A stretch of DNA of 43,667 bases from Caldifarciminota bacterium (lineage in GTDB: Bacteria; Hydrothermota; Tepidihabitantia; SM23-42), in contig CP070686.1 of NCBI GenBank assembly GCA_020353055.1, forward strand, positions 219,762-263,428. The letters run 5' to 3'. Below, one piece after another: positions 1 through 43,667 of the stretch. Position 1 is the stretch's first letter, and every line of letters begins with the position of its first letter. The notes beneath the pieces are model-generated. The model was not told the DNA's origin, did not search any database, and was given only the letters and a program-made list of their open reading frames with translations. Made by a program: the position numbers and the translations under genes.

Positions 1-419
1 AAATCTATCGCGGCATCCGCGCTACCCAATCGTTCGGCACGCATTCGAATCTGGTATGATGATTCTTCACCACTTGCATATAGAACGCGCCCTCTATTGC
101 GCGCGATCAGTGATGAAATTTGAAGCATCAGCGTGGACTTCCCGATTCCAGGATCGCCACCAAGCAAAACAAGCGAACCCTTAACAAGCCCTCCGCCGAG
201 CACACGGTCCAGTTCTGCAATACCAACGCTTTTTCGGTCATGGGCCGCAAAAGGAACATCCCGTAGTGAAACAGGTGCTGCACCTTTTGGCTTTCTGGCG
301 GCACTCTTTTTCTCAATGACTTCCTCTACCATCGAGTTGTAATCACCGCATTCCGGGCATTTTCCAAGCCATTTAGGGGCAACCGCGCCGCAGTTCTGGC
401 ACACAAATCGTGTTTTCAT
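1..419 (-). CDS. radA: DNA repair protein RadA/Sms (N-terminal part, cut by window edge)
   Basis: RadA is a RecA-like ATPase that helps branch migration and processing of recombination intermediates in the cytoplasm. About 139 N-terminal residues are visible and the reading frame runs off base 1. A four-cysteine zinc ribbon (C7-x2-C10 and C21-x2-C24) is followed near residue 93 by the Walker A segment GGDPGIGKST, the standard RadA order. The KNRFG motif and Lon-like domain would lie outside the window. Translation starts at the ATG ending at 419, 28 bases after mlaD stops, so it may be co-transcribed with the Mla genes. Identification is secure from the zinc finger plus Walker A pairing; nothing can be said about the C-terminal half. 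Confidence 0.95.
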   Translation of the reverse strand, partial: MKTRFVCQNCGAVAPKWLGKCPECGDYNSMVEEVIEKKSAARKPKGAAPVSLRDVPFAAHDRKSVGIAELDRVLGGGLVKGSLVLLGGDPGIGKSTLMLQISSLIARNRGRVLYASGEESSYQIRMRAERLGSADAAID

Positions 420-447
420 TTTGGGAGTGTTCGTAATTCCAAAATTA

Positions 448-1176
448 TCAGAAGACCTTGATATTTATGTACTTTTTCGGATTCTCATTGATGTCTTCAA
501 TGAGGGCTTTCAGAGCCAAATTAGTTTCCCTGAGTTCTTCATAGAGTTCATCAGATTTCAGGAGACGACCAACTGTACCATCTCCTTTCAAAAGCATACT
601 GAGCGAATCCAACCTTGTCGCAAGTACATCTATCTTGTCCACTGGCTCCTTGAAAATCGACAAGAGCCGGTCCAGACTCCTGCTGAGGTCTGTGGACAAG
701 TTGCGTAGCGCCTCATCCAGATCAGGGATTTCGATCTTGCCAAAGGTCGTTATCAGGCTGTCCAGCTGACTCCCCAACGCCTCAAGGTCAAGCGAACTGC
801 CAGTACCATAGTAAACATCAGAGGTCTTATCACTCGTCCCCGGTGTGACTTTGACATACTTATCTGCGCCAATATAACTAACCGCCCGAATGGAAATCTT
901 CGTATCATCAGGAAGGTGAACATCACGATCCATGGCCAATATGACTTCTACCTGGTTGCTGTCGATCCGCAGTGATTTCACCTTACCTTTCTCGATACCG
1001 TACACAAGGACCGGGTCACCTGCCCTCAGTCCTTCTACATCTCCAAAATAGACTCTAACGTCATAAGTATTGCTGAAAAACATCTTCCCAGAAAGCCACG
1101 TGTAGAGTGCAATGAACACAATGACGCCAACAACAACGAAAATACCAACAAAAGTTTCCCTCAATCCTTTAGTCAT
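448..1176 (-). CDS. mlaD: MlaD-like MCE-domain lipid transport protein
   Basis: Substrate-binding MCE protein of an Mla-type ABC system that moves phospholipids between inner and outer membranes. A single N-terminal membrane anchor (about residues 8-28) is followed by one MCE domain (about residues 35-115, starting near YDVRVYFGDVEGLRAGDPV) and an alpha-helical C-terminal tail with heptad-like leucines that would form the hexamer's needle. The ATG at 1176 is preferred over an in-frame TTG at 1191 because AAGGA precedes it by about six bases. It overlaps the end of the ATPase gene by a few bases, so coupled translation is likely. At 242 residues it is close to the usual single-MCE length. The order permease-ATPase-MCE matches mlaE-mlaF-mlaD. 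Confidence 0.88.
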   Translation of the reverse strand: MTKGLRETFVGIFVVVGVIVFIALYTWLSGKMFFSNTYDVRVYFGDVEGLRAGDPVLVYGIEKGKVKSLRIDSNQVEVILAMDRDVHLPDDTKISIRAVSYIGADKYVKVTPGTSDKTSDVYYGTGSSLDLEALGSQLDSLITTFGKIEIPDLDEALRNLSTDLSRSLDRLLSIFKEPVDKIDVLATRLDSLSMLLKGDGTVGRLLKSDELYEELRETNLALKALIEDINENPKKYINIKVF

Positions 1177-1855
1177 ATAGTTCCTTTTCAATCTTTGCCA
1201 ATTTGGCTATCTTACCTTTCTTAAGCATATATATTTGATCACCCACTGCCTTTGCTGTGCTCAAGTCATGTGTCACGACGATACCGCTGTTAGTGTACTT
1301 TTTCTTCAGATTCTGCACGAGGTCAACAACCTTGTCCGTCATGATCGGATCCAGTCCGGTTGTTGGCTCATCGTAAAAGAGATATTTAGGATCGAGTGCT
1401 AGTGCCCGAGCAACCGCGACAAGTCGCTTCATCCCCCCGGAAAGCAATTGAGGATACATCTTGGCTTTGCCTTCCATACCAACGACTTCGAGGAGGCTGC
1501 ATACGCGTTCCCGTATAGCCTTTGAAGAAAGTGTAGTATGCTCCCGCAGCGGTAATGCGATATTTTCCCCGACGTTCATAGAATCAAAAAGCGCAGTCCC
1601 CTGAAATACGAACCCCACTTGTTTTCTGATGTTATAAGTCTCACTATCAGATGCTTTCTGTATCGATTTTCCATCAAAAAGGACTTCACCGTTATCAACC
1701 GGCAAGAGCCCTAGCATCGATTTCAGAAGAACACTCTTGCCTGTACCCGAAGGTCCCAGGACCACAACAAGATTACCGTCATCGATACAGAAACTAACAT
1801 CATCGAGTACGACCAGAGAATCAAAAGTCTTCGACAGACTCTCTATCCTAATCAT
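1169..1855 (-). CDS. mlaF: Mla-type ABC transporter ATPase
   Basis: Cytoplasmic ATPase that powers the MlaE permease in retrograde or anterograde phospholipid transport. The 228-residue protein has Walker A GPSGTGKS (about residues 34-41), a Q-loop, the ABC signature LLSGGMKRLVAVARALALDP, Walker B YLFYDEPTTGLDP and a switch histidine in VVTHDL. The LSGGM signature is typical of the MlaF/Ttg2A group rather than of nutrient importers. The start codon overlaps the permease stop in an ATGA, and the gene runs a few bases into mlaD, so the three proteins should be translated in a coupled manner. No periplasmic MlaB or MlaC gene is seen next to it. Confidence 0.92.
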   Translation of the reverse strand: MIRIESLSKTFDSLVVLDDVSFCIDDGNLVVVLGPSGTGKSVLLKSMLGLLPVDNGEVLFDGKSIQKASDSETYNIRKQVGFVFQGTALFDSMNVGENIALPLREHTTLSSKAIRERVCSLLEVVGMEGKAKMYPQLLSGGMKRLVAVARALALDPKYLFYDEPTTGLDPIMTDKVVDLVQNLKKKYTNSGIVVTHDLSTAKAVGDQIYMLKKGKIAKLAKIEKELYD

Positions 1856-2589
1856 CCGAATATCACCAGTGCAATCAGAAAATCCAAAGTAAGTATCAGT
1901 ATCGAAGCAGTAACGACCGCATACGTTGCCGCTCTACCAACTTCCCTTGCCCCGCCCCGTACGTTGAACCCGAAATAGCATCCAGACGTGGCGATAACAA
2001 CAGCGAAGAAAATGGATTTTACCAAACCGCCGAAGAAGTCCTTCGCATAGAAGAAATGCGTCAATCCATAGTTGAAAACACCAAATGGTATATCCAGGAA
2101 GAAGTGGGCGTACGTGCCACTGACTAATAGTGCGTCAAACTCGGCAATGACGGTAAGCACCGGCAGCGCGATGAAAGTTCCCATGATTCGCGGCAGACTG
2201 AGAAACCTATATGGATTAATCGCCATTATCTCGAGTGCGTCTATTTGCTCGGTCACACGCATGGTGCCAATCTCAGCAGCCATCGAAGAAGCACACCGTC
2301 CACTGACCATCAAAGCAGTCAGAATCGGCCCCAATTCTATCATGACCATGCGACCCACTGTCATGCCGAGGATATATCTGGGCACCGTACCGGCCACCTG
2401 ATAAGAAGTCTGTACTATCGAAACCAAACCAACGAACGCAGCAATAATCAAAATAATCGGTAAGGAACCGATCCCGACCTCGTACACCTGACGCAAGATC
2501 CGATATCTAGAATGCTTGAGTTGCCATGGGATAAAAACACTGCGAAAGAAGAAAGATGAGAAATCACCGATCGCACTAAAAAGGTTCAC
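1852..2589 (-). CDS. mlaE: Mla-type ABC transporter permease
   Basis: Inner-membrane permease of the lipid transporter, with about five to six hydrophobic segments and the conserved MlaE core (IILIIAAFVGLVSIVQTSYQ and ELGPILTALMVSGRCASSM, about residues 46-115). The ELGPxLTALxxxGR motif is the family hallmark. I chose the GTG at 2589 because GAGGAGG lies just in front of it; an upstream TTG at 2601 would lie inside that ribosome-binding site. The gene overlaps the last codons of dnaB by 14 bases, in another frame. About 245 residues is slightly short of the 260 seen in proteobacteria but normal for this group. Confidence 0.9.
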   Translation of the reverse strand: MNLFSAIGDFSSFFFRSVFIPWQLKHSRYRILRQVYEVGIGSLPIILIIAAFVGLVSIVQTSYQVAGTVPRYILGMTVGRMVMIELGPILTALMVSGRCASSMAAEIGTMRVTEQIDALEIMAINPYRFLSLPRIMGTFIALPVLTVIAEFDALLVSGTYAHFFLDIPFGVFNYGLTHFFYAKDFFGGLVKSIFFAVVIATSGCYFGFNVRGGAREVGRAATYAVVTASILILTLDFLIALVIFG

Positions 2590-3937
2590 GCTCCTCCTCA
2601 ACTAATTCCTCTTCCCTCAGTGTCAAATTGGCGAATTGTGTAAATTCATTAAAGAAATTCAGCTCGATCATACCGGTTGGTCCGTTGCGTTGCTTCGCTA
2701 CGATTATCTCCGCAACTCCCTTCTTTTCAGTCTGCGGATCATACACCTCATCACGGTAGATGAAAACAACAACATCGGCATCCTGCTCGATCGCCCCGCT
2801 TTCGCGGAGATCAGCCAATATGGGCCTTTTGTGTTCCCGATGCTCGGGCATTCTGGACAATTGTGAGACGACGACCATCGGACAATCTAATTCCTTTGCC
2901 AGGGCCTTGAGTGATCTCGAGATTTCCGATATTTCTTGCTGCCTCGAAACGGCTTTAGCCAATCTCGGCCCCTCGAGAAGCTGGAGATAGTCAACTATCA
3001 ACATTTCAATATTATAATCGGCCTTCAAACGCCTGGCTTTAGCTTTCAGTTCGTAGATTGAAAGCTGGGCTGAGTCGTCGATCAATATCGGGGCCTTATC
3101 CAGGTTGCCGGCTGCGGTAGCCAGGTTTACCCAATCCTCATTGCGCAACATCCCCCGGCGCAGATTCTTCAAGCTCACCTTTGCTTCACTGCACAACAAA
3201 CGCTGCACCAGAGCTTCACCGGACATCTCCACTGAGAAAATACCGGTGGGAACATTATTCTTAATCGCCGCATAGGAAGCAACGTTCAGCACAAAAGCCG
3301 TCTTCCCCATTGACGGCCTTCCAGCGACAACGATAAAATCACCTTTCTGGAAACCCGATGTTATCTCATCCAGTTCGTAGTATCCTGTCTCGACCCCGGT
3401 GATCATCCTCGCACCGCGCATCGATTCTGCGGTTTCGATTATCTTTGTGATATAACCCCTTATGCTGATCGGTTCCTTGCGCAACCCTTTTTCTTTTATC
3501 TGAAAAACACTATTCTGCGCGTAGTCTAAAAGTTCGGCGGCAGTCTGGTTGTCCTCAAAACTATTCTTCAACATCTCCATACCGACGTGGATCACATTAC
3601 GCTTGATCGCCTTGTCGAGAACGACACGCGCGTGATGTTCCACGTTTGCAGTAGTGAGGATGTTGCCCACAAGATTCGATAGGTATTCAGGACCCCCGAC
3701 CTCCTCGAGCATCTTGTTCTGTTTCAGCCAGTCCGTCACCGTAACCAGGTCCGCAGTGACATTCCTGTTAAACAAACTCAGGATGCCTCGATATATCTTC
3801 TGATTTGCCGTCTGATAGAAGTGCTCCTCATTCAGTATTTCCATTGCCTTGGGCAACGCATTCGGGTCCAATAATATTGCGCCTAGCACCGATTCCTCGG
3901 CTTCCAGTGAATGAGGCGGTACTCTCTTCTCTTCCAT
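2576..3937 (-). CDS. dnaB: Replicative DNA helicase DnaB
   Basis: Hexameric 5'-3' helicase that unwinds the replication fork. The 453-residue protein has the N-terminal helical domain (begins PPHSLEAEESVLGAILLD), a linker helix, then the RecA-like core with Walker A GRPSMGKTAF (about residues 207-216), Walker B MLIVDYLQLL and the DnaB motif SRSLKALAKELDCPMVVVSQLSR. The final motif ADLRESGAIEQDADVV is also present. There is no intein and the length is typical. The ATG at 3937 directly abuts the TAG of coaBC. Being joined to coaBC and the mla genes is a lineage-specific arrangement, not a functional one as far as I know. Confidence 0.97.
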   Translation of the reverse strand: MEEKRVPPHSLEAEESVLGAILLDPNALPKAMEILNEEHFYQTANQKIYRGILSLFNRNVTADLVTVTDWLKQNKMLEEVGGPEYLSNLVGNILTTANVEHHARVVLDKAIKRNVIHVGMEMLKNSFEDNQTAAELLDYAQNSVFQIKEKGLRKEPISIRGYITKIIETAESMRGARMITGVETGYYELDEITSGFQKGDFIVVAGRPSMGKTAFVLNVASYAAIKNNVPTGIFSVEMSGEALVQRLLCSEAKVSLKNLRRGMLRNEDWVNLATAAGNLDKAPILIDDSAQLSIYELKAKARRLKADYNIEMLIVDYLQLLEGPRLAKAVSRQQEISEISRSLKALAKELDCPMVVVSQLSRMPEHREHKRPILADLRESGAIEQDADVVVFIYRDEVYDPQTEKKGVAEIIVAKQRNGPTGMIELNFFNEFTQFANLTLREEELVEEEREPF

Positions 3938-5110
3938 CTATCTACTCGTTCTGCCGTCAAAAACCATCATACATTCATCGAGGATACGGTTTGCCAGTTG
4001 CCACTTCGTCTGTTCTTCAATGTGCTCTTCCTCAGAATCAGGCTTCAAGATACTTGCCGCTGCCCGTGTTGCACCGATCGCCTTAGGTGAGTTTAGAATA
4101 ATAATATCCAGATTCTTGGCAGCCATCTTCTGCCGCGCACGGGCGAGATGTTCCTCCACTTCGAGAGAGAATCCGACGACAACCCTACTTTCTTTCTGGC
4201 TGGTAACCTCTTTGAGCAAATCCTTATTTTTCTCAAGTTGTAATTCGAATCTCTCATCGTGTATTTTCCCACTGCTCGTAGTTTGTGGCCTATAATCGCC
4301 TATCGCAGCGGCCATTATCAGACAATCACACCACGCAAAGTGTTCACGTAAGGCATCCAGCATTTCAGCGGAAGTACGTACTCTGGTTGTATCGATATCT
4401 CCGGGTAATTCGCAGGTCACTTCTCCAAAAATGCCCCTGGCATTTCCACCGCGGCACAATATTGCCTGCAATAACTCCGCACCCAGCAGACCGGATGCAC
4501 GGTTAGTCAAGACCCTGACTTGATCGATGTCTTCCTCGGTTCTTCCTCCGGTCACAAGGAATTTTCTTCCTCCGAGACCACACCTCTGTTCATATACTGA
4601 GAGTATTTTCCTGAGAACGACACCTACCGAGGGAAACCTCCCCCGTCCGACCTTACCCGAAGCGAGCACCCCGACACTCGGTTCAAGAAAATGTACCCCA
4701 TGGTCCTTCAGAAATGAAGCATTTTTCTTCACAATGGGATTGTCCCACATACCCTCGTCCATTGCCGGAACAAAGACTGTTGGTTTTTGATAAGAGAGTA
4801 ACGTGGTCGACAGCAAATCGTCCCCAATGCCGGATGCAGCCTTACCGATGATGTTTGCAGTAGCTGGAGCAACAACCAGTATATCTGCCCATTCACCTAT
4901 GCTCAGGTGCTTGATTCCTTTGGTGAGCACGAATTGGTCGCAATACACTTCGTTGTCAGACAGGGTCTGGCAACTCAGCGGAGTAACAAAATTTAGTGCC
5001 GATTTTGTCAGGACGAAACGGACTTCCGCCCCATGTTTCCTCAACAACCTTGCCAGTTCAAGTGCCTTGAATGCTGCAATTGAACCTGAGACACCTATCA
5101 ATACTTTCAT
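3938..5110 (-). CDS. coaBC: Bifunctional phosphopantothenoylcysteine decarboxylase/synthase
   Basis: Carries out two cytoplasmic steps of coenzyme A synthesis: joining cysteine to 4'-phosphopantothenate (CoaB) and decarboxylating the product with FMN (CoaC). The N-terminal flavoprotein half starts MKVLIGVSGSIAAFKALEL and contains the PAMDEGMWDNP substrate-recognition motif (family PxMNxxMW). The CoaB half begins around residue 183 with LVTGGRTEEDIDQVRVLTN, the usual GGTxExID motif. The 390 residues fit a full fusion. Its ATG overlaps the rpoZ stop (ATGA). Coenzyme A supply is thematically related to the acyl-CoA island upstream, but the gene sits in the housekeeping block. Confidence 0.96.
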   Translation of the reverse strand: MKVLIGVSGSIAAFKALELARLLRKHGAEVRFVLTKSALNFVTPLSCQTLSDNEVYCDQFVLTKGIKHLSIGEWADILVVAPATANIIGKAASGIGDDLLSTTLLSYQKPTVFVPAMDEGMWDNPIVKKNASFLKDHGVHFLEPSVGVLASGKVGRGRFPSVGVVLRKILSVYEQRCGLGGRKFLVTGGRTEEDIDQVRVLTNRASGLLGAELLQAILCRGGNARGIFGEVTCELPGDIDTTRVRTSAEMLDALREHFAWCDCLIMAAAIGDYRPQTTSSGKIHDERFELQLEKNKDLLKEVTSQKESRVVVGFSLEVEEHLARARQKMAAKNLDIIILNSPKAIGATRAAASILKPDSEEEHIEEQTKWQLANRILDECMMVFDGRTSR

Positions 5111-5292
5111 TCGGCGAATTTTATCTTTTCGCTGAGGAGGCGCCGCATGGCCTCAAGGATCGGGTTCATCTTTTCATCTACAAGACCCTTACCCTGCTCT
5201 TCCTTCAACCTCCGTGCCTCGAGGGAAGCAATATTGATTGCCTTATACTTATTTTGAAATTTTTTCCATATTTTTTCAACGGGGATTATCAT
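5107..5292 (-). CDS. rpoZ: RNA polymerase omega subunit
   Basis: Small subunit that helps assemble and stabilise the beta-prime subunit of RNA polymerase. The 61-residue protein has the conserved NKYKAINIASLEARRL segment (the family's N(R)YxxVxxAxxRAR motif), then a charged C-terminal helix. An excellent AAGGAGG lies seven bases before the ATG. It is translationally coupled to coaBC by an ATGA overlap; rpoZ next to coaBC is a common bacterial pairing and supports the call despite the short length. A promoter-like sequence lies immediately upstream. Confidence 0.88.
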   Translation of the reverse strand: MIIPVEKIWKKFQNKYKAINIASLEARRLKEEQGKGLVDEKMNPILEAMRRLLSEKIKFAE

Positions 5293-5307
5293 TGAACCTC
5301 CTTTCGT

Positions 5308-5335
5308 ATTCTACGCAATTTACCCATTGTGTCAA
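5308..5335 (-). promoter_or_regulatory. Putative sigma-70-type promoter for rpoZ-coaBC-dnaB-mla
   Basis: On the minus strand a perfect TTGACA (5335-5330) is followed after 16 bases by TAGAAT (5313-5308). It begins just after the cobO stop codon and would start transcription near 5301, only some nine bases before the rpoZ ATG, leaving a very short leader. The hexamers are good but the short leader and the single occurrence keep this tentative. Confidence 0.45.
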
Positions 5336-5337
5336 TC

Positions 5338-5875
5338 CTAGTAGTCAAAACCTTTGCGAGCCTGTGCACCATTGCCAAAATAATGTTTCACCTCTCTACA
5401 TTCGGTAATCAAATCAGCAAAAGGAGCAAATTCTTCTGGCATGTAACGACCCGTAAGTATCAGCGTTACGTCTTCGGGTTTCTTCTTTAACAATGTTATG
5501 ACATCTCTACTCTTTATTAATCCAAAATTAACAGCAACGTTGATCTCGTCCAGAATTACAATATCATACTCCCGGTTAGTTACGACATCAGTGGCCCGTG
5601 AAAGTGCTTCGTTTGCCAAACGGATGTCCTCTTTATCAGGATTCTCCGGATTGACAAAATCCGGACGCCCGTATTGTTCAATTGTAAAGTTTGACAGTTG
5701 CCTCGCGGCCTCAAGTTCTCCATAGTTGATCTTGCCTTTCATGAATTGAATCATTAGTACCCTCAATCCGTGGCCGATGGCCCGCATTGCTTGACCCAAT
5801 GCCGCAGTCGTTTTACCCTTGCCGTTTCCTGTATAGATGTGTATCAGACTATTTCCCTTTAATCTTATAAGTCAT
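5338..5875 (-). CDS. cobO: Cob(I)yrinic acid a,c-diamide adenosyltransferase, with apparent frameshift near the start
   Basis: CobO/BtuR-type enzyme that transfers the adenosyl group of ATP to cob(I)alamin, making the adenosylcobalamin needed by the mutases in this window. The P-loop GNGKGKTTAALGQAMRAIGH and the ILDEINVAVNFGL motif are clear, and the C-terminal RNA-like loop (LILTGRYMPEEF) fits the family. The P-loop lies upstream of any usable in-frame ATG, GTG or early TTG: going upstream from it, the frame hits TGA at 5874-5872. An ATG at 5875-5873 in the next frame encodes MTYKIKGK then TAG; removing one base from the AAAGGGAAA run (about 5853-5861) gives MTYKIKGNSLIHIYTG, a normal CobO N-terminus. 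Either a real mutation, a sequencing or assembly slip, or start at a CTG (5847). It directly follows birA. Confidence 0.85.
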
Positions 5876-5894
5876 ATATATCAATCGACTCATC

Positions 5895-6599
5895 TCAATT
5901 TAACAATCTGCAGTCGCCAGCAATTATATGCTCAATGCCGTAATCAGCACGCATGACGATCAATGCACCCTGCCGGTCGATATCCAGAACCTTGCCGACC
6001 ACCAACCTATCAGGGAGTTCGATACTCACATCGCGGCCGCGCATGAGTGTATGTTCACGCCATTTCGATAGCAGGGTATCTACCTCTTCTTTTCTCAGGA
6101 GTCCGTAGTATACGTCGAGGGATTTGCATAAATGATGGTAGAAAGTCTGAGGATCGAGATGTTTCCTTGTTTCAATGAATATTGAACTTGCTTTTGCTTT
6201 CAGATCATCAGGGAACTCCCGGACATTCAGGTTAATACCCACGCCGAGAATTACTTTTTCATCGACGACCTCAGGTAGAATACCGGCGATCTTCCTGCTG
6301 TTAAGCAATATATCATTAGGCCATTTGATTTTGGCATCGATATCATACTGGGTCAGTGCTTCGCAGATCGCCACACCGGCAATAAGGGAAACCATGCAGT
6401 TCTGATTATGTTTTAGCAGAACCGACATCCATAAGCCCCCCTCGGGCGAATACCATGAACGCCCCTTCCTGCCCTTCCCAGAGGTCTGCGTGTCAGCGAT
6501 GACCACCGTGCCTTCGGGAGCATGCCGCAATATCTGCTTGATATAGTCATTTGTTGAACCCGTCTCGGCTAATTTGTAGAACTTGCTCCCGACAATCAT
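5895..6599 (-). CDS. birA: Biotin--[acetyl-CoA-carboxylase] ligase (no DNA-binding domain)
   Basis: Attaches biotin to the lysine of biotin carrier proteins. Here it would serve the two biotin carriers encoded in this window (11634-12137 and 26974-27465). The 234-residue protein starts directly with the catalytic domain: ETGSTNDYIK, then the biotinyl-AMP loop GKGRKGRSWYSPEGG (family GRGRxGRxW), the KWPNDI motif and a C-terminal SH3-like domain with GDCRLL. It lacks the helix-turn-helix of E. coli BirA, so it is a monofunctional ligase with no repressor role. It lies 16 bases after the thiolase gene and just before cobO, so cofactor attachment and cofactor synthesis genes are grouped at the end of the catabolic island. 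Confidence 0.95.
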   Translation of the reverse strand: MIVGSKFYKLAETGSTNDYIKQILRHAPEGTVVIADTQTSGKGRKGRSWYSPEGGLWMSVLLKHNQNCMVSLIAGVAICEALTQYDIDAKIKWPNDILLNSRKIAGILPEVVDEKVILGVGINLNVREFPDDLKAKASSIFIETRKHLDPQTFYHHLCKSLDVYYGLLRKEEVDTLLSKWREHTLMRGRDVSIELPDRLVVGKVLDIDRQGALIVMRADYGIEHIIAGDCRLLN

Positions 6600-6615
6600 G
6601 AAAACACCCGTTATC

Positions 6616-7863
6616 CTAGTTGGTCTTTCTGAATATCATGGCGACCACGGTCTTATCATTACCACCCATGCTTGAAAGCATGCCATATGGTCGATCCGGC
6701 GTTACCTGCACCTGGTAATCACCTGCTTTAGCCGAAAGTTGATGTACTATGTCAACTGCCTGGCGGACACCGGTCGCACCGGTTGGGTGCCCATATCCAA
6801 TCAGTCCACCAGATGTATTCGTAGGTATTAAACCGTTGAGAGCTGTATTACCTTCCTTAACAAAATCGGCACCTTCTCCGTAGCCAGCCAGACCTGCCGC
6901 TTCGACCGCGAGCAGACCGGCAACGGTGAAGCAGTCATGCACCTCCAGGACACCCAACTCTCGTGGTTGGATACCCGCTCTCTCATACGCACGCCTGGCC
7001 GCAGTTTCACACGTGCTCAGCTTGGTCATATCCGGCGGTGGTGTAGTCAAATTGTCCTGAACCTGTGCGTAGGCAATCACCTCGACCGCGTCCTTCTTGC
7101 TAACGCCGATCTTCTCCAACCCTTGTTCAGAAGCAAATATCAATCCCGCAGCACCATCGGACACTTTCGAGCAATCAAACACATTTATATGTTCACAAAA
7201 AGCCTTGGGGCTGGGTGCTGTCATACCCGTGCTATGGAGATCGCTATTCGAGTTGTGATATTCCTGCGCCTTGGGATTCTTACGGGCGTTCTCGATTGCA
7301 TTGACGTACCACTGTGCCATCCCAGGACGGATTTTATCATAACCGAACTTTTCAAAACACGCACCGGCACGCCGCGAAAACTGATCGGGAAAGAAATACG
7401 CGTGTCCATCCTTGCGCTCACCAGAATACCATCCTGCAGCGGCAAGATAATCAGCGCCGTAGACTGCTTTGACAGTGTTCTGAACCTCAACACCTAAGCA
7501 CACTACAACATCGGCAAGATCCGCGAGCACCGTCTTGACCGAAGCAACGAGTGCCAGGCCGCCTGAATCGCACGCGCCCTCAACACGCATGCATGGTTTG
7601 TACTGAAAGGTAGGGTGCACCATAGGAAAAAATCCACCGAGGTTACCTTGATGACAGAATCTGGATGCTATGAAGTTACCGATCACACCCTCATCAACAT
7701 GCTCGGGATTCTTTATTTGACCGATTACTCCAAGACCCGCCTCTTTGATATAGTGTTCGATACCGGGACGTGGTTTCTTAGGGTGAAATTCCTTTCTGCC
7801 CGTACCGAGTGATACTGTGTAGAATCCAGCACAAGCATAAACTTTCTTCCTAAAAAAAGACAT
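6616..7863 (-). CDS. Thiolase family protein (SCP2/archaeal-type acetyl-CoA acetyltransferase)
   Basis: Probably cleaves a 3-ketoacyl-CoA with CoA, ending the beta-oxidation route begun by the neighbouring hydratase and dehydrogenase. In its 415 residues the nucleophile cysteine is in VEGACDSGGLA (about residue 98), with active-site histidines in LEVHDCFTVAG and IGYGHPTGATG. The second cysteine of classical thiolases (CxGxG) is replaced by SSMGGNDK, as is usual for SCP-x/archaeal-type thiolases. AAGGAG stands about seven bases before the ATG. Chain-length preference cannot be read from sequence. It is clearly diverged from the second thiolase at 17520-18671, which belongs to the HMG-CoA synthase complex. 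Confidence 0.88.
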   Translation of the reverse strand: MSFFRKKVYACAGFYTVSLGTGRKEFHPKKPRPGIEHYIKEAGLGVIGQIKNPEHVDEGVIGNFIASRFCHQGNLGGFFPMVHPTFQYKPCMRVEGACDSGGLALVASVKTVLADLADVVVCLGVEVQNTVKAVYGADYLAAAGWYSGERKDGHAYFFPDQFSRRAGACFEKFGYDKIRPGMAQWYVNAIENARKNPKAQEYHNSNSDLHSTGMTAPSPKAFCEHINVFDCSKVSDGAAGLIFASEQGLEKIGVSKKDAVEVIAYAQVQDNLTTPPPDMTKLSTCETAARRAYERAGIQPRELGVLEVHDCFTVAGLLAVEAAGLAGYGEGADFVKEGNTALNGLIPTNTSGGLIGYGHPTGATGVRQAVDIVHQLSAKAGDYQVQVTPDRPYGMLSSMGGNDKTVVAMIFRKTN

Positions 7864-7883
7864 TCAACACTCCTTTCTGAAAA

Positions 7884-8015
7884 AAATCCTAAATCCGAAT
7901 ATCGAAATCCTGCATAAATACAAAATCCGAATTTTCGAATACCAATGGTGTTTTAGTATTTTGTATTCTGGTCATTTGATATTGCCTAGAGTTTCGGATT
8001 TCGTGCTTAGAATTT
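7884..8015. repeat. MITE-like intergenic repeat, family A, copy 1
   Basis: This non-coding element has imperfect inverted ends: the left arm carries AAATCCGAATATCGAAATCC and the right arm carries TTTCGGATTTCGTGCTTAGA, whose complement resembles the left arm. The middle is AT-rich. It fills the gap between the dehydrogenase and thiolase genes. A related element lies at 16841-17016 and a single-arm remnant at 32225-32258. Confidence 0.6.
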
Positions 8016-8020
8016 CATCG

Positions 8021-9358
8021 TTATATGTATTCATTTATCGGTCCGTAGAGCCAGAAGAAACCGTTCGTGAGAACAGCATTGACATCTTCGCTTGAATTAG
8101 CAACACCCCGGCTCACCAGACCTTCGGCTATTTCCTTCGTCTTCCTCAAGAAACTGCAAGCCATTTCGGCTCCTAGCGTATCCATTTTTTTCAACTGTTC
8201 AAAATGCAGCCTCAGTTTCTCATCCTTTTTGCTATCCATTAGCAGACCACGCCACGGGATATATCCTTCAGGCAGTACTCCTAATTTCTTGTCTATCCTT
8301 TTCCTCCATTCTTCGGAGATAGGGAAATAATCTTTCTTTCTGATATCATATATACCCACGGGACGATTCTTCTCGTACTTCAGAAAACCATCCTTTTGTG
8401 ACCCATCCGCATACTGACCACCAAGCACTTCATGCTTAACCATTCTGTCAACCAATCTGCTTCTCAGCTTATCATCAGGAAGATGGGTTCGCATAACCTT
8501 CAAAATACATTGAAATACATCGATACCAACATAGTCGATGAGTTGAAAGATACCCATCGGCCTTGCCAGGAAGTCCTGCGTTATACGATTCATCACGTAT
8601 ACCGCGCCTGTGTAGCGGAACGTTGATTTGATCCGGTCGACTTCGGCTATTGCGTGCAATCCGTCACGTATGAAATGTCCATTGCCGATGAAACCTGATA
8701 TATCATTAGCCGGTACGAGTTTCTTGCGTAATCTCTTGCCGAGTTCACCTGCTGCAACTTTCAATTCCTCTGTCGTGTTATTCGCCGTAATAACTTCGAC
8801 CAGTCTCTGTACTACAGGAGGATTATAGAAATGGTAGCCAATGAGCCGCCCACCGAGCCCGGCATTTTCATCCAGATAACCGATCGGAATGCTGGACGTA
8901 TTCGTCAGGTAAAACGTATCAGTACTGCACATTCTATTCAGTTTCTTATAAATCTTTATCTTCGCTTTTTCATTTTCGAAGATTGCTTCGAATATGAGAT
9001 GGCTGTTTGCGGCCATTCCCAGATCGACACCATAGTTCAAAACACTTGTGGACTCGTCAACGAAGGCATTTATGATATCGCTGTTCTCTACCAGGTCCTT
9101 TCTGTCTTTATACAAACCCCTCAGTAACACTGTCGACTTTTCTGCTGCCTTTACGAGTTGCGCCTTCATATATGACCGGAGACCGTCAAGTGCCTGCTCA
9201 CTGACATCAATCAAGTTGAGCCTGTACACGTTCTTCATATTTTCGGGTTTCAATTTCAACTTTGCCATTTCCTGCGCAATGAGCACCCCAATACCACTGC
9301 CCATCTTACCCGCAGCACCAATTATTGTTACATTCTGAAGTCTCGCATCAAGGTCCAT
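8021..9358 (-). CDS. 3-hydroxyacyl-CoA dehydrogenase, stand-alone
   Basis: NAD-dependent oxidation of 3-hydroxyacyl-CoA to 3-ketoacyl-CoA. The N-terminal Rossmann fold shows VTIIGAAGKMGSGIGVLIAQ (family GxGxMGxGIA), then a typical LTNTSSIPIGYLDE region and the IGYHFYNPPVVQRLVEVI motif of the family (family GMHFFNPVxxMxLVEV). A C-terminal helical dimerisation domain follows. I start at the ATG ending at 9358 because GGAGG lies five bases upstream; a longer frame reaching 9379 would contain that site. About 445 residues is longer than FadB2-type enzymes (about 285) but lacks a fused hydratase, so the chain carries a long extra C-terminal half of the kind seen in some anaerobes. Substrate unknown. 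Confidence 0.85.
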   Translation of the reverse strand: MDLDARLQNVTIIGAAGKMGSGIGVLIAQEMAKLKLKPENMKNVYRLNLIDVSEQALDGLRSYMKAQLVKAAEKSTVLLRGLYKDRKDLVENSDIINAFVDESTSVLNYGVDLGMAANSHLIFEAIFENEKAKIKIYKKLNRMCSTDTFYLTNTSSIPIGYLDENAGLGGRLIGYHFYNPPVVQRLVEVITANNTTEELKVAAGELGKRLRKKLVPANDISGFIGNGHFIRDGLHAIAEVDRIKSTFRYTGAVYVMNRITQDFLARPMGIFQLIDYVGIDVFQCILKVMRTHLPDDKLRSRLVDRMVKHEVLGGQYADGSQKDGFLKYEKNRPVGIYDIRKKDYFPISEEWRKRIDKKLGVLPEGYIPWRGLLMDSKKDEKLRLHFEQLKKMDTLGAEMACSFLRKTKEIAEGLVSRGVANSSEDVNAVLTNGFFWLYGPINEYI

Positions 9359-9430
9359 CAAACCTCCTTCCTGAAACAAATTCCTGAAATTAAGAATCCC
9401 TAAACACCTAAACAGACAGCAATAAAAAAG

Positions 9431-9484
9431 ACAACGTTCATCGGTTATCGGTAACTCAGCCCTTTTCGTTTGGTGACAACGTCG
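9431..9484. repeat. Short intergenic repeat, family B, copy 1
   Basis: The stretch CGGTTATCGGTAACTCAGCC followed by TTTCGTTTGGTGACAACG resembles the segment at 28986-29031 (CGGTGGTCGGTAACGAAGCC and then TTCGTCCGACGGTAACG). It occupies part of the 185-base gap between the nitronate-monooxygenase-like gene and the dehydrogenase. Two degenerate copies suggest a small dispersed element. Confidence 0.45.
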
Positions 9485-9543
9485 TTCGCACCTTTCAGTG
9501 TGAGTTCCGCTAAAAATCGGATCAGGTGAAGCGATTTATACGG

Positions 9544-10620
9544 TTATGCCTTTTCATATTCTATCAATAAGGTCTCAATTAATTCTTTAACGGGGATTAT
9601 TTTATCTACTCTGAACGCGTTAGAGCCTGCAAATGCGAACCCATCTTCAAGTTGTCCTTTCTTGGCATTGGTTAGTGCGTGAGCGATACAGTATGGTACT
9701 TTTCTGAAGTCACAAGTCTTCAAACACTTCCACGGACAATTAAAGGGTTTTTTCATACCTGCGGATATATCATTTATAAATTTGTTTCGTATCGCTCTTC
9801 CAGGTAATCCAACGGGGCTATCTATTATGACAAGATCCGCCTCTTTACATTTTACGTATGCCTTTCTGAATTCTATGGAGGCATCACACTCATGAGTCGC
9901 AACAAATCTTGTTGCCATCTGCACTCCTTGTGCTCCCAATTGAATAAATTTATGAATATCCGCTCCAGTGTATATACCGCCGGCGGCAACTACCGGGATA
10001 CTTTTATGAAATCGTTGCGCAAAAGTTTTTGTTGTTGAAATAACTTCCGGGAGTATCTTTTCTAATCTATAATCAGGATCATTTATTTGCTCTTTTTTGA
10101 AGCCGAGATGTCCTCCAGCTAAAGGACCCTCAACAACCACAGCATCTGGCACATGATTATAATTTCTTGCCCAATATTGAAATATAATTCTTGCAGCCCT
10201 TGCAGAAGAAACAATAGGTACTATCTTTGTAGGAATCTTTCCTAATCTATTTGATGGCAATGTTTCTGGATTTTTTAATGCAAGTCCTGCTCCAAGTAAA
10301 ACTAAATCTACTCCTTCATCGATGGCAATCTGTACAAGTTCATGATAATCTGAAAGAGCCAGCATTAGGTTGACTCCAATAATTCCATCTGTCATCTCCC
10401 TTGCCTTCCTTATCTCCTTTCTCAGGGCTCTTTTGTTCGCTTCTCTGAAATTTGTGCTGAAATCAGGTTCAAGCATACCAATAGCAGCAGTAGCAATCAC
10501 ACCAATACCACCCTCATTTGCCACAGCCGCGGCTAATCCTGATAAAGAAATGCCAACACCCATTCCGCCTTGAACAATTGGTATTCTAGCCTCAAGATTG
10601 CCTATTTTTAATCTTGGCAT
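9544..10620 (-). CDS. Nitronate monooxygenase / FabK-like FMN protein
   Basis: TIM-barrel flavoprotein of the 2-nitropropane dioxygenase family; members oxidise nitronates or reduce enoyl-ACP/enoyl-CoA. Motifs include IPIVQGGMGVGISLSGLAAA at the start, VVVEGPLAGGHLG, IPVVAAGGIYTGADI and GAQGVQMATRFVATHECDA. Near residues 300-320 is a cysteine cluster, CPWKCLKTCDFRKVPYC, known from a subgroup found in anaerobes but of unclear role. The ATG at 10620 is chosen from family alignment (MPRLKIGNLEARIPI); an ATG at 10635 is possible. The gene is visibly richer in A+T than its neighbours, hinting at a separate origin. In context a role in enoyl-CoA reduction or detoxification is possible; neither is proven. 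Confidence 0.82.
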   Translation of the reverse strand: MPRLKIGNLEARIPIVQGGMGVGISLSGLAAAVANEGGIGVIATAAIGMLEPDFSTNFREANKRALRKEIRKAREMTDGIIGVNLMLALSDYHELVQIAIDEGVDLVLLGAGLALKNPETLPSNRLGKIPTKIVPIVSSARAARIIFQYWARNYNHVPDAVVVEGPLAGGHLGFKKEQINDPDYRLEKILPEVISTTKTFAQRFHKSIPVVAAGGIYTGADIHKFIQLGAQGVQMATRFVATHECDASIEFRKAYVKCKEADLVIIDSPVGLPGRAIRNKFINDISAGMKKPFNCPWKCLKTCDFRKVPYCIAHALTNAKKGQLEDGFAFAGSNAFRVDKIIPVKELIETLLIEYEKA

Positions 10621-10677
10621 TATCCTTGAATTCATAAACTATTCAATTCTTATTTCACGAGTTCAGCTATACTGCAA

Positions 10678-11454
10678 TCACTTACCCCAATTAGGCTTTC
10701 TTTTTTCCAGGAATGCCTTCATTCCTTCTTTCGCTTCTTCGGTTGAGAAAAGAATGCTAAAAGCCTCGGTTTCAATCGCGTTCGCGGTCCCCAGGTTTGT
10801 ATCGATCCCGCGGTTGATGACCGTCTTGGCGCTCTGTACCGCTGTCGGGCCGACGTCTATAATCTTCTGTGCCATGATCTTCGCTTCGTCGAGTAGTACA
10901 TCCGGCGCGACGACTTTGTTGACCAGACCGATGCGTAGTGCCTCAGGTGCGTCGATCATCTCTCCTGTGAATATCAACTCTTTTGCCTTTGCCGCACCAA
11001 CCAACCTCGCGAGTCGCTGCGTACCGGCATGGCCCGGTATGAGACCTAGTTTGACCTCGGGCTGGCCGAATTTCGCTCTTTCGGATGCTATTCTTATGTC
11101 GCACGCCATTGCCAGCTCGCAGCCTGAACCAAGGGCAAAACCATTCACGGCAGCGATGACTGGCTTTTCCATATTTTCGATAAACGAAAGCGCGCGTTGT
11201 CCGATCTGACTGTACTCACGAGCCTGGTTCGAGTTCATTTCGGCTAGCCTTGAGATATCAGATCCTGAAACAAACGCCTTACCCTCGCCCGTGATAATAA
11301 CGACCAGAATATCCTTATCGCCATCAAAAGCCTGCATGGCCTGCTCCAACTCGATAATCGCTTCGACATTGACCGCATTGTATACATCAGGACGGTTGAT
11401 CTTAACGTATCCCACTCTCCCGTCCTTCTCAACTATCACATACTGGAAAGGCAT
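10678..11454 (-). CDS. Enoyl-CoA hydratase (crotonase family)
   Basis: Adds water to trans-2-enoyl-CoA, giving 3-hydroxyacyl-CoA for the dehydrogenase at 8021-9358. Of the two catalytic glutamates, one is in GSGCELAMACDIRIA (about residue 114) and the other in FGQPEVKLGLIPGHAGTQRL (about residue 134); both are present, so hydratase activity is expected. The oxyanion-hole motif is AFVSGSDI. The ATG at 11454 follows AAGGAGG by four bases; the in-frame TTG just before it is not needed. About 258 residues is standard. It lies after the terminator of the methylcrotonyl-CoA carboxylase operon, so it may have its own promoter. Short-chain (crotonyl-CoA) specificity is a guess. Confidence 0.92.
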   Translation of the reverse strand: MPFQYVIVEKDGRVGYVKINRPDVYNAVNVEAIIELEQAMQAFDGDKDILVVIITGEGKAFVSGSDISRLAEMNSNQAREYSQIGQRALSFIENMEKPVIAAVNGFALGSGCELAMACDIRIASERAKFGQPEVKLGLIPGHAGTQRLARLVGAAKAKELIFTGEMIDAPEALRIGLVNKVVAPDVLLDEAKIMAQKIIDVGPTAVQSAKTVINRGIDTNLGTANAIETEAFSILFSTEEAKEGMKAFLEKRKPNWGK

Positions 11455-11539
11455 CAAACCTCCTTTTTATTCATGATTGTATCTCTGACTACCATCTTGC
11501 TACATCCTGTCAGACAAATGAATGTACAACAACACCGGC

Positions 11540-11591
11540 AGCAACAAAAAAACCCCTACACCTTGAACCACTATTTTATCAATGGTTCAAG
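11540..11591 (-). terminator. Rho-independent terminator after the methylcrotonyl-CoA carboxylase operon
   Basis: A perfect nine-base stem, CTTGAACCA (11562-11570) with TGGTTCAAG (11583-11591), and a 12-base loop. On the minus strand the stem is followed within nine bases by a run of seven T (complement of AAAAAAA at 11545-11551). It begins 42 bases after the biotin carrier stop codon and separates that operon from the enoyl-CoA hydratase gene. Confidence 0.72.
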
Positions 11592-11633
11592 TCAAGCGAT
11601 ACTGCATCTCCTGCGAGTTCAACAAAGCTCCGT

Positions 11634-12137
11634 TTACTTAATTGTCGCATTTTCAATTTCGACAATCGTCTGGAAGGCATCCACCTGTTCGCCTTCTTTA
11701 CAGTTGATTTTCTTCACTTCACCATCAATAGGTGAACGTAGTTCGTTCTGCATCTTCATCGCCTCCACGATTGCTAGCGTATCACCTGATTTGACCTTAT
11801 CACCTACCTTCACTGGTAATTTTACCAACAATCCCGGCATCGATGAAGCAATCACATTACCTTTTTGTTGCTCTTCACCTTGTGAACCGTACCTCGTACG
11901 GTTGCTCAATTCTATAAAGTAGTATTCACCATCCAGAGTAACATAGATCTTCTCACCATCACGAGCGAAATATATGCTATGTCTCTTGCCTTCCGTCCGG
12001 AAGCTGATCGCATTATCCTGTACAACAAGCTCACTGATCCTGTAATCTTTATCACGAATTCTAACCACGAATTCACTCTGTTCTTTATGTATATCGACCT
12101 CATATTCTGCATTCAAATGCACCAATCGATAGCGCAT
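11634..12137 (-). CDS. Biotin carboxyl carrier protein of methylcrotonyl-CoA carboxylase
   Basis: Carries carboxybiotin between the biotin carboxylase and the carboxyltransferase. The 167-residue protein has an N-terminal beta-rich segment (about residues 1-85) like the linking BT region of long alpha subunits, then a biotinyl domain whose acceptor lysine is in VEAMKMQNEL (about residue 131). In most bacteria and mitochondria this domain is fused to the biotin carboxylase; here it is separate, 46 bases after that gene. Assignment to methylcrotonyl-CoA rather than another substrate rests on the carboxyltransferase and hydratase in the same gene run. Confidence 0.88.
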   Translation of the reverse strand: MRYRLVHLNAEYEVDIHKEQSEFVVRIRDKDYRISELVVQDNAISFRTEGKRHSIYFARDGEKIYVTLDGEYYFIELSNRTRYGSQGEEQQKGNVIASSMPGLLVKLPVKVGDKVKSGDTLAIVEAMKMQNELRSPIDGEVKKINCKEGEQVDAFQTIVEIENATIK

Positions 12138-12183
12138 AGTACCTAATCCTTCGAATGCATATGCTTCATTCTGGTGATGATCT

Positions 12184-13686
12184 TCATCTCCTGCAAATCT
12201 CCCAATCCCCTATTTCCTGCCATGGCGTGGTCGGTTGCCGCGTACCGTCACTCTCAACAGGACTTTTCGCTCCCTGTTTACTCTCCATTACTATCAGCGA
12301 CGCGGCGGCAATGGCGGTATTTATGTTACTGTCCCGCAGACGCAATTTGGACTCATTCTCATCAATAAAATGAGTATGATATTCGCCTTTGATGAATTTA
12401 GCAGTACCCATGATACGCTTCAAATACCCCAGATTTGTCTTGATACCCAGGATTATGTAGTCATTTAGTGCATCGGACATGCGCTTTATCGCCATATCAC
12501 GGTTCTCGGCCCACACGATCAATTTCGATAGAATGGGATCGTAATGCGGTGGGACATCCCAAGCCTGGAATATTCCAGAATCAACTCTCACTCCGGGCCC
12601 GGCTGGTTCATTCAGGAAAACAATCTTCCCCGGACATGGCAAGAAGTTGTTTTCCGGATCTTCGGCGTATATCCGGGCCTCGATCGCATGTCCACGCTGT
12701 GAGATATCGCTTTGCTCAAAATCAATTTTCGCACCGGCAGCAATCATTATCTGCTGGCGTACCAAATCAACCCCTGTAACCATCTCGGTTATCGGGTGTT
12801 CAACCTGAACGCGGGCATTAACCTCGAGGAAGTAGAAATTATGATTTTCATCAAGCAGAAATTCCACGGTACCAGCATTCGTGTACTCCGATGCTTCGAT
12901 AACTTTCTTGGCAGCTGCACCCATGCGCCTACGCAGTTCAGGATCGAGGGCAGTCGAGGGGGTCTCTTCAACTATCTTCTGGTGGCGTCTCTGAATCGAG
13001 CATTCCCGCTCGAATAAATGCACAGTTTTCCCATCTTGATCCCGCAGCACCTGAAATTCTATATGGCGCGGCCTCTCAATGTACTTTTCAAGGTACACAG
13101 TCTCATCACCAAAAGCGTTCTTTGCCTCCCGCTGTCCCGCCTCGATACTTGTTTCAAGGTCTTTTGGCGTACGAACAATACGCATGCCTTTACCGCCACC
13201 ACCCATGGATGCCTTAACGATAACCGGATAACCTACCTGTTTCGCAATTTTCTGAAAAGAAGTGACTTCTCTCTCGGCAATCTGCATACCTGGTATGATT
13301 GGAACGCCAACCTTTTTTACGGTGCTACGCGATGCTATCTTATCACCAACAAGCGACAGCGCTTTCGAGCTCGGACCTATGAAAACTATGCCCGTTTTCT
13401 CGCATGCCTCTGCAAATCTCGGATTTTCGGCAAGAAATCCATACCCTGGATGAATTGCTTCCGCCCCTCCCTGCTTTGCTGCTGCCATTATGGCATTAAT
13501 ATTCAGATAGCTCGCTTGCGGCGGGGGTTCGCCCACCTTATATGACTCATCCATGTAGCGCAGGTGTTTGGAGTTCTCGTCAGCCGTCGAAAATATGCCA
13601 ATTGTAATAATACCAAGTTCCTTGCATGCTTTGGCTACGCGTATGGCTATCTCACCACGATTGGCAATTAGTATTCTTTTAAACAT
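12184..13686 (-). CDS. mccA: Biotin carboxylase subunit of methylcrotonyl-CoA carboxylase
   Basis: Uses ATP and bicarbonate to carboxylate biotin. The 500-residue chain starts MFKRILIANRGEIAIRVAKA, has the glycine-rich ATP-grasp loop KASMGGGGKGMRIV (about residues 159-172), the HIEFQVLRD motif, ERECSIQRRHQKIVEE, and the active-site stretch FLEVNARVQVEHPITEMVTG. It ends soon after the biotin carboxylase C-domain (TPWQEIGDWEICRR), exactly where long MCC/PCC alpha subunits pass into their linking domain, so the alpha chain is split in two genes. GGAG lies eight A's before the ATG. It sits 21 bases after the methylglutaconyl-CoA hydratase gene. Confidence 0.93.
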   Translation of the reverse strand: MFKRILIANRGEIAIRVAKACKELGIITIGIFSTADENSKHLRYMDESYKVGEPPPQASYLNINAIMAAAKQGGAEAIHPGYGFLAENPRFAEACEKTGIVFIGPSSKALSLVGDKIASRSTVKKVGVPIIPGMQIAEREVTSFQKIAKQVGYPVIVKASMGGGGKGMRIVRTPKDLETSIEAGQREAKNAFGDETVYLEKYIERPRHIEFQVLRDQDGKTVHLFERECSIQRRHQKIVEETPSTALDPELRRRMGAAAKKVIEASEYTNAGTVEFLLDENHNFYFLEVNARVQVEHPITEMVTGVDLVRQQIMIAAGAKIDFEQSDISQRGHAIEARIYAEDPENNFLPCPGKIVFLNEPAGPGVRVDSGIFQAWDVPPHYDPILSKLIVWAENRDMAIKRMSDALNDYIILGIKTNLGYLKRIMGTAKFIKGEYHTHFIDENESKLRLRDSNINTAIAAASLIVMESKQGAKSPVESDGTRQPTTPWQEIGDWEICRR

Positions 13687-13707
13687 TTTTTTTCTCCATA
13701 ATATTCA

Positions 13708-14508
13708 TCAATCTGGATCTGAAACCCATTTGGGTTTGCGTTTCTCCAAGAACGCTGTCATGCCTTCCTGACCTTCTTCAGACATACGGATTTGCGCAAT
13801 GACCTCGGCCGTGTATCTTTTTACATCATCATATGACATGCACGGTACCTTACGCAAAAGCTCCTTACATGTTGTGATAGCCTCAGGTCCACTGGAAAGA
13901 AGTTGAGATAAATAGTGATCGACCTTAGCATCCAGTTCCTTGAGGGCAACAACGGCATTCACCAAACCAGCAGATAATGCTTTATCTGCCGACAATCTTT
14001 CACCGGTGAGAAAGAACTCGCGACATTTTCCTTCGCCGCATTTTTTGACTACGTAAGGAGAGATACAAGCCGGGATTAAACCCAATTTTACCTCACTGAA
14101 ACTGAATTTAGCACTGTCGGCTGCTACAGCGACATCGCATACAGCGACCAGACCAGTCCCGCCGCCAATCGCAGCGCCGTTTACCCTGGCGATCGTCGGC
14201 TTCGGACACGAATATATCTTATAAAGCATATCAGATAATTCTAATGACTCATGAAGATTATCGTCGTAAGAATAATCTTTAACCATCCGCATCCAATTCA
14301 AATCAGCGCCCGCGCAGAATGATTTACCTTCACCGGTCAGAACGACCGCCCTTGTTTCTGACTGCGTCGCTAGCCTGTCGAACACTTGGATTAGTTCACG
14401 GACCATCGTATCATTGAAAGCATTGTGCACATCCGGGCGATTAAATGTCACATTAGTGACATTATCTTTAGATTCTACCCGTATCGTCTGAAATTTCTCT
14501 TGATACAT
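13708..14508 (-). CDS. liuC: Methylglutaconyl-CoA hydratase (LiuC/GnyH type crotonase)
   Basis: Interconverts 3-methylglutaconyl-CoA and HMG-CoA in leucine metabolism. The crotonase fold is clear: FCAGADLNWMR (oxyanion hole, about residues 65-75), then GAAIGGGTGLVAVCDVAVAA and FSFSEVKLGLIPACISPYVV. The last segment, with SPYV in place of the usual GGTQRL, and the lack of the first catalytic glutamate in GGGTGLVAV, are features I associate with LiuC/GnyH-type hydratases. Location between the carboxyltransferase and biotin carboxylase of a methylcrotonyl-CoA carboxylase strongly supports this. No HMG-CoA lyase follows it, unlike the classical liu cluster. A general enoyl-CoA hydratase remains possible but is less likely. 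Confidence 0.85.
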   Translation of the reverse strand: MYQEKFQTIRVESKDNVTNVTFNRPDVHNAFNDTMVRELIQVFDRLATQSETRAVVLTGEGKSFCAGADLNWMRMVKDYSYDDNLHESLELSDMLYKIYSCPKPTIARVNGAAIGGGTGLVAVCDVAVAADSAKFSFSEVKLGLIPACISPYVVKKCGEGKCREFFLTGERLSADKALSAGLVNAVVALKELDAKVDHYLSQLLSSGPEAITTCKELLRKVPCMSYDDVKRYTAEVIAQIRMSEEGQEGMTAFLEKRKPKWVSDPD

Positions 14509-14543
14509 ATAAGATACCCTTTAAAACGAAATATTATATAAGA

Positions 14544-14873
14544 TCACTTACCGGTTTCACCTTTTGTCTTGGTGAGAATCGGTTCAATGAGTAGAACCCA
14601 GGCCGGTTTCTTGGCTCGTGAACGATGCCTTACGCCTCTCTTGACGAGATATCCCTCGTTCTCCTTGATCTCTGTCGAACCTTTTTCAGTGTCGATGAAT
14701 ATCTTACCCTTTAAAACGAAAAAGAACTCATCTTCATTGAGATGTACGTGCCATTCGTACGCGCCATCGATTTTTGCCACTCGCAGTGCGGTGTCATGAA
14801 CGTGCAGTATATCCCTGGGCTGCCAGGGGTCCTTCAGTTCTTTGATTATTTTCTTCAGGCTGATCTTAGCCAC
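14544..14873 (-). CDS. Small cupin-fold protein
   Basis: The 109-residue protein is a single cupin barrel. Motif 1 is visible around EWHVHLNEDEFFFVLKGKI (histidines and glutamate that would bind a metal, about residues 41-59) and motif 2 around YLVKRGVRHRSRAKKP. Starts with GTG at 14873 behind AAGGGGGT, itself directly after a strong hairpin. Such small cupins bind metals or small ligands and sometimes act as isomerases or regulators. Its place inside the methylcrotonyl-CoA carboxylase gene run suggests a link to that pathway, but the function is unknown. Confidence 0.8.
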   Translation of the reverse strand: MAKISLKKIIKELKDPWQPRDILHVHDTALRVAKIDGAYEWHVHLNEDEFFFVLKGKIFIDTEKGSTEIKENEGYLVKRGVRHRSRAKKPAWVLLIEPILTKTKGETGK

Positions 14874-14882
14874 ACTACCCCC

Positions 14883-14904
14883 TTTCTTGCCTTAAGGCAA
14901 GAAA
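14883..14904 (-). promoter_or_regulatory. Perfect hairpin immediately before the cupin gene's ribosome-binding site
   Basis: A 22-base perfect palindrome: TTTCTTGCC, loop TTAA, GGCAAGAAA. On the minus strand it is followed by GGGGGT and the cupin start, not by a T run, so it does not look like a terminator. It could stabilise the message end or be a processing or protein-binding site. Confidence 0.5.
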
Positions 14905-14944
14905 TTGATGCACTCTGATTCAAACGGATTCAGATTGATTTGTT
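14898..14944. repeat. Degenerate intergenic repeat, family C, copy 1
   Basis: Contains GATTCAAACGGATTCAGATT. Related sequence occurs in opposite orientation at 15172-15212, on the other side of the GxxExxY remnant, and again at 17440-17519 and 19754-19808. Confidence 0.5.
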
Positions 14945-14959
14945 CCTGGTAAAATGCAA

Positions 14960-15184
14960 TTATTGCAGCTCGGGCGGTCCAGAATTGACTAAGAACCCAA
15001 CCTCATGCGGTATGTTTATCTCTTTTTCTGTTTCGAATAGTATACCGGCTCTATTCAATTCAATCTCGATCGCACGCTGATAGATTTTCTCAGTGAAGCC
15101 GCAGCCAAGGTTGCCATGTACTTTAGATAGAATACCAATAATCCTGTATGTTAATTCCTTATGGAGCAGCCCATCCGTTTGCAT
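14960..15184 (-). pseudogene. Remnant of a GxxExxY-family gene with an internal deletion
   Basis: From the ATG at 15184 the frame gives 74 residues; an open frame back to 15268 overlaps the carboxyltransferase gene and is not needed. HKELTYRIIGILSKVHGNLG then GCGFTEKIYQRA matches the family, with the name motif GFTEKIY, and a following IEIELNRAGILFETEKEINI. The usual protein is about 125 residues. Here the sequence jumps from that point to PHEVGFLVNSGPPELQ, which looks like the family's late VGLLxNFG segment. About 50 middle residues, where the putative PD-(D/E)xK nuclease core lies, are missing. No ribosome-binding site is seen. It is flanked by family C repeats in opposite orientations. Confidence 0.72.
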
Positions 15185-15212
15185 CCGTAATAATCGGTTT
15201 GAATCTGAATCC
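15172..15212. repeat. Degenerate intergenic repeat, family C, copy 2 (inverted relative to copy 1)
   Basis: Contains CATCCGTTTGCATCCGTAAT and CGGTTTGAATCTGAATCC, the inverse of copy 1 on the other side of the GxxExxY remnant. It overlaps the remnant's first codons. Confidence 0.5.
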
Positions 15213-15224
15213 ACCTCTGGTCGA

Positions 15225-16832
15225 TTACATGCGAAATACTCCGAACCTGTGATCGGGTATTGGTGCATTCAGAGAAATAGAAATAGCCAGACCCAAGGCT
15301 TCTCTTGTATCCAAAGGATCGATCAAACCATCGTCCCAGAGACGTGCCGTAGAATAGTATGCGCTGGACTCGTATTCGTATTTTGCCAGTATCGGCTTTC
15401 TTATCTCTTCGATTTGCTTTTTGGTTAGCTTCTTGCCTTCCTTGATCAATGATCTAACCCTGATATCGGTCAGTACTCCAGCCGCTTGCTCACCACCCAT
15501 CACACAAATTTTGGCCGTCGGCCACATCCATAAAAGACGCGGGTCGTACGCACGACCGCACATGCCATAGTTACCTGCACCGTAGGAATTGCCGATGATT
15601 ATGGTGAACTTTGGAACCTGCGCATTTGCCACTGCATGTATTAACTTCGCTCCGTCCTTGGCTATGCCACCGTGCTCATAACGTTTGCCAACAATGAACC
15701 CCGTGATGTTTTGAAGAAATAGTATCGGTATTTTCCGGACTGAACACATCGACACAAAGTGTGCACCCTTTTGCGAAGACTCCGAGAACAAAACTCCGTT
15801 ATTGGCAAGAATACCAACTGGATACCCCATTATGCGAGCGAAACCGCACACCAATGTTGTACCATACAGGGTTTTAAACTCATGGAATTCGCTGCCATCC
15901 ACTAGACGTGCGATCACTTCACGCACATCAAATGGTTTTCTTAAATCGGCCGGGATAATACCGTATATTTCTGATGGATCATAGGCAGGTTCCACTGGTC
16001 TTGCGCGCTCGAGCGGATATTTCTCCACTCTCGCAAGATTTTCAATGACATTCCTCGTTATTTCCAGCGCGTGTTCATCATTGACAGCAAAGTGATCAGC
16101 AACTCCAGAGATACGGCAATGAACATCAGCGCCACCCAAATCTTCCTCACTGACAACCTCTCCCGTCGCCGCCTTTACCAGCGGAGGACCTCCGATATAT
16201 ATGGTGCCGACACCTTTCACAATTACCACTTCATCGCTCATTGCGGGCTGGTAAGCCCCTCCAGCAGTGCAGAAACCGAGCACAACCGATATCTGTGGGA
16301 TATTGTCCGCGGACATACGTGCTTGGTTGAAAAAGATCCTTCCGAAGTGATACTTGTCCGGAAAAGTACCTACTTGCAGAGGAAGAAATATTCCTCCAGA
16401 GTCAACCAAGTATATGCACGGAAGTCTGTTCTCAATCGCTATCTCCTGCGCTCGAATGTGTTTCTTGATCGTTTCTGGAATATAGGTTCCGCCCTTTACA
16501 GTCGCATCATGAGCAACAACCATTACCTCACGATTATGCACAAGCCCGATACCGGTTATGATCGCGGCTGACGGATGCTCGTTGTCATACATATCCCACG
16601 CCGCCAAATGACTTAGTTCCAGAAACGGAGTGCCCGGATCCAACAGCTGCCTTAGCCTCTCGCGGACAAACAATTTTCCTCTACCCGCGTGTTTCTTGTG
16701 CATGTGTTCAGGCCCACCCGCTCTAACCTCTGTCAGACGCTCTTTCAAGATACGCACGGCCTTCTCCATGACGGCCGTATTTTGCCTGAACTCAGCGCTC
16801 TTTGTACTTATTTTTGATTCGATTTTGTACAT
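15225..16832 (-). CDS. mccB: Methylcrotonyl-CoA carboxylase carboxyltransferase (beta) subunit
   Basis: Transfers carboxyl from carboxybiotin to 3-methylcrotonyl-CoA, giving 3-methylglutaconyl-CoA. The 535-residue protein has two crotonase-like halves. Segments I recognise as specific to the MCC beta branch are [20 protein letters not shown] near the N-terminus, [12 protein letters not shown], and in the second half [37 protein letters not shown] and [14 protein letters not shown] beta subunits read differently there (compare 29136-30683). It follows the HMG-CoA synthase/thiolase/DUF35 genes, separated only by a family A repeat, and precedes the hydratase and biotin carboxylase of the same pathway. 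Confidence 0.94.
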
Positions 16833-16840
16833 AGATCTCT

Positions 16841-17016
16841 CAAATCCGAAATCCGATTATCGAAATCCGATTCCGCAGATACTCAAATCTCTGATCTGAT
16901 TGTATATGCGAGAATATCCGAAAGGGTAAACAACACCTGATGACCAGAAAGTTTTTAACTTGTAGTTTATGATCATTGATATTGTTTCGAATTCCATATT
17001 TCGGGTTTCGTGCTTA
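16841..17016. repeat. MITE-like intergenic repeat, family A, copy 2
   Basis: The left end has CAAATCCGAAATCCGATTAT and the right end has TTTCGGGTTTCGTGCTTAAA, matching the ends of copy 1 (7884-8015); the AT-rich middle is diverged. The last bases of the right arm provide the TAA stop codon of the DUF35 gene, so the element inserted at, or has replaced, the end of that gene. Confidence 0.6.
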
Positions 17017-17400
17017 AACTAGTACAGCCTTATATCCGTAGCAGATTATTCCCGTGTGTCCTTCAGTATACATCTTCCGGAAAACAAACTTCACCTTCTT
17101 ACCAATCTTAATGTCTTCAGGCCGGCAATCAACAACTTGTGTCGTAACTCTCACGCCATTATCTGATTCCACGATAGCCACGCTGTATGGTACTTGAGTC
17201 TCAAAATCCTTCGGTGCAACGCGAATTGTCGTGAATGTCAGTATCTTTCCGAAATCAGATACTCTTTCATCTTTGAAATCTCGACATCCGCAGTTGCAGA
17301 CCATACGAGGAGGAAAGGCGACGTGACCACATGTATTGCATTTTCCCGCCTCAAGCCGGTACCGTTGAGGCATCTCTCTATGATATCTTGGTGATGGCAT
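17014..17400 (-). CDS. DUF35 zinc-ribbon/OB-fold protein of the HMG-CoA synthase complex
   Basis: In archaea, DUF35 proteins bridge thiolase and HMG-CoA synthase, providing the shared CoA-binding path by which acetoacetyl-CoA moves between the two active sites. The 128-residue protein has an N-terminal helix (about residues 1-15), a rubredoxin-like zinc ribbon CNTCGHVAFPPRMVCNCGC (about residues 21-39) and an OB-fold (GKILTFTTIRVAPKDFETQV onward). Full domain length is retained. Its stop codon falls in a family A repeat. Following HMG-CoA synthase and thiolase in that order repeats the archaeal operon, and makes this role far more likely than a generic DUF35. Confidence 0.87.
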   Translation of the reverse strand: MPSPRYHREMPQRYRLEAGKCNTCGHVAFPPRMVCNCGCRDFKDERVSDFGKILTFTTIRVAPKDFETQVPYSVAIVESDNGVRVTTQVVDCRPEDIKIGKKVKFVFRKMYTEGHTGIICYGYKAVLV

Positions 17401-17439
17401 TTTTTCTCCCTATCGTTCGAAAAAATTGATGAATGCTGA

Positions 17440-17519
17440 TTCTCGTGGATTCAAACAGATAACAAATCTATGTGCGTCCGGCTGTTTCCGTTTGTATCTT
17501 TGAATATCTGTCTGAATCA
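17440..17519. repeat. Inverted-repeat element, family C, copy 3
   Basis: GATTCAAACAGATA near the left end and TATCTGTCTGAATC at the right end are inverted repeats differing at one of 14 positions. It fills most of the gap between the thiolase and DUF35 genes, touching the thiolase stop codon. It resembles the sequences around the GxxExxY remnant. Confidence 0.5.
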
Positions 17520-18671
17520 TCATTTTTGCACCTCAAAAATATGAACAACTGATGATGCCCCCGAACCACCCATATTCTGCGTCAAACCGATCCTTGCGTT
17601 TTTGACCTGACGCTTTTCAGCTTGGCCGCGTAATTGTTCGACGACTTCGACGATCTGGGCGACACCCGTGGCGCCCACCGGATGTCCTTTCGATTTCAGT
17701 CCACCCGAAGGATTCACGGGGATCCTACCGTTTAACGCAGTATGACCTTGCTCGGTAAACAGACCACCTTTTCCTTTTTCAACGAAATCGAGTTCTTCGA
17801 TTATGCATATCTCGGCGATCGAAAAGCAGTCGTGTACCTCGGCAAGATCTATGTCCGTAGGTTTTAGACCGGCCATCTTGTATGCAGCTTCAGCAGACTG
17901 CCTAACAGCCTTCAACGTTGTTATGTCCTCACGTGCGTGGAGTGCGAGTGTGTCTGTGGCCGCACCGGTTCCGAGTACTTTTATTGCTGGTTTTTTCATT
18001 CTCTTAGCAACATCCATCGATGCGAGAATCACACAGGCCGCTCCGTCTGAAACTGGCGAACTATCAAGTATGGTAAGGGGATCGGCAACCATCGTTGCCT
18101 TGATCACCTGATCGACAGTGACCTCGCTCCTGAACTGCGCATTTGGATTGAGCGCGCCGTTGTGATGATTCTTCACCGATACTAGAGCGAGCTGTTGCCT
18201 CGTCGTACCATATTTGTGCATATGTGCCCTGGCAATCATCGCATACAAACCGGGGAACGTCACACCATGGTATACCTCATATTCTTGATCAGCTGCAGTA
18301 GCCAGGGCATAGGTAACGTCTGCCCCATCGGTCATTTTCTCTACACCACCCACCATAACCACATCGCTATGGCCAGAGGCAACCTCAAAAAAACCGAGAC
18401 GAAATGCCATACCACCAGAACAACACGCAGACTCTACCCTTACGGCCGGGATATGCGACTTTCCGAGATAATCTGCCATCATAGCACCCACATGTTCCTG
18501 ACCGACAAACAAACCCGGTGTCATAGACCCCACATACATAGAAGAAATACGGTCCACATTTGCATCATCGATGGCCTTGAGCCCCGCTTCGACAAAAATA
18601 TCTCTCAGAGACTGCTTCCACAGTTCGCCGAATTTTGTCATACCACAACCGATTACAGCAACCTCACGCAT
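17520..18671 (-). CDS. Acetoacetyl-CoA thiolase of the HMG-CoA synthase complex
   Basis: Reversibly condenses two acetyl-CoA to acetoacetyl-CoA. The 383 residues show the nucleophile cysteine in [15 protein letters not shown] (about residue 83), and histidines in [13 protein letters not shown] and [14 protein letters not shown]. As in archaeal thiolases, the C-terminal CxGxG cysteine is absent ([12 protein letters not shown]). AAGGAGGT lies before the ATG. It sits 11 bases after HMG-CoA synthase and is followed by DUF35, the gene order of the archaeal complex. The partner genes make acetoacetyl-CoA the expected substrate. Confidence 0.92.
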
Positions 18672-18682
18672 CTGTACCTCCT

Positions 18683-19729
18683 TCAGTCGTTCATTATTAT
18701 CTTACCACGGAATTTGGCATACTGACCGTAATCCAGATAGATCCGATTTGTCTCCAGCATATCTCTGACTTTTTCAGCCTTATCCCGTACTTCATCTATT
18801 CGCTCAGTAACCTTGAAGACGAAAGCATCACTGCCGGCACCTGACCCAAATGAAACAAGAAGTATCATTTCTCCTGGTTTTGCTACATCGAGTGTCGCCG
18901 AGAAACCCGTTGGCGAAGATCCAGAGTATGTATTACCCATGAGTGGAACTATCCATCCTGGTTCAAGCTGTTCCTTATTGAAACCGAGTTTCTTACCCAC
19001 GGTCAAAGGGAATTTTCCATTTGGCATATGAAATATTGCGTAAGTGAAATCCGATGCTTTCAAACCACTCTTCTTCAGAATCCCCTGCCCCGCACCCAAG
19101 ATATGCTTGAAATACGCAGGCTGTCCTGTGAATCTTCCTCCGTGAAGGGGATAGAAAGCACCCTCACGACGCCAGAAATCAGGGGTATCGGTCGTGTAAG
19201 AGTAAGTATGTAGTAATTCCGCCACGATCTTTTCCTTGCCAAAAATGAATGCCGAGCCTCCTGCCGATGCACTGAATTCGAGGGCATCCCCTGGCGCACC
19301 CTGAGAAGTGTCGGCACCGATAGCCAAAGCATACTTCATTTGATCTGCCTTGATGAGACTGTAGGCAACGAACATCGCTTCGGTACCTGCTTTGCACGCA
19401 AATTCATAATCCGCGATATGTACCTCAGGTACGATGCCAAGCGCTTCGGCAACGACGGTGCCCGACGGCTTAACGGCATAAGGGTGAGATTCAGAACCGA
19501 CATACACAGCGCCAATGTCCACAGGGTTTATGTCCGCGCGCCGCAAGGCGTTCCTGGCGGCTTCGACAGAGATCGTAATCGTATCTTCATCCTGGGCCGG
19601 GACTGTCTTTTCCTTAAGCAGAAGACCCCTTCGTACAGCGTCTGCATCACGACCCCACTGTTTGGCAATCTCATCGACCTTTATCCTGAATCTAGGCAGA
19701 TAAGAACCATATCCAACAATACCAACCAT
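18683..19729 (-). CDS. Archaeal-type hydroxymethylglutaryl-CoA synthase
   Basis: Condenses acetyl-CoA with acetoacetyl-CoA to HMG-CoA; the reverse would cleave HMG-CoA. Catalytic residues are visible: glutamate in [12 protein letters not shown] (about residue 80), nucleophile cysteine in [12 protein letters not shown] (about residue 111) and histidine in [37 protein letters not shown] is a hallmark of the archaeal branch, as opposed to bacterial MvaS or eukaryotic enzymes. About 348 residues fits that branch. The ATG at 19729 follows AAGGAGG; a TTG directly before it could also be read. No HMG-CoA reductase lies nearby, and the linked MCC and methylglutaconyl-CoA hydratase point to leucine/isovalerate metabolism rather than the mevalonate pathway. 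Confidence 0.93.
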
Positions 19730-19753
19730 CAAACCTCCTTTTCCAAGGAAAAT

Positions 19754-19808
19754 AGATTCAAACGGACTGAAGCGGATTTATACTGATAACAATCCACTAT
19801 CATCCGCA
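19754..19808. repeat. Degenerate intergenic repeat, family C, copy 4
   Basis: Contains GATTCAAACGGACTGAAGCG then, further on, CCACTATCATCCGC in the opposite sense. It lies between the PLP enzyme and HMG-CoA synthase genes. Confidence 0.4.
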
Positions 19809-19836
19809 TACATCATTCTAAATCTTTTGTCGAAGA

Positions 19837-21231
19837 CTATATCTTCGACAAAGCCTGTTCCAGATCCGCGATCATATCATCCGGATGCTCGGCCCCGATA
19901 CAGAGCCTTATCAAATCTGCTGGAATGCTTGCCATTGAGCGTAGATCTTCACCCATTTGTTGATGAGTAGAAATCGACGGGATCGTTGCCACCGATTTGA
20001 TACGCCCCAAGTCGGTTGCGCGCCAGATACGCTTCAAACGGTCGAAGAAAGTACGTGCCGCAGTGATACCACCCTCTAATTGAAATGACATCAAATGTCC
20101 ATACCTGTTCACCGGTTTCCTGTATTGATCATCATATTCAGCGTCAACAAGCCACAGATATTTCGATGCGACCTCGTGCAAAGGATGGTCTTCCAACCCC
20201 AGGTAGTTCACCGTGGATACCTTCGGATGACCCTCGAGAAATTCCGCGACTTTCATCGAGTTCTGGCTGAGCAAATCCATTTTTGACCGTAAAGTCCGCA
20301 TGTCGTTGAGCGTCAAGATCGCCTGCATCGGAGATAAACACCAACCCAAATCCCTATTCGGCAGCAGTTTTATGTAAGTCGCGAAATCTTCTTTCATTTC
20401 ATCATTCTCGACGTTACATGTGATTTGCTTCCGTGCGATCACTGCGCCGGCAATACAGAAACCACTTGCGGTGAGCGTTTTGGTCACAGAATGTATCACA
20501 ATATCTGCACCCAAAGCAATAGGTCGCAGTAGTGCTGGTGTGGCGATAGTTGTATCGAAAATCGCCGGGATACCGTGCTCATGTGCCAGGTCAATTACTT
20601 TTTGAAGATCAAAAAAAGAAAGACCTGGGTTCGAAGGCAGTTCACCGAATAGAAAGCGAGTGTTGCCGTCAATCTTCGAAGCCCATTCATCAATGTTGTT
20701 CGGGTCCACGACCCATCGGCACTCGATACCACGGTCCTGCATCTTACGGATATTGAATTGCTGGAACGTCCCACCGTAAATCTGGGCATTAGAAACAAAA
20801 TTAATCGCTTCATTTGGCATATCACTTTTCTTAACCAGAAACGGATCAGTAGCACTGGCAATAGCTGCCATCCCTGACGACGCAACACAGCATCCTGTTT
20901 CACCACCAAAACCATATCCTTCGAGCAAGGCAAGTGTCGCCTCAAGGTAGCCAATCGATGGGTTGTGAATTCTGCTATAAGTCCATGAAGGTATCAAATA
21001 TGCCAGCGCCGCTTCCATTTCATCGCTATCCCGAAAAGCCTGAGATGAACTCATGAAAACGGGCTCGATTATCGAGCCTTGATTATTCTCTATTGCTTCC
21101 TGCACGGAGTACGCACCATGCACCGCTATCGTGTCAAATTTCCATTTCTTCACTTCATCCTTGATATAGCGATGCTGTTCGGCAATGGTCTTCTTCGCCT
21201 TGTCTACGTACTTTTGCACGCCATCATTCAT
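19837..21231 (-). CDS. Cys/Met metabolism PLP-dependent enzyme, long form
   Basis: Fold-type I PLP enzyme of the cystathionine gamma-synthase/O-acetylhomoserine sulfhydrylase group. About 464 residues, with an N-terminal extension (about 40 residues) before DTIAVHGAYSVQEAIENNQG. The PLP lysine is in IVIHSVTKTLTASGFCIAG, and the cofactor-ring region is NAQIYGGTFQQFN. The ATG at 21231 follows GGAGG by seven bases; codons upstream in the same frame contain that site. Atypical features are the long insert around VENDEMKEDFATYIKLLPNR, which lies where the family contacts the substrate, and SSQAFRDSDEM in place of the usual QTSTFVF. It may be a gamma-lyase or sulfhydrylase acting on homoserine derivatives; specific reaction not assignable. 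Confidence 0.8.
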   Translation of the reverse strand: MNDGVQKYVDKAKKTIAEQHRYIKDEVKKWKFDTIAVHGAYSVQEAIENNQGSIIEPVFMSSSQAFRDSDEMEAALAYLIPSWTYSRIHNPSIGYLEATLALLEGYGFGGETGCCVASSGMAAIASATDPFLVKKSDMPNEAINFVSNAQIYGGTFQQFNIRKMQDRGIECRWVVDPNNIDEWASKIDGNTRFLFGELPSNPGLSFFDLQKVIDLAHEHGIPAIFDTTIATPALLRPIALGADIVIHSVTKTLTASGFCIAGAVIARKQITCNVENDEMKEDFATYIKLLPNRDLGWCLSPMQAILTLNDMRTLRSKMDLLSQNSMKVAEFLEGHPKVSTVNYLGLEDHPLHEVASKYLWLVDAEYDDQYRKPVNRYGHLMSFQLEGGITAARTFFDRLKRIWRATDLGRIKSVATIPSISTHQQMGEDLRSMASIPADLIRLCIGAEHPDDMIADLEQALSKI

Positions 21232-21279
21232 TTTTTTCCTCCGCATCTAATATTTCTTTGAACTACCATACCAAGTAAC

Positions 21280-22446
21280 CTATATCTTTTTCAATGCTTG
21301 TTCCAAATCGTCAATGATATCATCAGCGTGCTCAAGACCGATCGAAATACGTACAAATCCTGGTTTTATACCGCTTTCCATTAGTTCATCGTCGGTGTAG
21401 CCTGAATGGGTCATTGAACCGGGATGTTCAATAAGAGTATCGACATCACCCAAACTAACTGCGAGAGTGCATAACTTCACTGAATTCATTACCATTTTAC
21501 CGGCTTCCTTGCCACCCTTAACATCAAAGCCGATCATCCCTCCAAATCCGCGCATCTGCCGGCGAGCGATGTCATGGCCGGGATGCGATTTTAACCCCGG
21601 GTAGTAAACACTTTCAATTTTGTCATGATCAACGAGAAACTCAGCAACCTTCTGAGCGTTAGTACAATGCCTATCCATGCGCACTGCCAAAGTCTTCAAA
21701 CCTCGAAGTATCAACCAGGCATTGAAAGGAGAAATCGAAGCACCTATGTCTTTCGCGATCTTCCACATTTTCTTTATGAAATCCTTATTGCCCACGGCAA
21801 CGCCGCCTATTATGTCTCCGTGACCGCCAAAGTATTTCGTTGCGGAATGTACCACAATATCGGCACCGATTTCAATCGGTCTCTGCAGATAGGGTGTGGC
21901 AAAGGTATTATCAACACAGAGTGGTACACCATTTGATCGCATTGCCTCCACGCACCGGGCGATATCGATGATCTTCAACGTCGGATTGGCAGGAGTCTCG
22001 ATAAACAGAAGTTTTGTCCGACCATCGATCGCAGCATTGACCTGGTCGATATCACTTGCATCAACAAACACGACCTCGATACCTAGACCAGGCAGGACGT
22101 TCTTGAAAAGTGTGTATGTACCTCCGTATATAGTATCGTCCGATACAACACGTTCACCCGACTTGACGAGTGATACAATAATGTTGAATACGGCCGCGAG
22201 GCCCGACGCAGAAACCAAACCCGCTTCTGCTGATTCAAGTACTGCTATCTTCGACGCAAGAAGATCAATTGTCGGATTACTTATCCGCGTGTAGATGTAT
22301 CCCTCCTCGTCTCCTTTAAATAGTCGGGCACCGTGGTCAGCATCACGGAACGCGAAAGTAGAAGTCTGATAAATGGGCGGTGACAACGCCCCGGTATGCA
22401 TGTCCGGATGTTGGCCACCATGCACAACATCGGTCTCAATACGCAT
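21280..22446 (-). CDS. Methionine gamma-lyase / cystathionine gamma-lyase-like PLP enzyme
   Basis: Probably eliminates the gamma-substituent of methionine or cystathionine, giving 2-oxobutyrate, a source of propionyl-CoA for the carboxylase-mutase pathway in this island. The 388-residue protein has GALSPPIYQTSTFAF, the R-x-x-NPT motif YTRISNPTIDLL, the tyrosine-containing TIYGGTYTLF and the PLP lysine in VVHSATKYFGGHGD. The position of Cys116 of Pseudomonas methionine gamma-lyase is glycine here (YGGT), so methionine specificity is uncertain; cystathionine gamma-lyase or sulfhydrylase are alternatives. Two ATGs stand in tandem; 22446 has the better spacing from AGGAGG. It overlaps the epimerase stop codon, implying co-translation with propionate-pathway genes. 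Confidence 0.82.
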   Translation of the reverse strand: MRIETDVVHGGQHPDMHTGALSPPIYQTSTFAFRDADHGARLFKGDEEGYIYTRISNPTIDLLASKIAVLESAEAGLVSASGLAAVFNIIVSLVKSGERVVSDDTIYGGTYTLFKNVLPGLGIEVVFVDASDIDQVNAAIDGRTKLLFIETPANPTLKIIDIARCVEAMRSNGVPLCVDNTFATPYLQRPIEIGADIVVHSATKYFGGHGDIIGGVAVGNKDFIKKMWKIAKDIGASISPFNAWLILRGLKTLAVRMDRHCTNAQKVAEFLVDHDKIESVYYPGLKSHPGHDIARRQMRGFGGMIGFDVKGGKEAGKMVMNSVKLCTLAVSLGDVDTLIEHPGSMTHSGYTDDELMESGIKPGFVRISIGLEHADDIIDDLEQALKKI

Positions 22447-22859
22447 CATACCTCCTGATCTTTATTATCTCTTTGACTCAACTCGATCAAAACACCACCA
22501 GTGGACTGAGGATGAATGAACGCAATTTTCGCAGCATGTGCTCCCTTCCTTGGAGATTCATCGATCATCCTTACACCTTTGTCTTTTAAATCCTGGATAG
22601 CCTTTCCAATTTCCTCGACTTCAAAACTGAGATGATGCAGACCCTCTCCCCTCTTCTCGATAAATTTATGGATAGTGCTTTCATCACTCAATGGCTCCAA
22701 AAGTTCCACTGTCACGCCGCCAACATCCAGCATTGCCACTTTCACTTTCTGTTCCGGTGCTTCTGATATCATGTGTGCAGTGAATCCAAGAAGATCCTGC
22801 CATATTTTCAGCTGATGCTCAATGCTTTTAACTGCAATACCTATATGCTCTAGTTTCAT
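22446..22859 (-). CDS. mce: Methylmalonyl-CoA epimerase
   Basis: Interconverts (S)- and (R)-methylmalonyl-CoA between propionyl-CoA carboxylase and methylmalonyl-CoA mutase. VOC-superfamily protein with two beta-alpha-beta-beta-beta repeats: KLEHIGIAVKSIEHQLKIW, VTVELLEPLSDESTIHKFIE, GLHHLSFEVEEIGKAI, and the terminal IAFIHPQSTGGVLIELSQR. Metal ligands expected from the family (H near residue 5, H near residue 82, E near residue 130) are present. The ATG at 22859 gives 137 residues, the usual size; a GTG at 22886 would add nine residues without a better ribosome site. Downstream overlap with the gamma-lyase gene. Confidence 0.93.
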   Translation of the reverse strand: MKLEHIGIAVKSIEHQLKIWQDLLGFTAHMISEAPEQKVKVAMLDVGGVTVELLEPLSDESTIHKFIEKRGEGLHHLSFEVEEIGKAIQDLKDKGVRMIDESPRKGAHAAKIAFIHPQSTGGVLIELSQRDNKDQEV

Positions 22860-22895
22860 ATGATACTTATTATGGCTACTGTTCACTGTTCACTA

Positions 22896-24191
22896 TTATA
22901 TGAGTTTCCTTTCCCCGGCTGCCTTTTCAAGCTCGGCCCGGAAATTCGGGTGAGCGATATCTATCAAGGCCTTCGCCCTCTCTTTCAAGTTCATACCGTG
23001 CAGATATGCAATGCCATGCTCGGTGACAACGTAATGAACATCGGCTCTCGTGGTCACCACACCGGCGCCAATCTTAAGGGTGGGGACGATCTTCGATATG
23101 GTATCCTTCTTTGCTGAGGAAGGGAGTGCGATGATCGGCTTACCGCCCTTTGACTGAGCCGCACCGCGAATGAAATCAACCTGACCGCCGAACCCGGAAT
23201 AGATACGCGTCCCGATGGAATCCGAGCATACCTGACCCGTCAGGTCCACCTCTATGGCCGAGTTTATTGCGATCATCTTCTCATTTTGCCCGACAATGAA
23301 CGGATGGTTCGTGTAATTCGTTGGATGTGTCTCAAATATCGGATTATTATCAATGAAATCATACAGGTCTTTAGTGCCGAAATAGAATGTGGCTATCACT
23401 TTACCCGGATGTAAGGTTTTCTTAGATCCGGTGATGATGCCCGCGTTTATCGCTTCAACTATGCCATCGGAAACCATCTCAGTATGTATTCCCAGGTTCC
23501 TCTTAGAGAACATGGCTTTTAGCGCAGCATTAGGAATACCACCGATTCCTAATTGGAGAGTACATCCATCTTCGACCAAGCTGGCGATATTTTCTCCGAT
23601 CTTCTTTTCGACGTCGGTAAAGGGTGGAATATTCAGTTCCGGCAGTTCGTCCGATACCTCTACGAGTTTGGCAAATCTCGAGACGTGAAGAAATGAATCG
23701 CCAAGCGTTCGGGGCATGCGGTCGTTGACCTGAGCAACAACAAGTTTTGCCGTCTCCGCGGCTGCTTTTGAAGCCAGGCACTCGACACCCAAACTCACAA
23801 ATCCATGCTCGTCCGGCGGTGATACGTGTAGAAAAGCAACATCGAGCGGCAACATATTCATGCTAAAAAGGGTCGGTATCTCATATAGGAATACCGGCGT
23901 GTAATCAGCCCGCCCGTCATTGACCGCGGCACGATCGGCCGGTCCGACGAAAAGTGAATTATGCCTGAAGTGTTCCTCCATCCCCGGCTTGGACAACGGA
24001 TCATCACCCAGGAGCAGAACATGAGTGATTTCCACGTTTGTGAGTTCGTCTTTTCGCTGAGCCAGAGCCTCGGTCAGTCGGAACGGTGTTGCTGCGTTAC
24101 CGCTGATATAAACACGGTTATTGCTCTTTACTACAGAGACGGCTGCTTCAAAAGAACACAATTTTTTCTTGTAATCGTCAAACCAGCTCAT
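22896..24191 (-). CDS. Acetyl-CoA hydrolase/transferase family CoA-transferase
   Basis: Moves CoA between an acyl-CoA and acetate, succinate or a similar acid. The 431-residue protein resembles 4-hydroxybutyrate/butyryl-CoA:acetate CoA-transferases: LGIGGIPNAALKAM, the catalytic glutamate in GIHTEMVSDGIVEA (about residue 239), FGGQVDFIRGAAQSKGGKP and VTEHGIAYLHGMNLKERAK. Starts in an ATGA overlap with alanine dehydrogenase. Within this cluster it could release propionate or branched acids while conserving the thioester as acetyl-CoA or succinyl-CoA, or charge incoming acids; the acceptor cannot be read from sequence. Confidence 0.88.
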   Translation of the reverse strand: MSWFDDYKKKLCSFEAAVSVVKSNNRVYISGNAATPFRLTEALAQRKDELTNVEITHVLLLGDDPLSKPGMEEHFRHNSLFVGPADRAAVNDGRADYTPVFLYEIPTLFSMNMLPLDVAFLHVSPPDEHGFVSLGVECLASKAAAETAKLVVAQVNDRMPRTLGDSFLHVSRFAKLVEVSDELPELNIPPFTDVEKKIGENIASLVEDGCTLQLGIGGIPNAALKAMFSKRNLGIHTEMVSDGIVEAINAGIITGSKKTLHPGKVIATFYFGTKDLYDFIDNNPIFETHPTNYTNHPFIVGQNEKMIAINSAIEVDLTGQVCSDSIGTRIYSGFGGQVDFIRGAAQSKGGKPIIALPSSAKKDTISKIVPTLKIGAGVVTTRADVHYVVTEHGIAYLHGMNLKERAKALIDIAHPNFRAELEKAAGERKLI

Positions 24192-25276
24192 GGCAGGAAC
24201 TCCTTCTTTATCTGCCCTTTCACAGCGTATATGCCTTTTGCCAGGGCCTGATTCTTGCGCACAGTTTCTTCAAAACCTAACTCAGTGATCATCTTAAGAT
24301 AGGGAAAAGCACTTGAAGTAAGTGCGTGGGTAGCAGTTCGGGCAACTAACGTTGTAGCATTAGGCATGCAAAAATGAATAACATCATCGACGGTATAAAT
24401 GAACTTCCCGCTCGGAGAAATCTTCGCTGTTTCGACGCATCCTCCCTGATCAATCGAGAAATCAATGATGACCGAACCTCTGCGCATGGTCTTGACCATG
24501 TCCCTCGTGACAAGAATCGGTGACCGTTTACCTGGTAACAAAACGGCGCCAATTAACACGTCGGCAAATTTCACCAGTTTCTCAATATTATGTCTCGTAG
24601 CGAACATTGTCGTAACCTTCATATTTACCGAATGGCAGGCAAGATGGTCCAGTTTGTTGCGGTCGACATCGAGCACGTATACGTTCGCCCCAATACCGGC
24701 AAACGTTTTGGCCGAATTGCAGCCAAGTGTACCGCCGCCTAAGATCACGACCTCGGCAGGCGGAATACCCGCTATGCCGCCAAGTAATATACCGCGACCG
24801 CCATGCGGGGATTCCAGCAGCCTTCCGGCGATCTGGACCGAAAGTTTACCAGCCATTTCACTGAAGGGTATGACGATCGGTAACCTACCATCCGGCTGCT
24901 GCATTATTTCATAGCCGACAAGGGTAACCTTCTTATCCGAAATCGTCTTTAGAAATTCCTTGCGCGCTGTGATCAAATGAACGAATCCCATAATCACCTG
25001 GCCCTCTTTGATGAAAGGATATTCACCCTGCTGGGGTCTTCTTACTTTCAGTACGACTTCCGCCCGCCGGTAGGCCTCTTCCTTTGAGTAGACAACAGTA
25101 GCACCAGCCTTTTCATAATCACTATCCGAGAATCCAGCACCGTCTCCTGCCTTGCTCTCTACATAGACCTTAGCTCCACACAGTATCAATTCCTGGGCAC
25201 CCATCGGCGAAAGACCAACACGATATTCTTCGGTTCCCTTGAACGGCGGTATCTCCTTAGGGACGCCAAACTGCAT
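24188..25276 (-). CDS. ald: Alanine dehydrogenase
   Basis: NAD-dependent interconversion of alanine with pyruvate and ammonia; in amino-acid fermenters it recycles nitrogen and NADH. The 362-residue protein has GVPKEIPPFKGTEEYRVGL (substrate arginine about residue 19), the lysine in VLKVRRPQQGEYPF, histidine in MGFVHLITARKE, the Rossmann motif VVILGGGTLGCNSAKTFAG and the hallmark VIIDFSIDQGGCVETAK. Its lower Ald signature (HFCMPNATTLVARTATHAL) resembles the HYCVPNMPGAVPRTST motif with several changes, so a related amino-acid dehydrogenase of the same fold is an alternative. GGAGG precedes the ATG. Downstream overlap couples it to the CoA-transferase. Confidence 0.86.
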   Translation of the reverse strand: MQFGVPKEIPPFKGTEEYRVGLSPMGAQELILCGAKVYVESKAGDGAGFSDSDYEKAGATVVYSKEEAYRRAEVVLKVRRPQQGEYPFIKEGQVIMGFVHLITARKEFLKTISDKKVTLVGYEIMQQPDGRLPIVIPFSEMAGKLSVQIAGRLLESPHGGRGILLGGIAGIPPAEVVILGGGTLGCNSAKTFAGIGANVYVLDVDRNKLDHLACHSVNMKVTTMFATRHNIEKLVKFADVLIGAVLLPGKRSPILVTRDMVKTMRRGSVIIDFSIDQGGCVETAKISPSGKFIYTVDDVIHFCMPNATTLVARTATHALTSSAFPYLKMITELGFEETVRKNQALAKGIYAVKGQIKKEFLP

Positions 25277-25306
25277 GTATCCTCCTTATTTCTATAACGC
25301 AACACC

Positions 25307-25321
25307 TGCGATCAGATCGCA
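25307..25321. promoter_or_regulatory. Short perfect inverted repeat in the gap before alanine dehydrogenase
   Basis: TGCGATC-A-GATCGCA, seven-base arms, in the 98-base gap between the mutase and alanine dehydrogenase genes. No T run follows on the minus strand. It could be an operator or a message hairpin; a chance occurrence cannot be excluded. Confidence 0.3.
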
Positions 25322-25374
25322 AGGATTTCAGATAGACTTAACATACCCCTATGCTTGTGATCTTCCGCATGAAT

Positions 25375-26925
25375 CTAAAAAATAGCCTTTTCCTTAAACT
25401 CACCATAGATATTTCGCAAGACTTCCGAGATTTCACCGACCGTTGCGTAGTTCCTGACGCAATTGATGATCGGCTCCATCAGATTTTCACCGGAAATCGC
25501 CCTCTGGCGTAACGTATCGAGCCTACGATTAACTTCTGCATTGTCCCTTCGCTTCCTGATCCCTCCTGTCCTCATCCTTTGTTTACTGACCGATCTAGGT
25601 GAAACTTTCAGAGTTGCATATTTCTTGATTGATTTGTTATCAGAGAATTTGTTAACACCAATGACACTAACCTCACCGCGTTCCATGGTTTTCTGATAAT
25701 CATACGCACTCTTGTGTATCTCTTTCTGAAAGTAACCACTATCAATTGCACTCACCGACCCGCCCATTCGGTCTATCTCCTCAAGATAACGATTCACACG
25801 ATTCTCCAACTCATTAGTCAAACATTCCAAGTAGTAAGAACCCCCTAACGGATCAACAACCTTTGCTACGTTGCTCTCGTAGGCAATTATCTGTTGGGTG
25901 CGCAATGCGAGCCGTACTGCTTCCTCGGTTGGCAGTGAGAGAGCCTCGTCATAACTATTGGTATGAAGACTCTGCGTGCCGCCGAGTACGGCAGCCAATG
26001 CCTGAAGCGTCACCCTGATCGCATTGTTCAGGGGCTCTTGAGCAGTGAGTGAAGACCCGGCGGTCTGGGTATGGAATCTAAGCATCCATGACCTCGGATT
26101 CTTGGCTCCGAATCTGTCTTTCATGATCTTCGCCCAGATCCGGCGTGCGGCTCGAAATTTCGCCACCTCTTCGAAAAAATCGAAGTGTGCGTTGAAGAAA
26201 AAAGACAGGCGAGGTGCAAATTCATCGATATCCAGCATTCCGTCATCGATAACCGATTTAACGTATGAGATGCCGTTCGCCAGGGTAAAGGCAACCTCCT
26301 GCGCGGCAGTTGAACCGGCTTCCCTAATATGGTAACCGGAAACGGAGATAGTGTTCCATCTCGGTAAATTCTTACTACAATATGATATAATATCGACCGT
26401 CATTTTCATCGACGGGATTGGTGGAAATATGTATGTGCCCCGTGCAATATATTCCTTGAGTATGTCATTCTGCACGGTTCCCTTTAACACAAACGGACTC
26501 ACGCCCTTTTTCTCGGCAACCACAATGTACATAGCAAGCAGAATCGCAGCCGTGGCGTTAATCGTCATTGAAGTACTGACCTTATCCAACGGTATGCCGT
26601 CAAACAAAATCTCCATATCCACAAGACTGTCAATTGAGACCCCTGTCTTGCCGACCTCACCCTCGGACAGCGGGTTGTCAGAATCGTAGCCCATCTGCGT
26701 TGGTAGGTCAAAAGCGACAGAGAGACCGGTCTGTCCATTCGCCAGCAGATATTTGTAGCGCTTGTTCGACTCCTCTGCCGTACCGTAGCCTGCATACTGG
26801 CGCATCGTCCAAAGCCTACCGGTGTACATCGTTGGATAGATACCGCGGGTGAAGGGAAATTCACCGGGCTTACCCAGATCTGTCTCGTGTTTGAAGTTGC
26901 GCAAATCTTCGGGAGTAAATAACAT
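25375..26925 (-). CDS. Methylmalonyl-CoA mutase large (catalytic) subunit
   Basis: Adenosylcobalamin-dependent rearrangement of (R)-methylmalonyl-CoA to succinyl-CoA. The 516 residues cover the TIM-barrel substrate domain only; the B12 domain is a separate protein. The two positions that set substrate choice read as methylmalonyl-CoA type: Tyr44 in TMRQYAGYG and Arg162 in [13 protein letters not shown], 118 residues apart like Tyr89/Arg207 of the Propionibacterium enzyme. The paralogue at 32256-33887 has Phe and Gln there. [19 protein letters not shown] and [16 protein letters not shown] are classic mutase motifs. It follows the propionyl-CoA carboxylase genes. No small subunit lies next to it, so it probably borrows the one at 31723-32208 or one elsewhere. 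Confidence 0.93.
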
Positions 26926-26973
26926 AATTACTCAATAACCCATATTCATAAAAAAAGTGAATTTCACACGGCG

Positions 26974-27465
26974 CTATTCAATAATCAGCAAAGTATCGCC
27001 GGTATTCACGGTCTGTCCTTTCTTGATAAATATCTTTCGCAGTAAACCGTCCCGCGCCGCCTTGATCTCATTCTGCATTTTCATCGCTTCGATTATTAGT
27101 AGTCCATCACCACTCTTAACCACGTCACCCTCTCGTACATTGACGTCTATTACCAATCCCGGCATCACTGCCTTAACGGCCAACTCCTTCTTTTGCGCCA
27201 AATCGGGACTCGCCTTGATCAATTTCTCAATTAGTTCGTCAACAACTTCAACAGCATATGCCTCGCCGTTCACAAGTACCTGACTGTCTGACTCGACGAT
27301 AGTCGCGAAAGGCTTATCGTTCACTATGAGCATCAATTCGGCCCCTTGCTCATGAGCGATTTCGACATTCGCCTTTTTGCCGTTCAGAGATACAACGAAC
27401 CTACCATCCTTCATCTGAACATCCACCTTGAATTCTCTGCCTTCAACATTGACTATGTATGCCAC
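26974..27465 (-). CDS. Biotin carboxyl carrier protein of propionyl-CoA carboxylase
   Basis: Biotin-bearing shuttle for the propionyl-CoA carboxylase genes just upstream. The 163-residue protein has an N-terminal beta-rich linker domain (about residues 1-90) and a C-terminal biotinyl domain with the acceptor lysine in IIEAMKMQNEIKAARDG (about residue 129). Its start is one base from the biotin carboxylase stop codon, so translation is coupled. Same architecture as the carrier at 11634-12137 but clearly diverged from it. Confidence 0.92.
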   Translation of the reverse strand: MAYIVNVEGREFKVDVQMKDGRFVVSLNGKKANVEIAHEQGAELMLIVNDKPFATIVESDSQVLVNGEAYAVEVVDELIEKLIKASPDLAQKKELAVKAVMPGLVIDVNVREGDVVKSGDGLLIIEAMKMQNEIKAARDGLLRKIFIKKGQTVNTGDTLLIIE

Positions 27466-27466
27466 A

Positions 27467-28966
27467 TTAACCCCTACGCATCATTTCTTTACGGCCGGAA
27501 AGTTTCCAGGGATTGGTTTTCCTACCCTCCCTGGCCTTCGGTAGTCGCACATGCTTCTCGCTCAAAATCCTCGCTATAACCGAAGATATCGCTGCGACAT
27601 CATGATGCTGTTTTTTGTATTCTATCTTCTTTAAAACCTTATCGATGAAAGTAGTATCATAATCACCCTCAATGAACTTCGGGTGATCCATGACCAAACG
27701 ATGAAAAGGTATCGATGTCTTGATTCCTCTGATCATGTATTCACCAAGTGCTCTCGTCATGCGCACGAGTGCCTCCTTCCTTGTCGGCGCCCATACAAGC
27801 AATTTCGCAACGAGCGGGTCATAGTATATGGGGACGTCGAACCCCTCGTATATCCCACTATCGACTCTCACGCCGATTCCACCAGGTTCGATCAGTTCCG
27901 TGATCTTCCCGGTGGAAGGAGCAAAGTTATTTTCGGGATCCTCGGCAGATATGCGGCATTCGACCGCAGCACCAGTCATACTAATGTTATCCTGTGTAAG
28001 GCTCAAGACCTCACCGGCGGCTATTTTGAACTGCTCCTTGACTATGTCGATACCGGTGATCAACTCGGTAACCGGATGCTCAACCTGAAGTCGCGTGTTC
28101 ATCTCAAGGAAATAGAAATTTCTATCCTTATCAACCATGAACTCAACCGTCCCTGCATTATTGTATTTCGAGACCTTCACGGCTTTCACTGCAGCCTCAC
28201 CCATCCTGGCGCGGAGTTCTGGTGTCATTATTGCTGAAGGAGATTCCTCGATCAATTTCTGATGACGTCTCTGCACCGAGCATTCGCGCTCAAACAGATG
28301 AATCGCGTTACCATGATTATCGGCGAGGATTTGAAACTCAATATGGCGAGGAGATTCCAAAAATTTCTCAATGAATATCGTTGGATTGCCAAACGCCGAA
28401 TTTGCTTCACCCATTGCCTGCTTCATCGCACTACCGAGATCTTGCTGTTCACGCACGACACGCATACCTTTTCCACCACCACCACCGGCAGCCTTAATCA
28501 GCACAGGAAATCCAATATCTTCAACGATTTTACGACCCTCCTCTTCTTCGGCTACCGGACCTTCACTCCCCGGGATAACCGGGATTTTTGCCTTTCTCAT
28601 CGTTTTCTTCGACGCAATCTTGTCACCGAGCAACTCAATGGCCCGCGAATTAGGGCCTATGAACACTATACCGTTATCCTCACATGCCCGAGCAAAATCA
28701 GAATTCTCGGCCAAGAATCCATAACCTGGATGGATCGCCTCGGCGCCCGACTCTTTGGCGACCGCCATTATCTTGTCGATTCTGAGGTAACTCTCGCTCG
28801 CCGGCGCTCCACCGAGACCATAGACTTCGTCCGCGTAACGTGTGTGAAGCGCATTACGGTCTGCGTCAGAGTAGACGGCAACGGACTGAACGCCCATCTC
28901 ACGACAGGCTCTAAGCACGCGCACTGCAATCTCACCTCGATTGGCAACTAGAATCTTATTGAACAT
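27467..28966 (-). CDS. pccA: Biotin carboxylase subunit of propionyl-CoA carboxylase
   Basis: ATP-dependent carboxylation of biotin. The 499 residues show MFNKILVANRGEIAVRVLRA, the ATP-grasp loop KAAGGGGGKGMRVV, HIEFQILADNHGN, ERECSVQRRHQKLIEE and the active-site region FLEMNTRLQVEHPVTELITG. The chain ends at NPWKLSGRKEMMRRG, where fused PCC alpha subunits continue into their carrier part; here that part is the next gene. GAGGAA precedes the ATG. Sits 169 bases after pccB, with a family B repeat between them. Confidence 0.93.
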   Translation of the reverse strand: MFNKILVANRGEIAVRVLRACREMGVQSVAVYSDADRNALHTRYADEVYGLGGAPASESYLRIDKIMAVAKESGAEAIHPGYGFLAENSDFARACEDNGIVFIGPNSRAIELLGDKIASKKTMRKAKIPVIPGSEGPVAEEEEGRKIVEDIGFPVLIKAAGGGGGKGMRVVREQQDLGSAMKQAMGEANSAFGNPTIFIEKFLESPRHIEFQILADNHGNAIHLFERECSVQRRHQKLIEESPSAIMTPELRARMGEAAVKAVKVSKYNNAGTVEFMVDKDRNFYFLEMNTRLQVEHPVTELITGIDIVKEQFKIAAGEVLSLTQDNISMTGAAVECRISAEDPENNFAPSTGKITELIEPGGIGVRVDSGIYEGFDVPIYYDPLVAKLLVWAPTRKEALVRMTRALGEYMIRGIKTSIPFHRLVMDHPKFIEGDYDTTFIDKVLKKIEYKKQHHDVAAISSVIARILSEKHVRLPKAREGRKTNPWKLSGRKEMMRRG

Positions 28967-28985
28967 AATTCCTCAAAGGGTTGAG

Positions 28986-29031
28986 ACAATCGGTGGTCGG
29001 TAACGAAGCCCGCTTCGTCCGACGGTAACGT
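28986..29031. repeat. Short intergenic repeat, family B, copy 2
   Basis: Sequence related to 9431-9484. It includes a seven-base hairpin, ACGAAGC-CC-GCTTCGT (29003-29018), between pccB and pccA. No T run follows on the minus strand, so a terminator is unlikely. Confidence 0.45.
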
Positions 29032-29135
29032 ACTTTAAGCCTCATCGACTGTCTCGGTCATTCGGATTTTGATGTGCAGGTCTGTTCCGTATTCTTGTTC
29101 GGTCATTGTACCCGTCGGATGTCAAAGGTTTTCTT

Positions 29136-30683
29136 TTATAGTGGTATATTTCCATGTTTCTTGGGAGGATTGGAATCGCGTTTATTCTCAATCATTTCCA
29201 GGGATTCGATAATACGGGGTCGCGTTTCCGAAGGTCTGATCACGGCATCTATATACCCCTTACTGGCCGTAACAAAGGGATTGGCGAATTTCTTAGTATA
29301 CTCGTCGATTAGTTTTTTCTCGAGAGTCTTCGGGTCTTTCGCTTCTTTCAATTGCTTCCTGTAGAGGATTTTCACTGCACCGTCTGGACCCATAACCGCA
29401 ATCTCGGCACTTGGCCACGCAAAATTCACATCGGCACGCGTGTGCTTGGAACTCATGACGCAATACGCACCACCGTAGGCCTTGCGTGTAATAACGGTAA
29501 CACGAGGAACCGTGGCTTCACAGAAAGCGTACAGAAGTTTTGCCCCGTTCTTTATCACACCACCCCATTCCTGTGCCGTGCCTGGTAAGAAACCAGGGAC
29601 ATCGACAAAAGTGACGATTGGAATGTTGAAACAGTCACAAAAACGCACAAAACGAGCCCCCTTCATGCCTGAATTTCTGCCCAGTACCCCAGCCAGAACC
29701 GCTGGCTGATTTGCCACTATGCCAACTGCCTTACCATTCAAACGCGCGAAACCAACGATCAAATTCGGCGCATAGTGCTTATGCACCTCAAGAAAATCTC
29801 CGTTATCAACGATCTTCTTGATCACCTCAAGCATATCATAGGGTTTATTGGCACTCTCAGGGATGATGGCATCAAGAGTCTTATCCATGCGATTCGGATC
29901 ATCGGTTGGCTCGACCGAAGGTGGATCTTCGAGGTTGTTCTGCGGGATGAAGGAAAACAGCCTTTTTATCAGTTCAATGCATTCTAATTCCGAATCAACG
30001 GCAAAATGAGCAACGCCTGATTTCTCATTATGGACCATTGCACCACCGAGCTCGTCATAGGTAACATCCTCATGGGTAGCAGCCTTCACCACATCGGGGC
30101 CAGTCAAAAACATATACGAACCGGCAACCATGATGATGAAATCGGTCATCGCCGGAGAGTAAACCGCACCACCAGCACAAGGCCCCATCACCGCGGATAT
30201 CTGTGGTATGACCCCAGAAGACAGCACATTCCGCAGAAATACATAAGTGTAACCGGCAAGGCTATCAACTCCCTCCTGAATACGCGCACCACCCGAATCT
30301 TTGAGGCCGATAATAGGACATCCCATTTTCATTGATAAATCCTGCAATTTCACTATCTTATCAGCATAGGCTAAGGACAGCGAACCGCCGAATACCGTGA
30401 AATCTTCCGCAAAAACGCACACCGTGCGACCGTTTATTCGACCGTAGCCTGTCACTACCCCGTCGCCCAATATTCTATTCTTCTCGAGTCCGAAGTCGGC
30501 ACATCTATGGGTTACAAACTTGTCAGTTTCCCTGAAAGTGCCCTTATCGAGCAATAGATTTATACGTTCCCGAGCGGTCAGCTTTCCTTTATCGTGTTGT
30601 GCCTTTATTCTTTCTTCACCACCGCCGAGCAACGCCTCCTTCTCCAGCTTTTCGAGATTTTTCAGTTTGTCGTCGGCTTTCAT
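29136..30683 (-). CDS. pccB: Propionyl-CoA carboxylase carboxyltransferase (beta) subunit
   Basis: Transfers carboxyl from biotin to propionyl-CoA, making (S)-methylmalonyl-CoA. The 515-residue protein has [20 protein letters not shown], the oxyanion-hole segments [16 protein letters not shown] and [35 protein letters not shown], and in the second half [20 protein letters not shown] and [20 protein letters not shown]. These are PCC/MmdA-type. A sodium-pumping methylmalonyl-CoA decarboxylase alpha subunit would look similar, but the biotin carboxylase gene that follows and the absence of a membrane subunit favour PCC. Transcribed with the biotin carboxylase, carrier and mutase downstream. Confidence 0.93.
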
Positions 30684-30785
30684 CTATCCTCCAAGCTCAT
30701 GAATTTGGATAACCTGGACATAATCAAAAGATAATATGCTGTCGAAAATCTCAACAGCATCCTTCGCTAAACTGCGATCTTATTC

Positions 30786-31703
30786 TCATCGTGACTGACG
30801 CCTCTTAGACCGCGGCTTGCCGACCCTTGAGACCTTCATACTCCGACGTTTGCTGCCAACACCCTTCTGACCTTTGATCGGCACCAACTTCACCGCGCCT
30901 TCAGTTCCCTCGAGGCGCGCGAAAATGACATTCGGATCGTGTTCAAAAATGAGCACATGTTTCGCGTTAACCGCAGATTCGACGATCGCTTTCTTCCGTA
31001 AGACCAAGTCGACGGGATACAGATCGAAACCAGTGAGATAATGCGGCCTCAAATGATAAGATGTTGGAATCACGTCACCGAGATAGAGTGCCGCGTTTTT
31101 ACCACTGCTTATCAACACCGATTGATGACCGAGGGTGTGGCCATTGGTTAGTAAAACCCTTATCCCGGGAATAATGTCGTCGTCACCATCAACAAATTGT
31201 ATCTGCCCAGCCTCCTCAAGCGGCATGAAATCACTTGCCCGGTAGCTCGACTTAGTTTTCTCATCGGTATTATGCGCGCTGAACCATTCTTGCCTTTGTA
31301 TGACGTATTTTGCATTGGGAAACGTGGGCACATACTTGCCGCCACTGTTCGTTGTATTACCTCCACAATGGTCAAAATGGAGATGTGTATTTATCACATA
31401 ATCAATGTCCTCAGGGTTCACCTCATGCTGCGCCAAAGATGAAAGGAGATCAGTGCTGCGTTCCAGCTTGTATATTTCCTTTGACCTTCTGCTGAATTTC
31501 TCACCGATACCAGTATCTATGAGTAATGACTTTTCTTTGGACCTTACTAACAGACAATTCAGGGCAAGCCGGATCCGGTTGTGCTTATCGGCTGGCGATA
31601 CCTTGTTCCAGAGTACCTTAGGCACAACTCCAAACATCGAACCACCGTCAAGCCAGAAATGTCCATCCGAGATCGCGCATAGTTCAAACTCACCAAGTTT
31701 CAT
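30786..31703 (-). CDS. Metallo-beta-lactamase-fold hydrolase with basic C-terminal tail
   Basis: Metal-dependent hydrolase of unknown substrate. The zinc site motif HLHFDHCGG (about residues 106-114) and later histidine/aspartate ligands in NGHTLGHQSVL, YLGDVIPTS and IFEHDPNV are all present, so it should be active. Members of this MBL subgroup include lactonases and thioesterases. The last 23 or so residues (from about 283) are rich in Lys and Arg (GSKRRSMKVSRVGKPRSKRR). The protein encoded by the preceding gene, the B12-binding mutase subunit, has an even more basic tail. It sits 19 bases after that gene and before pccB, so a role in acyl-CoA handling, for example as a thioesterase, is a reasonable guess only. 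Confidence 0.8.
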   Translation of the reverse strand: MKLGEFELCAISDGHFWLDGGSMFGVVPKVLWNKVSPADKHNRIRLALNCLLVRSKEKSLLIDTGIGEKFSRRSKEIYKLERSTDLLSSLAQHEVNPEDIDYVINTHLHFDHCGGNTTNSGGKYVPTFPNAKYVIQRQEWFSAHNTDEKTKSSYRASDFMPLEEAGQIQFVDGDDDIIPGIRVLLTNGHTLGHQSVLISSGKNAALYLGDVIPTSYHLRPHYLTGFDLYPVDLVLRKKAIVESAVNAKHVLIFEHDPNVIFARLEGTEGAVKLVPIKGQKGVGSKRRSMKVSRVGKPRSKRRQSR

Positions 31704-31722
31704 AGTCGTATGTTCAAAGATG

Positions 31723-32208
31723 CTAACCCTTGCTTTTCTTTTTGATTTTCTTCCGGACCTGCTTTTTGACTTTCTTGCGGACAGACTTCTTCTTGCGTGT
31801 CGTCGGTCGCTTTGGCTTCACCGCATTATCCTTTATCCAATCCACAATCTCAGAAGTCGGTGTTCCGGGACCAAAGAGCTTGTGCACACCTATTCTCTGG
31901 AGTTTTTTCATATCATCGGCAGGGATAATACCGCCACCAATCACCATTATGTCTTTGGCTTTACTAGCTCTGAGCAACTTCAATATTCTGGGGAATATCG
32001 TCATGTGCGCGCCAGAAAGAATCGAAAGACCGATGACGTGCACGTCTTCCTGCACTGCTGCCTCGACAATACTCTCGCATGTCTGATGCAACCCGGTGTA
32101 TATCACTTCCATACCCGCATCACGCAAAGCAGCAGCCACGACCTTGGCTCCTCGATCATGCCCATCAAGACCTGGTTTTCCAACTAACACCCGAATCTTG
32201 CTAATCAT
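31723..32208 (-). CDS. B12-binding small subunit of acyl-CoA mutase, with lysine-rich tail
   Basis: Binds adenosylcobalamin base-off/His-on for the mutase large subunit. The Rossmann-like domain (residues 1-130) has all three family motifs: the cobalt-ligand histidine in [11 protein letters not shown] (DxHxxG), [10 protein letters not shown] (SxL) and [11 protein letters not shown] (GG). Family members of this type are about 130-140 residues; this one adds a tail at residues 131-161 in which 19 of 31 residues are Lys or Arg, with a histone H1-like pattern (KKxxxKK). Such a tail is not part of the known mutase fold. It follows the isobutyryl-CoA-mutase-like gene by 47 bases and is the only small subunit in the window, so both large subunits may use it. 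Confidence 0.93.
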
Positions 32209-32224
32209 AAAAACCTCCCCAAAA

Positions 32225-32258
32225 CAACAATATCGAAATTCGAATTGCGAAATTTCTA
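32225..32258. repeat. Family A repeat, single-arm remnant
   Basis: AATATCGAAATTCGAATTGC and following bases resemble one arm of the family A elements at 7884-8015 and 16841-17016. It lies directly after, and touches, the stop codon of the mutase large subunit. Confidence 0.4.
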
Positions 32259-33887
32259 GAATATGATCGGTTCATGGTATACACCGAATTCTTCCTTCAA
32301 AGTATTACACATCTCACCAAGTGTCGCGTATTCCCGCACGCAATCCAGTATCCGGGGCATCAAATTTTCGCCGTCACTCGCTGCCTTTCGCAACATGAGC
32401 AGTTTTTCCCTTACTCGCTTGCCGTTCCTATCTCTCTTGAGCTTCTTTAGTTGGCTTCTCTGGACCTTCTCAACTTGCGGCGATATTTTCAAAATCTCTA
32501 TTTCCGCTTTTTCATCTTCCTCAAAAATGTTCACACCGACATGATATTTCGTCTTCTGTTCCAGCGCCTTCTGGTATGAATATGCACTCCTTGATATTTC
32601 CTTTTGAAAGAAACCCTTATCTATGGCGCGCACCACGCCGCCTAGTTTGTCAATCTTCTCGAAGTACTTGTACGCGCCCTGCTCCAGCTCATTCGTTAAA
32701 GACTCTATATAATATGAACCTCCCAAAGGATCAATGGTGTGGGCAACACCGGATTCATAGGCTAATAGCTGCTGGGTACGCAGGGCGATCTTTGCTGCCT
32801 TCTCTGTTGGCAAGGCATAGGTTTCATCCATGGAATTCGTGTGCAGAGACTGGGTGCCGCCCAACACCGCCGACAGTGCTTGGTAGGCTGTCCTAATTAT
32901 GTTATTCTCTGGTTGCTGTGCGGTCAAAGTGCATCCGGCAGTCTGGGTATGAAAACGCATCAAGTAGGACCTTGGATCCTGAGCCCTGTATTTTTCACGC
33001 ATCATACGCGCCCAGATCCTGCGCGCCGCACGGTATTTGGCTATTTCCTCGAAGAAATCAAGATGCGAGTTGAAGAAGAATGAAAGTCTGGGTGCAAATT
33101 TGTCGACGGACAGACCTGCCTTGATGCCGTGTTCAACATAGGTAAAGCCGTTCTTGAGTGTGAATGCCAGTTCCTGCAACGCTGTTGAACCCGCTTCTCT
33201 TATGTGATACCCGGAAATCGATATTGTGTTCCATTTGGGGACGTGTTCAGAGCAGTACTCCAGAATATCCGAGATAATCCTCATTGAGGGTTCCGGCGGG
33301 TAGATCCAAGTTTTCTGAGCCTGATATTCTTTTAACATGTCATTCTGGATCGTGCCGGTAAGAATTTGCGCCGGAATGTTTTGTTTCTCTCCAACAACAA
33401 TATACATTGCCAACAACATTGCCGCCGGAGGATTGATCGTCATGGAAGTAGAAATCCTGTCGAGCGGAATACCGTCGAAGAGAACTTCCATGTCTCGCAG
33501 GCTATCTATTGCCACACCACACTTACCGACCTCCCCATGTGCAAACGAATCGTCAGAATCACGTCCGTATAGTGTTGGAAAATCAAACGCAACCGACAGC
33601 CCGGTCTGGCCGTGTCCCAACAGATATTTGTAGCGCCGGTTAGTGTCCTTTGGCGTACCGAATCCCGAAAATTGCCTCATTGTCCAGAGGCGTCCACGAT
33701 ACATATTGGTGTATACACCTCGCACGTAGGGAAATTCGCCAGGGTATCCCAGATCCCTATCGTGTTCCATATCGGCAATATCATCTGGTGTATACAATAC
33801 CTTGATCGGGACACCGGAAACAGTGCTGAAGTCCGTATTCCTCTCTTTACATGTTTTCGACTTCTCATACCACTCTTCTTTTTTCAT
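32256..33887 (-). CDS. Isobutyryl-CoA mutase-like large subunit
   Basis: B12-dependent mutase catalytic chain, 543 residues, with a short N-terminal extension relative to the paralogue at 25375-26925. At the two specificity positions it has Phe73 (TMRQFSGFG) and Gln191 ([11 protein letters not shown]), 118 residues apart. This is the Phe80/Gln198 pair of Streptomyces isobutyryl-CoA mutase and not the Tyr/Arg pair of methylmalonyl-CoA mutase; Gln in place of Arg removes the contact to the free carboxylate. [12 protein letters not shown] further matches the ICM side. Predicted reaction: isobutyryl-CoA to n-butyryl-CoA, or a close unactivated acyl-CoA. It begins in an ATGA overlap with meaB, behind AGGAGG, and the B12 subunit follows. 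Confidence 0.85.
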
Positions 33888-34861
33888 ACAAACCTCCTAT
33901 CGGCCAACCTGATGATTCTCCGGGCAATCTGTCCTGCAATACGATAGGGATTGAGTTTACGTTCGTACATCTTGTCGAGTAGTTTGATGATATCCCTTTC
34001 AGGCATGATGTTTTCTTTCAAATGAAATCTTATTCTCTTTTCGATAAGCTCATGAATGCGCAGTAACAATTTCTTCTTCCTTTCATCCTCCAGTCTACCC
34101 GTTTTCGACAAATATGATGCATGTGATTCTATTGCCACAACGAGTTCTTCGACACCCTCGTCCTCGGTCGCCGTTGTCTTCAAAATAGGGTAATCCCACC
34201 CAACCTTCTGTTCACGCATCTCAAATGCGAACTTCAATTCGGTAAGCAGTCGTTCACACCCTTCACGGTCACCTTTATTCACAACCATGATATCGGCGAT
34301 TTCCAATAGACCGGCTTTCATCGCCTGGATACTGTCACCTGACTCCGGAACCAAGACGACGACAGTAGTATCACATACCTGCGCAATATCTAATTCAACT
34401 TGTCCGACACCGATTGTTTCGATCAGGATGTAATCCATACCCGCAGCATCAAGCACGAGAGCCACGTCTTTGGTCGCTTGTGCAAGACCCCCCAAACTTC
34501 CCCGAGATGCCATGCTTCGGATGAAAACATTCTCATCCAGCGCGAGATCCGTCATCCGCACGCGATCACCAAGCAAAGCCCCGCCAGAGAAGGGTGAACT
34601 GGGATCGACCGCAATGATACCCACTTTCTTTCTTTTACCGAGCAGCCGTTTCGCGATCGCGCTCACCAGTGTGGATTTTCCGGCACCGGGTGGACCCGTA
34701 ATGCCGACATGGTATGCACTACCACTATGGGGGAATATATGTTCAAGAATTTCCTCGGAATCTTCGCTCTCAACGGCGCTAATGATACGGGCGATCGTCC
34801 TCTTTTCACCCGCCAGTAGAGCCCTTATCCCTTTGACCGTCTCCCGTTGTCTACCCTTCAT
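33884..34861 (-). CDS. meaB: MeaB-type G-protein chaperone of acyl-CoA mutase
   Basis: GTPase that gates delivery of adenosylcobalamin to the mutase and protects or reactivates it. The 325-residue protein has Walker [16 protein letters not shown] (about residues 55-69), switch and base motifs [33 protein letters not shown], and NKGD for guanine recognition, plus a C-terminal helical dimerisation arm. It is separate from the mutase, unlike fused IcmF, but translationally coupled to the ICM-like large subunit by a four-base overlap. This tight pairing suggests that the ICM-like enzyme is its main client. Confidence 0.95.
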
Positions 34862-34870
34862 AAACCGACC

Positions 34871-36097
34871 TCATGCCGAACGCCTTTTAGAAAAAACCTT
34901 CAGCAATGAATAATAAATAGACTCCGCTCCGCAAGCGGCGAATGGAACGCAAACAATTTTCATCATTGTCTGATAACGCGGCTGAGCGAGAAACACCACG
35001 GCGATCACCGTACTATATATAAAGAAGAGATAGGCATATCCATGAGTGGACCAGGACCATGTTTTTGTAATTCCTACAAAGAAGAGAAACAGCATCATGA
35101 ACCAAGGAATAGCGTAGATCAAATTCTTCGTCCGGATATCTCTCAGATTGATTAACCACAGATCCGCAATCTTAGAAAATGTATATCTTACTTCTCTTCC
35201 AGGATCTGACTTTATTGCAGCAGTTGCATGTTTAATGTATATATCATTCATATCCGATTCGAAAAAACGCCTCTCTGCTGACGCCTCGAGCGATTTCATG
35301 ATATCATCGTCAGTCCAATCTCCAACGCCATAGGGATTATGGCCACGGTAGAAGTTCAAGCCAAAACTTGTCGCAAAAGGCACCCAGTGATTGCCAAACA
35401 CACGATAATTCCTGATCTGCCATGGTAGAATCAGAAGGATAATAATACCACCGAGTATGATTGAAGCCTTGATATGTCCAAGGATGAAAAGTGATACCGC
35501 CACAAAAAGCGCGAAAAGCACGAATTCCGACCTCATATACACAGTCAAACCAACTAGCAAAGCGACTGCGATCAACTTCTTGACATCATATACTCTCTCA
35601 TATAACAGGCACAGCACAATCATCACCGTGAGGTGATAGAATACAGTAGGGGTGTAGGAATAAGTTGCATAGACGAATTCCGGGAACAATGCAACTATGA
35701 TACCCGCGATGAGGGCAGACGTCCTGGAAAAATACATTTTCGTGAAATGATATACAAAGATCACGACCATAGATGCGATGAGCGTCTGAATCAGGATAAT
35801 TAGAAAATTACGCAGAGCAACACTTTCTATGCTCATAAAAGGAAGTAGATACATTACATAGCCTGGCGGCATGTATGCCGATGGGTAAGGCCGCGCGGCT
35901 TCCTCAAAATTCATCTTAATCTCTTGACCATCATAATGGAACAATGAAAACCCTTTGCCGTGCCGTATGTTCTTCGCGATCTCACCGTATTCCCAATAGT
36001 AGTCCTTGTTCAGGTCAACGTAAATCAGCGACACGCCGACCCGCAAGAGCACGAAAATGCCACAGATAACTATAATCGCCTTCCAGTTCGCGCTCAT
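34871..36097 (-). CDS. Multi-pass membrane glycosyltransferase, GT-C (family 39-like)
   Basis: Predicted to transfer a sugar from a polyprenyl-phosphate donor to a lipid or protein outside the cytoplasmic membrane. The 408 residues contain about ten hydrophobic segments. The first extracellular loop is acidic (LNKDYYWEYGEIAKNIRHGK), where GT-C enzymes carry catalytic acids, and is followed by the YMPPGYVMYLLPF segment typical of the ArnT/PMT_2 group. A further soluble loop, FYRGHNPYGVGDWTDDDIM, lies in the middle. Stop is nine bases before meaB starts, but nothing links the functions. Acceptor and sugar unknown. Confidence 0.78.
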   Translation of the reverse strand: MSANWKAIIVICGIFVLLRVGVSLIYVDLNKDYYWEYGEIAKNIRHGKGFSLFHYDGQEIKMNFEEAARPYPSAYMPPGYVMYLLPFMSIESVALRNFLIILIQTLIASMVVIFVYHFTKMYFSRTSALIAGIIVALFPEFVYATYSYTPTVFYHLTVMIVLCLLYERVYDVKKLIAVALLVGLTVYMRSEFVLFALFVAVSLFILGHIKASIILGGIIILLILPWQIRNYRVFGNHWVPFATSFGLNFYRGHNPYGVGDWTDDDIMKSLEASAERRFFESDMNDIYIKHATAAIKSDPGREVRYTFSKIADLWLINLRDIRTKNLIYAIPWFMMLFLFFVGITKTWSWSTHGYAYLFFIYSTVIAVVFLAQPRYQTMMKIVCVPFAACGAESIYYSLLKVFSKRRSA

Positions 36098-36121
36098 TTT
36101 GTTCTCAATGGCTGTGTTGTC

Positions 36122-37954
36122 CTATTGACCAGCAATTTTGATCAGCAACACATCGAGGGAGGCAGTAGCGCTGCCATCAGTATGTCCAAGTAATACAAGG
36201 TTACCGTCAGGATGAATATTTACAGCATTCGCCCATTCGCTACCGTCCTTTCCGATTTCTTTCTGCCACGCAATATTGCCATCAGCATCGAGGTTCACCA
36301 AATAAATATCATTATCGTATGTATTATTGTGCGCCTCCGATGGCCTGACCATCGACTTGGTTATACCGACAACTACATAACCAGCCCCGGGTACTTCACA
36401 TATCGCGTTACCATAATCATAGAAGGGTTCATTACCAAACGACGCCAGCCACTCTTCATTACCTGAAGCATCGGTTTTGACAACGACCACGTCCATCATG
36501 TCATTGCAGTCAGAATAGCCGGCGAGTATCCAGCCGCTGTCGCCTGCTGGTGATGAGCCTTTGCACCAGTCAAAACCGTGACCATGCTCACCGGTTGCAT
36601 TGTAGGATTGCGACCACTCTCGTTCGCCCGCGCCGCTTATTTTTGCCAAATAGAAATCGGTATTGACACTCTGGCTACCGCTGCTTGCGGCTATCACGCA
36701 GCCGCCGTCCTCTGTGGCGTGAACGGAATTAGCCATGTCCATACGCCAGCCACTGAAGGTTCTGGACCAAATAGTATCACCCTCTGCGCTGATCTTGAGC
36801 AAATATATGTCTTCTTCACCAAAGCCAAATGAGTGTGTGAAGCCGCATACAAAATAATAACCCTCAACTGCTTTGCATATTGCAGTACCGACATCCCAGC
36901 TCTTCCCGCCGAATGTTTTCGACCAGATTTCATTTCCTTCACTGTCAATCTTAAGCAGATAGATGTCCTTGGAACCCGCACCGAAGGAAGTTGTGTAGCC
37001 GAGTATCAAATAACCATCCCCGGTCTCGACACAAGCATTACCATATTCGGTACCCGCACCGCCGAAACGCCTAGCCCAAACCATATTGCCATCTGCGTCA
37101 GTCTTAACAACCAGCACGTCCGCGTCTGTGGCACCAGGGGCAAAGGTGTAACCGACGAGAAGAAAACCGCCGTCCCGTGTCGTGCAGAAAGCACGGCCAC
37201 CATCAGACCCTCTGCCTCCGTAGGTTTTCGCCCACAGTACGTCACCCTGCCCAAAATCGATATTCTCTGTAGAGACATACGCGGCGCTCAATGACCCTTT
37301 GTGACCCCGATCCTGATTGTCTTCGATAATGGTAGCTACAGCCATCACATTTGCATAGTTGTAGTATTGCCCGCGTGCACAAGTAATGATGTTCCTGTCA
37401 ATTGTCGGAGGATTATCATTTCGCGGCCGTCCTATATAATGAGCGCCCGCTTCGATATACTCTTCCCGGAATCTCGGTGACCCGACAATAAACCTACCAT
37501 GGAGGACATCGGCCGCAGCCAGCGTCCGAACTCCCGCACACGTAGCGAAAACGGCCAGTCCATAGTACACAGCCCGCCGTATTAGACGCAGCGCATGGGG
37601 ACTGTCAATTACGTCACCAAGCGCATTTTCAATTGGGGCCGCGTTGCCGGTTGATGGAGCAATTATCAAACAGTCATAATATCCAATCTCCTCTATGTCT
37701 TCGATCTTCACATCGGGAATAAGTGAAAAAACCTGTCCGTGATTCGCAAACCAAGGACAAGGTGTTACGCTATCCAGGACACCGGTGTGCGTAACGTTCC
37801 ATCCGTACTCTTCAATCACGTCGCGCAGTAGATAGTAATTCGCGCCCAGGTTTCGCGGCGCCAAAATCAACGCATTGACGCCCTGCTCCCTCTTTGGCGT
37901 ACATGAAACGAACAACATAACAACTACAGATATGGTCAGAATGCTTCTGAACAT
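36122..37954 (-). CDS. Lipoprotein: DJ-1/PfpI-like domain fused to a seven-repeat beta-propeller
   Basis: The 610-residue protein starts with a lipoprotein signal (hydrophobic stretch, then lipobox LFVSC with Cys18). Residues about 25-215 look like a DJ-1/PfpI domain: YDCLIIAPSTGNAAP, a nucleophile-elbow cysteine in FATCAGVRTLAAADVLHGR, and GAHYIGRP further on. From about residue 240 to the end there are seven repeats of about 50 residues, each starting W(A/S)xxFGG and containing DxGxA, DGGxxLxGY and D(I/V)YLLKxDxxGN, as expected of a seven-bladed propeller. The protein should be anchored in the envelope facing the periplasm or exterior. No close functional analogue known to me; a binding or proteolytic role is possible. 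Typical of surface proteins in FCB/WOR-3-like genomes. Confidence 0.78.
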   Translation of the reverse strand: MFRSILTISVVVMLFVSCTPKREQGVNALILAPRNLGANYYLLRDVIEEYGWNVTHTGVLDSVTPCPWFANHGQVFSLIPDVKIEDIEEIGYYDCLIIAPSTGNAAPIENALGDVIDSPHALRLIRRAVYYGLAVFATCAGVRTLAAADVLHGRFIVGSPRFREEYIEAGAHYIGRPRNDNPPTIDRNIITCARGQYYNYANVMAVATIIEDNQDRGHKGSLSAAYVSTENIDFGQGDVLWAKTYGGRGSDGGRAFCTTRDGGFLLVGYTFAPGATDADVLVVKTDADGNMVWARRFGGAGTEYGNACVETGDGYLILGYTTSFGAGSKDIYLLKIDSEGNEIWSKTFGGKSWDVGTAICKAVEGYYFVCGFTHSFGFGEEDIYLLKISAEGDTIWSRTFSGWRMDMANSVHATEDGGCVIAASSGSQSVNTDFYLAKISGAGEREWSQSYNATGEHGHGFDWCKGSSPAGDSGWILAGYSDCNDMMDVVVVKTDASGNEEWLASFGNEPFYDYGNAICEVPGAGYVVVGITKSMVRPSEAHNNTYDNDIYLVNLDADGNIAWQKEIGKDGSEWANAVNIHPDGNLVLLGHTDGSATASLDVLLIKIAGQ

Positions 37955-37986
37955 AGTATTATCCTCCTAAATCATTGATCGGTGAA

Positions 37987-38475
37987 CTATTCAATTTCCT
38001 CGAATTCCCCGGTTTTTTTGTTCTTGCGTACTTTGTCCCATTGGAAAAATCGGCCGTTCATTACTACGTATATCCCACGCGGCAAGGTCTGAACAAATGC
38101 CAAGGCACTACCCAGATTGAATAGGCCGTCAGAACTGCCGAACGTATATGGCACCATAGCACCGGTCAGCACTATGGTCTTGTCGGTGACCCGTTCAGCG
38201 ATAATCTGCGCAGTTTGAACCATCGTATCGGTACCGTGTGTGATTACGATCCTTTCCTCGCTTGCTTTTGCACAGTTGCGTGCTATGGTCTCCCGGTCTT
38301 CATCGCTGATTTCTCGGCTATCAACCATCATCAGCGTTCTCACGTCAACTGCAACGCGGCACCTGCCGAGCATCAGCGTACGCGTGACATGAGTCTCCTT
38401 GAAATAGAGTTCCCCGGTCAACTCGTTGTATTCTTTATCGAAAGTGCCGCCGGTAACGAAAATCCTTATGTTCAT
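37987..38475 (-). CDS. Short asparaginase-like protein
   Basis: The 162-residue protein matches the N-terminal catalytic domain of type I/II asparaginases: first catalytic threonine in FVTGGTFDKEYNE (about residue 11), second in VITHGTDTMVQTAQ (about residue 81) and lysine-region motif VLTGAMVPYTFGSSD. The C-terminal domain of full asparaginases (about 320 residues) is absent; an independent family of this short length exists in many bacteria, so it is probably intact rather than truncated. Starts eight bases after the selenoprotein stop and likely shares its message. Confidence 0.78.
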   Translation of the reverse strand: MNIRIFVTGGTFDKEYNELTGELYFKETHVTRTLMLGRCRVAVDVRTLMMVDSREISDEDRETIARNCAKASEERIVITHGTDTMVQTAQIIAERVTDKTIVLTGAMVPYTFGSSDGLFNLGSALAFVQTLPRGIYVVMNGRFFQWDKVRKNKKTGEFEEIE

Positions 38476-38483
38476 ATTCTATC

Positions 38484-39005
38484 TCAATCGTTGCTGAGGG
38501 CTTCCCTCATACGACCCCGCACACCTCCAGCACTAACCGCCATCACAACCGAGAGGATCGCCCCAATCTCTTCTTCGGTAATACCCTTCTGCCTGGCTAC
38601 GCCAAGTAGATTTCGTATTCAGGTCGGACAGCCATTTGCCAAAGCCGCGGCGATCTGTACAAAAAGTGTAATCCGAGAGTCCAAAAAATCGTTTTGTTCC
38701 GTCGATTTATAGAAATCAGAAAATGCTTTCTTCTGATTCTCGGGTATCGTATCCCCGATCTTACTACGGTTGGAAATACCACATGCAGATATTGCCATGA
38801 CGACAGACAGCACGGTACCTATCTGCTCTTCTGTGATACCTTTCTCCCTGGCCACGCCAAGGTAATAGTCTACTCAATTTCCGCAACCAAAAGAAATCGC
38901 CGTCGCCAAATGAAGCATAAGTGTGGTATCCTGCCCGAGTATTTTGTTGAATCGGGCAGATGCGTAGAAGGCTGCATATGCCTTACCTTGCTTATCTGGT
39001 AACAC
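38484..39005 (-). CDS. Tandem AhpD/carboxymuconolactone-decarboxylase-like selenoprotein with two Sec (CxxU) sites
   Basis: One 173-residue protein interrupted twice by in-frame TGA. It starts at GTG (39005), five bases after GGGGAGG, and ends at TGA 38486-38484. Codon 44 (38876-38874) and codon 129 (38621-38619) are TGA, reading FGCGNUVDYY and NGCPTUIRNL. Both stand exactly where the AhpD/CMD family has its redox CxxC. The protein is two copies of an 85-residue unit: compare YLGVAREKGITEEQIGTVLS with LLGVARQKGITEEEIGAILS. Each TGA is followed at 18 bases by a hairpin with the loop starting in G. Other genes here end normally at TGA, so recoding is local. Expected role: peroxidase or disulfide-reductase. 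The family's histidine four residues after the second Cys is Tyr/Leu here. AhpD-like single-Sec proteins are known; a two-Sec tandem is not one I know. Confidence 0.88.
38592..38606 (-). promoter_or_regulatory. Bacterial SECIS-like hairpin after the second UGA
   Basis: CTTGGC, loop GTA, GCCAGG on the minus strand, six pairs with one G-U, with the loop again 18 bases after the UGA (38621-38619). Same geometry as the first hairpin. Because the two gene halves are duplicates the match is partly inherited, but it has been kept while flanking codons changed. Confidence 0.58.
38846..38862 (-). promoter_or_regulatory. Bacterial SECIS-like hairpin after the first UGA
   Basis: CCTTGGC, loop GTG, GCCAGGG on the minus strand, a seven-pair stem with one G-U. 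The loop begins 18 bases after the UGA at 38876-38874 and starts with G. This fits the loose bacterial SECIS pattern (short stem in the coding region, a G early in the loop, roughly 16-37 bases from UGA), as I recall it. Confidence 0.6.
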
Positions 39006-39047
39006 TTTCACCTCCCCTGAAAAATCGCATCCAGAAAGCACTCACGA

Positions 39048-40526
39048 TCACATCTCGGTTATTCGTTCAAGAATATCTTGCGCAGCGTCTGCTCTATAAC
39101 CTGCAGGGGCGAGTTCAAGATATTTTTGAAGGTAATCTCTGGCCAACTCAACTTGATTTATGCCGTGATAAATCTCACCCAGCATATAATACGGATTCGT
39201 GAAATTAGCATCTACAGCAATAGCTTTCTCGTAGAAGCGAATCGCCTGTGTAGTATCGCCCCTGAAAAGTTGCGCCTCTGCCATACTGTCATAAGAGTTT
39301 GGGTCGTTCGGTGCCAACTTTATCAATTTCCCGAACGTATCGCTTGCGTCATCATACTCCCTGACGCCCATATGGGAATAACCTAGAATGTTATACACAA
39401 CGATATTGTCACCTTCAATCGCCACTGCTCTCTTGCATACTTCTATTGCGGGATAGTATGCCTGGGTTTCGTAATACGTCGAAGCCATGCTCCTGTAAGC
39501 TTCGAGATCATCAGGATTCGCAGCAATGGCATCCTTTGCATCGATGATGACCTGTAGACGGCCAAAGAGTTGATCTACGTCGATGCCACCAAACCCATAC
39601 GGAGAGTCGCTGCTAATCGCACGCAGGCGATCAAGAAAAGCAGCAGCATCACCGGTCTTGCGAAACTCTATCAATTCAATCTGGAACCTGGCGGCGTAAT
39701 CCATACCCTCGGTATGCTCGGCCTCGACCACCTGGTCAAAACCGGCGGAAGCATCATCGAATCTGCCTGACCGGCTCAGCTCCACGCTGCGTTCGAAAGT
39801 AGAAAACGCCGTCCAGTCGTAACCAAGTTGTACGGTCAACAGATCCCCATGTTCGGTTCGAACGCGCCGAGCATAATCAGACAGTGGGTAGCGATCAACG
39901 ACCATTGCATAATGCTTTGCTGCTTTCAGATTCTCTTTCATCTCCAGATGAATACCGGCCAGCTCGAAATGGTCAGCAGGCGCTGATCGTCCAGCCGGGT
40001 TCTGTTCCAGTGACTTCTCATAAATACTGATTAGTGCAAGTCGATCACCCAATGTACGATAACACGCTATCACTTTTGTTTTGAAAATATCATTCCATTC
40101 AGGTGCCAGTTCAGAATGAACGGGTGTCGCAAGTTTCTCCAGTGCAGACTCGTAACTCCGCGCTGCATCTCCCCACCTGTCCTGCTCTTCATAACAAGAA
40201 CCGAGGCGGTCTAATGAGAATATCTCCCAGCCAGTCCCCGGATGTTTGCTTATTATATTTTGATAAACAAGCGCCGCTCTATGGTAGTCCTTCTTAACCA
40301 CAAAAAGTACGTTAGCGATCGCCCACTTGGCCGCTGGCACGAGATGGTGCTCGGGGTTTTCCTGTACGAAAAATTCGTAAGCCTTCAAAGCGTCATCGTA
40401 CTGTTGATTTTGTAGAAGTTCGTTAGCACGCTCAAACACATCGAGGCTATCTACCTGAGCAATGCCGAAAGACAACAACGCAAGAAGGCATCCCAAAGTC
40501 ATTCTCAAAACTCTATTGCCCAACAA
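39048..40526 (-). CDS. Secreted or periplasmic TPR-repeat protein
   Basis: Scaffold-type protein with a signal peptide and tetratricopeptide repeats. From the chosen start the N-terminus is a short basic region (GNRVLR) then MTLGCLLALLSFGIAQVDSL, a signal sequence. Repeats begin around FERANELLQNQQYDDALKAY and continue to the C-terminus with YFEKAIAVDANFTNPYYMLG-like units; about ten can be picked out. I favour a TTG start at 40526 (or 40523), six to nine bases after GGAGG; frames extending to 40577 would place that site inside the gene. An ATG at 40502 is also possible. The stop is 42 bases before the selenoprotein start. Ligand unknown. Confidence 0.82.
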   Translation of the reverse strand: MLGNRVLRMTLGCLLALLSFGIAQVDSLDVFERANELLQNQQYDDALKAYEFFVQENPEHHLVPAAKWAIANVLFVVKKDYHRAALVYQNIISKHPGTGWEIFSLDRLGSCYEEQDRWGDAARSYESALEKLATPVHSELAPEWNDIFKTKVIACYRTLGDRLALISIYEKSLEQNPAGRSAPADHFELAGIHLEMKENLKAAKHYAMVVDRYPLSDYARRVRTEHGDLLTVQLGYDWTAFSTFERSVELSRSGRFDDASAGFDQVVEAEHTEGMDYAARFQIELIEFRKTGDAAAFLDRLRAISSDSPYGFGGIDVDQLFGRLQVIIDAKDAIAANPDDLEAYRSMASTYYETQAYYPAIEVCKRAVAIEGDNIVVYNILGYSHMGVREYDDASDTFGKLIKLAPNDPNSYDSMAEAQLFRGDTTQAIRFYEKAIAVDANFTNPYYMLGEIYHGINQVELARDYLQKYLELAPAGYRADAAQDILERITEM

Positions 40527-40624
40527 TAACAACCTCCGTACAAATAACGCCCATGCATGAATATCTGTTCCTGCCACACGTCATGCTCGATCACTCCTTT
40601 TTCTACCCGATACACAATGAATGT

Positions 40625-41377
40625 TCATTTGACCAGTCCCAATGAAATTAATATGAAAGATGGTCCGTTCACTAACGCATGTATTATTACCCCGATGTGA
40701 GTGTTCTTTCTTCGCTGCACAACATAGGGAAGAACAAACAGCGCGGGCAGCAATAGTATCATCAGATCCAGGCCAAAACACAAATGAAAAACAGCCCAAA
40801 AAATTGCGTTGATCAACCAGGCGTATTTGCCAAAAGCCAGTTCCTGCCTCGGCAGAATATATCCCCTCCATAAGAGTTCTTCACCGACAATATTGAAAAA
40901 AAAGAATGGCACCCAGACCAACAGTAATAACCTATCAATACCCTGGAGCGGATCGAAATGCAGAAAGGGTGCTGACGTATTAAGGGGATTGATGCCTAAG
41001 TGGTATGACAGTAATCTCCATACCCCCATGATTGTTCCGGTGAGAACCATTGTGACAATCAAACCACCCAGACACCAGACCCAATCCGCCTTTGTCAATC
41101 TGGTCAAACGGAATCGTGCGACGAAAGTCTTCAGATTCAGATCGTAGTTATCCCTCTTGAAAAGAAATATCGAGAGGACAAAAAGAGGTACGAAAAGGAA
41201 TAAACCTCCGAACACAAACCAGACAAGAACCGGATGGATAGCATATGTTCTGTTAAAATAAGGAATCAGAACTCTGGTAATCAAATAGAAAACCGCCGCG
41301 GGAATGCCAAACAACAAAATCGACTCACCGAGTCCCATCGCCTTCATTCTTGTGTCGTTCAACGCTCCTCCGCTCAT
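40625..41377 (-). CDS. CPBP-family intramembrane metalloprotease (Abi/CAAX-like)
   Basis: Membrane protein of about 250 residues with six to eight hydrophobic segments and the three CPBP motifs: EExxxR in GEELLWRGYILPRQE, FxxxH in AIFWAVFHLCFGLD, and HxxxN in IIHALVNGPSF. Bacterial members cleave or bind peptides in the membrane; some give bacteriocin immunity. The ATG at 41377 forms an ATGA overlap with the upstream gene; frames extending to 41473 would overlap it heavily. Substrate unknown. Confidence 0.87.
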   Translation of the reverse strand: MSGGALNDTRMKAMGLGESILLFGIPAAVFYLITRVLIPYFNRTYAIHPVLVWFVFGGLFLFVPLFVLSIFLFKRDNYDLNLKTFVARFRLTRLTKADWVWCLGGLIVTMVLTGTIMGVWRLLSYHLGINPLNTSAPFLHFDPLQGIDRLLLLVWVPFFFFNIVGEELLWRGYILPRQELAFGKYAWLINAIFWAVFHLCFGLDLMILLLPALFVLPYVVQRRKNTHIGVIIHALVNGPSFILISLGLVK

Positions 41378-41703
41378 TTCCTGCCTAGGTTGTCTTCTGA
41401 ACGAATCTGCGCGAAGTATTCCTCGTTTACCGTTTTGTCCGTTGGGTCCAACAGAGCCTGAAATTTCTGCCACAACCGCCTGATTTCCGGCTCGGAATTG
41501 ACCAGCTCCATGCTGCGATGGTAAGCAGCCTCATCTGGATACCAGTGTATTTCCATCCACTGCCCGGGTTCACCCTGTTTTTGTAGATGTACTGCGCGGT
41601 ATGTGACATGTTTCTGGTATATTTGACCAGCTCTTTCCTGAATTTCGAGGAATTCCTCGGTCTTGTCAGGTTTTATGCGGTAACGATAAACCTTGACGAA
41701 CAT
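41374..41703 (-). CDS. Small dimeric alpha/beta-barrel (ABM/NIPSNAP-like) protein
   Basis: The 109-residue protein reads as a ferredoxin-like barrel of the antibiotic-biosynthesis-monooxygenase/NIPSNAP type: MFVKVYRYRIKPDKTEEFLE strand and helix, WMEIHWYPDEAAYHRSMELV, then a long C-terminal helix. Such proteins bind heme or small metabolites or have no enzyme activity; no clear catalytic residues stand out. It overlaps the QueG-like stop by one base (TAATG) and the protease start by four, so the three are one translational unit. Confidence 0.6.
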   Translation of the reverse strand: MFVKVYRYRIKPDKTEEFLEIQERAGQIYQKHVTYRAVHLQKQGEPGQWMEIHWYPDEAAYHRSMELVNSEPEIRRLWQKFQALLDPTDKTVNEEYFAQIRSEDNLGRK

Positions 41704-42683
41704 TATGAAATCCCAGAACCTTTCACCCTGTCGATCAGTACTTTGAGATTCCTCTTGAGCAATTCATAGCTATCCAACATATAAACCTTCTGCAATTTTT
41801 CACGAGTTTGCGCCGGAAGATCATCCCGTGAAACACCTTCCAGTATCATAATAGTTTCTTCATCTGAAAACTCCGCACCGGGCATGAGCCAGCTGGTGTG
41901 ATCTTTGTTCGCCGGACAAACGTCCTGGCAAATCATGCAGCCAATGAGACAATTGTGCCAAGTCGGGTCTATCCATTCCGGGAATCCTTTCTCTCCTTCA
42001 TTGAAGAAGGTCAAGCACTTTCCTGCATCGACGAGAAATCTACCTTCGCCGATCGCACTGGTTGGACATTTCTTCACGCATGCAGTACACTTATTGCACA
42101 ATTCCATTGCCCTCCATTCCTGCCAGTGCTCTTCCATGCATGGTGCATCGGAAAAATATGCTCGCAGTCTGAAATAACTTCCCCACCCGTCTATATACGT
42201 TATGTTGTTTCTACCGTACCGCGCAAGACCGCTGCGGACAGCAAGAAGTTTTGCCGGTACGCGTGCGTCACATACTCTGTATTCGTGTTCATCTAAGTAC
42301 TTGGAAATAACTTTCAATACCGCAGCATCCGTGTTATAGACATAAGTCGGAGGAATAATACCATAATAACTCTCCCCGTCATGGTGAAATTCCAGGCTGA
42401 TCTTCGGTTGCTGTGCGGCAGTTATGATGATCGAACTTGCCGTGGGAAGTTTCGAAGGCGGCTTGAAGTCCCAATCGAGTCCATATCTTGACACTATTTC
42501 GTCATAAAAATCCTTGTTCAGATCCCCCGTTTCGAGAAGTCTCGCAAAGTCACTCTCCAGCTCAGGCAGATGGTTGGTCGAAACAACGCGGCCTTTGAAA
42601 CCGGCGTGATGGAGCTGCTGCTCCAATTCAATTGCTGTATTATCTGATTTCATATCAATACCCAAATACAAACGAAAATACAT
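41703..42683 (-). CDS. QueG-like double [4Fe-4S] reductase, short form
   Basis: Resembles epoxyqueuosine reductase, which uses cobalamin and two iron-sulfur clusters for the last step of queuosine synthesis. The C-terminal part shows two full cluster motifs: CNKCTACVKKCPTSAIGEGR and CLIGCMICQDVCPANK (about residues 192-274). The substrate/cobalamin region retains the AVRSGLARYGRNNITYI stretch that corresponds to the LAxxAGLGxxGKN motif. At 326 residues (316 if it starts at the ATG at 42653) it lacks the HEAT-like tail of long QueG, and several substrate motifs differ, so a related but distinct reductase is possible. Begins immediately after the glnS stop (TGAATG). Confidence 0.68.
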   Translation of the reverse strand: MYFRLYLGIDMKSDNTAIELEQQLHHAGFKGRVVSTNHLPELESDFARLLETGDLNKDFYDEIVSRYGLDWDFKPPSKLPTASSIIITAAQQPKISLEFHHDGESYYGIIPPTYVYNTDAAVLKVISKYLDEHEYRVCDARVPAKLLAVRSGLARYGRNNITYIDGWGSYFRLRAYFSDAPCMEEHWQEWRAMELCNKCTACVKKCPTSAIGEGRFLVDAGKCLTFFNEGEKGFPEWIDPTWHNCLIGCMICQDVCPANKDHTSWLMPGAEFSDEETIMILEGVSRDDLPAQTREKLQKVYMLDSYELLKRNLKVLIDRVKGSGIS

Positions 42684-43667
42684 TCATTTCTTTTGCGCTT
42701 TTTCGATCTTTGCCCACGTATCCCTTAGAGATACCGTACGGTTAAAAATCAAACCATCTGAACGTGAACCCGGGTCAACGCAGAAGTAACCAAGACGCTC
42801 GAACTGGTAACGGTCACCAACCCCTGCTTTGCTAAGGCTCGGTTCTAATTTACAGCCGTTCAACACCTCGAGCGAATTAGCATTCAGATTCGCCCGGAAA
42901 TCTTTTTTTGCATCATCGACCTCATCCGGGGCAGGTTTCGTAAACAATCGATCATACAATCGCACCTCTGCGTCTGAAGCATCGGAAGCAGAAACCCAGT
43001 GCAGCGTCGCCTTGACCTTTCTTCCGTCAGGCGAATCACCACCTCGGGTTTGTGGATCATAGGTGCAGTGCAGTTCGATGACCTTGCCAGCCTTGTCCTT
43101 TTTCACATCAACGCATTTGACAAAATAGGCGTAGCGTAATCTCACTTCACGTCCTGGTGCGAGTCGATAATACTTTGGTGGTGGTTCTTCCCGAAAATCA
43201 TCCTGTTCGATGTAGAGAATGCGTGAGAAAGGCACTTTGCGCGTACCCATTTCCGGATCTTCCGGGTTGTTAACAGCATCCAACTCTTCCCGTTTGTCTT
43301 CGGGGTAATTGTCGATTACCACCTTTAGCGGACGCAGGACTGCCATTACCCTCCGTGCTGTCTTATTCATATATTCACGCACATAATGCTCGAGTTTCGC
43401 GATATCGATGACGCTATCGGCCTTGGCAACGCCAATACTTCTGCAGAAATTACGGATTGACTCGGGCGGGTAACCGCGTCTGCGCATACCGGCGAGTGTG
43501 GGCATGCGAGGGTCGTCCCATCCACCTACGGCTCCATCCTCAACAAGCCTGCGTAACTTGCGCGTGCTCGTGATCGTGTAACTGAGATTGAGACGCGCGA
43601 ATTCTATTTGCTGTGGATGGTGTACTTCCAACTGATCAAGAAACCAATCATACAGTGGCCGATGGTC
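42684..43667 (-). CDS. glnS: Glutaminyl-tRNA synthetase (C-terminal part, cut by window edge)
   Basis: Charges tRNA-Gln with glutamine. The frame is open to base 43667; the first visible residues [20 protein letters not shown] and [12 protein letters not shown] are a clear GlnRS signature (GluRS lacks it), followed by [20 protein letters not shown] and the two anticodon-binding beta-barrels to KIEKAQKK. The class I MSK loop, normally VMSKRKL in this enzyme, reads ITSTRKL: the lysine equivalent to K270 of E. coli is threonine. The catalytic HIGH part lies outside the window. A bacterium with GlnRS can charge tRNA-Gln directly. Confidence 0.93.

Follow-up and report, generated by a model that had tools for sequence, protein, structure and literature searches.

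We report that a gene of an uncultured bacterium of WOR-3 (Caldifarciminota), as read from its sequence, very probably encodes a genuine tandem CMD protein of 173 residues with two selenocysteines (Sec), in which both internal UGA codons would be recoded and which would act as a thiol/selenol oxidoreductase or peroxidase. We show by computation the recoding at both sites, its conservation and the single origin of the fusion. The gene lies on the minus strand of the window, by which we mean the whole stretch of 43,667 nucleotides analysed, and the source genome is a complete one-contig chromosome of 2.69 Mb.

The reading frame

The frame of this AhpD-like gene occupies 38484..39005 and is read in the direction 39005→38484; the original prediction had the coordinates right and gave no strand, which is supplied here as minus. 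It opens with a GTG at 39005-39003, preceded by GGGGAGGTGA, and closes with a TGA at 38486-38484. Reading of the minus-strand frame bore out the claim that it contains exactly two internal TGA codons, with no other stop: codon 44 (38874..38876, minus strand) and codon 129 (38619..38621, minus strand), each of which is kept in the congeneric genomes G003, G004 and G006. U44 and U129 both occupy the place of the second Cys of a CxxC, giving CGNU and CPTU, just as had been proposed. The ribosome-binding site, originally described as strong, is GGAGGTGA at 39008..39015 (minus strand), with an identical site in G004 and GGAGG variants in G003 and G006.

The frame is also a repeat. Its N and C halves agree at 38 of 77 residues in an 85-residue register, which upholds the earlier description of two copies of one unit, and both match Pfam CMD (PF02627; 32.6 and 29.5 bits for the two domains, cut-off 23), the C half being the stronger match. 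The N-terminal domain, with CGNU, extends over 38766..39005 and the C-terminal domain, with CPTU, over 38496..38744 (both minus strand), so that one TGA falls inside each. Standard gene callers would split such a gene into fragments.

Selenocysteine machinery of the genome

All four of selA, selB, selC and selD, the genes by which the original prediction was to be checked, are present in the same genome. Profile matches reached 551 bits for SelA, 346 bits for SelB and 317 bits for SelD, and the tRNA-Sec (selC) scored 75 bits, with the anticodon TCA (UCA). selA adjoins selB, the tRNA-Sec gene is near and selD lies ~10 kb off. SelD, which has its own in-frame UGA in a CAGU motif (G000:C1:461771-462676, G000 being the source genome), is a second selenoprotein and serves as a positive control for Sec decoding. 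Across the phylum, selA exceeds the curated cut-off in 59 of 147 genomes, including 8/8 of the genus.

Family, fold and active site

The protein belongs to the GSU3128/ArsM-AhpD/MduS-like branch of CMD rather than to AhpD itself. Against AhpD proper (TIGR00777) it scored 26.9 bits, where the whole-protein threshold is 191.95, and against the GSU3128 family (NF041047) 56.3 bits in two stretches, where 110 is called for and members are single-domain proteins of ~84 aa. That family of 'distant AhpD homologue' selenoproteins (COG0599-like; Geobacter) shares the CxxU CMD domain, and both halves of our protein match it, but it has a single domain and a single Sec. The best-scoring CMD models, the arsenite methyltransferase/AhpD-domain selenoprotein (NF041537) and MduS (NF045649), likewise combine a CxxU CMD domain with more than one Sec; their other domain, however, is a methyltransferase, the fusion to which is required for membership, whereas our protein is CMD only, twice, matches only profile positions 236-336 and stays far under the cut-offs of 510 and 380 bits. 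The Sargasso/GOS metagenomes yielded CxxU selenoproteins, CMD-like and AhpD-like, that are of the CMD family too, but with one Sec per protein, and the tandem two-Sec form was not found in the cited papers. Both CxxU motifs align with the CxxC of a Photobacterium homologue and of Pfam CMD, as expected of a bacterial selenoprotein.

An AlphaFold2 model, of moderate confidence (pLDDT 76.5) and built from three sequences, folds into eight main helices in two repeats, and the best PDB matches found by Foldseek were to M. tuberculosis AhpD (TM about 0.71-0.76; best E 1.3e-3). This enzyme (1gu9, 1knc) resembles our protein in its two-domain all-helical CMD fold and similar length, but it uses Cys only, in one CxxC active site located in the C-terminal part and served by a Glu/His relay, whereas our protein has CxxU in both domains and lacks the relay. 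The catalytic relay of AhpD comprises Glu118, Cys130, His132, Cys133 and His137 (PMC3141380). Cys and Sec sit at AhpD's two Cys positions, while the counterparts of Glu118, His132 and His137 are, by spacing, Leu29, Asn43 and Tyr48 in the N half and Leu114, Thr128 and Leu133 in the C half. Of the two-Sec tandem peroxidase or thiol oxidoreductase originally proposed, the two-Sec tandem part stands, on the machinery, the conserved UGAs and the hairpins, while AhpD-type peroxidase chemistry can only be inferred because the relay residues are absent. Each Cys/Sec pair may alternate between thiol-selenolate and selenylsulfide: the Sec in second position would attack the substrate, a peroxide or a disulfide, and be resolved by the Cys; the low pKa of Sec could stand in for AhpD's Glu/His proton relay. 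With the relay missing, one can ask by experiment whether Sec lessens the dependence on Glu/His.

A two-Sec protein could also handle metalloids (arsenic or organometals) instead of reducing peroxide. In NCBIfam, the closest models are indeed NF041537 and NF045649, selenoproteins in which CMD is joined to an arsenite methyltransferase or a methyltransferase, along with TIGR04169, a peroxidase-like family associated with arsenosugars, and the source genome contains an ArsM-like open frame. We nevertheless consider such a role unlikely, as the annotated neighbours, namely TPR, half-asparaginase, DJ-1/propeller and methylmalonyl-CoA genes, include no arsenic gene.

SECIS hairpins

Each internal UGA is followed by a SECIS hairpin. 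Hairpin 1 (38846..38862, minus strand; 7 bp, loop GUG) starts 11 nt after UGA44, and hairpin 2 (38591..38607, minus strand; 6 bp, loop GUA) has the same spacing after UGA129. This geometry recurs in 11/11 UGA contexts, drawn from four tandem genes (two each) and three single-domain copies: the hairpin always starts 11 nt past the UGA and measures 17 nt with 6-7 bp, and its loop is a three-base GUN, with the sole exception of the N half in G004, which has a 5-nt AGUUG loop. With 11/11 UGAs the hairpins conform to the published bSECIS rules (loop of 3-9 nt, upper stem of 4-16 bp, G within positions 1 and 2 of the loop, a distance of 16-37 nt to the UGA, MFE at most -7.5; PMC13188914); since 10.5% of the 1,817 TGA triplets in the window pass these loose rules as well (0.7% in a same-place version), these rules alone are weak evidence.

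Stronger evidence came from a codon-shuffle null, in which the summed local folding energy of -101.8 compares with -34.6±7.2 (minimum -66.9) in 2,000 protein-preserving shuffles. The conservation of the hairpins exceeds what the protein sequence needs. In the stems the codons GGC and GCC hardly vary (GGA occurs once), and the loop codon GTN takes all four third bases; by alignment counts 94.8% of cells are paired and two pairs show compensatory change on both sides, in sequences that share kinship and are not independent trials, so that joint statistics overstate independence. Rfam returned no match to the hairpins, the locus or the whole window.

We propose that SelB, tRNA-Sec(UCA) and the hairpin behind each UGA would decode codons 44 and 129 as Sec, and that the third UGA, which has no conserved hairpin, would terminate. 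The predicted product joins two all-helical CMD domains covalently and has a CxxU site in each of them.

Orthologues and probable origin of the fusion

Tandem orthologues occur in three congeners, at 70% (G004), 59% (G003) and 59% (G006) identity, and all keep both UGAs. The original prediction had argued that random nonsense mutations would not strike the same redox position twice; since three independent assemblies have the two codons at the same positions at 59-70% identity, neither chance nor sequencing error explains them. G001 has a single-domain gene with one UGA (CGAU), and G084 has two adjoining single-domain genes (CTSU and CSSU). The G084 pair (G084:C1:1059979-1060657) consists of recent duplicates with a single Sec each, of which the upstream copy is probably decaying, given its extra early TAG. 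Five of the six loci are bounded on one side by a shared TPR gene and on the other by a shared DJ-1/propeller-MeaB-methylmalonyl-CoA mutase block; at the G003 locus the DJ-1 side is kept, and the stretch searched yielded no match to TPR.

A domain tree groups the N halves in one clade (100/98) and the C halves in a second (98/99), which is best explained by a single fusion event that predated the split of the four tandem genomes. The presence of a one-domain gene, an adjacent pair and a fused gene at the same chromosomal position suggests a route from a single Sec gene through tandem gene duplication to fusion.

Examination of homologues for U or C at the two positions found Sec in the four tandem genes and three single-domain copies, and Cys in the Photobacterium relative. 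The latter, a distant (37%) single-domain CLPC protein, was the one relative recovered by tblastn against plasmids; we rejected it as a tandem Cys homologue, as its one domain had been aligned twice, to both halves. A search that was limited outside the phylum turned up no Cys/Cys orthologue of tandem form. The viral contigs searched contained no relatives, and a peptide-pattern search of genome contigs, with narrow patterns of which one spanned the Cys/Sec position, returned only two already-known congeners. Eleven weak matches in the phylum were likewise rejected as orthologues, being ordinary Cys-type CMD proteins (9/11 sequences were read, all single-domain CxxC).

The stretches downstream of each UGA are under purifying selection (pN/pS 0.25-0.45, in comparisons where synonymous-site distances are near saturation), and constraint on the C half, reachable only via both UGAs, matches that on the N half. 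This bears on whether only one UGA is read efficiently, with a single-Sec fragment or early-terminated peptides as main products and the tandem form a minor one. Sec insertion in bacteria is generally inefficient, and two insertions in a short gene multiply the loss. Against this, the C half is no less constrained and is the better CMD match, and we hold a predominance of shortened products to be quite improbable.

A pseudogene, that is, a former CxxC tandem protein killed by two nonsense mutations, would fit the two in-frame stops, and decay does occur in the family, in the G084 copy with the extra TAG; yet this reading is refuted by the identical placement of both UGAs across four genomes that have diverged, together with the purifying selection downstream of each (pN/pS about 0.3), and hairpins kept beyond protein need and an intact ribosome-binding site also oppose it. 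A lineage-specific code change, with UGA read as Trp or Gly, would accommodate two UGAs in a conserved frame but deserves next to no credence, as the redox Cys of CxxC is the one position where UGA stands here, the Sec machinery is complete, SelD has its UGA at its known Sec site, selA itself terminates with UGA, the neighbours read normally under table 11, and no gene among those examined was seen to read through UGA at a non-Cys position.

Neighbouring genes

The two-Sec gene is flanked upstream by a TPR-repeat protein (39048..40577, minus strand), the upstream anchor of the conserved locus. Downstream, a half-length asparaginase-like gene (37987..38475, minus strand; 162 aa, covering the N-terminal part of PF00710 only) begins 8 nt past the selenoprotein stop and is probably cotranscribed with the selenoprotein gene; its start lies 3-8 nt past that stop in the source genome, G004 and G006. 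Among these three genomes it is 91-94% identical, and neighbouring genes there are far less conserved. In G003 only its 3' end seems left, an apparent deletion read from the sequence, and the selenoprotein is accordingly independent of it.

Next comes a DJ-1/PfpI protein with SBBP/PQQ-type beta-propeller repeats (36122..37954, minus strand), with an ATCAG motif and a lipoprotein-signal-like N-terminus, and further on a methylmalonyl-CoA/propionyl-CoA cluster (25375-33887, minus strand) with two genes resembling a mutase large subunit, genes for a B12-binding subunit, a carboxyltransferase and a biotin carboxylase and, at 33884-34861, MeaB. Full-length DJ-1/propeller orthologues are confined to 6/23 family genomes, those with the CMD selenoprotein, where the two genes are adjacent or nearly so; the other 17 have neither, with partial DJ-1/propeller matches, and the genomes being related, this co-occurrence is suggestive and not independent evidence. 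G005 retains a C-terminal remnant of the DJ-1 gene directly before MeaB, with no CMD match within 1.5 kb before the remnant, which suggests joint loss of the two genes. It is conceivable, if doubtful, that the two-Sec protein and the downstream DJ-1/propeller lipoprotein form an undescribed selenium-dependent redox module, in which downstream expression may need passage of both UGAs and the operon would act as a selenium sensor. In G001 and G084 a DUF362 protein (7135-8055 of locus stretch L051 and 9030-9950 of L047) directly precedes the Sec CMD gene with its single domain; the tandem loci gave no match to this protein.

Meaning of the two-Sec architecture

CxxU selenoproteins with a single Sec, AhpD-like or CMD-like, have been on record since 2005, in agreement with the original statement that single-domain forms were known. 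A review of 2026 covers 119 families of prokaryotic selenoproteins, a small subset of them with 2-3 Sec, including fusions between methyltransferases and AhpD domains; its table of these families has no tandem CMD protein with one Sec per half. The suggestion of a possibly new selenoprotein architecture agrees with this absence, although one catalogue and the cited papers are not proof, and others may have seen the form.

This gene brings to the CMD/AhpD selenoproteins an architecture of two Sec and two active sites. With a one-domain Sec gene, adjacent duplicates and a fused gene found at one position in relatives, its origin has likely been captured: gene duplication carried the SECIS along, so that the second recoding site arose with it.
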